Origin: Actimicrobium sp. CCC2.4
Lineage (GTDB): Bacteria; Pseudomonadota; Gammaproteobacteria; Burkholderiales; Burkholderiaceae_D
Assembly (NCBI RefSeq): GCF_034347385.1
Contig: NZ_CP133777.1
Coordinates: 3,472,001 to 3,536,000 of the forward strand
Direction of reading: 5' to 3'
DNA length: 64,000 nt
Shown: piece by piece, positions 1 to 64,000 of the stretch
Layout of the letters: each line of letters opens with the position of its first letter
Position numbering within the stretch: the stretch's first letter is position 1
Program-made: the position numbers and the translations under genes
Notes under the pieces: generated by a model
Databases searched by the model: none
Seen by the model: only the letters and a program-made list of their open reading frames with translations
What the model was told of the DNA's origin: nothing

Positions 1-948
1 TGCCGGCGCTGCTGGTACTGCTGGTACTACTGGCATGACCGGCGGCTGCTTCATTTTTTGTAGCGTATCGAGGCCAGCCTGCATCGGGTCGGACACCGGA
101 TTGGCCTCTGCCCTGGACTGTCCGCCCAATTGCAACGACTCCGGCACCAGCTTGCCGCTCCCGCCGTAGAGCACCGGGATCACCCGGTCCGGACGCAATC
201 GTCCGGTCTGCAAACCGAGCAATGCCGCAAGGTCGCCGCGGGTACCCGCCATCGGTGCCTGATCCGCGGGATTGCGCAGCAAGGCGGTGATCTTGCCTGC
301 TTCACGCGCGACGATGACGTTCTGTGCCTGCTCGGGTGTCGTATTGAGCGTTACCGTACTGAATTGCCGGCGCTCGCCGGTGCGCGGGTCGTCAACGGCA
401 CGTTGGCCGGTGGCCATCACCTGCACCGCTTGCAGCAGCGGGAATGTGATCTTCTTGCCGCTATGGTCGACGGTGACGATCAGGTCGATGCTGTCGCCGG
501 GTTCGAGCAGGCCGGAGATCGAATTGATTTCATCGACCGGCACCGTCATGGCACGATGGCCGGCCTCCAGACGGGCTGAAAACGTCGGCACCTTCTTGCC
601 TTCCATCAGCCCCCACATCACCGATTCGCCGGACTTCAGCCCGTAAGCAATGGGCTGACCGTCGATGCGGGCAAACTGATCCGGGAACACCGACGCCGAA
701 TGCGCAAACTCACGGGGGATCTCGCGTACGGCGACGTTATCGGCGCTGAGCACCGTCCCCTTGGTCAGATCGCCCTTGGCAACAACAACCGGTGTCGTCG
801 GCCCCTTGCTGCGCGCTTCGATGCTGGCGATCTGGTCACTCAGAAAACTGCGTGCCAGCAAGGCTGCGCCTACGCCGATGGTCAGGGCGACGCCAAGGAC
901 CAGCCAGGTTTTTTCGGGTTTGAAGTTGCCGAGGGAAGGGACGTTCAT
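1..948 (-). CDS. cpaB: Flp/Tad pilus assembly protein CpaB (RcpC), 3' end cut by window edge
   Basis: Reads leftwards from an ATG at 948 and is still open at position 1, giving 316 residues without a stop. A single membrane segment lies at about residues 14-33, followed by an SAF-like domain (about 48-110, starting near GPTTPVVVAKGD) and the RcpC/CpaB region with TVPVDEINSISGLLEPGD and VTVDHSGKK. The visible end is rich in Pro, Val and Ala. CpaB/RcpC proteins are periplasmic, inner-membrane-anchored parts of the Tad pilus machine and are thought to help gate the secretin. The pilin-like gene just upstream on the same strand supports this. Further tad genes would be expected left of the window. 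Family assignment is firm; the true C-terminus cannot be seen. Confidence 0.9.
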   Translation of the reverse strand, partial: MNVPSLGNFKPEKTWLVLGVALTIGVGAALLARSFLSDQIASIEARSKGPTTPVVVAKGDLTKGTVLSADNVAVREIPREFAHSASVFPDQFARIDGQPIAYGLKSGESVMWGLMEGKKVPTFSARLEAGHRAMTVPVDEINSISGLLEPGDSIDLIVTVDHSGKKITFPLLQAVQVMATGQRAVDDPRTGERRQFSTVTLNTTPEQAQNVIVAREAGKITALLRNPADQAPMAGTRGDLAALLGLQTGRLRPDRVIPVLYGGSGKLVPESLQLGGQSRAEANPVSDPMQAGLDTLQKMKQPPVMPVVPAVPAAPA

Positions 949-1018
949 GGTTAGGCGGATAGGGTTGAAAAAAAAGGGTTTCGTGAAAATAGAGAGAGAA
1001 GGTCGCGCCAACGATCAC

Positions 1019-1294
1019 TTAGCGTGCAACACCGTCATTGCCGTATTTTTCCAAACCCTTCTTGACACGTTCACCCCCGGTTGCTGTTGCTGAGGCTTTA
1101 GCTGCGTCCAAGGCATCTTTCGAGTCCTGCCCCGAGAGCTCCAGCGCAATACCCGAGGTTTGGCTACGGATGGTTTGCCCAAAAAACTGATAAACCGCAA
1201 TCGCTGCAACTGCCACAAGAGCAACGATAACAATGTATTCCGTCATTCCCTGGCCGGTTGCGCGGTGGATAGTGGGGGTGGTGTGGTGTTTCAT
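1019..1294 (-). CDS. Small type IV/Flp pilin-like prepilin
   Basis: A 91-residue protein with a short basic leader, a class III-like cleavage/processing motif (GQGMTEYIVIVALVAVAAI at about residues 14-32) and one hydrophobic helix carrying the Glu typical of prepilins. The C-terminal half is polar. I chose the ATG at 1294 because AGGAG lies 8 bases before it; an in-frame codon at 1324 lacks such a site. It lies 70 bases upstream of cpaB in the same direction, so it probably encodes a pilin or pilus-associated subunit of the Tad system. It is not the canonical Flp1 sequence (no ATAIEYGLIAA), so its exact role as major or minor subunit is open. Confidence 0.75.
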   Translation of the reverse strand: MKHHTTPTIHRATGQGMTEYIVIVALVAVAAIAVYQFFGQTIRSQTSGIALELSGQDSKDALDAAKASATATGGERVKKGLEKYGNDGVAR

Positions 1295-1683
1295 CGGAGA
1301 GCTCCTGACTGGTTGGATTGACAAGGAAAGATGTCAATTTACCTAACTTTTTTAACCAACTAGCAGGGAGTTTGCTTTGCAGTTGTGTAGTTGCTCATGG
1401 CGACATTCAACGGGAAATGGATCGAAATGGATGCCATCAGCAGCAGTCATTTCAATCCCCCTCTATCCGCCGGCAGCAACCCAGCGCAGACCGGCATCAA
1501 AAAAGTGAACGCGCGATGCCAGTCGTCATCAAGCAGCAAATGGCCATTTCGATCTGCCATGCGCGCAAGCCAAAAAGACCGTCGTTACGGAGACAAATTA
1601 TCGTTGCAATCAGACCATAGCCAGATCAACAAATTGGCAAAACCGGGGGACAAAGCGGAGACGAAGCAAGGAAGAAGAAACAA
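1295..1683. other. Non-coding gap upstream of pilin gene
   Basis: No convincing gene is present. Open frames here lack ribosome sites and family features. The stretch must hold the leftward promoter of the pilin/cpaB genes, but I could not pick a credible -10/-35 pair. Confidence 0.4.
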
Positions 1684-1708
1684 CAACGCCAGGTCATGCC
1701 TGGCGTTG
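1684..1708 (-). terminator. Rho-independent terminator of proQ-like gene
   Basis: CAACGCCAGG pairs perfectly with CCTGGCGTTG around a 5-base loop. On the minus strand it is followed by a T-rich run (TTGTTTCTTCTT). It lies 45 bases after the stop of the ProQ-like gene. Confidence 0.8.
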
Positions 1709-1752
1709 GAAAATCAGGTGTCCGGCGTTGCACCGGCCACGCTCAACAATCA

Positions 1753-2187
1753 TTACTTGGCAAATTTGGCGGCCAACTGGCTCAGCTTTTCGGTATGCAG
1801 ACGCGCTGCCTCGTCGGCCAGGCGCGCTTCTTCTTCTTTGGCGCGCACTGCCTTGCGCTGGTCGGCTTCTTTCTTGAAGCGTTCCTTGAGCAAGGTGGTC
1901 GCCCGCAGACGGTGTTCATCGGTCAGCGCATCACCGGGCAAGCCGTCGAGGTCGTGGCGGTGGGTGGCCTTTTCGACTGTCTTGAGATACCGCAATGAGT
2001 TGGTGTGCTGACCCAGCGCGATGCGCAGTATCTTGCGCGGCAATTCGGGCTGACGCGCAATAAGCTGCTTGTCGATGCCGATAGCTAGCGGCAAACAATC
2101 ACGGAATGCAGGGAAAGTTTGCTGGAGTTCTTTCAGCAGCGCGCGCGCAGCCTGGACGGGATTGGGGGCAGTGGTCGGAGAAGTCAT
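1753..2187 (-). CDS. proQ: ProQ/FinO-family RNA chaperone
   Basis: 144 residues from the ATG at 2187; an in-frame upstream extension to 2289 has no family similarity. The N-terminal two thirds form a ProQ/FinO domain: FPAFRDCLPLAIGI and the RALGQHT-like segment (RIALGQHTNSLRYLK), then YL...RHDLDG. The tail from about residue 105 is a charged Lys/Glu/Ala helix (KEEEARLADEAARLHTEK). ProQ-domain proteins bind structured RNAs and the 3' ends of transcripts, acting as global post-transcriptional regulators. E. coli ProQ is longer and has a C-terminal Tudor-like domain that is absent here, so this is a minimal ProQ/FinO protein with a helical tail. It has its own terminator downstream and is probably monocistronic. 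Confidence 0.88.
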   Translation of the reverse strand: MTSPTTAPNPVQAARALLKELQQTFPAFRDCLPLAIGIDKQLIARQPELPRKILRIALGQHTNSLRYLKTVEKATHRHDLDGLPGDALTDEHRLRATTLLKERFKKEADQRKAVRAKEEEARLADEAARLHTEKLSQLAAKFAK

Positions 2188-2275
2188 TCGGAAAAGTGGT
2201 TGTAATCTGAGGAGAAAGAAGCCGGAGGATAGCATGCCACCTGGCCGCCGGATGCCTCCGGCGGCATCAATGACG

Positions 2276-3838
2276 TCAATGTGCTCCACCGCCGTCGGCG
2301 GGTGCTGCCGAGTTGGATCGCTTGGTCATCCACACCAGACTGATCAGGGCCAGGAACAAAATGGACGATATCCAGAAAATATCCGTCGCGGCCATCGTGC
2401 TTGCCTGCACGCTCATGGTCCGTTCGATGACGGCATACGCGCCCTGCTCCGACAAGCCTTGCGCCGTCAGTCCCTGCACCGCCTGGGCAAAAGCCGGACT
2501 CTGGGCACTGGTATGTTCGGCCAATTGCGCGTGGTGTAGCGCGGTCCGGCTGTCCCAGACGGTCGAGGTGATCGAAGTGCCGATACCGCCAAACATGATG
2601 CGCACGAAGTTCGACAGCCCCGCGGCGGCCGGGATTTTGTCCGGCGACAGGCCGGACAGGATGATGGACGTCAGCGGGATAAAGAACATGGCCATGGCTG
2701 CGCCCTGGATGAAGGTCGGGATGATCAGCGTGATCGGATCGACGTCGACATTGAAGCGTGAGCGCATGGCGAACACCAGCGCGAAGATCAGGAAGCCGGC
2801 GGTGGCCACCCAGCGCGCATCGACCTTGGGCATCATCTTGCCGATGAGCGGCGACATCAGGATGGCGAGCACGCCGACCGGTGCCATCACTTTGCCGGCT
2901 TCGGTGGCGGTGTAGGACAACTGGGTTTGCAACCAGAGCGGCAGGATCACCAGACTGCCGAAGAACAAACCGTAGCCCACCGAAATGGCAATCACGCCAC
3001 CGGTAAAATTGCGCCCCTTGAACAGCGACAGGTCGACCACCGGATGGTCCTCGCCCAGCTCCCAGATAACGAAGTAAATGAACGCGACGACGGCGATCGA
3101 GCCGAGCAAGATGATTTCGCCGGAATTGAACCAGTCGAGTTCCTTGCCCTTGTCGAGCATCAGTTGCAACGCGCCGACCCAGAGCACCAGCAGCACCAGC
3201 CCGACCTTGTCGATCGGTAAGTGCCGGATCGCAGTTTCGCGTTTGTGATAGATCGACCAGGTCGCCCAGGCAGCGAATAGTCCGATCGGAATGTTGATGT
3301 AAAAAATCCAGGGCCAGGTGTAATTATCAGAAATCCATCCGCCCAGCAGCGGCCCCATGATCGGAGCCACCAGCGTGGTCATGCCCCAGAACGCGAGCGC
3401 CATGCCGCTCTTGGCAGGCGGATAACTCGATAACAGCAAGGCTTGCGACAGCGGAATCATCGGGCCGGCTACCGCGCCTTGCAGCACGCGGGCCGCGATC
3501 AGCAGTTCGATGCTCGGTGCCAAGCCGCACAGGATGGATGCGATGACGAACAGCAGAATCGAGGTCACGAACAGTTTGACCTGGCCGACGCGCATGGTCA
3601 GCCAACCGGTCAGCGGAACCGAAATCGCATTGGCGACCGCGAAGGACGTGATGACCCAGGTGCCCTGTTGCGGCGAGACACCGAGATCGCCGGAAATCGC
3701 AGGAATCGAGACATTGGCAATCGACGAATCGAGCACATTCATGAATACCGCCAGCGACAGGGCGATCGTGCCCACGACAAGCTGACTGCCTTGCAGTGGC
3801 GGTAACGCCGGTCGTGCGGGTGTGTTCGCGGTTGCCAT
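2276..3838 (-). CDS. emrB: DHA2-family MFS multidrug exporter (EmrB-like)
   Basis: 520 residues with about 14 hydrophobic segments, as expected for the 14-helix DHA2 branch of the major facilitator superfamily. The family motif LDSSIANVSIPAISGDLG follows the first helix, with GWLTMRVGQVKLF in the first loop and the antiporter motif around GPLLGGWISDNYTWPW. EmrB-type pumps work with a periplasmic adaptor and an outer-membrane factor, both encoded immediately upstream on the same strand. Together they would export hydrophobic drugs or toxins across both membranes. The gap to emrA is 34 bases. The start has no strong Shine-Dalgarno sequence. Substrate cannot be told from sequence. Confidence 0.93.
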   Translation of the reverse strand: MATANTPARPALPPLQGSQLVVGTIALSLAVFMNVLDSSIANVSIPAISGDLGVSPQQGTWVITSFAVANAISVPLTGWLTMRVGQVKLFVTSILLFVIASILCGLAPSIELLIAARVLQGAVAGPMIPLSQALLLSSYPPAKSGMALAFWGMTTLVAPIMGPLLGGWISDNYTWPWIFYINIPIGLFAAWATWSIYHKRETAIRHLPIDKVGLVLLVLWVGALQLMLDKGKELDWFNSGEIILLGSIAVVAFIYFVIWELGEDHPVVDLSLFKGRNFTGGVIAISVGYGLFFGSLVILPLWLQTQLSYTATEAGKVMAPVGVLAILMSPLIGKMMPKVDARWVATAGFLIFALVFAMRSRFNVDVDPITLIIPTFIQGAAMAMFFIPLTSIILSGLSPDKIPAAAGLSNFVRIMFGGIGTSITSTVWDSRTALHHAQLAEHTSAQSPAFAQAVQGLTAQGLSEQGAYAVIERTMSVQASTMAATDIFWISSILFLALISLVWMTKRSNSAAPADGGGAH

Positions 3839-3872
3839 CAGAAACGTCGGTTACAGAAGATCATGGCGGCGT

Positions 3873-5081
3873 TCAGCGCTTGGCAGGTGTAACGGCCGCG
3901 CTGTTTTCAGCAATGATGCGGCTGATCAGCAAATGGCCATCGCTGCCGGCCTTGTCGAAGGCAGCGGTCTGGTAGACCGGTGCGGAGCGCGTGCTGCCTG
4001 ACGCGGTCAGCGAGGTGCCGGCATGGTCGGCAATATCCACCTCGACCTGCATCGAGACGCCGAGCCGTAGCGGTCGTTCTGCCAGTTCGGCAGGGTCCAG
4101 CGAAATGCGTACCGGCACGCGCTGGACCACCTTGATCCAGTTGCCGCTGGCATTTTGCGTCGGCAGCAGCGCGAACGCCGAGCCGGTACCGGCCGACAGG
4201 CCAAGCACCTTGCCGTGGTAATTCGCCTTCGCGCCATACACATCCGAATGCAAGGTCACCGGCTGGCCGATGCGCATCCGGTCGATCTGGACTTCCTTGA
4301 AGTTGGCATCTACCCACAAACTGTCGAGCGGTACGATGGACAGCAGCGGCGTGCCGGCGGCAACCCGCTGGCCGACTTGCACCGAACGCTTCGCAACATA
4401 GCCGGCGATCGGTGCCGGCAGCGTTGTGCGGGCGGTAGCCAGGTAAGCGGCCTGCACCTGGGCGGCGGCGCGCAGTACGGTCGGATGCTGCGCCACCGAC
4501 GTCTGGTCGGTCAGCACGCGATTCGAGGCCAGCTGTTCGCGGGCTGCGACGGCGGCCGACTCGGCACTTTGCAGCGCGGTGCGGGCGTGGGCGAGTTCTT
4601 CTTTCGACACCGCACCGGAGCCGATCAGTTCCTGCCGCCGCGCCAGGTCATTACGCGCCCGTTCGAGCTCGCTGTTACGCGAGGTGATGTTGGCATTGAG
4701 CGCGCCATTATTGACGAACAGCGTGCGCACTTCGCGCACGGCCTGCGCCAGCTGCGCCGTGGCCTGATCCAGCGCGACATTCGCATCGGCCGGGTCGAGC
4801 AGCACCAGCGCCATGCCGGCCTGAACCCGCTGGGTATCGTCGGCATTGATCGCAATGACCGTCCCGCCGATCTGTGAGGTGACCTGCACCACGTTCCCCG
4901 CCACGTAGGCGTCATCGGTACGCTCGAAATGACTGGCAAAAATGAACCACCAGATACCGTAGGCAATCATCAGCAGGATCAGTACGCCGGTCATGACCAG
5001 TAACAGAAAGCGACGCTTGCCGCGCGGTGGTGCCGTGACGACCGGAACAGCAGCAGGTGGGTGGGTGACAGGTGAGTTCAT
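3873..5081 (-). CDS. emrA: HlyD/EmrA-family periplasmic adaptor subunit
   Basis: 402 residues: a short cytoplasmic N-terminus with Pro/Ala stretch, a transmembrane segment at about 25-48, then the DDAYVAGNVVQVTSQIGGTV biotinyl-lipoyl-like half-motif, a long coiled-coil hairpin (about 95-215) and a second lipoyl half (APIAGYVAKRSVQVGQRV), ending in a beta-barrel region. This is the EmrA pattern for adaptors partnering MFS exporters. The start codon overlaps the stop of the upstream outer-membrane factor gene (ATGA), showing translational coupling. It bridges EmrB and the NodT-type channel in a tripartite pump. Confidence 0.93.
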   Translation of the reverse strand: MNSPVTHPPAAVPVVTAPPRGKRRFLLLVMTGVLILLMIAYGIWWFIFASHFERTDDAYVAGNVVQVTSQIGGTVIAINADDTQRVQAGMALVLLDPADANVALDQATAQLAQAVREVRTLFVNNGALNANITSRNSELERARNDLARRQELIGSGAVSKEELAHARTALQSAESAAVAAREQLASNRVLTDQTSVAQHPTVLRAAAQVQAAYLATARTTLPAPIAGYVAKRSVQVGQRVAAGTPLLSIVPLDSLWVDANFKEVQIDRMRIGQPVTLHSDVYGAKANYHGKVLGLSAGTGSAFALLPTQNASGNWIKVVQRVPVRISLDPAELAERPLRLGVSMQVEVDIADHAGTSLTASGSTRSAPVYQTAAFDKAGSDGHLLISRIIAENSAAVTPAKR

Positions 5082-6595
5082 GATGCCGCTTTGACGATGA
5101 GTGGAATTTCGGAAGACGGGACGACTGGCGCAACCAGTCCGCTGGCTGCGGCATCAAAGCCGCCACCGAGCGCCTTGATCAGGCTGATGCGCAAATCACT
5201 CAAGCGCAGGCTGACATCAAGCTCGGTGCGGCGCTGCTGCAGCAAGGCTGCTTCGGAGGCCAGCACCTGCAACTGATTCGCCGTACCGACGCGCTGTCGT
5301 TGCTCGGACAAGCGCAGTACATTGCCGGCCGCTTGCACCGCCAGGCGCTGGTGTTCTTGTTGCAAGGCTGCGCCGCGCAATGACTGGACCTGATCGGCGA
5401 CGTCGTGCAAGGCATCGGTCAATGTCTGGTTATAGGTCGCGACCGCAGCGTCGTAACCGGCGATCTTGCCTTTGAGACGGGCGCGCAGCGCACCGCCCTC
5501 AAAGATCGGCAAGCGGATGGCAGGGCCGATGCCGGCGATGGCGCTGCCACTGCTGATCAGGTTGGGCAAGCCGAGGCTGGACAGGCCGGCAAACGCCGCC
5601 AGATTGATGTTCGGGTAGAAGTCGGTGCGTGCCGTATCGATCTCGCCCTGCAGCGCTTCGACATGCCAGCGTGCCGCGACGATGTCAGCACGACGACCGA
5701 GCAAGGCGAGCGGCAAGGCGTCCGGCAGTGGCCGTGCCGTCACCGGCATGATCTGTGGCAGGGCAATCGTCAGTCCGCGGTCCGGTCCTTGCCCCAGCAG
5801 CGCCGCCAACTGATTGCGACTCAGCGCCAGCGCTTCCTGCCATTGCGCTTGCTCGGTTCGTAGATTTTGCAGCTGGACCTGGCCGATCTGCTTGTCGCTC
5901 TGGTTGTCGAGACCGGCGGCGATGCGGCGCGCCGTCAGGTCATCGAGTTGCAGGCGTACGGCCTGTTGTCGCGCGATCAGGTCGAGTTGTTCAACCTGCC
6001 GATGCATCCCCAACCAGCTGCGCGCCACCGCGCTGGCCAGCATCAGGCGCGCGCTGTATTGCTCGGCTTCGATGGCCTTGCCCTGCGCCAGCACCGCGCG
6101 CAATTCGGCAGCATGACGACCCCAGAAATCCAGGTCGTACGACAAGCTCATTGCTAACTGGTTATCGGACCGGAGTGCGCCTGCCAGCGGTGGAGGAACG
6201 ATGCCATTTTCAGTGTAGCGCTGGTAGGTGCTGGTAAAGCTGCCACCCACGGCCGGACCGGCAGCCGCACGCGTGGCGTCGGCGAGCGCTTGCGCCGCGG
6301 CGATCCGGGTCGCGCTGACTTGCAAAGTGGGATTAGTGGCCAACGCTTCATCGACCAGCGACTGCAAGGCAGGCCCGCCCAGGCTGGTTGGCCAATCCAT
6401 CGCCGGCCACTGCCCGCCCTGCCCCGGCAAGGTGATGGCGCTGGCCAGTTCGGCAGGAGAACGCGACCGCGCGGTGCTGCGGATATCACCGGAACTGACA
6501 CAGGCAGACAATCCTGCCGATAGCAGCGCGGCACTGAGCAGCGTTCTGGCGAGCACCGCCAGAGCAGAAAAATTACGGAAAAAAATGGTCATCAT
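5078..6595 (-). CDS. NodT-family outer-membrane efflux lipoprotein
   Basis: 505 residues. The N-terminus is a lipoprotein signal: hydrophobic core followed by the lipobox LSAC with Cys32. Two repeated OEP domains follow, with typical segments SLSYDLDFWGRHAAELRAV and RRADIVAARWHVEALQGEID, then FYPNINL and LPIFEGGALRARL. This is the TolC-like trimeric outer-membrane channel of the pump encoded by the two genes downstream. An ATG one codon further in (6592) is an equal alternative start. It is the first pump gene after the marR gene, 58 bases away. Confidence 0.92.
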   Translation of the reverse strand: MMTIFFRNFSALAVLARTLLSAALLSAGLSACVSSGDIRSTARSRSPAELASAITLPGQGGQWPAMDWPTSLGGPALQSLVDEALATNPTLQVSATRIAAAQALADATRAAAGPAVGGSFTSTYQRYTENGIVPPPLAGALRSDNQLAMSLSYDLDFWGRHAAELRAVLAQGKAIEAEQYSARLMLASAVARSWLGMHRQVEQLDLIARQQAVRLQLDDLTARRIAAGLDNQSDKQIGQVQLQNLRTEQAQWQEALALSRNQLAALLGQGPDRGLTIALPQIMPVTARPLPDALPLALLGRRADIVAARWHVEALQGEIDTARTDFYPNINLAAFAGLSSLGLPNLISSGSAIAGIGPAIRLPIFEGGALRARLKGKIAGYDAAVATYNQTLTDALHDVADQVQSLRGAALQQEHQRLAVQAAGNVLRLSEQRQRVGTANQLQVLASEAALLQQRRTELDVSLRLSDLRISLIKALGGGFDAAASGLVAPVVPSSEIPLIVKAAS

Positions 6596-6607
6596 GGCAA
6601 TTTTATT

Positions 6608-6623
6608 ATTTGATCAGGCAAAT
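6608..6623. promoter_or_regulatory. Candidate MarR-type operator before the efflux operon
   Basis: ATTTG-N6-CAAAT inverted repeat within an AT-rich stretch, 13-28 bases upstream of the outer-membrane factor start. MarR-family regulators commonly bind such AT-rich dyads. The adjacent marR gene makes this a reasonable operator, but the link is inferred from position only. Confidence 0.4.
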
Positions 6624-6653
6624 TATTTTTCGAGGACTTGTCGGTGCCATGGT

Positions 6654-7118
6654 CTATCTGGACGACTCTGCTGCTTCGCCGTTAAGCAAGACGCGCCGCA
6701 ACAGCGAGCGCAGGAAACCCATTTCTTCATCGCTCAATCCAGCGAAGTTGCGCTCGCGTGCCGCCAGGTAAATGGCCGGCAACTGGTCGGCCAGCACCCC
6801 CCCCTCGGCGGTGAGTTGCAGCAGGAGTCTTCGACGGTCGGTACCCGCTGGCAAGCGAACGACCAGGGAGTGTTTAACCAGCCTGTCAACCATGCGCGTC
6901 ATTGCCGCCGCATCGATATACAACTCGCGCGCCAGTTGCGATGCCGTATCGAAACGTCCGGACCTGAGCATCAACAAGATGCCACCCTGTGCATGGGTAA
7001 TCCCCAGCGAGCTCAAGGCCTCATCAAGGGATTTGGCGAGTTGCGCCCGCGTGCGGCCAAGCAGATAGCCGACGCTTTCTTCGACAATGTAGGGAGCAGG
7101 AGTGGAAGCTGTAGACAC
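6654..7118 (-). CDS. MarR-family transcriptional regulator of the adjacent efflux pump
   Basis: About 154 residues from a GTG at 7118; a TTG at 7133 is an equally possible start, and neither has a clear ribosome site. The winged-helix region includes LGITHAQGGILLMLRSG, the recognition part FDTASQLARELYIDAAAMTR and the wing RLPAGTDRRRLLLQLTAEGG, which is the classic MarR DxRxxxxxLT signature. MarR proteins usually repress efflux genes and release DNA on binding phenolic or drug-like ligands. It lies directly upstream of, and on the same strand as, the nodT-emrA-emrB genes, so it may also be the first gene of that operon. Confidence 0.88.
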   Translation of the reverse strand: MSTASTPAPYIVEESVGYLLGRTRAQLAKSLDEALSSLGITHAQGGILLMLRSGRFDTASQLARELYIDAAAMTRMVDRLVKHSLVVRLPAGTDRRRLLLQLTAEGGVLADQLPAIYLAARERNFAGLSDEEMGFLRSLLRRVLLNGEAAESSR

Positions 7119-7414
7119 GTTAATTATTAGCAATTGATTGACTAGGCAAGAATATACGCGAGTTCTCCGTGCTCCGCATCCGATGACGATAAAACTCTGC
7201 GCCCCTTACGATGCGACGAACGACGGCCGTGAATTGCTCACCGGCCGGAAGTTTTCGGGAAATGCAAACGCATCACGCAATGCCCTGCAAGCCTGACATT
7301 GCTTGCTTATGAACCAGCAATACCGGCTTGCCCGAAAACCAACCCTCAAATTAATCAAACGACCTTGGTTAATGTGATTACACTGCACCTTTAATCATGC
7401 TATTTGGTTCACTT

Positions 7415-8032
7415 ATGCCTGCTACCGAAGTATGTACGACACGTCATGCCGCCAAAATTCTGGGCATCTCCGTGACCTCGGTCCAGCAACTGGTTGAAAC
7501 CGGGGCGCTGACCGCATGGAAGACAACTGGCGGACACAGGCGCATACCCCTCAACGCGGTGCATGCCTACAAACTCTCGCGCGCCACCAACGGTGACACC
7601 GCCGACGAACTGCCTGCGCAAACGGCAAAAACATCGATCCTGATCATTCAGGACGGGCAACAAAAACGTGATTTTTATGAAGACCAGATTGCATCCTGGA
7701 ATCTCAATGCCAGCATGGCGTTTTGCAGCAATGGCTACCAGGCACTAATGGAAATTACGCGGAGCAAACCGGACATTTTGCTGGCCGACATGCCCATGGA
7801 TAAGGCGGCGGGCCAGGAACTGATCAACACCATCCTGACTTATCCCGATTTATCCGACATGCACATGGCCGTCGTGTCGAACATAGAACAAGAGTCGCCG
7901 GCAAGTTGGGCAGGCCTGTCTGATGGCGTGGTGTTTTTCAGCAATCCGGTCAACCTCGATGAGTTACGCGGCTACTTGCGCGGATGCTGCGCAGGACAGG
8001 AGCGCGTGAGGCGCACTGCCGGCAGAGGATGA
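7415..8032 (+). CDS. MerR/excisionase-type HTH protein with a degenerate receiver domain
   Basis: 205 residues from the ATG at 7415; an ATG at 7397 is an in-frame alternative. Residues about 5-55 form an excisionase/MerR-like helix-turn-helix (HAAKILGISVTSVQQLVETG, then WKTTGGHRRIP). Residues about 75-195 look like a CheY-type receiver: SILIIQD, DILLADMPMD with the would-be phospho-Asp, VVSN for the Thr/Ser strand and FFSNPVN where KP should be. The acidic pair is reduced to one Asp and the conserved Lys is replaced by Asn. The order is reversed compared with most response regulators. It stands alone, with no kinase beside it. Specific function unknown. Confidence 0.75.
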   Translation: MPATEVCTTRHAAKILGISVTSVQQLVETGALTAWKTTGGHRRIPLNAVHAYKLSRATNGDTADELPAQTAKTSILIIQDGQQKRDFYEDQIASWNLNASMAFCSNGYQALMEITRSKPDILLADMPMDKAAGQELINTILTYPDLSDMHMAVVSNIEQESPASWAGLSDGVVFFSNPVNLDELRGYLRGCCAGQERVRRTAGRG

Positions 8033-8128
8033 CGGGGAATTATTGAAAGCCAGCTGAAGTTAGCCGGCTGCAGTTTCTGCAAGCGAGACGTCGAAGCGAC
8101 TTTTCCAAGTCACATTGACTGCACAAAC

Positions 8129-8159
8129 AAAAAAGGACTTGAGCAATAAGCCAAGTCCT
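8129..8159 (-). terminator. Terminator downstream of tRNA-Val
   Basis: AGGACTTG and CAAGTCCT form an 8-bp stem; reading leftwards the stem is followed by TTTTTTGTTTG. It begins about 20 bases past the CCA end of the tRNA. Confidence 0.8.
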
Positions 8160-8177
8160 CGATTGCAACTGTGATTC

Positions 8178-8252
8178 TGGTGGGCGGTGCGGGTTTCGAA
8201 CCTGCGACCCCTGCCGTGTGAAGGCAGTGCTCTACCCCTGAGCTAACCGCCC
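8178..8252 (-). tRNA. tRNA-Val (anticodon CAC)
   Basis: The minus strand gives a full cloverleaf: a 7-bp acceptor stem GGGCGGT/ACCGCCC, a D arm (TAGCTCAGGGGTAGAGCA), an anticodon stem CTGCC/GGCAG with loop TTCACAC, hence anticodon CAC, and a T arm GCAGGTTCGAACCCGC. The 3' CCA is encoded. It lies between dnaQ and a leftward terminator. Confidence 0.96.
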
Positions 8253-8307
8253 GATGCGGCGCAGATTATCGCATGAATGCGATGCAAAACACCACACCAC
8301 AACGCAA

Positions 8308-9015
8308 TCAATTTTCAGCCACGCGCCAGAGCGAGGTACCACGGATTTCCTTGTCGAGCGCCGTCAATGCCAGCTCGTGTTCGCTCAGCTCCTCTGCGCT
8401 GGCCGGCAGCAAAACAATGTCCGCCAGCGGAACCAGTTCAAGATGCACCCCGGATTCGCCGGCTTGATCGCCGTCATCCAGTTCCATGCTGAGACTGTTC
8501 TGACCGCGTGTCATTGCCAGATACACCTCGGCCAGCAATTCGGCATCGAGTAACGCACCGTGCAATGTGCGATGCGCATTCGATACGCCATACCGGTCGC
8601 ACAGCGAGTCCAGCGAGTTACGTTTTCCGGGGTGCATTTCCTTGGCCTGCACTAGCGTATCGATGACGCCGCTGACCTGTGTATTGAACAGCGGGATGTC
8701 GAGTCGCTTGAATTCGGCATCCAGAAAACCGACGTCGAACGGCGCGTTGTGAATGATGACCTCGGCACCGCTGATGTAGTCACGCAGCTCGGCAACGACT
8801 GCCGCGAACTTGGGTTTATCGCGCAGAAACTCGGTAGTCAGTCCGTGTACCGCCAGCGCGCCTTCTTCGGAATCGCGCTCCGGATTGAGGTAGCAGTGAA
8901 AGTTCTTGCCGGTCAGCCGGCGATTGATCATTTCAACGCAGCCGATTTCAATGACGCGGTCGCCGGAACGGGGATTAAGACCCGTGGTCTCGGTATCGAG
9001 AACGATTTGTCGCAT
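8308..9015 (-). CDS. dnaQ: DNA polymerase III epsilon subunit (3'-5' proofreading exonuclease)
   Basis: 235 residues, the usual length. DEDDh exonuclease motifs are all visible: ExoI DTETTG near residue 7, ExoII HNAPFDVGFLDAEF near 94, and ExoIII with His and Asp in HGALLDAELLAEVYL near 160. The C-terminal tail is the region that in E. coli contacts the polymerase alpha subunit. It proofreads replication errors inside the Pol III core. It follows rnhA on the same strand with a 42-base gap; in E. coli dnaQ and rnhA are neighbours but divergent. Confidence 0.96.
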   Translation of the reverse strand: MRQIVLDTETTGLNPRSGDRVIEIGCVEMINRRLTGKNFHCYLNPERDSEEGALAVHGLTTEFLRDKPKFAAVVAELRDYISGAEVIIHNAPFDVGFLDAEFKRLDIPLFNTQVSGVIDTLVQAKEMHPGKRNSLDSLCDRYGVSNAHRTLHGALLDAELLAEVYLAMTRGQNSLSMELDDGDQAGESGVHLELVPLADIVLLPASAEELSEHELALTALDKEIRGTSLWRVAEN

Positions 9016-9057
9016 GAGTGTGTTGTCCTGATAAATGAATGGCTTAGTGATGGCCGC

Positions 9058-9492
9058 TTAGCGGATCGAATCAACGCCGCGGTTGGCCAGCGTGTCAGCG
9101 CGCTCATTGCCGACGTGTCCGGAGTGGCCGCGCACCCAGCGCCATTGAATCTGATGCATCTGTTGGGCCAGATCCAGCGCTTGCCACAGGTCGACATTCT
9201 TGACCGGTTCGCGCGCGGCAGTTTTCCAGCCGCGTTTTTTCCAGCCGTGAATCCACTCGCTGATTCCCTTTTGCACGTACTGGCTATCGGTATGCACGAT
9301 GACATCACAGGGGCGGCGTAGCGCCGTCAGCGCTTCAATGACGGCTTTCAATTCCATCCGGTTATTGGTGGTGTCGCGCTCGCCACCGAATAACTCTTTT
9401 TCGTTGGTCCCGGCCACCAGCCAGGCTCCCCAGCCACCTCGACCGGGATTTCCCTTGCAGGCCCCGTCGGTATAAATTTCAACTTTTTCCAT
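9058..9492 (-). CDS. rnhA: Ribonuclease HI
   Basis: 144 residues with the four catalytic carboxylates in their usual motifs: [11 protein letters not shown] (Asp8), [13 protein letters not shown] (Glu46), [11 protein letters not shown] (Asp68) and GNERADTLA (Asp132). The basic protrusion ([12 protein letters not shown]) used for hybrid binding is present. The enzyme cleaves RNA in RNA-DNA hybrids, removing primers and R-loops. The start lies 2 bases after the stop of the upstream methyltransferase gene, so the two are probably co-transcribed. Confidence 0.97.
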
Positions 9493-9494
9493 GA

Positions 9495-10265
9495 TTATTT
9501 TTTCTTGTGTGCTTTGTTAGTGGCGGGCACCGCGCGGGCAGAACTGGCTACTGGCCGCCGCCATGCCGGACCGATCAGATGCATACCCTTGACCCGCTTG
9601 ATTGCATGCACGACATACACCGCGCCCAGGTAGGGCCACCAGCGCTGGCCGATTTTTTCCATGAACGCGAACCGCTCCAGCCATTTTTCGGTTCGGCACG
9701 GCGGCGCGTAACAGCCGAAATATCCCTGATCGACCTCCATGTTGAGCAGTTCGAGCCAGTCTTTCAGGCGCGGCATGCTGATAAATTCGCCATCGCGCGG
9801 CAGGAACGCCGACCCGCTCAATCGTCCTGCCATCTGCCGCGCGCCCCACAGGCTGGCTGAATTGAAACCGCAAATAATCAGCCTGCCTTCCGGCCGCAGC
9901 ACCCGCTCGACTTCACGTAATACTTGATGGGGTTCGCGCGAAAACTCCAGCACGTGCGGCAAAACCACCAGATCCAGGCTCTGTGACGCAAAGGGCAATT
10001 CGGCCAGATCATGGGCAATCGCTACCGCGAGTCGGGTACCTGACGCCAGATCAACATGGGTATCGGCCAGCCACTTGTTGGGCATCCGGTTAGCGCTGAG
10101 CGCATTGATTTGCGGCAGGCCGATCTGCATCGCATTGAAGCCGAAAATGTCAGCGGTCAATGCATCGAGGCAGGATTGCTCCCAGGCCAGCACGTAAGCC
10201 CCTGCTGCGCTATCGAGCCAGGGGCCGAGCGCTATAATGCATTTTTCTGAAGGTAGGTGATCCAT
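9495..10265 (-). CDS. yafS: YafS-like SAM-dependent methyltransferase
   Basis: 256 residues from the ATG at 10265. The class I methyltransferase core shows [40 protein letters not shown] and SLWGARQ. The N-terminal part ([24 protein letters not shown]) is as I remember E. coli YafS, and the neighbours match too: yafS sits between gloB and rnhA in E. coli. The C-terminus is Lys/Arg rich. The substrate is unknown. The start codon shares the palindrome CATG with the start of divergent gloB, so each gene's promoter must lie inside the other's coding region. A longer TTG-started version to 10307 would overlap gloB further and is less likely. Confidence 0.85.
10233..10238 (+). promoter_or_regulatory. 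-10 box of gloB promoter
   Basis: A perfect TATAAT lies 26 bases before the gloB ATG, inside the yafS coding sequence. No good -35 is seen at 17 bases. The short leader carries AAGGTAGG as ribosome site. Confidence 0.55.
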
Positions 10266-11043
10266 GGCGACGTTACAAGTGTTGACGATTCCCGCGTTCG
10301 ATGACAATTACCTGTGGCTCGTCCATGACGGCGTCCATGCCGCCGTGGTTGACCCCGGCGATGCCGGGCCCATCCTCGCGGCACTGGCGCTCCATCAGTT
10401 GTCGCTAGCCGCTATTCTACTGACTCATCACCATGCTGACCATGTTGGCGGTGTGCCCGAACTGCTGCGACATGCCAGCGTGCCGGTCTATGGCCCCCGC
10501 CACGAAAAAATTCCCACCGTTAGCCATCTGCTGGAACAAGGCGATACCGTCGTCGTACCGGAATTGCAATGGCAACTTGGTGTGCTCGATGTTCCGGGTC
10601 ATACAAGCGGCCATATTGCTTACTTCGCCGCGGTCGAGGAATGGCTATTTTGCGGCGACACATTGTTTGCCGGTGGCTGCGGACGCCTGTTCGAAGGGAC
10701 TCCCGAACAGATGGATGCGTCGCTGCAAAAGCTCGCGGGCCTGCCGGGCCGGACCAGCGTCTTTTGCGCCCACGAATACACCATGGCCAATTTGCGCTTT
10801 GCGCAAGCAGTCGAACCGGGCAACGTCGCGTTGCAAGAGCGTATTGTGCGCGAGCAGGACAAGCGCGACCGCCACATCCCGACCGTTCCGTCGACGATCA
10901 CGCTGGAGCGCGAGACCAACCCGTTTCTGAGATGGCGTGAAGCCGAAATCCGGCACAGCCTGCAAGAAGCCGGCAAGCTGGGGGACGACACCGGCATCGC
11001 CGGATTTGCCGCGCTACGTGCCTGGAAAAATAGCTATCGCTGA
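10264..11043 (+). CDS. gloB: Hydroxyacylglutathione hydrolase (glyoxalase II)
   Basis: 259 residues, standard for GloB. The metallo-beta-lactamase dinuclear metal motif [10 protein letters not shown] is near residue 56, followed by [10 protein letters not shown] (His ligand near 116), [17 protein letters not shown] (bridging Asp) and CAHEYT (His). The C-terminal substrate-glutathione region includes NPFLRW. It hydrolyses S-lactoylglutathione to lactate and glutathione, the second step of methylglyoxal detoxification. The ribosome site AAGGTAGG is well placed. It is divergent from yafS with overlapping start codons. Confidence 0.96.
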
Positions 11044-11270
11044 TCCGGCGCAATCCGGTGGTGATTTTTTTGTCGTCACAGTGAATTTTTTAGGATGCCG
11101 GCGATCGACTCTGCAAGGGCTTGATCGACCATCGCTCAAGCATGGCCTGCGTGCCCGGGCGGCGGCTATTCTGTAACTATTCTTGACGGGTCGAATGGCG
11201 CTTACGTACACTCCGTGATCGATTTTACGATTCAGCTGCATCGAGTCCAGCAAAAATAAGGAACAGACCC

Positions 11271-12746
11271 ATGCAGCAGAAGCTATTCCGCGCCCTCACC
11301 TTCTCCGCTTTCCTGCTGCTAGCCGCGCCCCACGCGAGCAAGGCCAACGACCTCAGTATTTCCCCGTCGATCACCGATTACACCTACGACCCGAGCGACC
11401 CCGTTACCCAGGTGCTGGCAATCGAAGAGCTCGATGTCTGGGGCCGCATCCGTAACGGCTTCGGTATTCCCGACCTCAATAATCCGCTGGTACTCAGCCA
11501 GACCAACTGGTACAGCGCCCGCCCCGAATACATCCAGCGCACCACGCTGCGGGCATCGCGCTATCTATTTCATGTCCTGCAGGAACTCGAAAAACGCGAC
11601 ATGCCAACCGAACTGGCGCTGCTGCCGTTCATCGAATCGGCTTTCAATCCGGAAGCCTATTCATCGGCCAAGGCATCCGGCATGTGGCAGTTCATTCCGT
11701 CGACCGGACTTGACTTCAACCTCAAGCAGAACCTGTTCAAGGATGAGCGGCGCGATGTCCTCGCCTCGACGGATGCCGCCCTGACCTATCTGCAAAAACT
11801 GCATGGCATGTTCGGTGACTGGCAGCTGGCACTGGCCGCCTACAACTGGGGCGAAGGATCGGTGCAACGGGCAATCAAGAAGAATCAAGCCAACGGCTTA
11901 CCAACCGATTTCAATAGCCTGTCCGCACTGATGCCGGCCGAAACCCGCAACTATGTTCCCAAGCTCCAGGCCGTCAAGAACATCATCGCCACGCCGGAAG
12001 CGTTTGGCATCACGCTGCCGAAAGCAGACAACCAACCCTACTTTGTGACGATCGGCAAGACCCGTGACATCGACCTGAAAGTTGCCGCGCAACTGGCCGA
12101 AATCACCCTCGACGAATTCAAGAGTCTGAACCCTCAGTTCAACCGACCTGTTATTACCGGCAGCGCCAGCACCAAGATATTGCTGCCCCAGCAAAATGCC
12201 GAACGCTTCAAGATCAACCTGGCGCAATGGAATCGCCCATTGTCGTCATGGATGGCACACACGGTAACCAAGCGCGAGCGCATCGAAGCCATTGCCGCGC
12301 TGTTCAATACCGAGCCGCAGTTACTGCGCGAAGTCAATCACATCCCACCCAATATGCGCCTGAAGGCCGGCTCGACAATCCTGGTTCCCAAAACTGCCAA
12401 GGCTGCCGAAACCGACATCACCGCCGAAGTCGCCGATAACGCAGTGATGTCAATGGAGCCGGATGTGCCGGATTTCCGCCGCATCGCCGTGCGGGTTGGC
12501 AAGCGTGACAACCTTGCGTCGATTGCACAGCGCTACAACGTCACCGTGGCGCAAGTGAAGAACTGGAACGATTTGCAGCGCGACACCTTGCGCAGCGGCC
12601 AGACGCTGCATGTGCAAGTTCCTTATCGTGCAAGCGCCAAGACCGGACAGCGTACGGTGCGCGTCGCAGCGAACCGCCCCCATCACAAAGATGCCAGGTC
12701 AGACAAAAAATTACGCAACGGCCCGATACTCGCTTCAGCACGCTGA
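11271..12746 (+). CDS. mltD: Membrane-bound lytic murein transglycosylase D with two LysM domains
   Basis: 491 residues with a signal peptide of about 25 residues (cleavage after ASKA). The SLT domain (about 95-250) has the catalytic Glu122 in LLPFIESAFNPEAY, then SGMWQFIPSTGLDF and AAYNWGEGSVQRAI. Two LysM peptidoglycan-binding modules follow, at about 330-373 and 406-450, before a basic C-terminal tail. It cleaves the glycan strand of murein with 1,6-anhydro formation in the periplasm. No lipobox is visible, so despite the family name this copy may be soluble or only weakly attached. Ribosome site AAGGAA precedes the ATG. Confidence 0.94.
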   Translation: MQQKLFRALTFSAFLLLAAPHASKANDLSISPSITDYTYDPSDPVTQVLAIEELDVWGRIRNGFGIPDLNNPLVLSQTNWYSARPEYIQRTTLRASRYLFHVLQELEKRDMPTELALLPFIESAFNPEAYSSAKASGMWQFIPSTGLDFNLKQNLFKDERRDVLASTDAALTYLQKLHGMFGDWQLALAAYNWGEGSVQRAIKKNQANGLPTDFNSLSALMPAETRNYVPKLQAVKNIIATPEAFGITLPKADNQPYFVTIGKTRDIDLKVAAQLAEITLDEFKSLNPQFNRPVITGSASTKILLPQQNAERFKINLAQWNRPLSSWMAHTVTKRERIEAIAALFNTEPQLLREVNHIPPNMRLKAGSTILVPKTAKAAETDITAEVADNAVMSMEPDVPDFRRIAVRVGKRDNLASIAQRYNVTVAQVKNWNDLQRDTLRSGQTLHVQVPYRASAKTGQRTVRVAANRPHHKDARSDKKLRNGPILASAR

Positions 12747-12921
12747 GCCGGGAGTACCGGTACGGGTGCGGACTTGCCCCAAGCACGGCAAGCCCCTACA
12801 ATCTCGCACGATCTGACCGCAAGGGCTGCACCCGCCGCCTCATCCGTTCAACCCCAGCACTGGCGCTTGCCTTCTTCATCGAACGCAAGCGCTTGTAATT
12901 TGATCCCACCAGGAGTTCTGC

Positions 12922-13704
12922 ATGGCTTTTTTGCAAGGCAAAAAAATCCTCATCACCGGCCTGCTATCGAATCGTTCGATCGCATATGGCATTGCAACCG
13001 CTTGCAAACGCGAAGGTGCCGAACTGGCATTCACGTATGTCGGAGAACGCTTCAAGGAACGCACGGTCGAGTTTGCCCGCGAGTTCGACAGCGAACTGAT
13101 TTTTGATTGCGACGTCGGCAGCGATGAACAAATTACCGCCTTGTTCACTGACCTGGCCAAGTCCTGGGATCAACTCGACGGCCTGGTGCATGCGATCGGC
13201 TTTGCACCGCGCGAAGCAATCGCCGGCGACTTCCTCGACGGTCTGTCGCGCGAGGGTTTCAAGATCGCCCACGATATTTCGGCCTACAGTTTCCCGGCCA
13301 TGGCCAAGGCCGCGTTGCCGATGCTGCGTCCGAACGCGGCCCTGCTGACGCTGACCTATCTCGGCGCAATGCGCTCGCTGCCGAACTACAACACGATGGG
13401 TCTGGCCAAAGCATCGCTCGAAGCCAGTGTGCGCTACATGGCGGAATCGCTCGGACCGAAAGGCGTTCGCGTCAATGGTATTTCAGCCGGTCCGATCAAG
13501 ACACTGGCTGCCAGCGGTATCAAGGACTTCAGCAAGATCCTCAATTTCGTCAAGACGCATTCGCCGCTGCGGCGCAATGTCACCCAAGACGATGTCGGCA
13601 ATGCAGCCGCCTTCCTGCTATCCGACCTGGCCGCCGGCATCACCGGTGAAATTACCTATGTCGACGGCGGCTTCTCGCATGTCGTCGGCGGTATCGCCGA
13701 ATAA
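12922..13704 (+). CDS. fabI: Enoyl-[acyl-carrier-protein] reductase [NADH]
   Basis: 260 residues of the short-chain dehydrogenase type. It has the FabI-specific glycine motif [15 protein letters not shown] and the catalytic pair Tyr156/Lys163 with Tyr146, in the same numbering as the E. coli enzyme. The cofactor loop GFAPREA is present, and the sequence ends in [20 protein letters not shown] and YVDGGFSHV. It reduces trans-2-enoyl-ACP in the last step of fatty-acid elongation and is the triclosan/isoniazid-class target. AGGAG lies before the ATG and a terminator follows the stop. Confidence 0.97.
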
Positions 13705-13730
13705 GACCACGCGCAACCGGCGTCAACGAA

Positions 13731-13756
13731 CAGCCTCCTGTGCGGAGGCTGCTTTT
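13731..13756 (+). terminator. Terminator of fabI
   Basis: CAGCCTCC/GGAGGCTG stem with a 5-base loop, followed by CTTTT, 27 bases past the fabI stop. Confidence 0.7.
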
Positions 13757-14084
13757 GATCCCTCTGCGCGAGCCCCGCCGATTCGCCGCAGTGCAATAAA
13801 TAGTTCGACACCGTAGCACTTTCCCCTGTACACTTCGCCTCGTTCATTGCCCAGCGCAGTGTTCACCGTAGCACCGCAAACCCTTCGCATTAACGATAAG
13901 CCCCCCGCCTCTTGGTGTTGATGTTCAAACACCGTCCCGGCGCAAAGCTTTATGTGCCGAAATTTCTCTGAGTTTACTAGCTGTTGTTACTTAGCTGTTT
14001 CGTTGGTTGGCGTTGCATTTTTATTGCGCTTTCGCATGCACTCGACCGAGTGCCGCGCAGCGCTGAGTTCACGAAAGATAAAAA
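13757..14084 (+). other. Long leader region before the RhlE-like helicase
   Basis: 328 bases without a supported gene. GCACTCG-AC-CGAGTGC forms a tight dyad at 14038-14053, about 30 bases before the helicase ATG. Cold-shock DEAD-box helicase genes often have long structured leaders, so a regulatory 5' UTR is possible. That is inference only. Confidence 0.35.
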
Positions 14085-15491
14085 ATGACTTTTGAAGCCC
14101 TTGGCCTCCACACGTCCGTAATCAAAGCACTTACCGAATCCGGCTACCTCAAGCCAACCAGCGTGCAGGAGCAAGCCATTCCTGCCGCCATCGAAGGCCG
14201 TGACCTGCTGGTTTCATCGCAAACCGGCTCCGGCAAAACCGCCGCATTCATGCTGCCAGCCCTGCACAAATTTGCTACTGCCGCCGAACTGCAACTGGCC
14301 GACAGCAGCAAGACACCAAATCAAGAAAAACAATCCGCACTGGCCCGTGGCGAGCGTCCGCGCTTCAAGGCTGCCCAGCCTAAGATGCTGGTCCTGACCC
14401 CGACCCGCGAACTCGCTTTGCAAGTCACCACCGCCACCGACAAGTACGGTTCGCAGATGCGTCGCATCAAAGCTGTCTCGATTCTGGGCGGCATGCCTTA
14501 CCCGAAGCAAATGCAATTGCTGGCCAAGAATCCAGAGATTCTGGTTGCCACCCCTGGTCGTTTGATCGACCACATGGAATCGGGCAAGATCGATTTCTCG
14601 CAACTCGAAATCCTGGTCCTCGACGAAGCTGACCGCATGCTGGACATGGGTTTCATCGACGATATCGAAAAGATCGTTGCTGCCACACCGGAATCCCGCC
14701 AGACCATGCTGTTCTCGGCAACGCTCGACGGCGTCGTCGGCAATATGGCCAAGCGCATCACCAAGAACCCGATGATCATCCAGATCGCCGGTTCGGCCAC
14801 CAAGCATGAAAACATCAGCCAGCGCGTCCACTTTGTCGACGATCTGTCGCACAAGAATCGTCTGCTGGATCATCTGCTGCGCGACGAGACGATGGACCAG
14901 GCTGTTGTGTTCACCGCCACCAAGCGTGACGCTGACACCATCGCCGACCGTCTGAACATCGCCGGTTTCGCTGCTGCTGCCCTGCATGGCGACATGCATC
15001 AAGGCGCGCGCAACCGTACCCTCGACGGCATGCGTCGTGGTCAGGTTCGTGTTCTGGTTGCCACCGACGTCGCTGCCCGCGGTATCGATGTGCCAGCGAT
15101 CACCCACGTATTCAACTACGATCTGCCGAAATTCCCTGAAGACTACGTCCACCGCATCGGTCGTACAGGTCGGGCCGGTCGTAACGGTATCGCCGTATCG
15201 CTGGTCAATCATGCCGAAGGCATCAATGTCAAACGCATTGAGCGCTTCACCAAGCAATTGATCCCGGTGGAAGTGATCGAAGGTTTCGAGCCTAAGAAGA
15301 CCGCATCCGCACCACGTTCCGGCCAAAAGCCAGGCGGCTGGAAACCAGGCGATAACCGCAGTGCGGCCAAGCCAGGTCAGCGCACCTTCAGCAAGCCGTC
15401 GGCACCACGCAAAGATGGCAGCAGCTTCAGCAAGGGCCCGCGTACCGGCGACGCCGGCGGTGCTGCCCGTCGTCCCTACGGCGATCGTTAA
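14085..15491 (+). CDS. rhlE: DEAD-box ATP-dependent RNA helicase (RhlE-like)
   Basis: 468 residues. Helicase motifs in order: Q motif near PTSVQEQAIPA, SQTGSGKT, TPTRELALQV, ATPGRLIDH, VLDEADRMLDMGF, LFSAT, then ATDVAARGIDVP and YVHRIGRTGRAGR in the second RecA domain. An insert of about 35 residues rich in Lys/Gln/Ser sits between motifs I and Ia, seen in some betaproteobacterial RhlE proteins. The C-terminal tail (about 405-468) is a Gly/Ser/Pro/Lys/Arg low-complexity RNA-binding extension. Likely roles are ribosome assembly, RNA turnover and cold adaptation. It is followed by a two-way terminator shared with senA. Confidence 0.92.
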   Translation: MTFEALGLHTSVIKALTESGYLKPTSVQEQAIPAAIEGRDLLVSSQTGSGKTAAFMLPALHKFATAAELQLADSSKTPNQEKQSALARGERPRFKAAQPKMLVLTPTRELALQVTTATDKYGSQMRRIKAVSILGGMPYPKQMQLLAKNPEILVATPGRLIDHMESGKIDFSQLEILVLDEADRMLDMGFIDDIEKIVAATPESRQTMLFSATLDGVVGNMAKRITKNPMIIQIAGSATKHENISQRVHFVDDLSHKNRLLDHLLRDETMDQAVVFTATKRDADTIADRLNIAGFAAAALHGDMHQGARNRTLDGMRRGQVRVLVATDVAARGIDVPAITHVFNYDLPKFPEDYVHRIGRTGRAGRNGIAVSLVNHAEGINVKRIERFTKQLIPVEVIEGFEPKKTASAPRSGQKPGGWKPGDNRSAAKPGQRTFSKPSAPRKDGSSFSKGPRTGDAGGAARRPYGDR

Positions 15492-15532
15492 TCGATCACC
15501 GTACGAATTCCCGGGGTAACCCGGGAGGACAT

Positions 15533-15570
15533 AAAAAAACCCGCGACAGCCCGGCTGACGCGGGTTTTTT
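15533..15570. terminator. Bidirectional terminator between rhlE and senA
   Basis: AAAAAAACCCGCG and CGCGGGTTTTTT flank a 13-base loop. A-tract and T-tract on the two sides let it end transcription from both converging genes. Confidence 0.88.
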
Positions 15571-15578
15571 ATTGCCGC

Positions 15579-16775
15579 TCAGAGCGCGCAGGTACGAAAG
15601 CCGATGAACATGTCACTGCGCTCCGGCAAATAAAAATTCCGGTAATGCAGCGAACGCGATCGCGCCGGCGTCGCAAACGAGGCTCCCCGCACCGACTGGT
15701 GCGAGTCGAACCAGGGTGCGGAATATTCGCGGTATCCGTCAGCGGCAAAGCCTGCATACGGACCGAATGGCGAACAAGTCCACTCCCACAGATCGCCCCA
15801 ATGAAAAGCCGGATGACCTGCACCGGCGGCGCCTTCCCACTCCGCTTCGGTGGGCAGTCGACGGCCGGCCCAGACGCAGTACGCTTGCGCTTCGTACAGG
15901 CTGACGTGCCGGACCGGCTCGCGCATCGGCAGCATCAGCACGTCACCAAAACGCCGGCAGCGCCACTGCTGCCCGTCCCGCACCCAGTCCTGCGGAGCCG
16001 AACGCTCCTGCTGCATCAGCCAGGCCTTGCCTGCAGCGGTCCAGAACTGCGCTTTCTGATATCCGCCATCGGCGACGAACTCGCTGAATTGCGCATAAGT
16101 CACTAGCGTCGCATCGATGCTGTAGGCGTCCAGCAGGTACGCATGCGCCCATTTTTCATTGTCGAATACGAAGCCCCGACCGGCCGCGCTGCCCAGTTGT
16201 ATCGTCCCGCCCGGAAAGCGAATGGCGCGTTGCATCGCGCCGGATGTGAGGGGGAGCACCAGCGCATCTGACAGCGCAATACCGAGCGTATTGAGCGTCG
16301 ACAGCAAGGCTTCGCCATGCATGTCTTCATGCGCCAGTACCAACCGGTACCGATACAGCGAGACATCGTCGGATAGAGCACGCGACAGCTTGTCGAGACT
16401 GCGGTCCAGCACTTCGCGACAGTACATCTTGAGCGCACCAGTGCCTGGCAATCCGAGCGTCCAGCGTGCGAGGTGGGGGATGGTATTCGAGTCGAACCAA
16501 TCGTCTCCCTTGGTCAGCAACGAGGTCCGCAGCGCAGAATCAGGGGCGCTGGTTTGCGCATCCCGCAGCACGTACCATTCGGCAAACCAGGCCAGATGCC
16601 CGAGCTCCCATAACGGCGGATTGAGGATGGATAGCCTGGGGACATTGGCCGGATCATCCAGCCCGACCGACTGAAAACAGTCGAACAGGGCAAGGGTATA
16701 ATTTCGCGCCTGGGACAAGGCCTCGGCCAGATCGCCGGGTGCCAGCAGACGAAAAGAAGCAACTTCAGCATTCAT
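15579..16775 (-). CDS. senA: Selenoneine synthase SenA (EgtB-like non-heme iron enzyme)
   Basis: 398 residues. An N-terminal DinB-like four-helix domain holds His60 (WELGHLAW) and the HX3HXE motif HEDMHGE (His149, His153, Glu155), the iron ligands of EgtB-type sulfoxide synthases. A C-terminal FGE-sulfatase/C-type-lectin-like domain (about 200-398) carries GRRLPTEAEWEGAAG, WEWTCSPFGPY and RGASF, ending in IGFRTCAL. EgtB joins cysteine-type sulfur donors to hercynine. In the described senABC clusters this paralogue instead joins a selenosugar to hercynine to give selenoneine. The SenA call rests on its place head-to-head with senB and selD, 46 bases away; sequence alone would say EgtB family. 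No egtD lies in the window, so hercynine must be made elsewhere or imported. Confidence 0.88.
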   Translation of the reverse strand: MNAEVASFRLLAPGDLAEALSQARNYTLALFDCFQSVGLDDPANVPRLSILNPPLWELGHLAWFAEWYVLRDAQTSAPDSALRTSLLTKGDDWFDSNTIPHLARWTLGLPGTGALKMYCREVLDRSLDKLSRALSDDVSLYRYRLVLAHEDMHGEALLSTLNTLGIALSDALVLPLTSGAMQRAIRFPGGTIQLGSAAGRGFVFDNEKWAHAYLLDAYSIDATLVTYAQFSEFVADGGYQKAQFWTAAGKAWLMQQERSAPQDWVRDGQQWRCRRFGDVLMLPMREPVRHVSLYEAQAYCVWAGRRLPTEAEWEGAAGAGHPAFHWGDLWEWTCSPFGPYAGFAADGYREYSAPWFDSHQSVRGASFATPARSRSLHYRNFYLPERSDMFIGFRTCAL

Positions 16776-16821
16776 CGTTAATCATCAACTTCAAAAAAAT
16801 CAGGTTCACTGGAAAGGTGTC

Positions 16822-17781
16822 TTGGCTAAACCACTCGTCCTCATTATCAGTCCCGCACTGGCAAATGCCAACAATGGCAACTGGCAAACTGCGGCGCGCT
16901 GGTCGCGCTTTTTGCGCGATGGGCATTCCGTCATTTGTACTGCGAGCGATGCCACAACGGCCTCCACGCTGCGACCCGATATCGTGATTGCGCTTCATGC
17001 GCGCCGCTCGGCCTCAGCCTTGAAACAGTTCGCAGACCACTGCCCGTCGATACTTGTACTGACCGGTACCGATCTTTACCGCGACATCCGGACTGATCCG
17101 GTGGCACGGCATTCGTTATCGATCGCCACGCGGCTGGTCCTCCTGCAGTCAGCCGGCATCGACGAACTACCTGCATCGATGCACGAAAAAACGCACGTTA
17201 TCTATCAGTCGGCACGTACCCTAAAGGCAATCACGCGCCAGCGCTCCGCACTTAAGGTCATCATGATAGGCCACCTGCGCGCCGAGAAAGATCCGGCCAC
17301 TTTCCTGCGCGCCTGCGTCCATCTGGCACACGATGATATCGACTTCCTCCATATCGGCGGCGCACTCGATGCAGAACTCAAGGCGCTGGCCGATACGACG
17401 GCAGAGCGGCAACCGCGCTACCGCTGGATCGGCAACCAACCGTATGCCACCACCCGCCAGCGCCTCAAGCACAGCGACCTGATGGTCATCAGCTCGGTCA
17501 TGGAAGGCGGTGCCAACGTGATCATCGAAGCCATCACCAGCGGCGTGGCCGTCGTGGCCAGCGATATTCCAGGCAATCGTGGCATGCTCGGCGACGACTA
17601 TGCCGGCTACTTTCCAGTAGGGGATGCGGGCGCGCTGGCGACGCTGATCCGGCGCAGCGCCAGCGAGCCACTTTTTCTCGCGCGCCTGCAAACGCAATGC
17701 GATCTGCGCCGTCCGCTGTTTGCTCCAGAACGCGAATGCGCAGCAGTGAGGCAGTTGGTAGATAATTGCGTGCACATTTAG
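16822..17781 (+). CDS. senB: Selenosugar synthase SenB (glycosyltransferase, TIGR04348-type)
   Basis: 319 residues, starting at a TTG with AAAGGTG just before it. The N-terminus (IISPALANANNGNWQTAARW) and LTGTDLYRDI match the family long known as a glycosyltransferase next to selD. The C-terminal Rossmann domain has the GT4 features IGHLRAEKDP and the nucleotide-sugar motif EGGANVIIEAI with Glu228 and Glu236. SenB is described as attacking a UDP-sugar with selenophosphate to form a C-Se bond in a selenosugar, the selenium donor for SenA. It is followed after 46 bases by selD on the same strand and is divergent from senA. The combination of all three genes makes this assignment strong. Confidence 0.92.
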   Translation: MAKPLVLIISPALANANNGNWQTAARWSRFLRDGHSVICTASDATTASTLRPDIVIALHARRSASALKQFADHCPSILVLTGTDLYRDIRTDPVARHSLSIATRLVLLQSAGIDELPASMHEKTHVIYQSARTLKAITRQRSALKVIMIGHLRAEKDPATFLRACVHLAHDDIDFLHIGGALDAELKALADTTAERQPRYRWIGNQPYATTRQRLKHSDLMVISSVMEGGANVIIEAITSGVAVVASDIPGNRGMLGDDYAGYFPVGDAGALATLIRRSASEPLFLARLQTQCDLRRPLFAPERECAAVRQLVDNCVHI

Positions 17782-17827
17782 GTCAGCCTGCAAGCCGACC
17801 CTCATTCCCGACACCCCAAGGATTTCC

Positions 17828-18898
17828 ATGAACGCTCCCATCAACGCGCCAGCCAGCGCTCCCGTCAAACTCACCTCGTTTTCCCACGGTGGCGGTTGCG
17901 GCTGCAAAATTGCCCCCGGTGTACTGGCACAAATCCTGAAAAATTCGACCGGCTTTCCGGTACCAAAAGAACTGCTGGTCGGCATCGAAACCGCCGACGA
18001 TGCGGCGGTCTACCAGCTCAATGACGAGCAGGCCCTGATCGCAACTACCGACTTTTTCATGCCCATCGTCGATGATCCGTTCGACTTCGGCCGCATCGCC
18101 GCGACCAACGCCATTTCGGATGTCTATGCGATGGGTGGTACGCCAATCATGGCGCTGGCGCTGGTTGGCATGCCGATCAACAAATTGCCGGTTGAGGTCA
18201 TCGGTCAGATCATCAAGGGCGGAGAAACCATCTGCGCCGAAGCAGGCATACCGATTGCCGGTGGCCACACGATTGATTCGGTTGAACCTATCTATGGCCT
18301 GGTCGTGCTGGGCTTGATCCATCCATCCAAGGTCAAACGTAATGACGGTGCCAAAGTGGGCGACCGGCTCATCCTTGGTAAGCCGATTGGCGTCGGTATC
18401 CTGTCGGCTGCACTGAAGAAGGAAGTCCTTGATGCCGACGGTTACAAGGCAATGATAGCCAACGCGACCAAGCTCAACAAACCCGGCAAAGCCTTGTCAG
18501 AACTCGCTGGTGTCCACGCGCTCACCGATGTGACTGGCTTCGGCTTGCTTGGGCATACGCTGGAACTGGCCCGCGGTGCGAACCTGACCGCGCAACTGCG
18601 GATGGCAGACATACCGTTGCTGCCGAACGTGCAGGCACTGGCCGAGGCCGGTTGCGTGACCGGCGCATCGGGACGCAACTGGGATGGCTACGGCATGGAT
18701 GTGGTGCTTGATGCATCAATCACGATGACGCAACAAATGCTGTTGACCGATCCGCAGACATCAGGCGGATTGCTGGTGTCCTGTGATGCCGATAGCGTCG
18801 ATGCCGTTCTGGAGATATTCCGTGCGGGCGGTTTTGAACACGCCGCCGTCATCGGTGAGATTGTCAGCGGTCCGGGCAACGTCAACGTCTCGCAATAA
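17828..18898 (+). CDS. selD: Selenide, water dikinase SelD (SenC of the selenoneine cluster)
   Basis: 356 residues, normal for SelD. The glycine-rich N-terminal loop is GGGCGCKIAPG, with Cys24, Cys26 and Lys27; the catalytic position is encoded by an ordinary Cys codon, not UGA. Metal/ATP-binding acidic motifs DDAAVY, TTDFFMPIVDDPFDFG and AGGHTID are all present, as is VTGFGLLGHTLELA. The enzyme makes selenophosphate from selenide and ATP. In senABC clusters this supplies SenB. It could also serve selenocysteine or selenouridine synthesis if selA/selB or selU exist elsewhere; none is in this window. AAGGA precedes the ATG. Confidence 0.95.
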   Translation: MNAPINAPASAPVKLTSFSHGGGCGCKIAPGVLAQILKNSTGFPVPKELLVGIETADDAAVYQLNDEQALIATTDFFMPIVDDPFDFGRIAATNAISDVYAMGGTPIMALALVGMPINKLPVEVIGQIIKGGETICAEAGIPIAGGHTIDSVEPIYGLVVLGLIHPSKVKRNDGAKVGDRLILGKPIGVGILSAALKKEVLDADGYKAMIANATKLNKPGKALSELAGVHALTDVTGFGLLGHTLELARGANLTAQLRMADIPLLPNVQALAEAGCVTGASGRNWDGYGMDVVLDASITMTQQMLLTDPQTSGGLLVSCDADSVDAVLEIFRAGGFEHAAVIGEIVSGPGNVNVSQ

Positions 18899-18906
18899 AC
18901 GCTCCC

Positions 18907-18945
18907 GGCACCGTGTCAGTGCAGCGTGTGCACTGACACGGTGCC
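18907..18945. terminator. Strong hairpin between converging selD and ntrC
   Basis: A perfect 17-bp inverted repeat (18907-18923 with 18929-18945) with loop GCGTG. No T-tract follows on either strand, so it may act as a processing or Rho-assisted barrier rather than a classical terminator. Confidence 0.65.
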
Positions 18946-18952
18946 AGCCCGT

Positions 18953-20452
18953 CTATTCGTCCTTGGCGCCGTCGATACCGAGCTCCTGTATCTTGCGCGT
19001 GATGGTATTGCGTCCGATACCAAGACGAATCGCGGCATCATTCTTGCGACCATGCGTGTGCTTGAGCGCTGTCTTGATCAACGCAGATTCGAACAGTCTG
19101 CCCAGCATGCCCATCACGTCCGGCTGACCGGCCGCCAGCATTCTGGCCGCTTCCGTTTCCAGCGAATCCACCCAGGTGTCAGGCTCGACCGCCCCGGTAA
19201 CTGGCGCGCTGCTTGCCGGCGTCAGCGCCCCGCTCCCCTCAGGCATCGATAGCGGTGTCATCACGCCAGGGGGTGGCGTGGCAACTGCAGCAAAACTCCC
19301 GCCGTCGATCAAGTCGCGCGGCAAGTCCTTGACCTCGACGCTTTGGCCCGGTGCCATCACCGTAATCCAGTTGCACAGGTTTTCCAGCTGACGCACATTG
19401 CCCGGCAGATCAAGACCAGTCAGGAACTGCATCGCGCCATCGGTCATTCGCTTGGCATCACCGCCGAGCTGCTTGGCGCTCTGCGTCAGGAAATAACGGG
19501 TCAGGATAGGGATGTCTTCACGCCGTTCGCGCAGGCTCGGCAGCCGGAGGCGAATCACATTGAGGCGGTGGTATAAATCTTCGCGGAACAAGCCTTCCCG
19601 CACCCGCTGCTCGAGGTTCTGATGCGTTGCAGCGATCACGCGTACGTTGGCTTTCATCGGCTGGTGTCCGCCGACCCGATAGAAGTGACCATCGGATAGC
19701 ACGCGCAACAAGCGGGTCTGCAGGTCGAATGGCATGTCGCCGATTTCATCGAGGAACAAGGTGCCGTTTTCGGCTTGCTCAAAGCGACCGCGCCGGCTGG
19801 CTTGGGCACCGGTGAACGCACCGCGCTCATGGCCGAACAATTCGGATTCGAGCAGGTCTTTCGGAATTGCGGCTGTATTGAGGGCGATGAACGGTTGCGC
19901 GGCGCGCGGGCTGTGCTTGTGCAATGCCCTTGCGACCAGCTCCTTGCCGGTGCCGGATTCACCGGTGATCAATACCGTCACGTTCGATTGTGACAAGCGC
20001 CCGATCGCACGGAACACATCCTGCATTGCTGGCGCCTGGCCGAGGATCTCGGGGGTTTCTGCCGGTGCCTGCTCGACACTGGCTTCGCGCAAGCTCTCGT
20101 CGAGCGCGCGGCGAATCAGCTCGACGGCTTTTTCAAGATCGAAGGGCTTGGCCAGATATTCGAAGGCCCCACCCTGGAAGGCTGCAACCGCCGAATCCAG
20201 ATCGGAGAAGGCCGTGATGATGATGACCGGCAGGCCGGGGTACTTGGTCTTGACGGTCTGCAGTAATTCGAGGCCGGAGCCGCCCGGCATCCGTATGTCG
20301 GAAACCAGTACCTGCGGCGTGTCGTGTTGCAATGCGTCGTTCGCATCCCGTGCGTTGGAAAAACTTCTGGTCGCCAGATTTTCGCGTGCCAGTGCTTTTT
20401 CGAGTACCCAGCGTATCGATTCGTCGTCGTCAACAATCCAGATTGGTTTCAT
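18953..20452 (-). CDS. ntrC: Nitrogen regulation response regulator NtrC (NRI)
   Basis: 499 residues from the ATG at 20452 (AAAGAG upstream); an in-frame extension to 20485 is unlikely. Receiver domain with Asp9/Asp10, phospho-Asp52 (SDIRMPG) and Lys102. The sigma-54 AAA+ domain has Walker A GESGTGKE (164-171), the sigma-54 contact loop GAFTGA (211-216) and Walker B TLFLDEIGDMP. A Pro/Ala/Gly linker of about 50 residues leads to a Fis-type HTH (DAAIRLGIGRNTITRKIQEL). It activates sigma-54 promoters under nitrogen limitation. It is paired with ntrB upstream and with glnA beyond. Confidence 0.96.
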   Translation of the reverse strand: MKPIWIVDDDESIRWVLEKALARENLATRSFSNARDANDALQHDTPQVLVSDIRMPGGSGLELLQTVKTKYPGLPVIIITAFSDLDSAVAAFQGGAFEYLAKPFDLEKAVELIRRALDESLREASVEQAPAETPEILGQAPAMQDVFRAIGRLSQSNVTVLITGESGTGKELVARALHKHSPRAAQPFIALNTAAIPKDLLESELFGHERGAFTGAQASRRGRFEQAENGTLFLDEIGDMPFDLQTRLLRVLSDGHFYRVGGHQPMKANVRVIAATHQNLEQRVREGLFREDLYHRLNVIRLRLPSLRERREDIPILTRYFLTQSAKQLGGDAKRMTDGAMQFLTGLDLPGNVRQLENLCNWITVMAPGQSVEVKDLPRDLIDGGSFAAVATPPPGVMTPLSMPEGSGALTPASSAPVTGAVEPDTWVDSLETEAARMLAAGQPDVMGMLGRLFESALIKTALKHTHGRKNDAAIRLGIGRNTITRKIQELGIDGAKDE

Positions 20453-20518
20453 AGTCTCTTTGGTGTCCACGTCATGTAACAGCACTCGTGGTGCTTGCTA
20501 CGATCCGCCCCCTGCTGA

Positions 20519-21592
20519 TCAAGGTAGCGGTATCAATATCCTGAAATCCGTGCATCCCGGCTGACTCTCGCATTCGATCACACCCGAATGCTGCTGAATG
20601 AAAGTCTGGGCCAGTGTCAACCCCAATCCGCTGCCACCTTCTCTTCCTGAGACTAGCGGGAAGAAAATACGGTCACGAATCTCGGTCGGAATGCCGGGGC
20701 CATTGTCGAGGATATGCAAGTCTAGTGCCAGCCGATAACGTACCTTCGCCAGCGTCACTTGTCGCGCCACGCGCGTCTGTAAAGTGAGCACCGCATCGCC
20801 CAGACGGATCCGTTCGGAGAGTGCCTGGGCGGCGTTGTGGGCAATGTTCAGGACTACCTGGATCAGCTGCTCCTTGTCGCCCCGGAAGTCAGGTAAGGAC
20901 AGATCATAGTCACGCCGGATTTCCAGGCCGCTTGGAAATTCGGCAACCATCAGGCTGCGGACACGTTCGCAGACTTCGTGGATATTGACGTCGCCGACGA
21001 TGTGCGGGCGCCGGTGCGGCGCGAGCAAGCGGTCGACCAAGGTCTGCAACCGATCCGCCTCCTTGATGATGACCTGGGTGTATTCGCGCAGCTCTTTCAG
21101 GTGGCGCTCGGGCAGCTCGAGTTCTAGCAATTGCGCCGCACCGCGAATGCCACCCAGCGGGTTCTTGATTTCATGTGCCAGGTTGCGGATGAGCTCCTTG
21201 TTCGCTTGGCTCTGGTCGAGCAACCGTTCTTCGCGGTCGAGCTTGAGTTGCTGGACGTTTTCACGCATCTCGATGAGGACCGGCGAATCCGGATTATCCA
21301 GCGCTGTCACCACCACATGGACTTGCAAGGACTCGCGCCCGATCCGTTGCAGTGTCAGATCCTGGCGCTTTTCGGCGAACTCGTGCGCGACGGCTTGCCT
21401 GAACACAGTTTCCAGCTTGTCGCCATTGACGAACAGTCCGAATAGCAGATGCTGGTCCAGCAGACGGAACGAGCACTCCAGCATATTTTCAGCGGCGGCG
21501 TTGGCATAGGTAATACGGCCTTCGGCGTCGAGGATGACGACAGCCGACGCCAGCAGGTCGAGACCTGCAACGGAATTAACAGAGATTTTCAC
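20519..21592 (-). CDS. ntrB: Nitrogen regulation sensor kinase NtrB (NRII)
   Basis: 357 residues, no membrane segments. An N-terminal PAS domain (about 8-115) contains ILDAEGRITYANAAAENML. The phosphorylated His140 sits in NLAHEIKNPLGGIRGAAQLL, the hallmark H-box of NtrB. The ATPase domain has N-box NIAHNAAQAL, DNGPGIP and GGSGLGLTLAQTFI. It phosphorylates NtrC when nitrogen is scarce and, with PII, dephosphorylates it when nitrogen is ample. The gap to ntrC is 66 bases and both are on the same strand. Confidence 0.96.
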   Translation of the reverse strand: MKISVNSVAGLDLLASAVVILDAEGRITYANAAAENMLECSFRLLDQHLLFGLFVNGDKLETVFRQAVAHEFAEKRQDLTLQRIGRESLQVHVVVTALDNPDSPVLIEMRENVQQLKLDREERLLDQSQANKELIRNLAHEIKNPLGGIRGAAQLLELELPERHLKELREYTQVIIKEADRLQTLVDRLLAPHRRPHIVGDVNIHEVCERVRSLMVAEFPSGLEIRRDYDLSLPDFRGDKEQLIQVVLNIAHNAAQALSERIRLGDAVLTLQTRVARQVTLAKVRYRLALDLHILDNGPGIPTEIRDRIFFPLVSGREGGSGLGLTLAQTFIQQHSGVIECESQPGCTDFRILIPLP

Positions 21593-21647
21593 GATGATCC
21601 AGACAGGCAGGCCGCATCACGCGGCGCGGTTGATGCACGTTCCGGCG

Positions 21648-22142
21648 TCACTTGAGATTGCCGAGTTCGCGCTTGAGGGCTTCAATATTTTTTTCGGAAC
21701 GGCCGATTTCTTCTTTCATGCCAGCCACGCGATCGAGGTACTTGGCATAGTTGCTTTCGTTACCCTGGCGTTCCGGCTCGCCACCGTTATAGGTTTTCTT
21801 GATCCCGGCGAGTTTTTCCTCTTCGGATTTCAATTCGTCGAGCAGTATCTGGCGGCGGTCGTTGTCACGCGCTTTCTGGATCTCGCTGTCTACCTTCGGA
21901 AAATCTCCCGACGCGCCCTTGGCTGATGTACTGCTCGCTGCCACTGGCGCACGCTTTGGCGTGGCAATGATGGTCATGCCGGGCAAATCGATTTTTTTGC
22001 AACCCTTGGTTGTGCCGGTGTTCTTGTACTCCTTGTTACCACGCTCATCGACACACAGGAATACTTCGTTCTGGGCATGGGCCTGATGCAGGCACAGAGA
22101 AAACAGGATGACGCCGCATACGGGGAGTTTCATAAATTTCAT
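21648..22142 (-). CDS. Periplasmic DUF4124-domain protein
   Basis: 164 residues with a signal peptide (about 1-23, cleavage near AHA). The mature N-terminus has the DUF4124 pattern VFLCVDERGNKEYKNTG with two Cys (about 30 and 48). The C-terminal half is a charged coiled coil (LLDELKSEEEKLAGIKK to the end). DUF4124 proteins are small envelope proteins common in beta- and gammaproteobacteria, often next to glnA-ntrBC; no molecular function is known. It lies between glnA and ntrB on the same strand. Confidence 0.85.
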   Translation of the reverse strand: MKFMKLPVCGVILFSLCLHQAHAQNEVFLCVDERGNKEYKNTGTTKGCKKIDLPGMTIIATPKRAPVAASSTSAKGASGDFPKVDSEIQKARDNDRRQILLDELKSEEEKLAGIKKTYNGGEPERQGNESNYAKYLDRVAGMKEEIGRSEKNIEALKRELGNLK

Positions 22143-22253
22143 TCAGGGAACGGATCAGACGGACTGCCAGTTTAGGACAAGCGGCTGAGCATTACAAACG
22201 GTGATCCACCGCACACGCCGGCGTACAACACGGAGAGCGGATACAAAATAAAA

Positions 22254-22277
22254 AAGGGCGGGAAAAATCCCGCCCTT
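22254..22277 (-). terminator. Terminator of glnA
   Basis: AAGGGCGGGA pairs with TCCCGCCCTT around an AAAA loop. Leftwards it is followed by TTTTATTTTG. It lies 31 bases past the glnA stop and would separate glnA from the DUF4124-ntrBC genes. Confidence 0.9.
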
Positions 22278-22307
22278 CTTTGCACTACACGTCAGCTTAG
22301 CGACGTC

Positions 22308-23723
22308 TTACAGCGAGTAGTACATGTCGAATTCGACCGGATGCGTCGTCATGCGGAAACGCGTGACTTCCTGCATTTTCAGTTCGATGTAGGCATCGAT
22401 CATGCTGTCGCTGAATACACCACCACGGGTCAGGAATTCGCGGTCGCTGTTGAGGTACTCGAGCGCTTGCTCAAGTGACGAACAGACAGTCGGGATCAGC
22501 GCGTCTTCTTCCGGCGGCAAATGGTACAAGTCTTTCGAGGCTGCTTCGCCCGGATGAATCTTGTTTTGCACGCCATCCAGACCAGCCATCATCAGTGCCG
22601 AGAAGCACAGGTAAGGATTGGCCAGTGGATCCGGGAAACGGGTCTCGATGCGACGGCCTTTTGGATTCGGCACATGCGGGATGCGGATCGATGCCGAACG
22701 GTTACGAGCTGAGTAGGCCAGCTTGACCGGTGCTTCGTAGCCTGGCACCAGACGCTTGTACGAATTCGTACCCGGGTTGGTGATGGCGTTGAGTGCACGG
22801 GCATGCTTGATGATGCCGCCGATGTAGTACAGCGCGAACTCGGACAGACCGGCATAGCCGTCGCCGGCGAACAGGTTCTTGCCATCTTTCCAGATTGATT
22901 GATGGACGTGCATGCCTGAACCGTTGTCACCCACGATAGGCTTAGGCATGAAGGTCGCCGTCTTGCCGTAGGTGTGCGCCACATTCCAGACCACGTATTT
23001 CAGGTTCTGGGTCCAGTCGGCGCGCTCGACCAGGGTCGAGAAACGGGTACCGAGTTCATTCTGGCCGGCACCGGCAACTTCATGGTGATGCACTTCGACA
23101 GGAATACCCATGCCTTCAAGAATCAGCGACATTTCCGAACGCATGTCCTGCATGCTATCGACTGGCGGAACCGGGAAGTAACCACCCTTGACGGCTGGCC
23201 GATGGCCGGTGTTGCCGCCTTCGAATTTCTCGCCGGTGCTCCATGAGGCTTCTTCGGAATCGATCTTGACGAAGCAACCGTCCATGCCGATCTTCCAGCG
23301 TACGCTGTCGAAAATAAAGAATTCCGGCTCAGGACCAAAGTAGGCGGTGTCGCCCAGGCCGGAGGATTTCAGGTAGGCTTCAGCGCGCTTGGCAATCGAG
23401 CGCGGGTCACGGTCGTAACCCTTGCCATCGGATGGCTCGATGACATCGCACTGCATGAACATCGTGGTTTCTTCCATGAATGGATCGATGTTGGCGGTGT
23501 TTGGATCCGGCATCAGGATCATGTCGGAGGATTCGATGCCTTTCCAGCCGGCGATGGAGGAGCCATCGAATGCATGACCCGACTCAAATTTGTCCATGTC
23601 GAAATGGGAAACCGGAACCGTCACGTGCTGTTCTTTACCGCGGGTATCGGCGAAACGGAAATCAACGAATTTGACTTCGTTGTCTTTCGCCATTTTTAGT
23701 ACTTCTGCTGCCGTCATTGCCAT
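22308..23723 (-). CDS. glnA: Glutamine synthetase type I (GSI-beta)
   Basis: 471 residues from the ATG at 23723, preceded by GAGGAG. Signatures: [20 protein letters not shown] near the N-terminus, [12 protein letters not shown] for metal and ATP binding, [10 protein letters not shown], and the adenylylation site LYHLPPEE near residue 400. It makes glutamine from glutamate and ammonia with ATP; activity is expected to be tuned by GlnE adenylylation of the Tyr. A sigma-54 promoter and NtrC-type half-sites lie upstream, and ntrBC lie downstream, matching classical Ntr control. Confidence 0.98.
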
Positions 23724-23857
23724 GCGAATCTCCTCTGATAGATCAATAAAATCCAAAATGTGCGAAATGGTCGTGAGCCGAATGATTGCATGTGAAAGTA
23801 GTCAACAGCAAGCTACGTACGTTCCAAAACTCAGCGTGAAATAATAGCAGATTCAAT

Positions 23858-23873
23858 AGCAGATTCCATGCCA
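23858..23873 (-). promoter_or_regulatory. Sigma-54 promoter of glnA
   Basis: On the minus strand the sequence is TGGCATGGAATCTGCT, against the consensus TGGCACG-N4-TTGCW. GG and GC have the exact 10-base spacing. The predicted transcript start is near 23847, giving a leader of about 125 bases. Confidence 0.75.
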
Positions 23874-23979
23874 AGACCGGCGCGAATTATGGCACTCGAA
23901 ATTATGCCGGAGTCAGGCAATATTGGCGCGCATCCTGCCTGTTCTTTAATTTTTCGCTGAATCGTACCGCCAACGACAC

Positions 23980-24056
23980 TGCCACAATGGTGCCGAATCC
24001 TGTACGAATTCTTCATCTTGGTGCAGTCGCATTTTAATCGACCAAAAGCGCACCAA
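23980..24056 (-). promoter_or_regulatory. Possible NtrC-binding region upstream of glnA
   Basis: Holds TGCCACAATGGTGCC (23980-23994), the half-site GGTGCA (24020-24025), and a TTGGTGC/GCACCAA pair (24018-24024 and 24050-24056). These lie about 135-210 bases before the predicted start, a plausible enhancer range. No copy is a full NtrC consensus palindrome. Confidence 0.4.
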
Positions 24057-24110
24057 CTTAAACAGAGAATGTGTTTACTCCCTTGCCACTTTTCATGATT
24101 GGATTTCAGC

Positions 24111-24575
24111 ATGACATCGACTGAACACTTATTGGCCCGCGCCCGCGAATACGGCCAGGACCATGCTTTGCCCTATGCCGGATCCCTCACGCCGGTCGAT
24201 ACGTTTGCGTTACTGGCTGATAACCCCGACATCCGGCTAGTGGATGTCCGGACCAATGCCGAGCGTGACTGGGTCGGCAAAGTCAATATTGCGGAAGCTC
24301 AGCACCTCGCCGTGCAATGGAGCTTATATCCGGGCTCCGTTCCCAATTCGCATTTCATACAGGAACTATCCGCCCTGGCCAGCGCAGACACCATCGTCCT
24401 GTTCCTGTGCCGCTCTGGCGTCCGCTCGCGCCACGCAGCGAAGCTTGCCACCGAATCCGGCTATCGGCATTGCTTCGACATTCTGGAAGGTTTCGAAGGC
24501 GACCGCGATACCGACGGCCATCGCAAGACGGTAGCCGGATGGTGCAAGGCAGGGTTGCCGTGGATAGGGGCTTAA
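24111..24575 (+). CDS. Rhodanese-like domain protein
   Basis: 154 residues from the ATG at 24111. A single rhodanese domain: LLADNPDIRLVDVRTNAERDW at the start of the fold and the active-site loop CRSGVRSRHAA with Cys100. The loop C-x-x-G-x-R-S is typical of single-domain sulfurtransferases that carry sulfur as a persulfide. The sulfur acceptor is unknown. It is cytoplasmic, with no signal peptide. It is convergent with the TAXI gene: the two stop codons overlap in TTAA. Confidence 0.88.
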   Translation: MTSTEHLLARAREYGQDHALPYAGSLTPVDTFALLADNPDIRLVDVRTNAERDWVGKVNIAEAQHLAVQWSLYPGSVPNSHFIQELSALASADTIVLFLCRSGVRSRHAAKLATESGYRHCFDILEGFEGDRDTDGHRKTVAGWCKAGLPWIGA

Positions 24576-25909
24576 CCCTCCGCGACCTGCTGCAAACCGA
24601 GAATGCGCTTGCGCACAAAATTGATGTGACTGCGCAATCCGTAGAGCTCCTCGGCAAACGACAAAGGAATAGAGATCTGGTTAACCTTTTCCTCAATCTG
24701 GTTGAGTCGGGCAAGCTGGTGGGCATAGACATCCCGGCGTTGGGGCGGTAACACGCCCTCAATAGCCTGTTCGACTGCCCGCAACTGGCCGTACCAGCGA
24801 TAGACCCGTGAACGCACCTTCCACACATACAGCGGCGGCACGATGCGTGACAACGGAATGAATAGTGCTCCGACAGCAACGACGACGACCCACATGCGTT
24901 CCATGAAACTCGACAACCAGAACGGAAAATAGTGCTGCAGAAATGACGGGCCGGTCTGATAGAACTTCGCTGCCGCAGCCGCTACCGGAACCTCGGTAAA
25001 GTTAGCCGTCGGGAACTCATTACGTTTGTGGAACCAACCTGCGCCACCGTGGATGTTTGTCGCAGACTGGACGAACAGGTCGACCAGCGCCGGATGCATC
25101 GACGCCCGCGCAACCAGCGTGGCGGTTGGTGCAATGAGCTGATAGTCGCGTGCCGGCAAATCCCGCCCGAGGTCTACGATACCGCGCGGTAGCACGACAT
25201 GCGACAGAAAAGGGAATCGTCGTGTGTAAGCTTCGGCTTGCGTGAAATCAAATAATTTGATTCCTGGCGTTTGCAGCAGCATCTGGATCAGCAATTCATC
25301 CGGCGCCGAACTGAACACCATGCCGTCGATCGTTCCGGCCAACAAGGCGACTGTTGCGGGGGTATTTTCGAGCGTCCCCAATGTCAGTTCAACCGGTTCA
25401 ATACCGTTCACCGACAACAGTCTCCTGAACAATAGCGGCACGCCCGTGCCTTCCGGCCCGACATTGATCTGCAGTCCCTTGAGCTGATTCAGTTGAGTGA
25501 TGTCATGGCTATCGCGATAAAACAGCCACACCGGTTCGGAAAATAAACTCCCCAGAGAAATGAGTCCCTGCCGCTCCGCGGCGTCCTGTTCGGTAGAACC
25601 GCTTTGAACAAATCCGATATCAATTCCCGAGTCCGGATCCATCAGCCGTTGCAGATTTTCCTGCGACCCTAGCGACGGTGCGAGCGTGACCTTAATATTG
25701 CGTTGCGCCAACTCGGCAGCGTATTTTTTTCCGATCAGTTCGTAAGCACTGTTTTCCTGCCCGGTTGACATCGTGACACGTGACGGCGGTGACGGATCTG
25801 CCAGCCAATAGACGAGCAAACCCACCACGGCGATGGCGAGCAGGGTCGGTGCTGCGGTAGCGAACAAGTCGCGCAGCGAAAATCGGGTGAAATCAAAAAT
25901 TTTTGGCAT
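24572..25909 (-). CDS. Membrane-tethered TAXI-family (TRAP-type) solute-binding protein
   Basis: 445 residues from the ATG at 25909. One membrane segment lies at about 19-36, the TAXI solute-binding domain at about 45-330 (STGQENSAYELIGKKYAAEL, IGFVQSG, INVGPEGTGVPLLFRRLL), a second membrane segment at about 336-360, then a cytoplasmic helical tail ending in KRILGLQQ. Classical TAXI proteins are secreted receptors for TRAP transporters. Here the domain is anchored at both ends and no dctQ/dctM-like gene is nearby, so a sensory or orphan role is possible. Its partner is unknown. Confidence 0.8.
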   Translation of the reverse strand: MPKIFDFTRFSLRDLFATAAPTLLAIAVVGLLVYWLADPSPPSRVTMSTGQENSAYELIGKKYAAELAQRNIKVTLAPSLGSQENLQRLMDPDSGIDIGFVQSGSTEQDAAERQGLISLGSLFSEPVWLFYRDSHDITQLNQLKGLQINVGPEGTGVPLLFRRLLSVNGIEPVELTLGTLENTPATVALLAGTIDGMVFSSAPDELLIQMLLQTPGIKLFDFTQAEAYTRRFPFLSHVVLPRGIVDLGRDLPARDYQLIAPTATLVARASMHPALVDLFVQSATNIHGGAGWFHKRNEFPTANFTEVPVAAAAAKFYQTGPSFLQHYFPFWLSSFMERMWVVVVAVGALFIPLSRIVPPLYVWKVRSRVYRWYGQLRAVEQAIEGVLPPQRRDVYAHQLARLNQIEEKVNQISIPLSFAEELYGLRSHINFVRKRILGLQQVAEG

Positions 25910-25993
25910 GCCATGGCGCACTTCGGACGAGTCGAGACACCATGCCGACAATCCGGCTAGCGTGCAAGTGGAAAAATAGCACGCCCGGAGGAA

Positions 25994-26563
25994 TCAATAA
26001 GTAGCCGTTCTTTCGCCGGGCATTGTGGGTGCCAGCGGTACCAGCGGCGGCGCTACGCGGCGCGACGTGTATTTGTTACCGTCATCGGCAAGGAACCGTG
26101 CACCCAGAGCGAATAAGTCCTCTCTGGTTAGCACCTCGCCGATCAGGGACATCAGCGATTCTTCCTCTTTCACTAGACGTGCGAGCATGGCATCGCAATA
26201 CTGCTCTGCGACCGCACAGAATGTCGGATGGTCTCCGGTAACTTCGCTCACTTGCACGTGTTGCTGTAACGACGCCAGGCTCCTTCGCGCCGCACTGCTG
26301 AGGATCTCCAGTTTATCCACCAGCAAATCGGCCTCGTTAGTCGTACAGCACACGGCAGGGATCACATATCGCTCGATTTTGCGAGCATGAAAATATCTGT
26401 CAAATTGTTGCAACTGACTGAGTATCGACGCTAGTCCCAACGCATCAACGCATTCTTCTTGCCGACGGGTTGACTGCACATGACCGCGAAGCCTCGCAAG
26501 GATGCTGCACACATTTTTTTGCTCTGACCGGATGGCGAGCAACGAATAAGTGGCAGTAAGCAT
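25994..26563 (-). CDS. Hemerythrin-like four-helix protein with degenerate metal site
   Basis: 189 residues, mainly helical. The pattern follows HHE/hemerythrin proteins: first helix IRSEQKNVCSILARL, second YFHARKIERYVIPAV with His59 and Glu64, a third where the usual His is missing (KLEILSSAARRSL), and a last helix LVKEEESLMSLIGEVLTREDL. In true hemerythrin domains the first-helix His follows the Glu; here it is Gln15. The last-helix His is also missing. The metal centre is therefore probably lost or altered. The assignment is from pattern only and is moderate. The gene lies behind an FNR-type site, fitting a link to oxygen or redox state. Confidence 0.55.
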   Translation of the reverse strand: MLTATYSLLAIRSEQKNVCSILARLRGHVQSTRRQEECVDALGLASILSQLQQFDRYFHARKIERYVIPAVCCTTNEADLLVDKLEILSSAARRSLASLQQHVQVSEVTGDHPTFCAVAEQYCDAMLARLVKEEESLMSLIGEVLTREDLFALGARFLADDGNKYTSRRVAPPLVPLAPTMPGERTATY

Positions 26564-26673
26564 GACGGCTCCTGAAGCCTGCCATCCGTTTCACGGTGGC
26601 ATCGGGTTTGAACGGGGTAATTCTCACCAGCGACAGACTTAATCCTACTCAACCGTCTCATCGCGTACGCCAA

Positions 26674-26714
26674 AGTATAGGGAAATACGCGACAGACTGG
26701 TTGATTTAAATCAG
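26674..26714 (-). promoter_or_regulatory. FNR/Anr-type box with a -10 element upstream of the hemerythrin-like gene
   Basis: TTGAT-TTAA-ATCAG at 26701-26714 matches the FNR consensus TTGAT-N4-ATCAA in 9 of 10 bases. On the minus strand a TATACT (26674-26679) follows, placing the box centre about 41 bases before the predicted start near 26667, the classical class II activator position. Confidence 0.6.
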
Positions 26715-26767
26715 ATTATTGGGTTAATACAAAAAGCTTAATTATTTTTAGTGTTATGAAAACTGTG

Positions 26768-28447
26768 TCATTCAAGTTTGACAGCATGTTCACGCGTCGC
26801 ATGAAACGTCAGCAAGGGCCAGCGTTCCTGGGTATGCCGGAGGTTGACGCCGGAGGTGGCTAGATACGCCATATTGCCGGCGGCATCAAAGGCAACATTG
26901 TGCCCGGCAGCTGACTTCTCAAAATCGGCAATCGCCCGCTTGTCTTCGCCGGTAACCCAGCGCGCGCTGCTGATGCTGGTGCCTTCGAATACCGCATCGA
27001 CGCCATACTCATTGAGCAAGCGACTGGCCACGACCTCAAACTGAAGTACCCCTACCGCGCCCAGAATCAGGTCGCCGCTGTGCACCGGCTTGAATACCTG
27101 CACGGCACCTTCTTCACCAAGCTGTTGCAAGCCCTTGTGCAATTGCTTGATCTTCAGGGGATTGCGGATACGGACCGAGCGGAAAAAGTCCGGGGCAAAA
27201 TACGGAATGCCAGTGAACTGCAACAGCTCGCCTTCCGAAAAACTATCGCCGATCTGCATGTTGCCGTGATTCGGCAAACCGATGATGTCCCCGGCATACG
27301 CTTCTTCGACTTGTTCGCGGCTCGCTGCCATGAAGGTCACCACGTTCGAGACCTTGATTTCGCGGTTCAGCCTCAGGTGCTTGATCTTCATGCCGCGTTC
27401 GAAACGTCCGGAACAAACCCGCAGGAAAGCAATCCGGTCGCGGTGCGCCGGATCCATATTGGCCTGAATCTTGAAGACAAAACCTGAAAAAGGCGTTTCG
27501 CCCGGCTCGACCGAGCGCACACTCGCATCCCTCGGACGCGGTGCCGGGGCCCAGTCAAGCAAGGCATTGAGAATTTCCCGCACGCCAAAGTTATTAATCG
27601 CGGAACCAAAGAAAACCGGGGTCTGTGTCCCCGCCAGAAATGCGGCAAGGTCAAACGGATGAGACGCACCGTGCACCAGTTCGACTTCCATCTTCAGTTG
27701 TTCAATCTCGCGCGGGAACATCTCTGCGAGACGGGGGTTGTCGATGCCCTTGATGACTTCGAACTCCTGATCGGCGCGGGCGTCACCCGGCGCGAACAGC
27801 AAAATCTCATCGCGTAGTAAGTGATACACGCCACGAAACGCCTTGCCCATGCCAATCGGCCAGGTCACCGGAGCACACTGGATATCCAGCACTGACTCCA
27901 GTTCGTCGAGCAGTTCCAGTGGATCGCGTGTCTCGCGGTCCATCTTGTTCATGAACGTGATGATGGGCGTGCTGCGCATGCGGCAGACGTTGAGCAGTTT
28001 GATCGTTTGCGTTTCGACGCCTTTGGCGGCATCGATCACCATAAGTGCCGAGTCGACCGCGGTCAGCACCCGATAGGTATCTTCCGAAAAATCCTGGTGA
28101 CCTGGCGTATCAAGCAGATTGACGACGTGGTCGCGATATTCGAACTGCATGACCGAACTGGCGACTGAAATGCCGCGCTGCTTTTCGATTTCCATCCAGT
28201 CCGACGTTGCATGGCGACCGCTCTTGCGTGCCTTCACGGTACCAGCCAGCTGGATCGCTCCTGAAAACAGCAACAGCTTTTCGGTCAGCGTGGTCTTGCC
28301 GGCATCGGGATGGGAAATAATGCCGAAAGTACGCCGGCGTCCGCCTTCACGGCGGATCAGTTCGGCAGACACATTGCGCGGTTGTGCAGGAGACGGTCCG
28401 GCCGTGGCATCTGCATCGGTGTGGGGTAAATCGTGATTGCTTGCCAT
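26768..28447 (-). CDS. prfC: Peptide chain release factor 3
   Basis: 559 residues. The GTPase domain has [32 protein letters not shown] (switch I), [14 protein letters not shown] and NKMDRE. RF3-specific C-terminal regions include [18 protein letters not shown] and [19 protein letters not shown]. It removes RF1/RF2 from the ribosome after termination. The N-terminus is about 30 residues longer than usual, with an acidic, Pro-rich extension before the [13 protein letters not shown] core. The ATG at 28447 has AGGAA upstream; a start within the extension is possible but no better codon is seen. Confidence 0.96.
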
Positions 28448-28544
28448 GGGGCGTTCCTGCGGAAAAGGGGCAGAGTCTACCGGCTCTGGACCGCGAAGTC
28501 GATTCCGCCGATCAAAACAAGCATGCGTAGAAACTGAAAGAACA

Positions 28545-28576
28545 AAAACCCGTGCCTCTTGCGGTGCACGGGTTTT
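28545..28576 (-). terminator. Terminator of the glycine-zipper gene
   Basis: AAAACCCGTGC pairs with GCACGGGTTTT across a 10-base loop, 21 bases beyond the stop of the gene at 28598-29095, with T-run leftwards. Confidence 0.82.
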
Positions 28577-28597
28577 ACGTGAAACTGATTTTTAAAC

Positions 28598-29095
28598 TTA
28601 ATTGCGAGGGGTTAGTGATACGCGAAGCCGGAGCCGCTCCCCTGGATCATAAGGCATCATGCTAGTGTAAGTGCGACCGTTGTACTCGTAGGTCACTGCA
28701 TAGCCATTGTTACGCGACTGCCAGTTATCGACGGTACGGCATTGACGAACAACTTGCTCGGACGGTTGCTGATTATTGTTTTCGACCCGGTCACCGACAA
28801 TGGCACCGGCAATCGCGCCAGCCGCTGTTGCTACCGTTCGGCCGCTGCCGCCACCAACCTGATTACCCAGTAATCCACCCGCTAATCCGCCAATGATGGA
28901 ACCACCATAATTACGATCCTGGCGTTGCGCCTGAACATATTCGTTACGGCACTCCTGTTGTGGCTGATTGAACTGCTCGACCTGCGGTACAACCCTGACG
29001 ACACGGGCCGTATCCTCGAAGTCAGCTGCCTGTGCGATGCCCGAAAACGCGGTGGCCAGAAGAAGGGCAACTGCGGTCTTGTATGATTTTTTCAT
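28598..29095 (-). CDS. Glycine-zipper 2TM-domain envelope protein
   Basis: 165 residues with a signal peptide (about 1-23, ending AQA). The middle has the glycine-zipper segment GGSIIGGLAGGLLGNQVGGG followed by VATAAGAIAGAIVGDRVEN, the Rick17kDa/2TM pattern of outer-membrane or periplasmic small proteins. The C-terminal part is beta-rich (GYAVTYEYNGRTYTSMMPYD) and ends RVSLTPRN. Function is unknown; relatives are linked to envelope stress and membrane stability. GGGGGA precedes the ATG. It has its own terminator. Confidence 0.85.
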   Translation of the reverse strand: MKKSYKTAVALLLATAFSGIAQAADFEDTARVVRVVPQVEQFNQPQQECRNEYVQAQRQDRNYGGSIIGGLAGGLLGNQVGGGSGRTVATAAGAIAGAIVGDRVENNNQQPSEQVVRQCRTVDNWQSRNNGYAVTYEYNGRTYTSMMPYDPGERLRLRVSLTPRN

Positions 29096-29217
29096 GATTC
29101 CCCCGTTGTTTTACCTAGTGTAGTTTGGCCACACAAAGTCAGTGTTGCCATCACGGCGAATATTGTAATCACTTGTGTCGGGAAGCGTCCTTACCGGCGC
29201 TTTTTTGCGACTCCCGG

Positions 29218-29508
29218 CTACGCCTTGACCCCTTTCAGCTCGTGCTCGACGCTATTGGAGCTATCGCCGAGCTTACTAGCCCAGGCTTTTTCAAAATATC
29301 CTTTTTCGGCATCAGTCGGCTGCGATAACCAGATTACGAGCAATGTTCCCTTGTGGTCGTGAATCTGCCAGATTTTTGTAATGAATCCAGGATTTTGAAG
29401 ATAGTCGGCAAGCCCGACTACATAGCCATACACTCGATTGAGTCGTTCGATGCGATCAGGCTCGGTACTCGCGCTCGTTGCGGTGATGGTGGGGTGATCC
29501 AAAAACAT
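29218..29508 (-). CDS. Small hypothetical protein
   Basis: 96 residues. I do not recognise the family. AGGAGAG lies 7 bases before the ATG at 29508, supporting translation. No signal peptide or membrane segment is seen. The middle is mixed alpha/beta (GFITKIWQIHDHKGTLLVIW) and the C-terminus is polar. It follows the PAP2 gene on the same strand, with a 94-base gap. Confidence 0.6.
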   Translation of the reverse strand: MFLDHPTITATSASTEPDRIERLNRVYGYVVGLADYLQNPGFITKIWQIHDHKGTLLVIWLSQPTDAEKGYFEKAWASKLGDSSNSVEHELKGVKA

Positions 29509-29602
29509 GCGTGCTCTCCTGATAAAGGCGACTGCGAAAACAGTCTGGCGGGCCTGGCAGAAAGTATAAGCGGATCGTCATCTACCTGGCTATGTGCATC
29601 AA

Positions 29603-30250
29603 TCACGGCATCCTGGTACCTGATTGGACAACCCAGTCGGCACGCGTGAAAGGACGGTCATGTCCAGAGAGCTTCAAGGCAATATCCGTCATTAATTCCT
29701 GTGTCGGCGCAGGCTCGGCGGAAGAGACCCAGAACAATCCCGCCAGCGAAAGCGCAACCAGCCAGCCATTGAGCACGGGTAAGACACTCGTCGCGGTGAT
29801 GCGCATGAAGAACAAGCTGGTCGCGGTACCGAGCAAAGCCCCGCTGACTGCTTCGGAAACCGAGTGCGCATCGACCATGACACGCGAGACGGAAATAAGC
29901 AGAGCAATGGCAAGCCCGACAGCGAAGCCGGCCAGTCGAACCCGTTGGCGGCCTCCGTTGAACGCAAGGAAGCCGATGACCGGCAGTACTGCAGTTGCCC
30001 GCATCGCATGACCACTGATACCGGTGAAGTCAATGGCAGTAATACCGACACCCCAACCGATAAAAGCGATTTTGGTCGCCACCACGAGCGTCATCCCGGC
30101 TCCGAACAGGACGATCCACCATAGCGCCATGCGCCAGGCGCGCCCGGATAGTAGCCAGAGAACAATGGCGGCAGCGGCAGGAATTGTCACCACTGAATCA
30201 CCGAAGCTGGTTAGACGCAACCATGCAGTCATCGGAATTAAATAGGGCAA
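29603..30250 (-). CDS. PAP2-superfamily phosphatase, integral membrane
   Basis: 215 residues with about six hydrophobic segments. The PAP2 motifs are partly kept: Lys in ATKIAFIGWG, GISGHAMRATA (the SGH motif with catalytic His) and SRVMVDAHSVSEAVSG (SRxxxxxH). The usual RP after the first Lys is missing, so motif 1 is incomplete. Members dephosphorylate lipid phosphates such as undecaprenyl pyrophosphate or phosphatidylglycerophosphate. The substrate cannot be named here. It is on the same strand as the small hypothetical gene downstream. Confidence 0.8.
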   Translation of the reverse strand: MPYLIPMTAWLRLTSFGDSVVTIPAAAAIVLWLLSGRAWRMALWWIVLFGAGMTLVVATKIAFIGWGVGITAIDFTGISGHAMRATAVLPVIGFLAFNGGRQRVRLAGFAVGLAIALLISVSRVMVDAHSVSEAVSGALLGTATSLFFMRITATSVLPVLNGWLVALSLAGLFWVSSAEPAPTQELMTDIALKLSGHDRPFTRADWVVQSGTRMP

Positions 30251-30323
30251 ATTATTTCTTTCTGGAAAATTAATTGCGAGATTATCCTACGCGAAAGCTG
30301 GATGTCGCCACACCGGAAATGCA

Positions 30324-30357
30324 CAAGGGTCCGGTGCATGAATGCACCGGACCCTTG
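30324..30357. terminator. Long perfect hairpin downstream of the Tyr-Gln-Pro repeat protein
   Basis: 30324-30339 and 30342-30357 are perfect 16-base inverted copies with only GA between them. It lies 59 bases past the stop of the gene at 30416-30910. The T-tract is weak, so the role as terminator is likely but not certain. Confidence 0.6.
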
Positions 30358-30415
30358 TTGAGCAACGCTGCCGAACCAGTCTTCTGACGCGCTTCCAGCT
30401 GATTGGCTCAGCTAA

Positions 30416-30910
30416 TCAGTGACGGTCGCCGTCCCGGCCACGCCAGTCGTCGCCGTGACGCCAGTGACGCTCATGGCGTTCTTCACGCCACTCGCGCCTG
30501 CCCTGCCACTCGTTTCCGCGATACGACGGCTGAACATAAATCGTGGCGGGAGCCACATAGACCGGCTGCGGCTGTTGGTAGTAGCTAGGCTGTGTCTGGT
30601 AATACGTCGGCTGCGCCTGGTAGTACGTTGGCTGCGGCTGATAATACGTTGGCTGAGGCTGATAGTAAGTCGGGGCTGGCTGGTAATACGTTGCGCGGCC
30701 CTGGTAGGAATTGTTGTTGGCACTGGCACCGACTGCAGCGCCAAGCACGCCGCCAACGATCGCCCCATTGCGGCCCCCTACCGAGCTGCCGATGGCGGCA
30801 CCAAAAACGGCACCTACTGCCGTATCGACACCGCGATCACCGGCTTGTGCCGTCGTGCTCACAGCGGCAAATGTCATCAACAGGACGGAAAGATATTTTC
30901 GAATCAACAT
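30416..30910 (-). CDS. Glycine-zipper protein with Tyr-Tyr-Gln-Pro heptad repeats
   Basis: 164 residues. Signal peptide about 1-23 (TTAQA). A glycine-zipper stretch (about 31-62: VGAVFGAAIGSSVGG, then GAIVGGVLGAAVGA) is followed by six near-heptad repeats of TYYQPQP at residues 74-116, then a strongly charged Arg/Glu/His/Asp tail. It resembles small outer-membrane-associated proteins with a membrane-active glycine zipper, but the repeat region is low complexity and may bind cell wall or polysaccharide. Function unknown. The start has a near-perfect Shine-Dalgarno sequence (GAGGAGGT). Confidence 0.75.
   Translation of the reverse strand: MLIRKYLSVLLMTFAAVSTTAQAGDRGVDTAVGAVFGAAIGSSVGGRNGAIVGGVLGAAVGASANNNSYQGRATYYQPAPTYYQPQPTYYQPQPTYYQAQPTYYQTQPSYYQQPQPVYVAPATIYVQPSYRGNEWQGRREWREERHERHWRHGDDWRGRDGDRH
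30563..30691 (-). repeat. In-gene tandem 21-base repeats coding TYYQPQP
   Basis: Six imperfect 21-base units encode the heptads TYYQPAP, TYYQPQP (twice), TYYQAQP, TYYQTQP and SYYQQPQP. Such an array can change copy number by slippage. Confidence 0.8.
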
Positions 30911-31227
30911 AAGGACCTCCTCGAGTCCCGCGTGACGGCCAGATATGGCGACAATGACACCGGGGATTGGTTATCAATATAGCGACCGATCCTGAAAATA
31001 CAGATCGGAGACACAGACTATTACAACTGCAAAAGCCGGAGCTGCGGTCGTTCCCGGGCGGCTGCGAATCTTCTTCGGCATCATCGCACGGCAAGCTGGA
31101 AACACCCGTTGCAGTGAACGCAAAGTACAACATTCCCGTGAACTTTGCTTTGCAGTTGCTTCTAAGCTGCACGTGCAAGTAGACTTCGCGCCTAGCCTTT
31201 TGCCCCCATCCTGCCAGGAAAACCACC
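30911..31227. other. Non-coding gap between divergent genes
   Basis: 317 bases separating the leftward repeat-protein gene from the rightward DUF5710 gene. No convincing reading frame. A GCAAAGT/ACTTTGC pair 15 bases apart near 31118-31148 is the only dyad noticed. Both promoters should lie here. Confidence 0.35.
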
Positions 31228-31542
31228 ATGATATTGTTGACCGTACCGTTTGCCGAAAAAGATCAGGCCAAAGCGCTGGGTGCACGCTGGAATGCCGCAC
31301 AAAAAAAATGGTACATCCCCGACGGTGCCAACAGTGCACTGTTCGATAAATGGCATCCGCAAGCGACGGCCGGCAGCGCTCCCGGCAGCAGCGCGCCGAA
31401 AGGACCTTCGATGATGGAAGTCGGATTAACGATTACCGGGGACAACTACCTGCCACTGGACCACGACTGTATCCCCTGGGAACCCTGCACAGACTGCGAC
31501 GACATTGTCGCCAGACACCGCGCCGGTCAGCGCAGCAAATAG
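31228..31542 (+). CDS. DUF5710-domain protein
   Basis: 104 residues. Residues 1-45 fit the DUF5710 pattern: VPFAEKDQAKALGARWNAA followed by KKWYIPDG, a small fold also found in primases/toprim-type phage and plasmid proteins and presumed to bind nucleic acid. The C-terminal part has CIPWEPCTDCDD with three Cys, a possible metal site. AGGAAAACC precedes the ATG. Function unknown. Confidence 0.8.
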   Translation: MILLTVPFAEKDQAKALGARWNAAQKKWYIPDGANSALFDKWHPQATAGSAPGSSAPKGPSMMEVGLTITGDNYLPLDHDCIPWEPCTDCDDIVARHRAGQRSK

Positions 31543-31571
31543 CAATCCACTGCCGCACTACAAAAATCAGC

Positions 31572-31599
31572 AAAAAAAAACGCCCATCGACGATGGGCG
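31572..31599 (-). terminator. Terminator of the HU gene
   Basis: CGCCCATCG/CGATGGGCG stem with a one-base centre, followed leftwards by nine T residues, 36 bases past the HU stop. Confidence 0.85.
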
Positions 31600-31634
31600 C
31601 TCTTCTGCGGAAACCACGAATTACTGGTTGACGA

Positions 31635-31910
31635 TTACTTGTTGACGGCGTCTTTGAACGCTTTGCCAGCAGAAAACTTGACCGTTTTCGCTGCAGCAAT
31701 TTTGATCTCTTCGCCAGTACGCGGGTTGCGGCCTGTACGCTCTGCGCGGCTACCGGAAGCAAAAGCGCCAAAACCGATCAGCTGTACCGAATCACCATTG
31801 ACCACGGCCTGGATCACATTCGACAGGATGGATTCGAGTGCGCGTTGGGCAACAGTTTTAGGAAGATCGCAATCAGCTGCGATGGCATCGATCAGTTCAG
31901 TTTTATTCAT
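31635..31910 (-). CDS. hupB: DNA-binding protein HU
   Basis: 91 residues, full length for HU. It begins [18 protein letters not shown], with the conserved fold VQLIGFGAF and the DNA-clasping arm [16 protein letters not shown], ending [14 protein letters not shown] bends and compacts DNA as a dimer. It is monocistronic, with its own terminator. The HU-beta type call rests on general similarity. Confidence 0.96.
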
Positions 31911-32090
31911 GAGGACTCCAAGGAAAGATGAGCGCGGATTTTAGCATCAGCGCTTGGTGAAAAGGTGCGGTTTTCTGCATGGCAGTCGTGTTGCAGTGCG
32001 GCGCACGGCAAACAGGACGATGTCGCCGCCATGCATGAACCAGGTTAGCAAGTCGCTGGTAATCGACCAGCGCTGGCACGCGAAGTTGCA

Positions 32091-34907
32091 TCAATCATCG
32101 CGGCCGGCCAATATTTGCCCGCCACCATAACTGGTTTGCGCGGTGATGATACCCCCAAGCCGCATCCGGATTGCACAATACTTGAACTCCGGGATTTTGC
32201 CGAACGGGTCGAGCGCCGAATTAGTGAGCTTGTTGATCGCCGCTTCGTAATAGCAGAACGGCACGAAGATCGCACCGCGCGGCGAACTGTCATCGGCACG
32301 CGCGTACAGCGTGACCTGTCCGCGCCGCGATTCCAGCGTGATCACGTCGCCCGGTTGCCCTCCCAGTGCAGCCAGATCAAGCGGATGGATCTGCGCCACC
32401 GGATCGGGTTCCAGCGCATCGAGTACGGCCGTACGGCGCGTCATGCTGCCGGTATGCCAGTGCTCCAGCTGACGGCCGGTAATGAGCACGTACGGGTACT
32501 CGGCATCGGGCCGTTCGTTGGCTGGAATGATGTCCGCTGGAACAAACCGCGCCTTGCCGCTATCGGTCGGAAAGTGCTCGGTGAAGACCACAGCCTGACC
32601 GGGATCACCTTCGTTTTCGCATGGATAGGTGATGGCTTGCTCGCGCTCCAGCCGCTCCCAGCGCATGCCGCCTATGCTCGGCATACAACTGCGCATTTCC
32701 TCGAACACATCGGCCACGCTGTCGTACTGCCAGTCCAACCCCATCCGCGCGGCGATCTGCTCGATGATCCACAAATCCTGACGCGCCTGACCCGGTGCAT
32801 CGAGCGCCTGACGACCCATCTGCACCAAGCGGTCGGTATTGGTGAAGCTGCCGGTTTTTTCTGCGAAGGCGGTCGCCGGCAAAATCACATCGGCCAGATA
32901 CGCGGTCTCGGTCAGGAAAATATCCTGCACCACCAGATGCTCCAGTGCCGCCAGCGCTTCGCGCGCATGGTTCGCATCCGGATCCGACATCGCCGGATTT
33001 TCACCCATGATGTACATGCCGCGCACGCTGCCTGCCTTGATCGCATTCATCACCTCGACCACGGTCAAGCCCGGCTGCGCATCGAGCGGCATGCCCCACA
33101 GCTTTTCGAACTTGGCGATGGCGGCAGGATTGTCCACGCGCTGGTAATCCGGATACATCATCGGGATCAATCCCGCATCCGATGCCCCCTGCACATTGTT
33201 CTGTCCGCGCAGCGGATGCAGGCCGGTACCGGGCCGGCCGATCTGGCCGGTCATCAGTGCCAGCGCGATCAGGCAGCGCGCATTGTCGGTGCCGTGCACA
33301 TGCTGCGAGATCCCCATGCCCCACAAAATCATCGAGCCTTTCGAGCTCGCATACAGGCGCGCAATGTAGCGGATGGTCTCTGCTTCGACACCACAAATCG
33401 GTGCCATCAGCTCGGGGCTGTAACCCTCGACATTGGCCTTCAATTCCTCGTAGCCTATCGTCCGGCCGGCAATGAAGTCCTGGTCAACCAGCCCGTCGTG
33501 AATGATCACGTACATCATTGCATTGAGCAACGCGACATCGGTATCGGGCTTGAACTGGACGAAGCGATGCGCCAGGCGCGACAGGTCCGAGCGACGCGGA
33601 TCCATCACGATCAGCCGCGTGCCGTTGCGCACCGCGTTCTTGATCCAGGTTGCGGCAACCGGATGATTCACGGTCGGATTGGCACCGATGACAATGACGA
33701 CATCGGCCTTGGTGACGTCCATCACCGGATTCGACACGGCGCCTGATCCTATGCCTTCGAGCAAAGCCACCACCGACGACGCATGGCACAAGCGCGTGCA
33801 ATGGTCGACATTGTTCGAACCGAAGCCGGTCCGTATCAGCTTCTGGAACAGATACGCTTCTTCGTTGCTGCACTTGGCCGAGCCGAAACCGGCCAGCGCT
33901 TTCTTGCCATGCGTGTCGCGGATCGCGACAAACTTGCTGGCGACCAGATCCAGCGCCTCATCCCAGCTGGCCTCGCGGAACACGTCGAAAACCCGGTCCG
34001 GATCCATCGAAAAATCGCCGCGCTTGGGCGCATCGGCACGACGAATCAGCGGCACCGTCAGGCGCTGCGGATGCTGGGCGTAATCAAAACCGTAGCGTCC
34101 CTTGACGCACAACCGCTTGTGATTGGCCGGACCATCACGACCCTCGACATGCAGGATCTTGTTGTCCTTGACGTGATAAGTCAGCTGACAGCCGACGCCG
34201 CAATACGGACACACCGAATCGACCTGCTTGTCCGGCACCGCCAGCGCGGCATCGCGCGCCGGCATCAGCGCGCCGGTCGGGCAAGCCTGCACGCATTCGC
34301 CGCAAGCCACGCAGGTCGAGTTTCCCATCGGGTCGCCCATGTCGAACACGATCTCGGCATGACTGCCACGGAACGCCAGTCCGATCACGTCATTGACCTG
34401 CTCGTCACGACAAGCCCGCACGCAGCGCGTGCACTGGATGCAGGCATCCAGATTGACCGTCATGGCCGGATGCGAATGGTCAGGCCGGACCGCTTCGCGC
34501 GGCGCAAAGCGGGGCTTGCCGACGGCCAGCTTGAGTGCCCACTGATCGACTTCGTTGTGGCGCGTGTAAGCCGTCTCGGGCATATCGGATTGCAGCATTT
34601 CGAGCACCATCTGCTGCGCTTTGAGCGCGCGTGCGCTATCGGTGGTGACCACCATGCCGGCTTTCGGCGCGCGGCAGCACGACGGTGCCAGCACCCGCTC
34701 GCCGTCGATCTCGACCATGCAGGCGCGGCAGTTGCCGACCGCATCGAGGCCCGGCTTGTAGCATAGGCGCGGCACCTCGATGCCCTCGCGGTCGGCCACT
34801 TCGATCAGGGTTTCATTACTGCGCGCACTGACTGCGCGACCGTTGATCGTGAACTCGACCATGGCGACATCGATGGCCGATAAATCCTGGCGGGTAATCG
34901 CATTCAT
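32091..34907 (-). CDS. fdsA: NAD-dependent formate dehydrogenase, catalytic alpha subunit (Cys-type, Mo-bisMGD)
   Basis: 938 residues from the ATG at 34907 (GGAG upstream). Domains in order: [2Fe-2S] domain with Cys49, 60, 63 and 77; a two-[4Fe-4S] ferredoxin module (CIQCTRCVRAC at 156-166 and CVACGECVQAC at 199-209); the [4Fe-4S] of the molybdopterin domain (Cys233, 236, 240, 267); then the Mo-bisMGD catalytic domain. The Mo ligand in HCTRLCHASS is Cys374, coded TGC, where selenocysteine occurs in other formate dehydrogenases. It oxidises formate to CO2 and passes electrons to the fused FdsGB. The start overlaps the fdsGB stop (ATGA). No fdhD, fdsC or mobA is in the window. Confidence 0.95.
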   Translation of the reverse strand: MNAITRQDLSAIDVAMVEFTINGRAVSARSNETLIEVADREGIEVPRLCYKPGLDAVGNCRACMVEIDGERVLAPSCCRAPKAGMVVTTDSARALKAQQMVLEMLQSDMPETAYTRHNEVDQWALKLAVGKPRFAPREAVRPDHSHPAMTVNLDACIQCTRCVRACRDEQVNDVIGLAFRGSHAEIVFDMGDPMGNSTCVACGECVQACPTGALMPARDAALAVPDKQVDSVCPYCGVGCQLTYHVKDNKILHVEGRDGPANHKRLCVKGRYGFDYAQHPQRLTVPLIRRADAPKRGDFSMDPDRVFDVFREASWDEALDLVASKFVAIRDTHGKKALAGFGSAKCSNEEAYLFQKLIRTGFGSNNVDHCTRLCHASSVVALLEGIGSGAVSNPVMDVTKADVVIVIGANPTVNHPVAATWIKNAVRNGTRLIVMDPRRSDLSRLAHRFVQFKPDTDVALLNAMMYVIIHDGLVDQDFIAGRTIGYEELKANVEGYSPELMAPICGVEAETIRYIARLYASSKGSMILWGMGISQHVHGTDNARCLIALALMTGQIGRPGTGLHPLRGQNNVQGASDAGLIPMMYPDYQRVDNPAAIAKFEKLWGMPLDAQPGLTVVEVMNAIKAGSVRGMYIMGENPAMSDPDANHAREALAALEHLVVQDIFLTETAYLADVILPATAFAEKTGSFTNTDRLVQMGRQALDAPGQARQDLWIIEQIAARMGLDWQYDSVADVFEEMRSCMPSIGGMRWERLEREQAITYPCENEGDPGQAVVFTEHFPTDSGKARFVPADIIPANERPDAEYPYVLITGRQLEHWHTGSMTRRTAVLDALEPDPVAQIHPLDLAALGGQPGDVITLESRRGQVTLYARADDSSPRGAIFVPFCYYEAAINKLTNSALDPFGKIPEFKYCAIRMRLGGIITAQTSYGGGQILAGRDD

Positions 34908-36625
34908 GTTGCTGCTCCACGGCTCAGTTCGTGCGGAAAATACCGCACCACACAATCGATAGGATTCGGCGCGGCTTGCCCCAGCCCGCAAATCGAGGCA
35001 TCGCGCATCACCGTCGACAAGTCCGCCAGCAAGGCGATATCCCACTGCGGCTGCTCGATCAGCGCCAATGCCTTGGCCGTACCGACCCGGCATGGCGTGC
35101 ACTGGCCGCACGATTCTTCCTTGAAAAAACGCATCAGGTTACGCGCCGCATTGACCGCCGTATCGTGCTGTGACAGCACCACGATGGCAGCCGATCCAAT
35201 GAAGCAGCCATGCTCCTGCAAGGTATCGAAATCCAGCGGAATCGCATTCATCGACGCCGGCAAAATCCCGCCCGAGGCACCGCCCGGCAGATACGCATAC
35301 AGCTGATGACCCTCCTGCATGCCACCGCAATACTCGTCGATCAGTTCCTGGATCGTGATCCCGGCCGGGGCCAGATGCACGCCCGGCAAGCGGATCCGGC
35401 CCGATACCGAAAACGAACGCAATCCCTTGCGGCCATGGCGACCATGACTGGCGAACCACTCGCCCCCCTCTTCGAGGATGCGCCGCACCCAGTACAGCGT
35501 CTCGAAATTGTGCGCGAGCGTGGGCCGTCCGAACAAGCCCACCTGCGCCACATACGGCGGGCGCAAACGCGGCAGGCCGCGCTTGCCTTCGATCGATTCG
35601 ATCATCGCGGATTCTTCGCCGCAAATGTAGGCACCGGCACCGCGCCGCAAATGGATCGCCGGCATGTTGTCCATCGGTGGATCAGCGCGCAGTTGCGCCA
35701 GCTCGGTTTCCAGCAGCGCGCGGCAGGCATGGTATTCGTCGCGCAAATAAATGTAGATGTCGTCGATACCGACCGCCCAGGCCGCGATCAGCATGCCTTC
35801 CAGGAAGCGATGCGGATCGCGTTCCAGATACGTGCGGTCCTTGAAGGTGCCCGGTTCGCCTTCATCGATATTGATCGCCATCAGGCGTGGTCCGGCTTCA
35901 GCACCGACGATGCGCCATTTGCGGCCAGCCGGAAAACCGGCGCCGCCGAGACCGCGCAAGCCCGAATCCTCCATTGTCTTGAGGACCGATTCCAGCGCGC
36001 GCGTACCGCTGACGCACTCCGCCAGCAAACCGTATCCGCCATAAGTGCGATAAGCCGCGAGGTCGATGTACGGTGCCGGCACGTGCACGACGGTGCCGGC
36101 CTGCACCGCCGCCACCACTTGATCGACATCGGCATGCACCAGCGGCAACTGACCCACCACCACCACCGGTGCCTGCTCGCAACGCCCGACACAGGGCGCC
36201 GGAATTACCCGGATCGTCGTACCCAGCAAGGCCGGCAAACGATCGAGCAAATCACGCGCGCCGGCCATCTCGCAGGACAAGCCATCGCACACCCGCACCG
36301 TCATCGATGGCGCGGCCGCGACCTCACCATCGCTGTCTTCGCGCACCACATCAAAGTGATGATAGAAGGTCGCGACTTCGTAGACGGCGGCTTGCGACAG
36401 GCGCATCTCTTGCGCCAGCGCCGCCAGATGCGGCGTGCCGAGCTGGCCGTAGCGATCATTAATCGCATGCAAATACTCGATCAACAAATCCGCCTGGCGC
36501 GAGGCATTTCCCAGCAGGGCTTGCACCTCGGCCAGTGCGTGTGGCTGGACGCGACGCCCTTTCGGAGCTTCGCGTTTGCGTTGGCGGGTGGCGGCAACGG
36601 CGATCGGAATAACGGAGTGTTTCAC
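34904..36625 (-). CDS. fdsB: Fused formate dehydrogenase gamma-beta subunit (FdsG-FdsB, NuoE-NuoF type)
   Basis: 573 residues from a GTG with GAGG before it. Residues about 25-165 are the NuoE/FdsG thioredoxin-like domain with the [2Fe-2S] ligands Cys113, 118, 145 and 149. Residues about 180-573 are the NuoF/FdsB domain: FMN site GLRGLGGAGFPAGRKW, NAD site region INIDEGEPGTFKDR, and the [4Fe-4S] motif ESCGQCTPCRVGTAK. In Cupriavidus-type operons FdsG and FdsB are separate; here they form one chain. This subunit takes electrons from FdsA to NAD+. It lies between the OFA transporter and fdsA. Confidence 0.94.
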   Translation of the reverse strand: MKHSVIPIAVAATRQRKREAPKGRRVQPHALAEVQALLGNASRQADLLIEYLHAINDRYGQLGTPHLAALAQEMRLSQAAVYEVATFYHHFDVVREDSDGEVAAAPSMTVRVCDGLSCEMAGARDLLDRLPALLGTTIRVIPAPCVGRCEQAPVVVVGQLPLVHADVDQVVAAVQAGTVVHVPAPYIDLAAYRTYGGYGLLAECVSGTRALESVLKTMEDSGLRGLGGAGFPAGRKWRIVGAEAGPRLMAINIDEGEPGTFKDRTYLERDPHRFLEGMLIAAWAVGIDDIYIYLRDEYHACRALLETELAQLRADPPMDNMPAIHLRRGAGAYICGEESAMIESIEGKRGLPRLRPPYVAQVGLFGRPTLAHNFETLYWVRRILEEGGEWFASHGRHGRKGLRSFSVSGRIRLPGVHLAPAGITIQELIDEYCGGMQEGHQLYAYLPGGASGGILPASMNAIPLDFDTLQEHGCFIGSAAIVVLSQHDTAVNAARNLMRFFKEESCGQCTPCRVGTAKALALIEQPQWDIALLADLSTVMRDASICGLGQAAPNPIDCVVRYFPHELSRGAAT

Positions 36626-36652
36626 TACAACCTCGATATGAAGACGATGTGA

Positions 36653-38281
36653 CTACTTGAAAAGAATGGCGGCTTTCTGCAGCGTGATGCCGACCCCGAT
36701 CGCCAGCGGAATCCCGACCGCAGCCCAGGCCAGCGCGACCATCACCGGACTGCTGGCGACGTCGCTGGCCGTGCTGCCGCCGACACTGGTCGCGACCGCA
36801 CGGTCATGCGCCAACCGGCGCTCTTCGGCCAGTTCGGCATCGGTCATGAAATCCTTGTCGGCCACCGGCCGTACCAGCATGTTGCAGATAAATCCCAGCA
36901 CCAGCATGCCCGACAGGATGTACATCGTGATGTCGTAAGCCTGGGCTTTCGGCACGCCATTGGCGATCTGGTATTCGCGGATATAGTTCACCAGCACCGG
37001 CCCGAGCACGCCGGCCGTGGCCCACGCTGTCAGCAAGCGGCCATGAATCGCACCGACCATTTGCGTGCCGAACATGTCGGCCAGATAAGCAGGAATCGTC
37101 GCAAAGCCGCCGCCGTACATCGACAGGATCAGGCAAAACGCCAGCACGAACACGCCCAGCAAACCGGCGTGAGCCGCCGACGGAATCGACGCATACAGCA
37201 CAAAGCCGAGCGCAAAAAAGACGAAGTAGGTCGACTTGCGACCGATGTAATCCGACAGCGACGCCCACACGAACCGGCCACCGATATTGAACAGTGACAG
37301 CAGTCCGGTGAAGCCCGCCGCGATCGCGGCGATTTGGCCTTTCTGTGCGCCGGACAAGTCATTGAAGGGCAGGTCGACGCCAATCAGGCGTCCGCCGAAC
37401 ACTTCCTGCAGCAGCGGCGACGCCATCCCCAGAATGCCGATGCCGGCTGATACATTGAGCGTCAGCACCGCCCACAACAGCCAGAAAGTGCGGGTTTTGC
37501 TGGCCACCGACAAGTGCACGTGGCGGCTGGTGATCATCACATTGCTGGTCTTGGCAACGGCGGCACTCCAGCCGGCCGGCTTCCAGCCCGACGGCGGCAC
37601 GCGATACCCGAAAGCGCCGCACAGCATGAACACCAGGTAGATCGCCGCCAGCGTCAGGAAGGTTTCCCAGACACCGACCGAGACCGGCGTGGCATAAAAT
37701 TTCATCAGCTTGTCGGCCAGTGGCGCACCGATCATCGCGCCGCCGCCGAAACCCATGATCGCCATGCCGGTGGCCATGCCGCGCCGGTCCGGAAACCACT
37801 TGATCAGCGTCGACACCGGCGATATGTACCCGAGGCCAAGGCCGATGCCGCCGATCACGCCGGAGCCCAGCCACATCAGCCAGATCTGGTGGGTGTAAAT
37901 CCCCAGCGCCGAAATAACCAGCCCGCCGCACCAGCACAGGGCCGATACCACCCCCGCCTTGCGCGGACCGGCATGCTCGAGCCAGCCGCCAAAAATCGCT
38001 GCCGACGAGCCAAGAAAAACAAAAAACAGCGTGTACATCCAGCCCAGCAACGAGATTTTCCAGTCGCACGTGGTAGCGAAGAGCTCGGCAAAAAATCCCA
38101 TTTCCTTGGCGCACGCGACCGGATCCTTGATGCCGATTGCCTTCGACAGCGGCAACCAGAACACCGAAAAGCCGTAGGCCATACCGATACACAAATGAAT
38201 CGCCAGTGCCGCCGGCGGCACCAGCCAGCGATTGAAGCCGGCGCCGGCGATGGTTTTTTCCTTGGCCAAAAAATCGAACAT
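36653..38281 (-). CDS. OFA-family MFS transporter (oxalate/formate antiporter type)
   Basis: 542 residues from the ATG at 38281, which has GAGGAG before it; upstream in-frame ATGs at 38308 and 38368 are weaker. About 12-14 hydrophobic segments. OFA features include FNRWLVPPAALAIHLCIGMA at the first helix, GYISPVSTLIKWFPDRRGMA and YVFFALGF-type late helices. Members exchange oxalate and formate or take up monocarboxylates. The position as first gene before fdsGB-fdsA suggests formate or oxalate import feeding the dehydrogenase. The Lys seen in OxlT for substrate binding was not checked. Confidence 0.88.
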   Translation of the reverse strand: MFDFLAKEKTIAGAGFNRWLVPPAALAIHLCIGMAYGFSVFWLPLSKAIGIKDPVACAKEMGFFAELFATTCDWKISLLGWMYTLFFVFLGSSAAIFGGWLEHAGPRKAGVVSALCWCGGLVISALGIYTHQIWLMWLGSGVIGGIGLGLGYISPVSTLIKWFPDRRGMATGMAIMGFGGGAMIGAPLADKLMKFYATPVSVGVWETFLTLAAIYLVFMLCGAFGYRVPPSGWKPAGWSAAVAKTSNVMITSRHVHLSVASKTRTFWLLWAVLTLNVSAGIGILGMASPLLQEVFGGRLIGVDLPFNDLSGAQKGQIAAIAAGFTGLLSLFNIGGRFVWASLSDYIGRKSTYFVFFALGFVLYASIPSAAHAGLLGVFVLAFCLILSMYGGGFATIPAYLADMFGTQMVGAIHGRLLTAWATAGVLGPVLVNYIREYQIANGVPKAQAYDITMYILSGMLVLGFICNMLVRPVADKDFMTDAELAEERRLAHDRAVATSVGGSTASDVASSPVMVALAWAAVGIPLAIGVGITLQKAAILFK

Positions 38282-38374
38282 GTCGGTTGTCTCCTCTATT
38301 GTTTTCATATGCTTGGCAGTGCTTATATTTTGTTGTAGCCTGCGCAAGAGCTCGGCCGAAAATAACACTGAATA

Positions 38375-38388
38375 ATTGATAGATCAAT
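38375..38388. promoter_or_regulatory. Palindrome between OFA/fds operon and divergent regulator
   Basis: ATTGAT-AG-ATCAAT, a perfect dyad 17 bases before the regulator ATG and about 94 before the transporter. The spacer of two rules out a normal FNR box (four). It may be the operator of the divergent regulator. Confidence 0.4.
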
Positions 38389-38405
38389 AGGACGGAATTT
38401 ACCGC

Positions 38406-39479
38406 ATGTTCAAAGTCACCATCCATCCGCACTGGGAAATCGTGCAGGGTGCAAAAAACTCGCTCGACACGACCGCCCTGCTCGCGCTGCTACGCGCCAT
38501 CGAGCAAGGTGGTTCAATTGCGCAAGCCGCCAAAAGTGTCCAGGTGTCGTATCGCCATGCGTGGGGTTTGCTCAAGGATGCCGAAGTCGTGTTCGGGCAG
38601 GCGCTGATGCATACCCAGCGCGGACGCGGCACGGTGCTGTCGCCGCTGGCGCAAAAACTGCTGTGGGCCGACCGGCGCATTGCAGCGAGGCTGTCGCCCA
38701 CGCTGGAAAGTCTGGCATCGGAACTCGAAAGTGAACTCGGCAAACTGGCCAACAACACGACCGGCGCAGTGCGCCTTGATGCCAGCCACGGGTTTGCCGT
38801 GGCCGCATTGCTCAATCAATTGCACGCCATTGAATTGCCCGTCGAACTGCGCTACCGCAACAGCACCGACGCCGTCACCGCGCTGGCCCGCCGCGAATGC
38901 CATCTGGCCGGATTCCATGTCCCGCTGGGTCCGTTTGAACACCGCGCCGCAGCACGCTACCTGCATATCCTGAAAGACAAAGAGCATTGCCTGATCCATC
39001 TGGCAGTACGCCGCCAGGGCTTGTTCGTCAATCCGGACAACCCTTTGCACATCACGGGCCTGGACGATCTGCAGCGTCACGACCTGCGCTTCGTGAACCG
39101 TCAGGCCGGTTCCGGCACGCGGGCGCTACTCGAACTGATGCTGGCCGATAGTGGCATCCCGACCAGCGCGATCAATGGTTTCCAGAACAGCGAATTTACC
39201 CATTCGGCGGTGGCCGCCTACATCGCCAGCGGCATGGCCGACGTCGGCTTCGGCGTGCAGACAGCGGCCGAGCGCTTCGGCCTGACCTTCATCCCGCTGG
39301 TGCGCGAACGGTATTTTTTTGCGATCGAAAAAGCGGCGATGGATTTGCCGCTGATACGGCAGGTGCTGAGCGTGATCCGCTCGGAGGCCTATCGCGCCAG
39401 CGTCAATGCGCTGGCAGGCTACGAGGCAGGCGATACCGGCAAGGTGCTGTCACTCGACGAGGCCTTCGGCCAGCATTAA
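38406..39479 (+). CDS. ModE/LysR-type HTH regulator with periplasmic-binding-like sensor domain
   Basis: 357 residues. Residues about 20-85 are a LysR/ModE-like winged helix (ALLRAIEQGGSIAQAAKSVQ, SYRHAWGLLKDAE). Residues about 115-340 form a PBP-like (PF12727-type) domain, with GAVRLDASHGFAVAALLNQL, VNRQAGSGTRALLELML and SGMADVGFGVQTAAERFGL. Such proteins sense molybdate, oxyanions or small organic acids. It is divergent from the OFA-fdsGB-fdsA genes with a 124-base gap and probably controls them. The ligand could be formate, oxalate or molybdate; the sequence does not settle this. Confidence 0.85.
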   Translation: MFKVTIHPHWEIVQGAKNSLDTTALLALLRAIEQGGSIAQAAKSVQVSYRHAWGLLKDAEVVFGQALMHTQRGRGTVLSPLAQKLLWADRRIAARLSPTLESLASELESELGKLANNTTGAVRLDASHGFAVAALLNQLHAIELPVELRYRNSTDAVTALARRECHLAGFHVPLGPFEHRAAARYLHILKDKEHCLIHLAVRRQGLFVNPDNPLHITGLDDLQRHDLRFVNRQAGSGTRALLELMLADSGIPTSAINGFQNSEFTHSAVAAYIASGMADVGFGVQTAAERFGLTFIPLVRERYFFAIEKAAMDLPLIRQVLSVIRSEAYRASVNALAGYEAGDTGKVLSLDEAFGQH

Positions 39480-39485
39480 ATCCGG

Positions 39486-39878
39486 TCAGAACGCCACCCC
39501 GGCAACGAGCACGATATTGGCAAACGGCGTGCACTCGCCGGTCCGCACGATCGCGCGGGCGCTGCGCGTGTGCTGCTTGAAGTCGGCATGGCTCATCGTC
39601 AGCCGGCCGGGCAATTCCAGCGCGGCGATGGCGCTGGCCATGTCCGGACTGTGCAATGCCAGTTCGCTGGCCAGCACATGCTGCTCGACCTGCATTTCAG
39701 TCAGTATCGCCTGCAGCGTGTCGAGCAGGCCCGGGATGCCGCGCGTCAGCGCAAGGTCGATCAGCGGTACGCCGGGCGGTACCGGAAAACCGACATCGCT
39801 GATGACAATCGCGTCGCCATGCCCCAGCGACGCGATCAATTGCGACAGCGCGATATTGAGCAAGAGCGTTTTTTTCAT
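39486..39878 (-). CDS. rbsD: D-ribose pyranase
   Basis: 130 residues, typical for RbsD. It begins MKKTLLLNIALSQLIASLGHGDAIV-like, with the catalytic His in SLGHGD, and has ISDVGFPVPPGVPLIDLALT. It interconverts beta-pyranose and beta-furanose forms of ribose so that RbsK can act. It is last in the rbs operon; its start overlaps the rbsK stop by 4 bases. Confidence 0.95.
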   Translation of the reverse strand: MKKTLLLNIALSQLIASLGHGDAIVISDVGFPVPPGVPLIDLALTRGIPGLLDTLQAILTEMQVEQHVLASELALHSPDMASAIAALELPGRLTMSHADFKQHTRSARAIVRTGECTPFANIVLVAGVAF

Positions 39879-40825
39879 GATGGCTTTCCGGTGTCAGTCA
39901 AGGCATGGCGATGCGGAATCGAGGTTTGCGCGCCATGCCGCATGACGCTCCAGGCGGCGGCGCGCTGGCCCAGCGCAATCGCCTCGACCACCGGCGCGCC
40001 GGCCGCCAGCGCCGCGACAAAGCCGCCGATGAAGGTGTCACCCGCAGCGGTACTGTCGACGGCCACCACCGGATGCGCGGCAAACACCAGCGTGCCTTCG
40101 ACCAGCGCGGCATGGACACCCTTCGCGCCCAGCGTGACGAGGACGTTGCGACAGCCTTGCGCGTGCAACGCGGCACTCGCGCCCGCAATATCGTCGGGCG
40201 CACAACCGGCCAGCATCGCCGCTTCGATTTCATTCGGGATCAGGTAATCGACCTGCGCCAGCAGCGCTGCCGGCAATGGCGTGGCCGGCGCCGGCGCGGG
40301 ATTGAGGACAACGATCTTGCCCAACTGGTGCGCGAGTCTGATTGCGTACTCGACCGTAGCCAGCGGACTTTCGAGTTGCAGCACGACGACGCTGGCTTGC
40401 GCGATCAGATCGTGTGCTGCATCGATATGCACCGGCGATAGCAAGTCGTTGGCCCCGCCGGCGATGACGATGCTGTTCTGGCCGGCCGCGTCGACCATGA
40501 TGGTGGCGACGCCGGAGGCGATGCCCGGCATCGTGCTGACCCGGCTGACATCGATGCCTTCGGCCACCAGCGCCGCGCGCAGAAGTGCGCCAAAACCATC
40601 GTCGCCGAGGCAGCCGATCATGGCTACCGCCGGCAGGCTACCGGTGCCAAGGCGGGCGCAGGCAACCGCCTGGTTCGCGCCCTTGCCGCCGGGGATGGTG
40701 TGGAAGGCACTGCCACTCAGGGTTTCTCCGGCGGCCGGAATGCGCGGCACGCGCAGTACCAGGTCCATGTTGATACTACCGATGACGACGATCATGAGGG
40801 GTTCCGTTGAGGATAAAAGGGACAT
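39875..40825 (-). CDS. rbsK: Ribokinase
   Basis: About 316 residues from the ATG at 40825, which overlaps the rbsR stop as TGATG, a sign of coupling. An internal ATG at 40795 is the alternative. PfkB-family motifs: VVIGSINMDLVLRV, the glycine pair in TIPGGKGANQAVACARLG, and the C-terminal AAGDTFIGGFVAALAAG with the catalytic Asp. It phosphorylates ribose at O5 with ATP. It lies between rbsR and rbsD. Confidence 0.95.
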   Translation of the reverse strand: MSLLSSTEPLMIVVIGSINMDLVLRVPRIPAAGETLSGSAFHTIPGGKGANQAVACARLGTGSLPAVAMIGCLGDDGFGALLRAALVAEGIDVSRVSTMPGIASGVATIMVDAAGQNSIVIAGGANDLLSPVHIDAAHDLIAQASVVVLQLESPLATVEYAIRLAHQLGKIVVLNPAPAPATPLPAALLAQVDYLIPNEIEAAMLAGCAPDDIAGASAALHAQGCRNVLVTLGAKGVHAALVEGTLVFAAHPVVAVDSTAAGDTFIGGFVAALAAGAPVVEAIALGQRAAAWSVMRHGAQTSIPHRHALTDTGKPS

Positions 40826-41823
40826 CAAGCCAGCAGACTCGACGCGCGCTCATGCAGCACCGGCGTCATCGTGTGCTGCTGCAGCGGCAGGTCGGGATTG
40901 GCGATTCGCGCCAACAGGCATTGCGCGGTCAACTGGCCCAGCGCGCGGGTGTTCTGCGCCACGCTGGTCAGTGCCGGATGAACGAACTGCGCCAGATCGA
41001 TATCATCGAAGCCGACCACGGCCAGTGCCTGCGGCACCGCGATGCCGGCCTCGGCCGCAGCCCGCAACACGCCGATGGCCATCAAATCATTGCAGCAAAA
41101 AATCGCATCGGGGCGCTGCGCCGCCGGCAAGGCGAGCAAGGCCCGCGCCTGCTGGTAGCCGCCCATGCTGGTGAAGTCGGCATGGCGACACAGTGCCGGT
41201 GCCAGTGACAATCCGGCGTCGGCCAGCGTCACGCGCACGCCATCAATGCGCAGGCGCGACAGCGTGATCTCTTGCGGCCCGCCTATGCAGGCAATACGAC
41301 GCCGGCCCTGCGCCAGTAAATGCTGCGCAGCCAGCACGCCACCGGCGACGTTATCGACATCCACCACATCGAACGATTGCCCGCGCGGCGCGCGGTCCAG
41401 CAGCACGACCGGAATTTTTTTGGTGTGCAGCAGTTCGCCATCAGCCGGTGCCAGCGCCGCCATGATCAGGCCATCGCAGCGCTTGCCCAGCAAGACATTG
41501 AGGTAGTTGCGCTGGCGCGCCGCGTCATCGCCGAAATTGCACAGGATGACGCTGTAACCGGCGCGGTAGCAATGGTCCTCGATGCCGCGTGCGACTTCCG
41601 AAAAATACGGATTGGTATTGTTCGGGATGATCAGGCCGATGGTGCCGGTGCGCTGGCTCTTGAGCGAGCGCGCCAGCGCACTTGGCACGTAGTGCAATTG
41701 GGCGATCGCCGCGAGCACGCGCACGCGCGCATCGGCACTCACCGGGCGCGTATCGTTGATCACGTGCGACACCGTCGTGAACGACACGCCGGCTACCTGC
41801 GCAACTTGCTTGATAGTCGCCAT
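40825..41823 (-). CDS. rbsR: LacI-family ribose operon repressor
   Basis: 332 residues. An N-terminal LacI HTH (ATIKQVAQVAGVSFTTVSHV) is followed by the hinge LARSLKSQRTGTIGLIIPNN and a periplasmic-binding-like ligand domain, with FCCNDLMAIGVLRAAAEAG and VVGFDDIDLAQF. It should repress the operon until ribose binds. The start is 1 base after the rbsC stop. The perfect LacI-type palindrome at 45411-45426 is its likely operator. Confidence 0.93.
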   Translation of the reverse strand: MATIKQVAQVAGVSFTTVSHVINDTRPVSADARVRVLAAIAQLHYVPSALARSLKSQRTGTIGLIIPNNTNPYFSEVARGIEDHCYRAGYSVILCNFGDDAARQRNYLNVLLGKRCDGLIMAALAPADGELLHTKKIPVVLLDRAPRGQSFDVVDVDNVAGGVLAAQHLLAQGRRRIACIGGPQEITLSRLRIDGVRVTLADAGLSLAPALCRHADFTSMGGYQQARALLALPAAQRPDAIFCCNDLMAIGVLRAAAEAGIAVPQALAVVGFDDIDLAQFVHPALTSVAQNTRALGQLTAQCLLARIANPDLPLQQHTMTPVLHERASSLLA

Positions 41824-41824
41824 G

Positions 41825-42784
41825 TCAGACCCGCTGACCGTGCCGGCGATAAGTGTCGAGTACCACCGCCGTGACGATCACCAATCCGGTAACGATGCGC
41901 TTGAGCGGTTCGCTCACGCCGATCTGTGCCAATCCCGCTTCCAGCACGACGATGATCAGCACGCCGATGAAGGTGCTGATGACCGAGCCACGCCCGCCCA
42001 TCAGGCTGGTGCCGCCAATGACGACAGCAGCGATCACTTGCAGCTCCAGGCCGACACCGCCATTCGGATCGGCCGCTTCCAGCCGCGAAATCTGGAATAG
42101 CGCACCGACGCCGGCCAGCAATCCCATCAGCGCAAACACCAGCACCTTGGACGGTCGCGGATCGATGCCCGACAGCCGCACCGCTTCTTCGTTGGTGCCG
42201 ATGCCGATCCACACGCGCCCGAGCACGGTGCGGGTCAGCACCAGCTGGCCGGCGATGACGATCAGGATCGCTGCCATGAAGGCCGGCGACATGCCCATGA
42301 ACACCGGTGCGCTGATACCGGCGACGATGCCGCCTATGTATTCGGTGCGCGAATTGGTGACCTCGTAGGCCATGCCGCGCGCGATCTCCAGCATGCCCAG
42401 CGAGACGATGAACGACGGCACCCGCCAGCCCACCGAGATCAGGCCGGTGACCATGCCCAGCGACGCAGCGGCCAGCATCCCCAGCAGGCCGGCGGCATAC
42501 ACCGGCCAGCCCCAGTGCACCATCGCCAGCGACATGATCGAAGCCGCCAGCGCCATCACCGATCCGACCGACAGATCGATGCCGCCTATGATCAGCACGA
42601 AGGTCATGCCGACCGCCATCACCAGCAAGGTCGGCACGTCATTGGCCAGCGTGCGCAGGGTATTGAGCGTAAAAAAATAATCGCTCAGGAACGAGAATAA
42701 AACGCACAGGGCGACCAGCGTACCGAGCAGTCCGGCATAGTTTTTCAGGCCGGCGAAGGTGCGCTGGAGGGAAGTTTGGGGCAT
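41825..42784 (-). CDS. rbsC: Ribose ABC transporter permease
   Basis: 319 residues with about 8-10 hydrophobic segments. Motifs of the RbsC/BPD_transp_2 family include GGIDLSVGSVMALAASIMS, the conserved GTNEEAVRLSGI loop that contacts the ATPase, and VIGGTSLMGGRGSVIST. It forms the membrane channel for ribose uptake with RbsA and RbsB. It lies 22 bases after rbsA. Confidence 0.95.
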   Translation of the reverse strand: MPQTSLQRTFAGLKNYAGLLGTLVALCVLFSFLSDYFFTLNTLRTLANDVPTLLVMAVGMTFVLIIGGIDLSVGSVMALAASIMSLAMVHWGWPVYAAGLLGMLAAASLGMVTGLISVGWRVPSFIVSLGMLEIARGMAYEVTNSRTEYIGGIVAGISAPVFMGMSPAFMAAILIVIAGQLVLTRTVLGRVWIGIGTNEEAVRLSGIDPRPSKVLVFALMGLLAGVGALFQISRLEAADPNGGVGLELQVIAAVVIGGTSLMGGRGSVISTFIGVLIIVVLEAGLAQIGVSEPLKRIVTGLVIVTAVVLDTYRRHGQRV

Positions 42785-42806
42785 GGAATCTCCGGAATTC
42801 GTAGGG

Positions 42807-44357
42807 TCAATTCGCCGCAGTGGCAGGTGTGGTAGAGGTGTTCAGGTAGCCGCTGAACGCCGCAGCCAGCAGCGCATCCTGGCTCCAGGTCGCGCGCTCG
42901 AAGGTCTCGACCACGCGGCCGGCGCTCATCACCAGGATGCGGTCGCACACCAGCATCAGCTCGCGCAGGTCGCTCGAGACAATCGCCAGTCCCTTGCCCT
43001 CGCGCGCCAGCCCGACCAGCAGTTGGTAGATGTCGAACTTGGCACCGATATCGATGCCACGGGTAGGTTCATCGAACAGCATCACCGGACAGTCGCGATA
43101 AAACCAGCGTGCCATCACGACCTTCTGCTGATTGCCGCCGGACAGTTCGGCCACCGGCTGGGCCGCATCGCGCGCCTTGATGCCGAGGCGTTGCATGTAG
43201 TCGGTCGCGACGAGCGCTTCGGCACCGGCATCGAGCCAGCCGGCGCGGCTGACTGCCGGCAAACTGGCCAGCGTGGTGTTGAGCGCGATCGATTGCTGCA
43301 GCAGCAAACCCTGCCCCTTGCGGTCTTCAGTGACCATCGCGATGCCTGCTGCAACGGCGTCTTTCGGCGAGCCGATGCGTGCAGCGACGGTGGCATCACC
43401 GACAAAGACCTCGCCCTGATCGGCCCGGTCGGCACCGAAAATCAGACGCAATAATTCGGTCCGGCCGGAACCGATCAGGCCGGCGATGCCGACGATCTCG
43501 CCGCGATGCACCGTAAATGAGCTTGGTGCGACCACGCCTTGTCGTCCGAGTTCGCGCACCCGCAATACCGGCGCGCCCGGCGTGCGACCGCCGAGATCGA
43601 TATCGGCATCTGCCGCGCGCCCGACCATCAGCTTAACCAGGTCGGCGCTGCTGTGGCCGGCGATTGCATCGTCACAGACCAGCTTGCCGTCGCGCAGTAC
43701 GACGATGCGATCCGCCACCCGCTTGAGTTCTTCCAGCCGGTGCGAAATATAGACCAGCGCCACGCCTTCGGCTTTCAGGCGGGCGATCTGGATGAATAAC
43801 AGTTCGACTTCGCGATGGGTCAGCATCGCAGTCGGTTCATCGAGGATCAGCAGCCGGCAGTCGCCGATCAGGTTGCGGGCGATCTCGATCATTTGCTGGT
43901 GGCCGATGCCGAGTTCGCCGACCAGTGTCCACGGATCGATATCGGTCAGTCCGACCCGCGCCATCTGCACCCGCGCATCCTGTTCGAGCTGACGCCGGTT
44001 GATCCAGCCGAAGCGGCCGGGCAACTGGCGCAGATACAGGTTCTCGGCCACCGACAGCGTCGGGATCAGGTTCAATTCCTGCAGCACCATGCGCATACCG
44101 TGTGCCTCGGCATCCGAACGCGACACCGGCTGATACGGCCGGCCATCTAGCAGCATGCTGCCGGCGCTGGCCGGTTCGAGGCCGCAGATGATCTTCGAGA
44201 CGGTACTTTTACCGGCACCGTTTTCGCCGGTCAGGGCCAGCACCTGGCCGCCATGCAAGGACAGCGAGATCTCCTGCAACACCGTCTGGACATAGGTTTT
44301 GCCGATGCCCGACAGCGTCAGCAGCGGGTCCACATTCGCGTTCAAGTCAGTATCCAT
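42807..44357 (-). CDS. rbsA: Ribose ABC transporter ATP-binding protein (two ATPase domains)
   Basis: 516 residues with two ABC domains in tandem, as in all RbsA proteins. The first has Walker A GENGAGKSTVSK, signature-like ELGIGHQQMIEIAR and Walker B LLILDEPTA. The second has a degenerate Walker A region GLIGSGRTELLR, signature LSGGNQQKVVMARW and VMLFDEPTRGIDIGAK. It powers ribose import. It lies 45 bases after rbsB and 22 before rbsC. Confidence 0.96.
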   Translation of the reverse strand: MDTDLNANVDPLLTLSGIGKTYVQTVLQEISLSLHGGQVLALTGENGAGKSTVSKIICGLEPASAGSMLLDGRPYQPVSRSDAEAHGMRMVLQELNLIPTLSVAENLYLRQLPGRFGWINRRQLEQDARVQMARVGLTDIDPWTLVGELGIGHQQMIEIARNLIGDCRLLILDEPTAMLTHREVELLFIQIARLKAEGVALVYISHRLEELKRVADRIVVLRDGKLVCDDAIAGHSSADLVKLMVGRAADADIDLGGRTPGAPVLRVRELGRQGVVAPSSFTVHRGEIVGIAGLIGSGRTELLRLIFGADRADQGEVFVGDATVAARIGSPKDAVAAGIAMVTEDRKGQGLLLQQSIALNTTLASLPAVSRAGWLDAGAEALVATDYMQRLGIKARDAAQPVAELSGGNQQKVVMARWFYRDCPVMLFDEPTRGIDIGAKFDIYQLLVGLAREGKGLAIVSSDLRELMLVCDRILVMSAGRVVETFERATWSQDALLAAAFSGYLNTSTTPATAAN

Positions 44358-44402
44358 GCACGCTCCCGAAAAATAAGAAAGACCACCGTGACATGGCTAC
44401 CG

Positions 44403-45359
44403 TCAGGACTTGGCCGGCTTGGTCACCAGCAGCACCTTGGTTTCGACGGTGCCGCCGAATGCCGCCTGGGTCTTTTTCGCGGCCAGTGCCTTGAGCACGG
44501 TCTCGATGCCGAACACGGCTTGCTGCGAACCGAACTGATCGACGGTCGCCAGCACGCGGCCATCGGCTAGCATCGGCTGGATCGCATTGATGTTGTCGTA
44601 GCCGATCACGCGCACCTTGCCGGTCTTGCCGGCGGCCTTGATCGCCGAGATCGCACCGATGGCCATGTTGTCATTGCCGCATAACAGCGCCGTGATGTTC
44701 GGGTTCGCGGTCAGCATCGCCGAGGCGACCTTGTTGCCCGGCGCGATTTCCCATTCACCGGATTGCACGCCGATGACCGTCGCACCGGCCGCCGTCATCG
44801 CATCCTTGAAACCCAGCGTGCGCTGCTGCGCGTTATAGGTCGTCGAGACGCCTTCGATGATGCCGACCTGGTCGCCTTTCTTGAGTTGCTGCGCCAGGAA
44901 ATCGCCGGCCAGCTTCGCACCCTTGCGGTTGTCCGGTCCGACGAACGGCACCGTGAAACCTTTTTCCTTGAGCGCGGCATCGTCGAGCTTGTTATCGATA
45001 TTGACGACCAGGATGCCGGCATCGACGGCTTTCTTGAGCACCGGTACCAGCGCCTTCGAATCGGCCGGCGCAATCACCAGTACATTGACGCGCGACACAA
45101 TCATCTGCTCGACCAGCTTGATCTGGCTGAGCGTATCGGTTTCGTCCTTGATGCCGTTGGTGATCAGCACGTACTCGGCGGCGTGGGCTTTCTGGTGTGC
45201 CTTGGCACCGTTTTCCATCGTCAGAAAAAATTCGTTGGCCAGCGACTTCATCACCAGCGCGACTTTCGGCTTGGCATCCTGTGCCATCACAGACGTGACA
45301 GGCAACAGGCACAGTGCGGCGGCAGCGGCGATCAGACGGAAACGAAAACGGGTATGCAT
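44403..45359 (-). CDS. rbsB: Periplasmic ribose-binding protein
   Basis: 318 residues from the ATG at 45359 (GGAG upstream), with a 26-residue signal peptide cleaved after SVMA. The mature part is a type I periplasmic-binding protein: KVALVMKSLANEFFLTMENG at the start, ITNGIKDETDTLSQI, and LLCGNDNMAIGAISAIKAAG. It is the first gene of the operon, downstream of the LacI-type operator. Ribose is the expected ligand from the context (rbsK, rbsD); other pentoses are possible. Confidence 0.93.
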   Translation of the reverse strand: MHTRFRFRLIAAAAALCLLPVTSVMAQDAKPKVALVMKSLANEFFLTMENGAKAHQKAHAAEYVLITNGIKDETDTLSQIKLVEQMIVSRVNVLVIAPADSKALVPVLKKAVDAGILVVNIDNKLDDAALKEKGFTVPFVGPDNRKGAKLAGDFLAQQLKKGDQVGIIEGVSTTYNAQQRTLGFKDAMTAAGATVIGVQSGEWEIAPGNKVASAMLTANPNITALLCGNDNMAIGAISAIKAAGKTGKVRVIGYDNINAIQPMLADGRVLATVDQFGSQQAVFGIETVLKALAAKKTQAAFGGTVETKVLLVTKPAKS

Positions 45360-45410
45360 AGGGGATCTCCAAGGTGGTGTGTGCGCATTTCTGGGAATGC
45401 TTGCAGGGTC

Positions 45411-45426
45411 GCGCAAACGTTTGCGC
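45411..45426 (-). promoter_or_regulatory. RbsR operator with nearby -10 element
   Basis: GCGCAAACGTTTGCGC, a perfect 16-base palindrome around the LacI-family core CAAACGTTTG, 52 bases before rbsB. A TAGTAT on the minus strand (45433-45438) just upstream could be the -10, which places the operator at the transcription start. Confidence 0.85.
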
Positions 45427-45538
45427 CTGCGGATACTACACCGGGAACCAGCGCTCATACCGATCAATTGTCGACACTATCACCGTCGCGGCGCCGCACC
45501 GGCGACTGCACCGACACCGGCAATGGCTACTGATGCGC

Positions 45539-45570
45539 TGCACCACGGCAAGCCACGATGCACCACGGCA
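45539..45570 (+). promoter_or_regulatory. Direct TGCACC repeats, possible NtrC enhancer of the liv-amidase operon
   Basis: TGCACCACGGCA occurs twice, at 45539-45550 and 45559-45570, exactly 20 bases apart. TGCACC is the NtrC half-site. They lie about 70-100 bases before the predicted sigma-54 start. The partner half-sites (GGTGCA) are poor. Confidence 0.5.
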
Positions 45571-45614
45571 TCCGTCATCGCGCGGAAAAACCGGCCTTTT
45601 TTCGGGTTTTTTGA

Positions 45615-45630
45615 TGGCATGTCTATTGCA
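45615..45630 (+). promoter_or_regulatory. Sigma-54 promoter of the liv-amidase operon
   Basis: TGGCATGTCTATTGCA matches the consensus TGGCACG-N4-TTGCW at all fixed positions but one, with the correct GG-N10-GC spacing. Predicted start near 45641, leader about 92 bases before the GTG of the binding-protein gene. Confidence 0.8.
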
Positions 45631-45663
45631 TTGCACTATTCAAGTCGCTTGAATTTAATGCAA
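45626..45663. promoter_or_regulatory. Nested inverted repeat over the liv promoter start
   Basis: TTGCATT...AATGCAA (outer) encloses ATTCAAG-TCG-CTTGAAT (inner). The dyad runs from the -12 element to about +23, where a bound repressor would block sigma-54 polymerase. The XRE-cupin regulator at the operon's end is a candidate binder. Confidence 0.5.
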
Positions 45664-45733
45664 ACCACACGTATTTTAGGCAAGCTTCCTGATAGCAACC
45701 ATTTCGGATGACTGACCAACAAGGGAAAACACC

Positions 45734-46903
45734 GTGCGCCATTTACCTTCCGCAATATCCACATCAGCCCTGGCCGTCGGCCTGGCCCTGCTGGCCGCTC
45801 CGGCGCTAGCCAAGGATGTCGTCAAGATCGCCTTCATCGGTCCGCTGACCGGTGGCGTCTCGTCGATCGGACTGGGCGGGCGCAATTCCGCCGACCTGGC
45901 CGTCCAGCTGCGCAATGCTGATCCGAAATCAAAATACACCTATCAGCTGGTGGTCCAGGATGACGAGTGCAAACCGAACGTCGGCGTGCAGGTCGCCACC
46001 AAGGTGGCTGCCGACAACGCGATCATTGCGGGCGTCACGCACTACTGCTCGGCAGTGGCGATGGGTACTGTCGGCGTCTATAACCGCTTCGGCCTGCCGG
46101 TGGTGGTCTGGGGTGCGGTGCTGCCGGACATCACCTACGCCAACAACTACAAGGACGTGCACCGGATCAACGGCACGATGGTCAACCAGAGCGAAGTCGC
46201 GGCCAAGTTCATGACCGGCCTGGGCTACAAGAAATTCGCGATCATCCACGACACGACCGACTACGGCAAAGGCCATAACAAGTACTTTTCCGAGAGTCTG
46301 AAAAAAGATGGCGGCACCATCCTCGCGACCTTCGGCGTGACTGCCGACCAGCAGGATTTCAGCAGCGAGCTGACCAAGATCCGTGAACTGAAGCCCGACG
46401 TCGTCTATTTCGGCGGCCTCACGCCGCTGGGTGTGCGCATCCGCACGCAGATGGACAAGCTCGGCATCAAGGCCGAATTCGAAGGCACCTCCGGCATCAA
46501 GTCCGACGCTTACATCCAGGGCCTGAGCAAGGACCTGGCCGAAGGATCGGTCGCCTTCCTCGAAGGCGCGCCATGGGAAAAACTGCCGGGCGGCCTGATC
46601 TTCGCGGCCAAGTACCAGCAACAAAAATATGGCGAGCCACCGGAAGCCTACGGCCCGTTTGCCTACGCCGCTGCCAACCTGATCATCGACGCGATCGAAA
46701 AGGTCGGTCCGGACCGCAAGAAAGTGCGTGCCGTGCTCAACGCCACCAAGGACGTCGACACCATCATCGGCAAAGTCACCTTCGACGACCACCGCCAGAA
46801 CATCGTGCCGCTGGTGACCAAGTATGTGGTCGAGGATGGGAAGTGGATGATTTGGGAAGACAGTGCTTATGGCAAGGGGACGCGGAAATTGCCGGGGTTG
46901 TAG
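45734..46903 (+). CDS. livJ: Branched-chain-amino-acid-type ABC transporter substrate-binding protein
   Basis: 389 residues from a GTG with AAGGGA before it. Signal peptide about 1-26 (PALA). The mature protein is a type I (LIVBP-like) binding protein: VVKIAFIGPLTGGVSSIG, AIIAGVTHYCSAVAMGTVGV, IIHDTTDYGKGHNKYF and the late PEAYGPFAYAAANL. The operon also encodes an amidase and an M20-type amidohydrolase, so the ligand is more likely an amide or ureido compound than leucine. The gene symbol denotes the family only. A sigma-54 promoter lies upstream. Confidence 0.85.
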   Translation: MRHLPSAISTSALAVGLALLAAPALAKDVVKIAFIGPLTGGVSSIGLGGRNSADLAVQLRNADPKSKYTYQLVVQDDECKPNVGVQVATKVAADNAIIAGVTHYCSAVAMGTVGVYNRFGLPVVVWGAVLPDITYANNYKDVHRINGTMVNQSEVAAKFMTGLGYKKFAIIHDTTDYGKGHNKYFSESLKKDGGTILATFGVTADQQDFSSELTKIRELKPDVVYFGGLTPLGVRIRTQMDKLGIKAEFEGTSGIKSDAYIQGLSKDLAEGSVAFLEGAPWEKLPGGLIFAAKYQQQKYGEPPEAYGPFAYAAANLIIDAIEKVGPDRKKVRAVLNATKDVDTIIGKVTFDDHRQNIVPLVTKYVVEDGKWMIWEDSAYGKGTRKLPGL

Positions 46904-46931
46904 GTTTAGCCAGTGGCCCCCTGTGTCAAAA

Positions 46932-47062
46932 CGTAGGGTGCAATAACCGAAGGGTATTGCACCGAATGCACCGCCTGCGGTTGATTAAACCGTACATGCT
47001 CCGTCATGACCAATTACACGCAGAACGTAGGGTGCAATAACCGCAGGGCATTGCACCCTACG
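46932..47062. repeat. Pair of REP-like palindromic repeats
   Basis: CGTAGGGTGCAATAACCG starts at 46932 and again at 47026. The second copy (47026-47062) is a perfect hairpin with 13-base arms (CGTAGGGTGCAAT/ATTGCACCCTACG). The first (46932-46963) keeps only the inner arms GGTGCAAT/ATTGCACC. They lie between the binding-protein gene and livH. Similar GTAGGGTGCAATAA elements are scattered in many proteobacterial genomes, from general knowledge. Confidence 0.85.
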
Positions 47063-47104
47063 ACTCTGGCAAAAGCGGGCCGGCACATCAACAAAAGGAA
47101 AACC

Positions 47105-48034
47105 ATGAGCATGCTGGGCCAATACATTTTCAACGGACTGATGCTAGGCGTGATCTACGCCATGGTCGCCGTTGGCTTCACGCTGTTTTTCGGCGTGCTG
47201 GATGTCATCAAGTTTTCGCACGGCGATACGCTGATGGTAGGCGCCTTCGCCGGCCTCGCCACTTCGCTGTGGGTCGTCTCGCTCGGCATCACCTCACCAT
47301 GGGTGCAACTCGCCGCAGTGGTAATCAGCGCCGTCTGCGTCACCGGATTGCTCGGTGCCGCCATTGCGCGCTTCCTGATTTTGCCGCTGCATAAGGCACC
47401 GCCACTGAACACGCTGCTGGCCACGCTGATGCTCGGCACCGTGTTGCGCGAAGCGGTGCGGCTGTTCTATCCGGACGGCTCGAATCCGAAACCCTTTCCG
47501 GCCTTGCTGCCCACCGACACGCTCGCATTCGGCAGTTTCATCCTGCGCGCCGACAGCGTGATCCTGCTCTTGAGCGGCCTTGCCGCGATCGCCGGCGTGC
47601 ACTTCCTGATCACCCGCACCCGCCTCGGCATGGCAATCCGCGCCGTCGCGCAGGATGGCGAAACCGCGCGCCTGATGGGCATCAATTTTGAAGCCGTCGT
47701 GCTGATGACCTTTGCGCTCGGCTCCGGCCTCGCGGCTCTGGCCGGCGTCATGAACGGCCTGTACTACAGCGAAATTAATTTCAATGTCGGCCTGCTGCTC
47801 GGCGTGATCGGCTTCGCTGCCGCCATCCTCGGCGGGCTCGGCAATATCTACGGCGCGATCATTGGCGGCTTCCTGTTCGCCGGCTTGCAGGTGTTCGGCA
47901 GCGTCGCCCTGCCCGCCTTGTTTCCCCATATCGCCAGCGCCTACAAGGATGTCTTCGCCTTCGCGGTAGTCATCATCCTGATGGCCTGGAAACCCACCGG
48001 CCTGATCGCCGAGAAATCCAGCGAGCGCGTCTGA
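47105..48034 (+). CDS. livH: Branched-chain-type ABC transporter permease LivH
   Basis: 309 residues from the ATG at 47105 with AAGGAAA before it; an upstream in-frame ATG at 47006 lies within the repeat region and is rejected. About eight hydrophobic segments. LivH motifs: GVIYAMVAVGFTLFFGVLDV, FSHGDTLMVGAF, MAIRAVAQDGETARLMGIN (ATPase contact) and AAILGGLGNIYGAIIGGFL. It pairs with LivM. Its stop overlaps the livM start (TGATG). Confidence 0.94.
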   Translation: MSMLGQYIFNGLMLGVIYAMVAVGFTLFFGVLDVIKFSHGDTLMVGAFAGLATSLWVVSLGITSPWVQLAAVVISAVCVTGLLGAAIARFLILPLHKAPPLNTLLATLMLGTVLREAVRLFYPDGSNPKPFPALLPTDTLAFGSFILRADSVILLLSGLAAIAGVHFLITRTRLGMAIRAVAQDGETARLMGINFEAVVLMTFALGSGLAALAGVMNGLYYSEINFNVGLLLGVIGFAAAILGGLGNIYGAIIGGFLFAGLQVFGSVALPALFPHIASAYKDVFAFAVVIILMAWKPTGLIAEKSSERV

Positions 48035-49197
48035 TGAATACACTGTCGATTTTCAAAAAACCGGGCATCGTGCTGGCCATCGCCACCCTCGTCATCACCG
48101 TCTACATGTGGCTGTTCCTGCACGCCGAAACCCAGCTCGGCGTGGCGATCCTGCTCATCACCGCTGTGGTCGCGACCATCCTGTCGCGCCGCAGCGGTGC
48201 CACGCAACAGCTCGAACAATCCGCTGCCCGCCGTCCCGGACTGGCGCGGCTGTGGGCGCTGGGCGGCATCCTTGCGCTGGTCGCTGCGTTCTATAACGAA
48301 CACTTCGCGCTGCTGATGATTTGCACGGTGCTGCTGTACACCACTGCGTGCCTGGGCCTGACACTGCAGTTCGGTTTTTCGGGTGTGGCCAACTTTGCCG
48401 GTGCTGCTTTTTTCGGCATCGGCAGTTACACCACCGCGATCATGGTGACCCACACCGGCGTACCGCACCTGCTGGTCATCGTGCTGTCGGGCCTGATCGC
48501 AGCACTGATCGGCTCGCTGCTGATCCTGCCGGTGCTGCGTACGCGCGGCCATTACGCGGCGCTGGTAACGATCGCCTTCGGCATCCTGTTCAAAACCTTC
48601 ATCGAGGTCAACGACGTACTCGGCGGGCCGCAAGGCTTGCAGGTGCCGGGCATGAAGCTGTTCGGGCTGGCCTTCAATGACGGCTTCAGCCTGTTCGGCA
48701 TCGACTTCTCGTTTTATGTCAGCTATGCGCTGCTGAGTCTGGCGATGGCAGCCGGCGTGTTTGTCATCGTCAAAGCGCTGGAGCGCTCATGGATAGGCCT
48801 GAGCATGGATGTCGTGCGCACCGACGAAACCGCCGCCGCCACCTTCGGCCTGCACATCGCGCGCTGGAAAGTCGTGGCCTTCATGATGGGCAATTTCTTT
48901 GCCGGTATCGCCGGTAGCGTCTACGCGATGCTGATGGGGTTTGTCGCGCCGAACAACTTCACCTTTGCCGATTCGCTGCTGATGCTGTCGATTGTGATCC
49001 TGGGCGGGCTGGGCAATCCGCTCGGCCTGATCCCGGCCGCCATCATCGTGCTGGTGCTGCCCGAAAAACTGCAGTTCATCCAGGAATACCGCTACCTGTT
49101 TTATGGCGTGCTGGTGATCGCGATCCTGCTGTTCCGGCCCGATGGCCTGTTACCGCGCAAGACGCGCCTGTTCTTTCAACGCGGAGAAAAAGCATGA
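48034..49197 (+). CDS. livM: Branched-chain-type ABC transporter permease LivM
   Basis: 387 residues, about ten hydrophobic segments, longer than LivH as usual. Motifs: FGFSGVANFAGAAFFGIGSY, GIAGSVYAMLMGFVAPNNF and LGGLGNPLGLIPAAIIVLVL. The EAA-like loop (AAATFGLHIARWKVVAFMMG) contacts the ATPase. The stop overlaps the livG start by 4 bases (ATGA). Confidence 0.94.
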   Translation: MNTLSIFKKPGIVLAIATLVITVYMWLFLHAETQLGVAILLITAVVATILSRRSGATQQLEQSAARRPGLARLWALGGILALVAAFYNEHFALLMICTVLLYTTACLGLTLQFGFSGVANFAGAAFFGIGSYTTAIMVTHTGVPHLLVIVLSGLIAALIGSLLILPVLRTRGHYAALVTIAFGILFKTFIEVNDVLGGPQGLQVPGMKLFGLAFNDGFSLFGIDFSFYVSYALLSLAMAAGVFVIVKALERSWIGLSMDVVRTDETAAATFGLHIARWKVVAFMMGNFFAGIAGSVYAMLMGFVAPNNFTFADSLLMLSIVILGGLGNPLGLIPAAIIVLVLPEKLQFIQEYRYLFYGVLVIAILLFRPDGLLPRKTRLFFQRGEKA

Positions 49198-49964
49198 TCA
49201 CCGTGACCGGCCTGACGATGCGCTTCGGTGGCCTGACCGCGCTCGACCACCTGAACCTGCACATCAACGAAGGTGAAGTCCTCGGCCTGCTCGGACCGAA
49301 CGGCTCCGGCAAGACCACCTTCTTCAATGTCCTGACCGGCCTGTACAAGGCCAGCGGCGGCAGCATCCTGCTCGATGGCGCCGAAGTCATCGGCCAGTCG
49401 CCGCAATCGATCTATCGTAGCGGCGTGGCGCGCACCTTCCAGCGCTCGCGTCTGTCGCTGCCGCTCACCGTATTCGACAATATCGTGATCGGCGACTACC
49501 AGCACATGCAGCGCGGGCTGGTCTTCAACCTGTTCCGGCGCAAGGCCTTCCGGGCCGAATACGATGCCTATGTCGAGAAAGTCACCGCGCTGCTCAACAT
49601 CTTCAGCCCGCCGCTGGTGGCGCAACTGTTCGAGCCGGTCGAGACGTTCTCAATGATAGACCGGCGTCGCATCGAAGTCTGCCGCGCACTGATCAGCCGG
49701 CCGCGCCTGCTGCTGCTCGACGAACCCTCGGCCGGCATGACCCACGATGAAACCGATGCACTGATGGACGACATTCTGCAGGTACGCAGCAAATTGCCGG
49801 GCCTGTCGGTGGTCCTGATCGAGCACCAGATGAATGTCATCAAGCGCATCACCGACCGCTGCCTTGTCCTCAACTACGGCCAGAAAATCGCCGAAGGCAG
49901 CTACGCAGAGATCACTGCCGATCCGGCGGTCCAGACCGCTTACCTCGGGGAGGAAACCGCATGA
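49194..49964 (+). CDS. livG: ABC transporter ATP-binding protein LivG
   Basis: 256 residues. Walker A LLGPNGSGKTTFFNVLTGLY, the Q-loop region GVARTFQRSRL and Walker B RLLLLDEPSAGM with switch His in LIEHQM. The usual LSGGQ signature is replaced by the odd TFSMIDRRRIEVCRAL: the Ser is kept (FSM) but GGQ is changed to MID. This region normally contacts the ATP of the partner subunit. Start overlaps livM and its stop overlaps livF. Confidence 0.92.
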   Translation: MITVTGLTMRFGGLTALDHLNLHINEGEVLGLLGPNGSGKTTFFNVLTGLYKASGGSILLDGAEVIGQSPQSIYRSGVARTFQRSRLSLPLTVFDNIVIGDYQHMQRGLVFNLFRRKAFRAEYDAYVEKVTALLNIFSPPLVAQLFEPVETFSMIDRRRIEVCRALISRPRLLLLDEPSAGMTHDETDALMDDILQVRSKLPGLSVVLIEHQMNVIKRITDRCLVLNYGQKIAEGSYAEITADPAVQTAYLGEETA

Positions 49965-50677
49965 CTACGCACACCGCACTCACTGTCAGGGGAGTCACCA
50001 CCGGCTACGACAAAGTCAATGTGCTGCACGATGTCAGCATCGATGTCGCGCCCGGCAAGATCACTTGCATCCTCGGTGCCAACGGTGCCGGCAAGAGCAC
50101 GCTGATCCGCGCCATCCTCGGCCTGACGCCGCCGCGCCAGGGTGACATCCACTGGCAGGGTCGCAACCTGGCCGGTGAAAAAACCCACAAGATTATCGCC
50201 AGCGGCATCGCCTGCATTCCCGAAGGACGCAAGGTATTTCCGCGCATGAGCGTGGCCGAGAATCTGGCGCTGGGCGCCTTCCTTGAGACCGATGCGGCCA
50301 AGGTGCGCGCGCGGCTGGCGCGGGTCTACGACATCTTCCCGCGCCTCAAAGAACGCGCTGCGCAACTGGCCGGCACGATGTCCGGCGGCGAACAGGCGAT
50401 GGTCTCTATCGGTCGCGGGCTGATGGCCGAACCGACGCTGTTGATCATCGACGAGCCATCGCTGGGCTTGTCGCCGCTGTTCGTGAAAGAGAATTTCAAC
50501 GTCATCAAGCAGATCAATGCGCTCGGCATCACGGTGCTGCTGGTCGAACAGAATGCGCGCCAGACGCTGGCCATTGCGCACCACGGTTACGTGCTGTCGC
50601 AGGGTCGCGTGGTGGCGCAGGGAACGGCCGAGGCACTGGCCGGCAATGACGAAGTACGTGCTGCGTATTTCGGTTAA
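49961..50677 (+). CDS. livF: ABC transporter ATP-binding protein LivF
   Basis: 238 residues. Walker A ILGANGAGKSTLIRAILGL, signature MSGGEQAMVSIGRGLMAEP, Walker B LLIIDEPSLGLSP and switch His region VLLVEQNARQT. This is the partner ATPase to LivG and, unlike LivG, keeps a canonical signature motif. The start overlaps the livG stop (ATGA). The amidase gene follows after 24 bases. Confidence 0.95.
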   Translation: MTTHTALTVRGVTTGYDKVNVLHDVSIDVAPGKITCILGANGAGKSTLIRAILGLTPPRQGDIHWQGRNLAGEKTHKIIASGIACIPEGRKVFPRMSVAENLALGAFLETDAAKVRARLARVYDIFPRLKERAAQLAGTMSGGEQAMVSIGRGLMAEPTLLIIDEPSLGLSPLFVKENFNVIKQINALGITVLLVEQNARQTLAIAHHGYVLSQGRVVAQGTAEALAGNDEVRAAYFG

Positions 50678-50701
50678 TCACAGTCAAAGGCGGAAACCCC
50701 G

Positions 50702-51982
50702 ATGAACAACATCCTCACCCTCCCCGCCCGCGAACTGGTGCGCCGCATCAGCCAGCGCGAGATCACTGCCGAAGCCGTGGTACGCGCCTGCACCGAGCGC
50801 ATCCTGGCCGGCGACACGCGCATCCGCGCGTGGCAATTTTTCGATCCGGCGCTGGCGCTGCAGCAAGCCCGCGCGCTCGACGCCGGCACTACCGTCGGCG
50901 CGCTGCACGGCTTGCCGATCGGGGTCAAGGACTTGATGGATACGGCCGACATGCCGAGCACCTACGGCTCGTCGCTCTACGCCGGCCATCGTCCGGGCAC
51001 CGACGCCGCCGTGGTCGCGATGAGCCGGATCGAAGGTGCGATCGTGATGGGCAAAACCGTCACCACCGAGTTCGCCACGTTCCAGCCGGGGCCGACCTGC
51101 AATCCGCGTGCGCCGGTCGATCAACCGCACACGCCGGGTGGCTCGTCGAGCGGCTCGGCAGCCGCCGTTGCTGCCGGCATGGTACCGCTGGCGTTCGGTT
51201 CGCAGACCGCCGGATCGATCATCCGGCCGGCCGCGTATTGCGGCATCGTCGGCTACAAACCGACCCACGGCACCTTGCCGCTGGCCGGCATCAAGCCGCT
51301 CTCGCCCAGCCTTGATACGGTCGGCGTGCTGGCGCGCAGCGTCGACGATGCGGCCTTCTTTGTCGGCGTGCTGGCGCGCTTGCCACTGCACGTCGTCGCG
51401 CATGGGCGGCTGCGTGTCGGTATCTGCCATACACCGCACTGGGACCGCGCCGGTGATGACTCCCGCGCCGCACTTGCGCAGGCCGCCCGCCTGCTCGAAC
51501 AGGCCGGTGCCGTGCTCACCGACCTGGTTCTGCCGGCAGCCTGCAACGGCCTGACCGCCGCACAAATCGACATCATGGGCTACGAAGCCAGCGCCGCCTT
51601 TGCACCGGAATTACTGACTGGCGCGGCCGGCCTGAGCGATGCCTTCAAGCACTTGCTGGCGTCCGGACTGGCCGTAGATGGTGCCCGTTTTTTTGCTGCG
51701 CAAGCGCTGGCGGCCAACGCACGACTGGCGGTCGATGCGCTGTTCAACCATGTAGATATCGTGCTGGCACCGAGCACCGAAGGCGAAGCACCGGCCGGCA
51801 TTGCGGCCACCGGCGACCCCGTATTCAATCGCCTGTGGACCCTGCTCGGCAATCCGTGCGTGCATGTGCCGACCGGCACCGGCAGCACCGGCATGCCCAT
51901 CGGCGTAACCCTGATCGGCCCGCGCCGGGGTGACGCCCGGACCATCGCGGCAGCACGTGAACTCGAACGCCAGCTGTCATGA
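50702..51982 (+). CDS. Amidase-signature family hydrolase
   Basis: 426 residues. The catalytic triad of the amidase-signature family is visible: Lys in LPIGVKDLMDTA, Ser in the glycine/serine stretch GGSSSGSAAAVAAG and the nucleophile Ser in GSQTAGSIIRPAAYCG. It hydrolyses a carbon-nitrogen bond of an amide; GatA, AtzF and allophanate hydrolases belong here, but no subfamily is clear. It is shorter than GatA. It sits inside an operon with an ABC importer and an M20 hydrolase, so it probably releases ammonia or an amine from the imported compound. Its stop overlaps the next start by 4 bases. Confidence 0.9.
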   Translation: MNNILTLPARELVRRISQREITAEAVVRACTERILAGDTRIRAWQFFDPALALQQARALDAGTTVGALHGLPIGVKDLMDTADMPSTYGSSLYAGHRPGTDAAVVAMSRIEGAIVMGKTVTTEFATFQPGPTCNPRAPVDQPHTPGGSSSGSAAAVAAGMVPLAFGSQTAGSIIRPAAYCGIVGYKPTHGTLPLAGIKPLSPSLDTVGVLARSVDDAAFFVGVLARLPLHVVAHGRLRVGICHTPHWDRAGDDSRAALAQAARLLEQAGAVLTDLVLPAACNGLTAAQIDIMGYEASAAFAPELLTGAAGLSDAFKHLLASGLAVDGARFFAAQALAANARLAVDALFNHVDIVLAPSTEGEAPAGIAATGDPVFNRLWTLLGNPCVHVPTGTGSTGMPIGVTLIGPRRGDARTIAAARELERQLS

Positions 51983-53268
51983 ACTTACCGGAGAACCCAT
52001 TGAATGTGATGCACCCTGCTGCCGAACAGGCACAAGACCACGTCAACAACGACAGGCTGCAAAACGCCATCGCCGCCCTGGCCCACTTCGGCGGTCGCAC
52101 TGATGGCGGTGTCGCGCGCGAAACCCTCACTGCCATCGACCTGGCGTCGCGCCGCTATCTGATCGACCAGGCCCGCGCGCTTGGTTGCGAGATCTCGGTC
52201 GACGCATGCGCCAATCTTTTTTTCCGGCGCGCGGGTAGCCATCCCGAACTGCCCGCAGTACTGACCGGCAGCCATGGCGACACCCAGCCGGTCGGCGGCA
52301 AGCTCGACGGTGCGTATGGCGTGCTGGCCGGACTCGAAGTCATCGCCGCGCTCAATGATGCCGGCATCACGACCTTGCGCGCGATCGACGTGGTGGCCTG
52401 GACCAACGAAGAAGGCAGCCGCTTCGGCCCCGGTGCGATGGGCTCGAGCGCGCATGTCGATCCGTCGCGGCTACCGGGCTACCGGACGGCGCGCGATAGC
52501 GACGGCATCTTCTTCGGCGATGCGCTCGACAACGCGCTGGCCGAAGTGGCCGATCTGCCGCGCCGCCCGATGCCGCTGCCGCTGGCGGCCTGCATCGAAC
52601 TGCATATCGAACAGGGACCGGTGCTGGAACGCGCCGGCATCGCGCTCGGCGTGGTCACCGGCATCCAGGCGGTGCGCTGGTTCACGGTCACCTGTACCGG
52701 CATGGCAGCACATGCCGGCACCACGCCGATGGATGAACGGGGCGATGCGATGGCCGCTGCAGTAGGGGTCGCACAACAGCTGTACCAGCAGGCCGCGCGC
52801 GAATCGGCGCATCAGTTGCGCCTGACGCTGGGCCGCTGGCAGGTCAGTCCGAACTCGATCAACACCATCCCCGGCAAGGTCACGTTCAGCGTCGACATGC
52901 GCTGTGGTGATGACGCAGTACTGGAACGTTTCGAGCACGCGCTGCGCGCGCTGTTGCAGAACGCGGTCTGGCGCGGCAGCATCACGGTCGAACGGATTTT
53001 TTTGCGTGCGCCTACGCATTTTCCGGAGTCGATGCTGGGCCTGATCGAACAGGGTTGCACGCGCGCCGGCAACGCCGCGCCGCTGCGGCTGACATCGGGT
53101 GCGTTCCACGACGCGATGTATCTGGCCGGGCATTGTCCGACCGCGATGATTTTTGTGCCGAGCAAAGGCGGCATCAGCCACAATGCCGCCGAAGCCACCG
53201 ATCCGCATGACCTGTTGCTGGGCGTGCAGGCGCTGGCGTATGCAGTGACGGCGCTGGCCAGCCGGTAA
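51979..53268 (+). CDS. M20-family Zn-dependent amidohydrolase (allantoate/N-carbamoyl-amino-acid type)
   Basis: 429 residues. The M20/AllC-HyuC metal ligands are present: TGSHGDTQPVGGKLDGAYG (His, Asp), TNEEGSRFGPGAMGS (Glu), ELHIEQGPVLE (His), and the late SHNAAEATDP (His). The dimerisation domain (about 215-330) carries TGMAAHAGTTPMDERGDAM. Relatives cleave allantoate, N-carbamoyl amino acids or beta-ureidopropionate, releasing ammonia and CO2. The exact substrate is unknown; with the upstream amidase and importer it points to a ureido or carbamoyl nitrogen source. Confidence 0.9.
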   Translation: MNLPENPLNVMHPAAEQAQDHVNNDRLQNAIAALAHFGGRTDGGVARETLTAIDLASRRYLIDQARALGCEISVDACANLFFRRAGSHPELPAVLTGSHGDTQPVGGKLDGAYGVLAGLEVIAALNDAGITTLRAIDVVAWTNEEGSRFGPGAMGSSAHVDPSRLPGYRTARDSDGIFFGDALDNALAEVADLPRRPMPLPLAACIELHIEQGPVLERAGIALGVVTGIQAVRWFTVTCTGMAAHAGTTPMDERGDAMAAAVGVAQQLYQQAARESAHQLRLTLGRWQVSPNSINTIPGKVTFSVDMRCGDDAVLERFEHALRALLQNAVWRGSITVERIFLRAPTHFPESMLGLIEQGCTRAGNAAPLRLTSGAFHDAMYLAGHCPTAMIFVPSKGGISHNAAEATDPHDLLLGVQALAYAVTALASR

Positions 53269-53286
53269 TTTTCTCGAGAGGATGCA

Positions 53287-53883
53287 TTGACTACTTTGCG
53301 CAAACGGGTGCTGGGGATAGCACCCGGCAGCACCACCGCAACGCCCGCCACGCTGGGATTACGACTGCGCCATGCCCGGCTGGTCGCAGGCCTGACGCTG
53401 TTGCAGCTGGCGCAAAAAGCCAGCTGTTCGGAAAGCCTGATTTCAAAAATCGAACGCAGTCTCGCAAGCCCGTCACTGACCATGCTGCACCGGCTGGCAG
53501 TGGCGCTCGACACCAACATCGGCATCCTCACCAGCGAAGACGGACCACCCGACAGCCCGATCATCCGGCATGACGAACGTCCGGTACTGAAGGCCGGCGG
53601 CATCGCGCTGGAGCGGCTGGTGCTGCCAAAACGGGGTGGGCTATTGCAGGCCAATATCCATGTGGTGTTGCCCGGAGAAGGCAGCGATGGCCTGATCGAA
53701 CATAGCGGAGAGGAAGTCGGCTACGTGCTCGAGGGGACGCTCGAACTGACGCTGGGGGAGACCCGCTACGAGCTCGGTCCCGGCGACGCGTTTGCGTTTC
53801 CGAGCCATGTGCCGCACGGGTATCGCAACACCGGGAATAATGTCGCGCGGGTGTTGTGGGTGAATTCGCCGGCGACGTTTTAG
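53287..53883 (+). CDS. XRE-family regulator with C-terminal cupin domain
   Basis: 198 residues from a TTG with GAGAGGA 6 bases before it; no in-frame ATG serves. Residues about 24-78 are an XRE helix-turn-helix (LGLRLRHARLVAGLTLLQLA, SESLISKIERSLASPSLTML). Residues about 120-190 are a cupin (GEEVGYVLEGTLELTLGETR, GDAFAFPSHVPHGYRNTG). PuuR/HipB-like regulators of this type sense small metabolites and usually control the operon they sit in. It ends the liv-amidase operon, and its stop overlaps the convergent pldA stop. Confidence 0.9.
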   Translation: MTTLRKRVLGIAPGSTTATPATLGLRLRHARLVAGLTLLQLAQKASCSESLISKIERSLASPSLTMLHRLAVALDTNIGILTSEDGPPDSPIIRHDERPVLKAGGIALERLVLPKRGGLLQANIHVVLPGEGSDGLIEHSGEEVGYVLEGTLELTLGETRYELGPGDAFAFPSHVPHGYRNTGNNVARVLWVNSPATF

Positions 53884-54920
53884 AAGTCGACGGTTACGCC
53901 CGCCCCCACACTCTTGTGCGAGTAGTTGTAATCAATCAGCGTCTGGCCATAACCGGTAAAGCCCTGAACATAACCCTTCAGATTCCGCGTCAGTGGAAAC
54001 GCCCAGCCAAGCTGCACGGCACCGCGGTCGGTGCTGAAGTTTTGCCGCATCGTCGCGGAGAATTCATGCCCGCCCTGGCGGTAGCTGGCTTGCACGTCGC
54101 CATGTCCCATGTAAGCCAGGATGTCCGGATTATCGTCATTCGAACCACCGCCATCGAGCCGTTTCCAGACCCGCGCCAGCAAAGTGAAGCCGCCTTCTTC
54201 GAGTCCGATCTGGGCGTACAACCGGTTCCAGCTACGTGACAGCGTGCCCGATTGACCGTTGGACTGATGCACCAGACCGAAGTTAAGCATGCGCGCCGTG
54301 ATGCCGGGCAGGCGGAAATTGACTGGCACCACGGCCATGATTTCAGGCTGGTAGTTGGTCTCGCGGAACGGGCTCGAGGCCGACTTATTGAAGGCTTGCC
54401 AGTAACTCTGCTGCGTGTAGCCGAACCATAAATCAAACGGGCTGCCGGCGACCTGCTCGACCAGTTTCATCTTGAAACCGAGCTGAAACGTCAGCTCCGC
54501 ATGCTTGATGCGCATGCCCTCGAGACCCGCCTCGCCGGCCGCCGCGCGAAATGGCGCGTAGTTCGGCGCACCGCTGTAATTGGCCAGCAGCAGATAATTC
54601 GAACGATACGAACGGAAGTTGGTGGTGCCACGCTTGAGGTTGTCGGCCAGTTCCCATTCCTGCGCCAGGACCGAGGTTTCGCGGGTGGCGGGTTCGTCTG
54701 GATTGAGCAATGCCGGCGTCGGTGCGGGAGTCGCCGGTTCGATCGGGTACATCAGCTTCATCGCCGGTGCCGCGAGGCGGTCGTAGCAGGCCAGGCGCTT
54801 GTCGGCATCGGCCAGTTCGGCGCAGATAGCCAGCGTGCTGAGTTCAAGCTTTGCAGCATGCGCTGCCAACGGAGACAATACGGCCAGCATCGGCACGGCA
54901 AAACGGAAAAGCGAGCTCAT
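53880..54920 (-). CDS. pldA: Outer-membrane phospholipase A1
   Basis: 346 residues from the ATG at 54920 (AGGAATC upstream), with a signal peptide to about residue 22. An extra N-terminal region (to about 80) with CAELADADKRLACYDRLA precedes the barrel. The active site HQSNG has His218, Ser220 and Asn221, followed by SRSWNRLY. The barrel ends in Phe (VTVDF), as usual for outer-membrane proteins. It hydrolyses phospholipids misplaced in the outer leaflet, activated by Ca2+-dependent dimerisation. Confidence 0.93.
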   Translation of the reverse strand: MSSLFRFAVPMLAVLSPLAAHAAKLELSTLAICAELADADKRLACYDRLAAPAMKLMYPIEPATPAPTPALLNPDEPATRETSVLAQEWELADNLKRGTTNFRSYRSNYLLLANYSGAPNYAPFRAAAGEAGLEGMRIKHAELTFQLGFKMKLVEQVAGSPFDLWFGYTQQSYWQAFNKSASSPFRETNYQPEIMAVVPVNFRLPGITARMLNFGLVHQSNGQSGTLSRSWNRLYAQIGLEEGGFTLLARVWKRLDGGGSNDDNPDILAYMGHGDVQASYRQGGHEFSATMRQNFSTDRGAVQLGWAFPLTRNLKGYVQGFTGYGQTLIDYNYSHKSVGAGVTVDF

Positions 54921-55030
54921 GTCTGATTCCTGAAGAAATGCGTGGGTGGAAAACGTGTCGGATTTTCGCATGTTCTCATGACAACTACCTGTCGTCATTT
55001 AAATATACTGACCAGTGCAATCGACACAAA

Positions 55031-55936
55031 TCAGCGGCGCCGCCGTGCCGGCAGCGTTGCCAGCAGCACACCCGCCAGCGCCAGCGCGAACGCCAGCAAT
55101 TGCACCCCGCCCAGGCGCTCGCCGAGCACGAGCACGCCGACCAGCGCGGCACTCACCGGCAGCAGCACCGTGAAGATTCCGGCTTGCGACGCCGGGATTG
55201 ATTTCAGCCCGGTCATCCACAACCAGACCGACCAGACACTCGACGCCAGTCCGTAAAACACTAGCAGCGACCACATCGATACCGTCACCGGTGCGAAGTC
55301 GAACTGCCACGCAGCGACGATGCCCATCGGCGTCATCAACACAAAGCCCCACAGGTTGATGACGGCGCTGATGCGCTTCGGGCTGAGCACGGTCGTGAGC
55401 TGCTTGCCGATGACTGCGTACGCTGCTTCGCACAGCACCGCACCAAACACCAGCAGGTTGCCCAGCCAGGCATTCTGGTGCGCGACGTCCTGCGCCGGCG
55501 ATTTCGATAGCGCCAGGATGCCGATGCCGAGCGCACCGCAAGCCACCGCCGCCCAGATGCGCAAGCCGATGCGTTCCTTCAGGAAGATCCAGCTCATCAG
55601 CGCCACCACCGCCGGAATCGCCGACAGGATCACGCCGGCAGAGACCGCGCTGGTCATGCTCACGCCGGTGATCATGCACAGCGTGAACAAAAAATTACCG
55701 AAGAACGATTCGAGGAAGACCAGCCGGCGCATCGGCCGGCTCAGCGGCAACTCCATCGCCGGCTTTTTCAGCCAGGTCAACATCGCCAGCCCGCCGATGC
55801 CGAAGCGCAGCCACGCCAGCAGAAACACCGGAAAGACCAGCGCCAGTGGTTTGGTCAGGGCGACATAGCTGCCGACCAGGGCCATGCTGAGGGCGAGGCA
55901 GGTACAGGCGGCGAGCTTGTTCGCTGAAGAATTCAT
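55031..55936 (-). CDS. EamA/DMT-family transporter
   Basis: 301 residues with ten hydrophobic segments in two repeats of about 140, as in the drug/metabolite transporter EamA family. Repeat ends: SAIPAVVALMSWIFLKERIG and LLPVSAALVGVLVLGERLGG, the typical P-x-x-A-x-L-x-x-x-x-x-L-x-E-x pattern. Substrate is unknown. It lies 8 bases after the DEAD-box helicase gene on the same strand, which may be read through. Confidence 0.88.
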   Translation of the reverse strand: MNSSANKLAACTCLALSMALVGSYVALTKPLALVFPVFLLAWLRFGIGGLAMLTWLKKPAMELPLSRPMRRLVFLESFFGNFLFTLCMITGVSMTSAVSAGVILSAIPAVVALMSWIFLKERIGLRIWAAVACGALGIGILALSKSPAQDVAHQNAWLGNLLVFGAVLCEAAYAVIGKQLTTVLSPKRISAVINLWGFVLMTPMGIVAAWQFDFAPVTVSMWSLLVFYGLASSVWSVWLWMTGLKSIPASQAGIFTVLLPVSAALVGVLVLGERLGGVQLLAFALALAGVLLATLPARRRR

Positions 55937-55943
55937 CGGCCGG

Positions 55944-57176
55944 TCAACGACCGGATGGGACTCGAAACGCCCCCGCCTTCAGCTTCGGCTTCTTCGGTTT
56001 CTTGACCACCTGCCCGCTGGCATTCGTCTCCGGCACGCGGTGATCCGGTTCGAAACCTTGCTCGGCATTACGCTGCAGATTTTGCCCGGTCAGCATTTCG
56101 ATCGCGGCCAGCAGTGGCGCTTCGTCGGCGCATAACAGCGAGACCGCCATGCCGGATGCACCGGCGCGACCGGTGCGGCCGATCCGGTGGATGTAGTCCT
56201 CGGCCACGATCGGCAAATCGAAATTGACCACCTGCGGCAAGTCATCGATATCGAGTCCGCGCGCGGCGACATCGGTGGCGACCAGGATTTGCACGTCACG
56301 CGACTTGAAGCCTTCGAGCGCCCGCAAGCGCGCCGGCTGCGGCTTGTCGCCGTGGATCGCGTCGGCACGGATGCCTTGCGCCAGCAGGATGTCGACCAGC
56401 TCGTCGACTCCGCGCCGGGTCTTGACGAACACCAGCACCTGGCCCCAGCGATGCTTCTTCAGCAAATGCAGGAACAGTTCGGGCTTACGCTTCTTGTCGA
56501 CCGGGATGGCCCATTGCTTGATGGTCTTGACGGGGGTGTTGCGCGGGCTGATTTCGATACGCACCGGGTTATCCAGCAGCGTCGTCGACAGGGCCCGGAT
56601 CTCGTCGGAAAAAGTGGCCGAGAACAGCAGGGTCTGGCGCTTTTTGGGCAGCGCGGCAAACACTTCATCGAGCTCGCGCGAAAAACCGAGGTCAAGCATG
56701 CGGTCGGCTTCATCGAGTACCAGCGTTTGCAATTGCTCGAACTTGACGGCGTTCTGGCGGTACAAATCGAGCAACCGGCCCGGCGTCGCGACCAGCACAT
56801 CGAGGCCTTTGCGCAGCTTCATCATTTGCGGATTGATGCTGACACCGCCGTACGCGACATGCGTGCGCAGCGGCAGCGAGGCGCCGTATTCACCGAAGGC
56901 CTGATGGACTTGTTCGGCCAGTTCGCGGGTCGGCACCAGTACCAGCACGCGCACGCAATTGCTGCTGACCTGCGGGCCCTCCATCGTCAGGCGCTGCAGT
57001 AGCGGCAGCGCAAAGCCGGCGGTCTTGCCGGTGCCAGTCTGGGCCGCGGCCATCAGGTCGCGACCGGCGAGCACGGCGGGGATGGCTTGCGCCTGCACCG
57101 GGGTGGGTGTGCTGTAGCCGAGAGTGTCGAGGTTGCGCTGCAACTGGTCGATCAGGCCGAGCTTGGAAAATGTCAT
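55944..57176 (-). CDS. DEAD-box ATP-dependent RNA helicase (RhlE-like)
   Basis: 410 residues. Motifs in order: Q motif PTPVQAQAIPAVLAGRDL, AQTGTGKTAGFALP, VPTRELAEQV, ATPGRLLDLY, VLDEADRMLDLGFSREL, LFSAT, ATDVAARGLDIDDLP and YIHRIGRTGRAG. The C-terminal tail is short and basic (KKPKKPKLKAGAFR). It is the second DEAD-box helicase here; it lacks the insert after motif I of the one at 14.1 kb. The exact subfamily is uncertain. Confidence 0.93.
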   Translation of the reverse strand: MTFSKLGLIDQLQRNLDTLGYSTPTPVQAQAIPAVLAGRDLMAAAQTGTGKTAGFALPLLQRLTMEGPQVSSNCVRVLVLVPTRELAEQVHQAFGEYGASLPLRTHVAYGGVSINPQMMKLRKGLDVLVATPGRLLDLYRQNAVKFEQLQTLVLDEADRMLDLGFSRELDEVFAALPKKRQTLLFSATFSDEIRALSTTLLDNPVRIEISPRNTPVKTIKQWAIPVDKKRKPELFLHLLKKHRWGQVLVFVKTRRGVDELVDILLAQGIRADAIHGDKPQPARLRALEGFKSRDVQILVATDVAARGLDIDDLPQVVNFDLPIVAEDYIHRIGRTGRAGASGMAVSLLCADEAPLLAAIEMLTGQNLQRNAEQGFEPDHRVPETNASGQVVKKPKKPKLKAGAFRVPSGR

Positions 57177-57205
57177 GGATTACCGATGCAAGAAAAACAG
57201 AAAAA

Positions 57206-57916
57206 TTAGCGCTGCGCCTGCTGGTGCAAGGCGACAAACAACTTCGTGAGGGCCGCGAGCACGGCATCGAAATGCTGCTCCGGTTCGATCCGGTCCCAGA
57301 TGTAATGCAGCATGACGGCTTCGAAACGATTGCCGCGGCGCTTGTTGCTGGCGGCATGCGCGCGCGAAATCGCCTTGATGAACTGGCGTCGCATGTTGGG
57401 CAGTACCGGCACATGTTCGCTGTCGTCGAGGAACTCGAAACCGGAGGGCAGCGGCGCACCCTTGAACTCGGATTCGATCAGCTCGAACACGCCGGCCGGC
57501 ATTTTTTCGATCAGCTCGCAGGCACTGGCTTCGAGCTTCAGGGTCAGCGTGAAGCCGGCCGGATAGACCGCGCCGTCGTCATCGCGCTCGGGCAGGAAAG
57601 CCGCCATGCGCAACGAGTATTCGGCGCGATGGGCATCTTCCCAGGCGTTGTCCTCGAGCGAGCGGGTGCCGTGCCAGAAGAACATCGTGCCGGGTGTGCC
57701 GGGCTCGTCCTTGTCCGGGAAAAATTCGACCGCGACCTCATCGGCATTCGCACCGGCGCTGGCCAGCATCTGCAGCACCGGCACAGCCAGATCGGCCAGC
57801 AGGGAGGCAGCGATCGCCGAGGTCGTGACGGTGTCGGCGTTCGACAGGTCTTCGACGATGTAGGTATTGAGCGTCTTGAGCAGAGTGTTGGGCTTGAGTG
57901 CGGAAATTGGATTCAT
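57206..57916 (-). CDS. Conserved-looking hypothetical protein
   Basis: 236 residues from the ATG at 57916; a GTG at 57949 is the alternative. No family is recognised. The N-terminal third is helical and Ala/Leu rich (TTSAIAASLLADLAVPVLQM). The middle is acidic and beta-rich (EVAVEFFPDKDEPGTPG, FFWHGTRSLED), and the C-terminal part is a helical, basic segment (FIKAISRAHAASNKRRGNRF). No signal peptide or membrane helix. It lies 29 bases upstream of the helicase on the same strand and may be co-transcribed with it. Confidence 0.7.
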   Translation of the reverse strand: MNPISALKPNTLLKTLNTYIVEDLSNADTVTTSAIAASLLADLAVPVLQMLASAGANADEVAVEFFPDKDEPGTPGTMFFWHGTRSLEDNAWEDAHRAEYSLRMAAFLPERDDDGAVYPAGFTLTLKLEASACELIEKMPAGVFELIESEFKGAPLPSGFEFLDDSEHVPVLPNMRRQFIKAISRAHAASNKRRGNRFEAVMLHYIWDRIEPEQHFDAVLAALTKLFVALHQQAQR

Positions 57917-58036
57917 GATCAGTGGGGCGATTGATGATGGCAGGGACACTTATCGTACCCGATGAACGGCGTGCAAAAGAAATCACCGTAGAACCAAATG
58001 AATCGGACACAATTTAATTGTGTCCTGAAAAACGGA

Positions 58037-58067
58037 AAAGCCCGAACTCGTTACAAGTTCGGGCTTT
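58037..58067 (-). terminator. Terminator downstream of tRNA-fMet
   Basis: AAAGCCCGAACT and AGTTCGGGCTTT form a perfect 12-bp stem with a 7-base loop; leftwards it runs into TTTTCCG. It begins 6 bases after the tRNA 3' end. Confidence 0.9.
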
Positions 58068-58073
58068 CGTATT

Positions 58074-58150
58074 TGGTTGCGGGGACAGGATTTGAACCTG
58101 TGACCTTCGGGTTATGAGCCCGACGAGCTGCCAGACTGCTCCACCCCGCG
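58074..58150 (-). tRNA. Initiator tRNA-fMet (anticodon CAT)
   Basis: The minus strand reads CGCGGGGTGGAGCAG... with anticodon loop CTCATAA. Initiator hallmarks: position 1 C faces A72 unpaired at the end of the acceptor stem, and three G:C pairs (GGG/CCC) end the anticodon stem. Encoded CCA at the 3' end. Confidence 0.95.
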
Positions 58151-58357
58151 TCTGAGTCCAAGACAATAGCACAGGTCATCCTCAATACCAGCATGGTTTC
58201 GGAAATTAGTCCCTGATGCGCCCATCAGATGGCAGGGGCTAACGCCGTTTCCTGCAACCGTTAGCGCGGCCCGATCAATAGTCCTGGCCAGGAACCACTA
58301 GCCAAAAAGCCGGCGTACTCGTCGATCGCCTTGCTGTGGCACTTGCCTCGCGATAGT

Positions 58358-58396
58358 TTATCTTTCAAAATCGGAAAACCGTCATTTGAAAGATAA
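58358..58396. promoter_or_regulatory. 12-bp inverted repeat over the ribosome site of the nucleotidyltransferase-fold gene
   Basis: TTATCTTTCAAA (58358-58369) and TTTGAAAGATAA (58385-58396) are perfect inverted copies, 15 bases apart, ending 3 bases before the ATG. Either an operator for a dimeric repressor or an RNA hairpin that hides the ribosome site (GAAAGAT). Confidence 0.6.
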
Positions 58397-58399
58397 TTC

Positions 58400-59470
58400 A
58401 TGGAATATTCCTCGAAGCTTTCCGACTTGCAATCCAAACAGCAAATCGATATCAGTCAGACATACCAAAGCTGGCGTCAGCTCACGGCCCATTACCGTGC
58501 CTCGTACGCAGGAGGCATGGGCTGGAAAAACATAGGCGGAAAAGACTATCTTTACCGCGTGACAAACCGCACCGGGGGGGCGCGCAGCCTGGGCCCGAGA
58601 TCACCGGCTACCGAAGAAATCTATGCAAAATTTCATGACGGAAAAGTCCGGGAAAAAATGCGACTCAAGGAGTTGACGGCATCGCTGTCCATCCTTGCCG
58701 GTGGCGCACGGGCGGGAAAAATTAATAGGGTGCCCCGAATTACCGCCAACATTCTTCGCAAACTTGATGAGCAAGACGTCCTCGGACGCAATCTCGTGGT
58801 CATCGGCACGAACGCCGTCTATGCCTATGAAGCCGCTGCCGGATGCCTGCTCGATACCGGCCTCACGGCAACCACGGATTGCGATCTCTTGTGGGATGCC
58901 AGGACGACCCTAAGATTGGCTGGACCAGAGGTGCGCGACGGCGGCTTGCTCGCTGTTCTGCAGTCCGTTGATAAAAGCTTTCAGGCAACCCACGCAAATA
59001 CGTTCAGTGCCGTCAATAGCAGCGGCTTCATGATCGATCTGGTCAAAGCTGCACCTAGCCCCCCCTGGAGAGCAGAGGCATCAAAACTTGCCGAATACGA
59101 TGCCCTGTCAGCCTCGGAAATAATCAATTTAAAGTGGATGCTGGCAAGCCCGAAATTTGACGCCACCGCCATTGGCGAGGATGGCTTTCCCGTACCAATC
59201 ATCGCGCCTGACCCGCGCGCCTTTGCCATTTATAAATTGTTTTTGAGTCGCCAGCCAGAGCGGGATCCGGCAAAAAAAGAGCGTGACAACCGACAGGCTT
59301 TTGCCGTTACAGAACTTATCGAAACGCAGTTCACCCACCTGCCATTCGACCACGACTCACAGCGCATTTTTCCCGCCGAAATGCGAGGACTGGTCGATGA
59401 ACTGCGACAGCCATTTATTGGCCGGGAAGATCACGAAGACTTGCCTGAAGCCTTCAAACAAAAAGAATAG
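58400..59470 (+). CDS. GSU2403-type nucleotidyltransferase-fold protein
   Basis: 356 residues. N-terminal helical part with SWRQLTAHYRASYAGGMGWK and KDYLYRV, as in the GSU2403 family. The centre has the nucleotidyltransferase pattern: VVIGTNAVYAYE (Gly136-Thr137) followed by TTDCDLLWD with Asp160 and Asp162 as possible metal ligands. The rest is helical. Base composition looks lower in GC than neighbours. It lies beside the tRNA-fMet gene with no partner on the same strand, so it may be an acquired gene. Role unknown; related folds occur in toxin-antitoxin and abortive-infection proteins (AbiEii/MNT). That link is by fold only. Confidence 0.7.
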   Translation: MEYSSKLSDLQSKQQIDISQTYQSWRQLTAHYRASYAGGMGWKNIGGKDYLYRVTNRTGGARSLGPRSPATEEIYAKFHDGKVREKMRLKELTASLSILAGGARAGKINRVPRITANILRKLDEQDVLGRNLVVIGTNAVYAYEAAAGCLLDTGLTATTDCDLLWDARTTLRLAGPEVRDGGLLAVLQSVDKSFQATHANTFSAVNSSGFMIDLVKAAPSPPWRAEASKLAEYDALSASEIINLKWMLASPKFDATAIGEDGFPVPIIAPDPRAFAIYKLFLSRQPERDPAKKERDNRQAFAVTELIETQFTHLPFDHDSQRIFPAEMRGLVDELRQPFIGREDHEDLPEAFKQKE

Positions 59471-59566
59471 CGGCCTGACGCCACACTGTCCGGAGCGCGT
59501 TGGCCCACGCAACGCACTCCGAAAACTGGCATCATGCCCGCTCGTCCACATTCGCCCCCCTCATCA

Positions 59567-60445
59567 ATGACCCTCCCCGCCACCCCTGACCTGCCCTCCC
59601 GCCTGACCACACTGGACGCTCCCGACGGCGCGCGTATCGCTGTCTCGCTGCATGGCGGCCACCTGTGTGCATGGCGCAGCGCCGATGGCATCGAGCGCCT
59701 GTTCCTGAGCGAGCGCACGCGCTGGGATGAGGTCAGCGCCGGCATCGCCTCGATACGCGGCGGCATCCCGGTGGTCTTTCCGCAATTTTCGGGGATGGGG
59801 GCTTTGCCCAAACATGGCGTGGTCCGCACGGTACCGTGGACGCTGCTGGAAGCGTCGCCGGAGGCCGGGCTGATGCGCCTGGGCGTGACGGATTCGGCGG
59901 CGACGGCGCAGTTTGACGGCCGGTTTGCCCTTGAACTGCAACTGCGTTTTTCAGGGCTGCAGCTCAGTGTTGAACTCATTATCACCAACACCGGTGAACG
60001 GCCATTCGACTTTACGGCGGCCTTGCATACCTATTTGCGCACGCCGGTTGACGCGGCCCGGATCACGGGCCTGCACGGCCGGCCTTATCTCGATTGCACG
60101 GTCGAGCCGCGCACCATGGTCGTCGATGACGACACCGTGCTGACCATCACACAGGAAGTCGATCGCATCTACGCGGCGCTCGCCACGCCGGTCACGCTGA
60201 CCGGTCCGGACAGCGCGCTGGCGATTAGCCAGAACGGCTTCGAAGATGTCGTGGTCTGGAATCCGTGGGCCGGCAAGGCCGCCGCCCTGCCCGATCTGAT
60301 GCCGCACGACGAACGCCATTTTCTCTGCATCGAAGCCGCACTCATTGATCATCCGCACACGCTGCATCCGGGCCAGTCATGGCAAGGCCGGCAGCAGCTG
60401 TGTGCCACCCCGCTTTCTGCAACAACACAAGGAGCACCTGCATGA
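59567..60445 (+). CDS. D-hexose-6-phosphate mutarotase (YeaD-like aldose-1-epimerase family)
   Basis: 292 residues from the ATG at 59567; an in-frame ATG at 59534 would add 11. Galactose-mutarotase fold with SLHGGHLCAWRSADG, IRGGIPVVFPQFSGMG, catalytic His in FTAALHTYLRT and a late Glu in FLCIEAALIDHP. YeaD-type enzymes interconvert alpha and beta glucose-6-phosphate. The next gene starts inside its stop (ATGA), which suggests an operon with the flavin oxidoreductase. Confidence 0.88.
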   Translation: MTLPATPDLPSRLTTLDAPDGARIAVSLHGGHLCAWRSADGIERLFLSERTRWDEVSAGIASIRGGIPVVFPQFSGMGALPKHGVVRTVPWTLLEASPEAGLMRLGVTDSAATAQFDGRFALELQLRFSGLQLSVELIITNTGERPFDFTAALHTYLRTPVDAARITGLHGRPYLDCTVEPRTMVVDDDTVLTITQEVDRIYAALATPVTLTGPDSALAISQNGFEDVVVWNPWAGKAAALPDLMPHDERHFLCIEAALIDHPHTLHPGQSWQGRQQLCATPLSATTQGAPA

Positions 60446-61554
60446 GTCACCTGTTTTCTCCGTACGCCTTTGGTCCCCTGCCCCTGAAAAACCGCATCGT
60501 TATTTCGCCGATGTGCCAGTACTCGGCCATCGATGGCAAGGCCACCGACTGGCACATGATGCATCTCGGCAGCCTGTCCTTGTCCGGCGCGGCATTGATG
60601 TTCACCGAAGCGGCAGCCGTCGAAGCAATCGGTCGCATCACGCCGGCCGATCTGGGCCTGTATTCGGACGAGACCGAGGCGGCGCTGGCGCTGGTAGTCA
60701 ACGCGATCCGCCGGTATTCGTCGATCCCGATCGGCATGCAACTGGCACACGCCGGTCGCAAGGCATCGTGCGCGGTACCGTGGGAAGGCGGCAAGAACCT
60801 GAGCACGGAACACGGTGGCTGGCAAACCGTGGCACCGTCGGCGATTCCGTTTTCTGCCACCGACACGATGCCGCTGGAACTTGATGCAGCCGGTCTGCAG
60901 CGTATCCGCGATGCCTTCGTCGCCACCGCGCTGCGGGCAGAACGGCTCGGCATCGAGGTACTGGAGCTGCATGCGGCGCATGGTTATCTGCTGCATGAAT
61001 TCCTGTCGCCGCTGTCGAACCAGCGCAGCGACGAATACGGCGGCAGTCTGGAAAACCGGATGCGCTTTCCGCTGGAAGTTTACGACGCCGTGCGCGCTGC
61101 AGTGCCGGCCGGCATTCCGCTGGGTGTCCGTATTTCGGCCAGCGACTGGGCTGATGGCGGCTGGGATATCGAGCAGAGCGTGGTGTTCTGTGCGGCGCTC
61201 AATGAACGTGGCTGCGCGTTTATCGATGTCTCCAGCGGTGGCACCTCGACCGCGCAAAAGATTCCACTCAGCCCTGGCTATCAGGTGCCGTTCGCCGCCC
61301 GCATCCGCGAAGAGACCGAGATGCCGGTCATCGCGGTCGGCCTGATCACCGAAGCCGCCCATGCCGAGCAAATCCTCGCCGATGGCGACGCCGACATGAT
61401 CGCACTGGCCCGCGCCATGCTGTACGACCCGCGCTGGCCGTGGCATGCCGCGGCCGAACTGGGTGCTTCGATTGATGCTGCGCCACAGTACTGGCGGTCT
61501 CAGCCGCATCAGCTCAAGGCGCTGTTCACCAGTACGATTCCGGGCGAAGCGTAA
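60442..61554 (+). CDS. Old-yellow-enzyme-type NADH:flavin oxidoreductase (YqjM/XenA-like)
   Basis: 370 residues from the ATG at 60442, with AAGGAG before it. TIM-barrel OYE motifs: NRIVISPMCQYSAIDG, MQLAHAGRKAS, HAAHGYLLHEFLSPLSNQRS and DEYGGSLENRMRF. The CQYSA segment, with its Cys, is typical of the thermophilic-like YqjM class. It reduces activated C=C bonds and nitro compounds using FMN and NAD(P)H. It overlaps the mutarotase stop by 4 bases. Confidence 0.93.
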   Translation: MSHLFSPYAFGPLPLKNRIVISPMCQYSAIDGKATDWHMMHLGSLSLSGAALMFTEAAAVEAIGRITPADLGLYSDETEAALALVVNAIRRYSSIPIGMQLAHAGRKASCAVPWEGGKNLSTEHGGWQTVAPSAIPFSATDTMPLELDAAGLQRIRDAFVATALRAERLGIEVLELHAAHGYLLHEFLSPLSNQRSDEYGGSLENRMRFPLEVYDAVRAAVPAGIPLGVRISASDWADGGWDIEQSVVFCAALNERGCAFIDVSSGGTSTAQKIPLSPGYQVPFAARIREETEMPVIAVGLITEAAHAEQILADGDADMIALARAMLYDPRWPWHAAAELGASIDAAPQYWRSQPHQLKALFTSTIPGEA

Positions 61555-61622
61555 ACGGCAGCGCGGGCACGTGATAAGCGTGCCCGCGCGAACCGAAAAT
61601 ATCTGCCAGCCGGTGTGTCCCC

Positions 61623-62960
61623 TTATGGCATCGCCGGCGAGACCCGCCAGATCGCGTTGCCCACATCATCGGCCACCAGCAAAGCCCCCTTGCGATCAAT
61701 CGTCACACCAACCGGCCGGCCGAGCGCTTCGCCGTCGGCGTTCAGGAAACCGGTCAGCACGTCTTGCGGCATGCCGTTCGGTTTGCCATCAGTGAACGGT
61801 ACGTAGACCACCTTGTAGCCACTCGCCGGCTTGCGGTTCCATGAACCGTGCTGGCCTACAAACGCACCGCCAAGGTATTTTTTCGGTAGCAATGTGCTCT
61901 CGTTGAAGGTCAGGCCCAGCGAGGCGGTATGCGAGCCCATTGCGTAGTCCGGCACCAGTGCCGTGGCGACCAGGTCGGGGCGCTGCGGGGAGACGCGGAC
62001 ATCGACACGCTGGCCGTAGTAGCTGTAAGGCCAGCCGTAAAAGCCGCCATCCTTGACCGAGGTGATGTAATCCGGCACCAGGTTATTGCCCAGTTCGTCG
62101 CGCTCGTTGACGGCAGTCCAGAGGGCACCGGTTTTCGGCTCCCAGCCCATCCCGTTCGGATTGCGCAAGCCGGTGGCGAAGACGCGTGACTTGCCGCTGA
62201 CCGGGTCGATTTCGAGGATGGCGGCGCGGCGCTCTTCGTTCTCGATGCCGTTTTCAGCGACATTGCTGTTCGAGCCGACCGTCGCATATAACAGCTTGCC
62301 GTCGGGGCTGGCGAGGATGTTCTTGGTCCAGTGATGATTGATCGCACCGGCAGGCAAGTCGGCGACCTTCATGCCGGGCTCGGTGATTTCGGTCGCGCCG
62401 CTGGTGTACTTGAAGCGCATCACGGCATCGGTGTTGGCGACATACAGGTCGTTACCGATCAGCGCCATGCCGAACGGCGAATTCAGGCCGGACAGGAAGA
62501 CCGAGCGCGTTTCGGCGATGCCATCGCCATTGGCGTCACGCAGCAGCACGATACGGTTCGGACTGGCCACGCCGGCACCGGCACGCTTCATCACGACACC
62601 CATGAAAAAATTCTTGATGGTGGCAATGAACCCGGACGGCTTGTCGGTATTGGCGGGCTTGTTGCTTTCGGCAACCAGCACATCACCGTTTGGCAGCACG
62701 TATAACCAGCGCGGATGATCGAGACCGGTGGCATAAGCATTCACAGCCAGGCCCGCAGCCGGGGTCGGTGCGGCACCCAGCGGCCAGCCTTTGGCACTGG
62801 CGATGTTCACGGTCGGAATCAGGTTTTTGGTTGGCTCCGGCAGCGTCGGATTCGGGCCATAGCCGGGATCGACGGCCAGGTCGGCAGCGTGGATAAGCGG
62901 GCTGTAGAGCAGCGCAATCAGCAACGGAAGACGCAATGGCAGGGTTCGGTAGGTTGTCAT
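61623..62960 (-). CDS. PQQ-dependent sugar dehydrogenase/sorbosone dehydrogenase-like protein, secreted
   Basis: 445 residues from the ATG at 62960, overlapping the stop of the HTH gene (ATGA). Signal peptide of about 25 residues. The mature part is a six-bladed propeller: [57 protein letters not shown] and [18 protein letters not shown]. Similar to L-sorbosone/soluble glucose dehydrogenases that use PQQ. PQQ ligands were not traced one by one. It has no other dehydrogenase or PQQ gene near. Confidence 0.85.
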
Positions 62961-63283
62961 GGAAACTCTCTTTCTGGAACGGGAACAGGTGGGGTCAGGA
63001 TAGCCGGACATTGAATGGGACGCTTGGGCAGCCCGCTGGCCATCCGGCAGGAGCGGCGCGGATCGCCCATCAACGCGCGTAATTCGTCGATGCTCAACTG
63101 GCTGGCTTCGCGCATCAGGATCAGGATGGTGCCTGCCACGGGGCGACGCCCTTCGCGGATTTCCGCGATTAGTGCCACGGAAATATGGAGCGCCTTCGAC
63201 AGCTCGACATCATTGTGTACATGCAGAAGCTGCTTGAGAGCGATCAGCAGTTTGTTCGCGTCATACGGGTGGTGACTCAACAT
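62957..63283 (-). CDS. Small XRE-like helix-turn-helix protein
   Basis: 108 residues. An XRE/phage-repressor-like HTH occupies about residues 8-58 ([40 protein letters not shown]). The C-terminal tail is Pro/Arg/Cys rich with no clear fold. Its stop overlaps the start of the propeller dehydrogenase gene, so the pair is translationally coupled; the protein may control its own operon. DNA-binding function is inferred from the HTH only. Confidence 0.65.
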
Positions 63284-63476
63284 TATTGATCACTGATTTT
63301 TAGGTACCGCCGAGCATACGCATCCGTATCCATGGCGTATGTTCAATGGCGCACATAGCGAGCTCGAATTCCCCGCGCGCCGTCACGGTCCGGTTACGCA
63401 CAAGTAATCAAGCTGTCACGATCCGGCAGTTATGATGCAGCAGCAACCCCGCCATTTACGAGAAACCGGACGCACG

Positions 63477-64000
63477 ATGCTTACCCACTACGCCAACGAT
63501 GAGCGTCTGATCATTTTCGATGCCGACGGGACGCTGATCGATGGCTTCAGTGCCATTGACCGGACTTTTTCCGCCAACGGGATGGACATCGGCAAACTCG
63601 AGAACTTCCAGAAACGCCGCAAGCTGCTCAAGTACCTCGGTGGCATCAAGGAGTTTCCGGTCAATCTGCGCAAGCAGTTCGGCAAGCAGAACCGCAAGCT
63701 GCTGCGCGCCACGCTGACCGACGTGTATCGCGACGAAGCCGTGATGTATCCCGGTCTGGCCGACCTGCTGCGCGACGTGCTGGCCACGCCCGGCCTACGC
63801 GTCGCCCTGGTCACGCGCAATGTCACGATCGAACCGGCGCTCACGCTGGGCAAACTGTTTGCGCGCCACCAGATCGATATCGAGGCCTTTGATTCCGTGG
63901 CTTGCGTGCCGCTGGGCCAGCCCAAGTCGACCGCGTTTCGCGCCATCCGCAACCAGTACCTGATCAACCCGGCACGTGCCTACGCCTGCGGTGACGAGCA
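63477..64000 (+). CDS. HAD-family phosphatase, 3' end cut by window edge
   Basis: 174 residues visible from the ATG at 63477, open at the window end. ATGs at 63432 and 63435 are in-frame alternatives. The HAD motif I is FDADGTLID with Asp15 (nucleophile) and Asp17. Motif II is VALVTRNVT, with Thr, and motif III is around LGQPKSTAFRA with Lys. The ending ARAYACGDE leads into motif IV. It probably dephosphorylates a small phosphate ester; the substrate is unknown. No clear ribosome site for the chosen start. Confidence 0.85.
   Translation, partial: MLTHYANDERLIIFDADGTLIDGFSAIDRTFSANGMDIGKLENFQKRRKLLKYLGGIKEFPVNLRKQFGKQNRKLLRATLTDVYRDEAVMYPGLADLLRDVLATPGLRVALVTRNVTIEPALTLGKLFARHQIDIEAFDSVACVPLGQPKSTAFRAIRNQYLINPARAYACGDE

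Follow-up and report, generated by a model that had tools for sequence, protein, structure and literature searches.

A probable two-key promoter, with NtrC/sigma-54 activation and XRE-cupin repression, at an eight-gene uptake and hydrolysis operon of Actimicrobium sp. CCC2.4

Introduction

What controls an operon that appears to import a small compound and to hydrolyse it? The question is raised by eight plus-strand genes of Actimicrobium sp. CCC2.4, which lie in a stretch of 64,000 nucleotides (contig NZ_CP133777.1, positions 3,472,001 to 3,536,000). This whole stretch is called the window here, and all coordinates refer to it. The genes are as follows.

45734..46903, plus strand: LivK-like substrate-binding protein, first gene of the operon
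47102..48034, plus strand: LivH-like permease
48034..49197, plus strand: LivM-like permease
49194..49964, plus strand: LivG-like ATPase
49961..50677, plus strand: LivF-like ATPase
50702..51982, plus strand: amidase-signature enzyme, whose closest solved relative is malonamidase E2
51979..53268, plus strand: M20 enzyme of the hydantoinase/carbamoylase family (TIGR01879 above cut-off)
53287..53883, plus strand: XRE-cupin regulator, last gene of the operon and proposed repressor (domain matches, co-occurrence)

Gene spacing suggests that the eight genes are co-transcribed and where the operon ends. The same genes in identical order were found in close to 30 Burkholderiales loci, and in more distant relatives the importer is paired with an amidase and a different M20 enzyme. 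We consider it probable that the operon is controlled by a two-key promoter, at which NtrC and sigma-54 RNA polymerase would activate transcription and the XRE-cupin protein would repress it. The parts of this putative switch are conserved in many related bacteria, which makes it well supported, although it would be a conventional one.

Results

The sigma-54 promoter

45615..45630, plus strand: sigma-54 (-24/-12) promoter TGGCATG-N4-TTGCA (genome pattern count, conservation, genus alignment)

The sequence at 45615-45630 is TGGCATGTCTATTGCA, with the exact GG-N10-GC spacing that a sequence-only reading had reported there. The strict pattern TGGCAYG-N4-TTGCW has six matches in the 4.15-Mb genome versus none for the reversed control. 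Another of the six stands before a prpB-like gene whose divergent neighbour encodes PrpR, a known sigma-54 setting. Within the window, 45615-45630 has the top sigma-54 score (18.6), and the runner-up is the glnA promoter (16.4). Conservation was assessed in 80 loci that encode a relative of the operon's binding protein. Among these, a strong sigma-54 site precedes the match by 80-210 bp in almost all Burkholderiales loci, while those of Alphaproteobacteria, few exceptions aside, are without one. The site is likewise absent from three Burkholderiales loci that have no XRE-cupin gene (L040, L049 and L050). In the alignment of the genus, the promoter, the palindrome O1 described below and the next 20 bp are nearly invariant, and the flanks have diverged. 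Sigma-54 control of the operon is thus strongly supported by conservation. Transcription from sigma-54 promoters is RpoN-dependent and begins about 11-12 bp past the GC. By this geometry the start would lie at about 45641. A simple scan of the intergenic region found neither a sigma-70 promoter nor a terminator.

As a side observation, CGGGTT and GGGTTT each occur before the -24 element in 10 of 27 upstream regions, against about 1.4 expected. They lie at about -33, -22 or -12, that is, in steps of one helical turn. The element is found at 45602-45609 of the window and also in L016, L024, L026, L028, L031, L032, L034-L037, L039 and L078.

Half-sites for the proposed activator

45539..45550, plus strand: NtrC-type half-site 1, TGCACCACGGCA (GCACCA core conserved in the genus)
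45559..45570, plus strand: NtrC-type half-site 2, TGCACCACGGCA (20 bp after half-site 1, a spacing common to all genus members)
18953..20485, minus strand: NtrC (NR-I), proposed activator (TIGR01818, 664.9 bits, cut-off 558.6)
20519..21592, minus strand: NtrB (NR-II) (domain search)

The two copies of TGCACCACGGCA noticed earlier are exactly 20 bp apart, start to start. The genome matches TGCACCR-N13-TGCACC exactly at only two places, one of them the pair at 45539-45570, and two direct GCACCA half-sites 20 bp apart are conserved in four genomes of the genus. Cupriavidus (L024-L026) has TGCACCGA repeats with the same 20-bp spacing. For motif statistics, a reduced set of 27 Burkholderiales upstream regions was compared with dinucleotide shuffles. 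TGCACCR was seen 18 times versus 2.3 in the shuffles (maximum 6). The canonical dyad GCACC-N5-GGTGC was the best of 16 spacings (8.04 versus 6.85-7.59), and the shuffles at N5 reached at most 7.30. Perfect dyads of this form are present in Polaromonas, and several others match at 9/10 positions. In the enhancer range, the full dyad TGCACCAnnnTGGTGCA occurs in full or near-full form in relatives, whereas the genus of the window has only direct half-sites there. Genome-wide there are seven perfect NtrC dyads, none of them near the promoter at 45615-45630.

The window also encodes the glnA-ntrB-ntrC operon, and the glnA and glnK promoters of this genome carry similar imperfect NtrC half-sites. 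NtrC, which the sequence-only reading had proposed, is therefore the likely activator. The statistics across the order and the half-sites at the nearby glnA argue for it; the want of a full dyad in the genus stands on the other side. At the glnA promoter itself, we observed the sigma-54 site TGGCATGGAATCTGCT on the minus strand (23858-23873), with the imperfect half-sites TTGGTGC, TGCACCA and GGCACCA upstream.

A probable operator over the predicted start

45638..45654, no strand: operator O1, ATTCAAGTCGCTTGAAT, 15/16 to the family consensus ATTCAAGTnACTTGAAT, a probable XRE-cupin site over the predicted start
45658..45674, no strand: weak second operator at +20, ATGCAAACCACACGTAT, 10/16 to the consensus and invariant in four genus members

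O1 is a 17-bp palindrome that spans about -3 to +14 relative to the predicted start, and its core TTCAAGNNNCTTGAA occurs only once in the genome. Across Burkholderiales with a close XRE-cupin homologue, the palindrome lies 4-10 bp past the -12 element. Of 399 genomes of the order, only 2 contain the composite signature of sigma-54 site and palindrome, both times at the operon under study. As a function of the offset from O1, the operator score peaked at +41 (mean 8.9; all-offset mean 4.1, sd 1.0), with a second peak at +20 (7.8). Many relatives have a further operator copy at +41; the genus of the window has lost this copy, which in the window itself has decayed to 5/16 of the consensus.

A nested inverted repeat from -15 to +23 had been described here, which corresponds to 45626-45663 for a start at about 45641. 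Its location is confirmed, but the significant part is the inner palindrome at 45638-45654, and a putative repressor operator is a better reading of the repeat than a nested dyad. The outer arms were considered as a separate structure and rejected: their placement around the inner palindrome is asymmetric, they lack conservation beyond the genus, and the right arm is accounted for by the start of the weak +20 copy. The literature searched gave nothing relevant on the operator sequence or on XRE-cupin proteins at sigma-54 promoters.

The palindrome and the XRE-cupin gene

The XRE-cupin protein, encoded last in the operon, has HTH_31/HTH_3 and Cupin_2 matches above cut-off. Of 43 loci that have an XRE-cupin gene, 41 also have the palindrome, and of 23 loci that lack the gene none does; these are raw counts, which overstate independence because many of the loci are related. 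On the tree of the binding protein there are four independent supported contrasts, of which on average 3.7 are in the expected direction and none in the opposite one; a sign test on this kinship-corrected link gives p 0.125, the contrasts being too few for significance alone. In three loci (L041, L046 and L047) the recognition helix of the XRE-cupin protein reads VSI instead of CSE, and the palindrome is diverged or absent. In Alphaproteobacteria whose XRE-cupin gene lies directly upstream, the palindrome is present and the sigma-54 site is not, so the two elements are separable.

Two Pseudomonas keep the sigma-54 site, but the same slot is occupied there by another palindrome, which takes the form ATACCATCWTGTATACAAGATRGTAT. 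In Pseudomonas JUb42 this palindrome is ATACCATCTTGTATACAAGATAGTAT, and a GntR-FCD gene follows the amidase gene. Taken together, the co-occurrence, the co-variation of the helix and the operator swap in Pseudomonas give good support to the XRE-cupin protein as a local repressor acting via O1, in agreement with the local repression suggested earlier.

Separately, three Pseudomonas loci (L052, L172 and L176) have a sigma-54 site and, at the start, a long palindrome, ATACCATC-TGTATACA-GATGGTAT; in L052 a GntR-FCD gene comes after the amidase gene.

Discussion

We propose the following working of the promoter. Sequence and conservation show the sigma-54 site, the palindrome and its link to the XRE-cupin gene; the role of NtrC, the negative sign of regulation, the inducer and the substrate are inferred. 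The first key would be general: under nitrogen limitation, phosphorylated NtrC would bind the GCACC half-sites, which precede the -24 element by about 55-75 bp, and activate the sigma-54 RNA polymerase sitting at 45615-45630. The second key would be specific: an XRE-cupin dimer on O1 (45638-45654), aided by the weaker phased site at +20, would cover the transcription start and keep initiation blocked; binding of the substrate, or of a product of its breakdown, to the cupin domain would lift the block. Since the XRE-cupin protein is encoded by the last gene of its own target operon, it would be autoregulated. The ABC transporter would then import an amide or carbamoyl compound, and the amidase and the M20 enzyme would hydrolyse it to release nitrogen.

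Other readings of the same elements have to be weighed. The sigma-54 promoter and the XRE-cupin operator may be as proposed while the activator is another enhancer-binding protein that recognises direct TGCACCR repeats 20 bp apart. The genome encodes ten strong sigma-54 activator domains, and the genus and Cupriavidus have exact direct repeats instead of inverted dyads; however, the perfect dyads of Polaromonas, the 9/10 matches elsewhere, the optimum at N5 and the similar half-sites at the genome's own glnA and glnK promoters all speak for NtrC, and we regard a different activator as rather unlikely. It is distinctly less likely still that the TGCACC repeats serve a divergent sugar-transport operon and not the promoter at 45615-45630. 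In the genus of the window, the operon does share its intergenic region with a minus-strand RbsB-like gene, but where relatives lack the divergent gene, the same repeats or dyads still precede their sigma-54 site, and a LacI-type palindrome, distinct from the repeats, is closer to the RbsB-like gene. This perfect palindrome, GCGCAAACGTTTGCGC at 45413-45428, is itself likely to be the operator of the minus-strand sugar-transport operon.

With respect to O1, the XRE-cupin protein might be an activator or a dual regulator instead of a repressor. In Alphaproteobacteria the palindrome comes without a recognised sigma-54 site and may there act with either sign; at the operon under study, however, a protein bound at O1 over the predicted sigma-54 start would block it, and the characterised XRE-cupin relatives are repressors (PMC7901475), so that we give this reading little chance. 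An mRNA hairpin in the 5' leader, in place of a DNA operator, is scarcely credible. Transcription from the predicted start would take in part of the palindrome, but would leave out some of its left arm; the folding of the leader is not better than that of shuffles (z 0.43), and the palindrome goes with the XRE-cupin gene even where leaders and distances are unrelated between loci.

The slot just past the -12 element may be modular, so that unrelated local repressors are exchanged there while the sigma-54/NtrC key is retained. The slot would contain phased XRE-cupin operators (0, +20 and +41 bp) in Burkholderiales, whereas in Pseudomonas it would contain another palindrome, which a GntR-FCD repressor would probably recognise; Alphaproteobacteria would have the XRE-cupin key without the sigma-54 key. 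We offer this idea tentatively, as somewhat more doubtful than not. The pairing of the XRE-cupin protein with ATTCAAGTnACTTGAAT provides a specific and testable regulator-operator pair for a widespread, uncharacterised transporter-amidase operon, together with what appears to be an exchange of repressors at a single sigma-54 promoter, and the identity of the inducer would reveal the nitrogen compound that these bacteria scavenge.

The proposed pairing of an NtrC/sigma-54 key and a local repressor resembles what is already known from the hut and rut operons, and the repressor family here differs. HutC belongs to the GntR family, and the rut operon is repressed by RutR. In the Pseudomonas hut operon, NtrC or CbrB acts at a sigma-54 promoter together with the HutC repressor (PMC8871633). 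As proposed here, a general nitrogen-state activator on a sigma-54 promoter is combined with a substrate-responsive local repressor, and transport is coupled to nitrogen-releasing catabolism; in contrast to hut, the repressor would be an XRE-cupin protein, and the genes and the substrate differ. No sign of CbrB was seen at the operon under study. The Escherichia coli rutABCDEFG operon is a sigma-54/NtrC target with a divergent rutR (PMC8743547). It shares the coupling of such a target to a local regulator, but RutR is a divergently encoded TetR-family protein and the pathway is pyrimidine breakdown.

In P. aeruginosa, the XRE-cupin proteins PauR, PsdR, PA0535, PA1359, PA1884, PA4987 and ErfA act as local repressors on genes for uptake and breakdown, and their palindromic sites lie beside their own genes; RpoN or sigma-54 is not mentioned in that report (PMC7901475). 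They resemble the present regulator in domain architecture, in the adjacent target, in the palindromic site and in the transport and breakdown of small nitrogen compounds, whereas the regulator here is encoded as the last gene of its target operon.

A role in nitrogen scavenging, as suggested by the sequence-only reading, fits the genes: an ABC importer, an amidase similar to malonamidase E2 and an M20 enzyme of the hydantoinase/carbamoylase family. The literature on malonamidase and NtrC yielded nothing on the substrate of the operon. Malonamidase E2 (PDB 1ock) is the nearest solved relative of the amidase, but the operon adds the carbamoylase-family M20 enzyme and a five-part importer, and the activity here is a predicted one. 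On a Bradyrhizobium plasmid (L175, 8001-14944), a copy of the same transporter type adjoins genes for a phenylacetaldoxime dehydratase and a carbon-nitrogen hydrolase, neighbours which hint that the transporter family serves C-N hydrolases.
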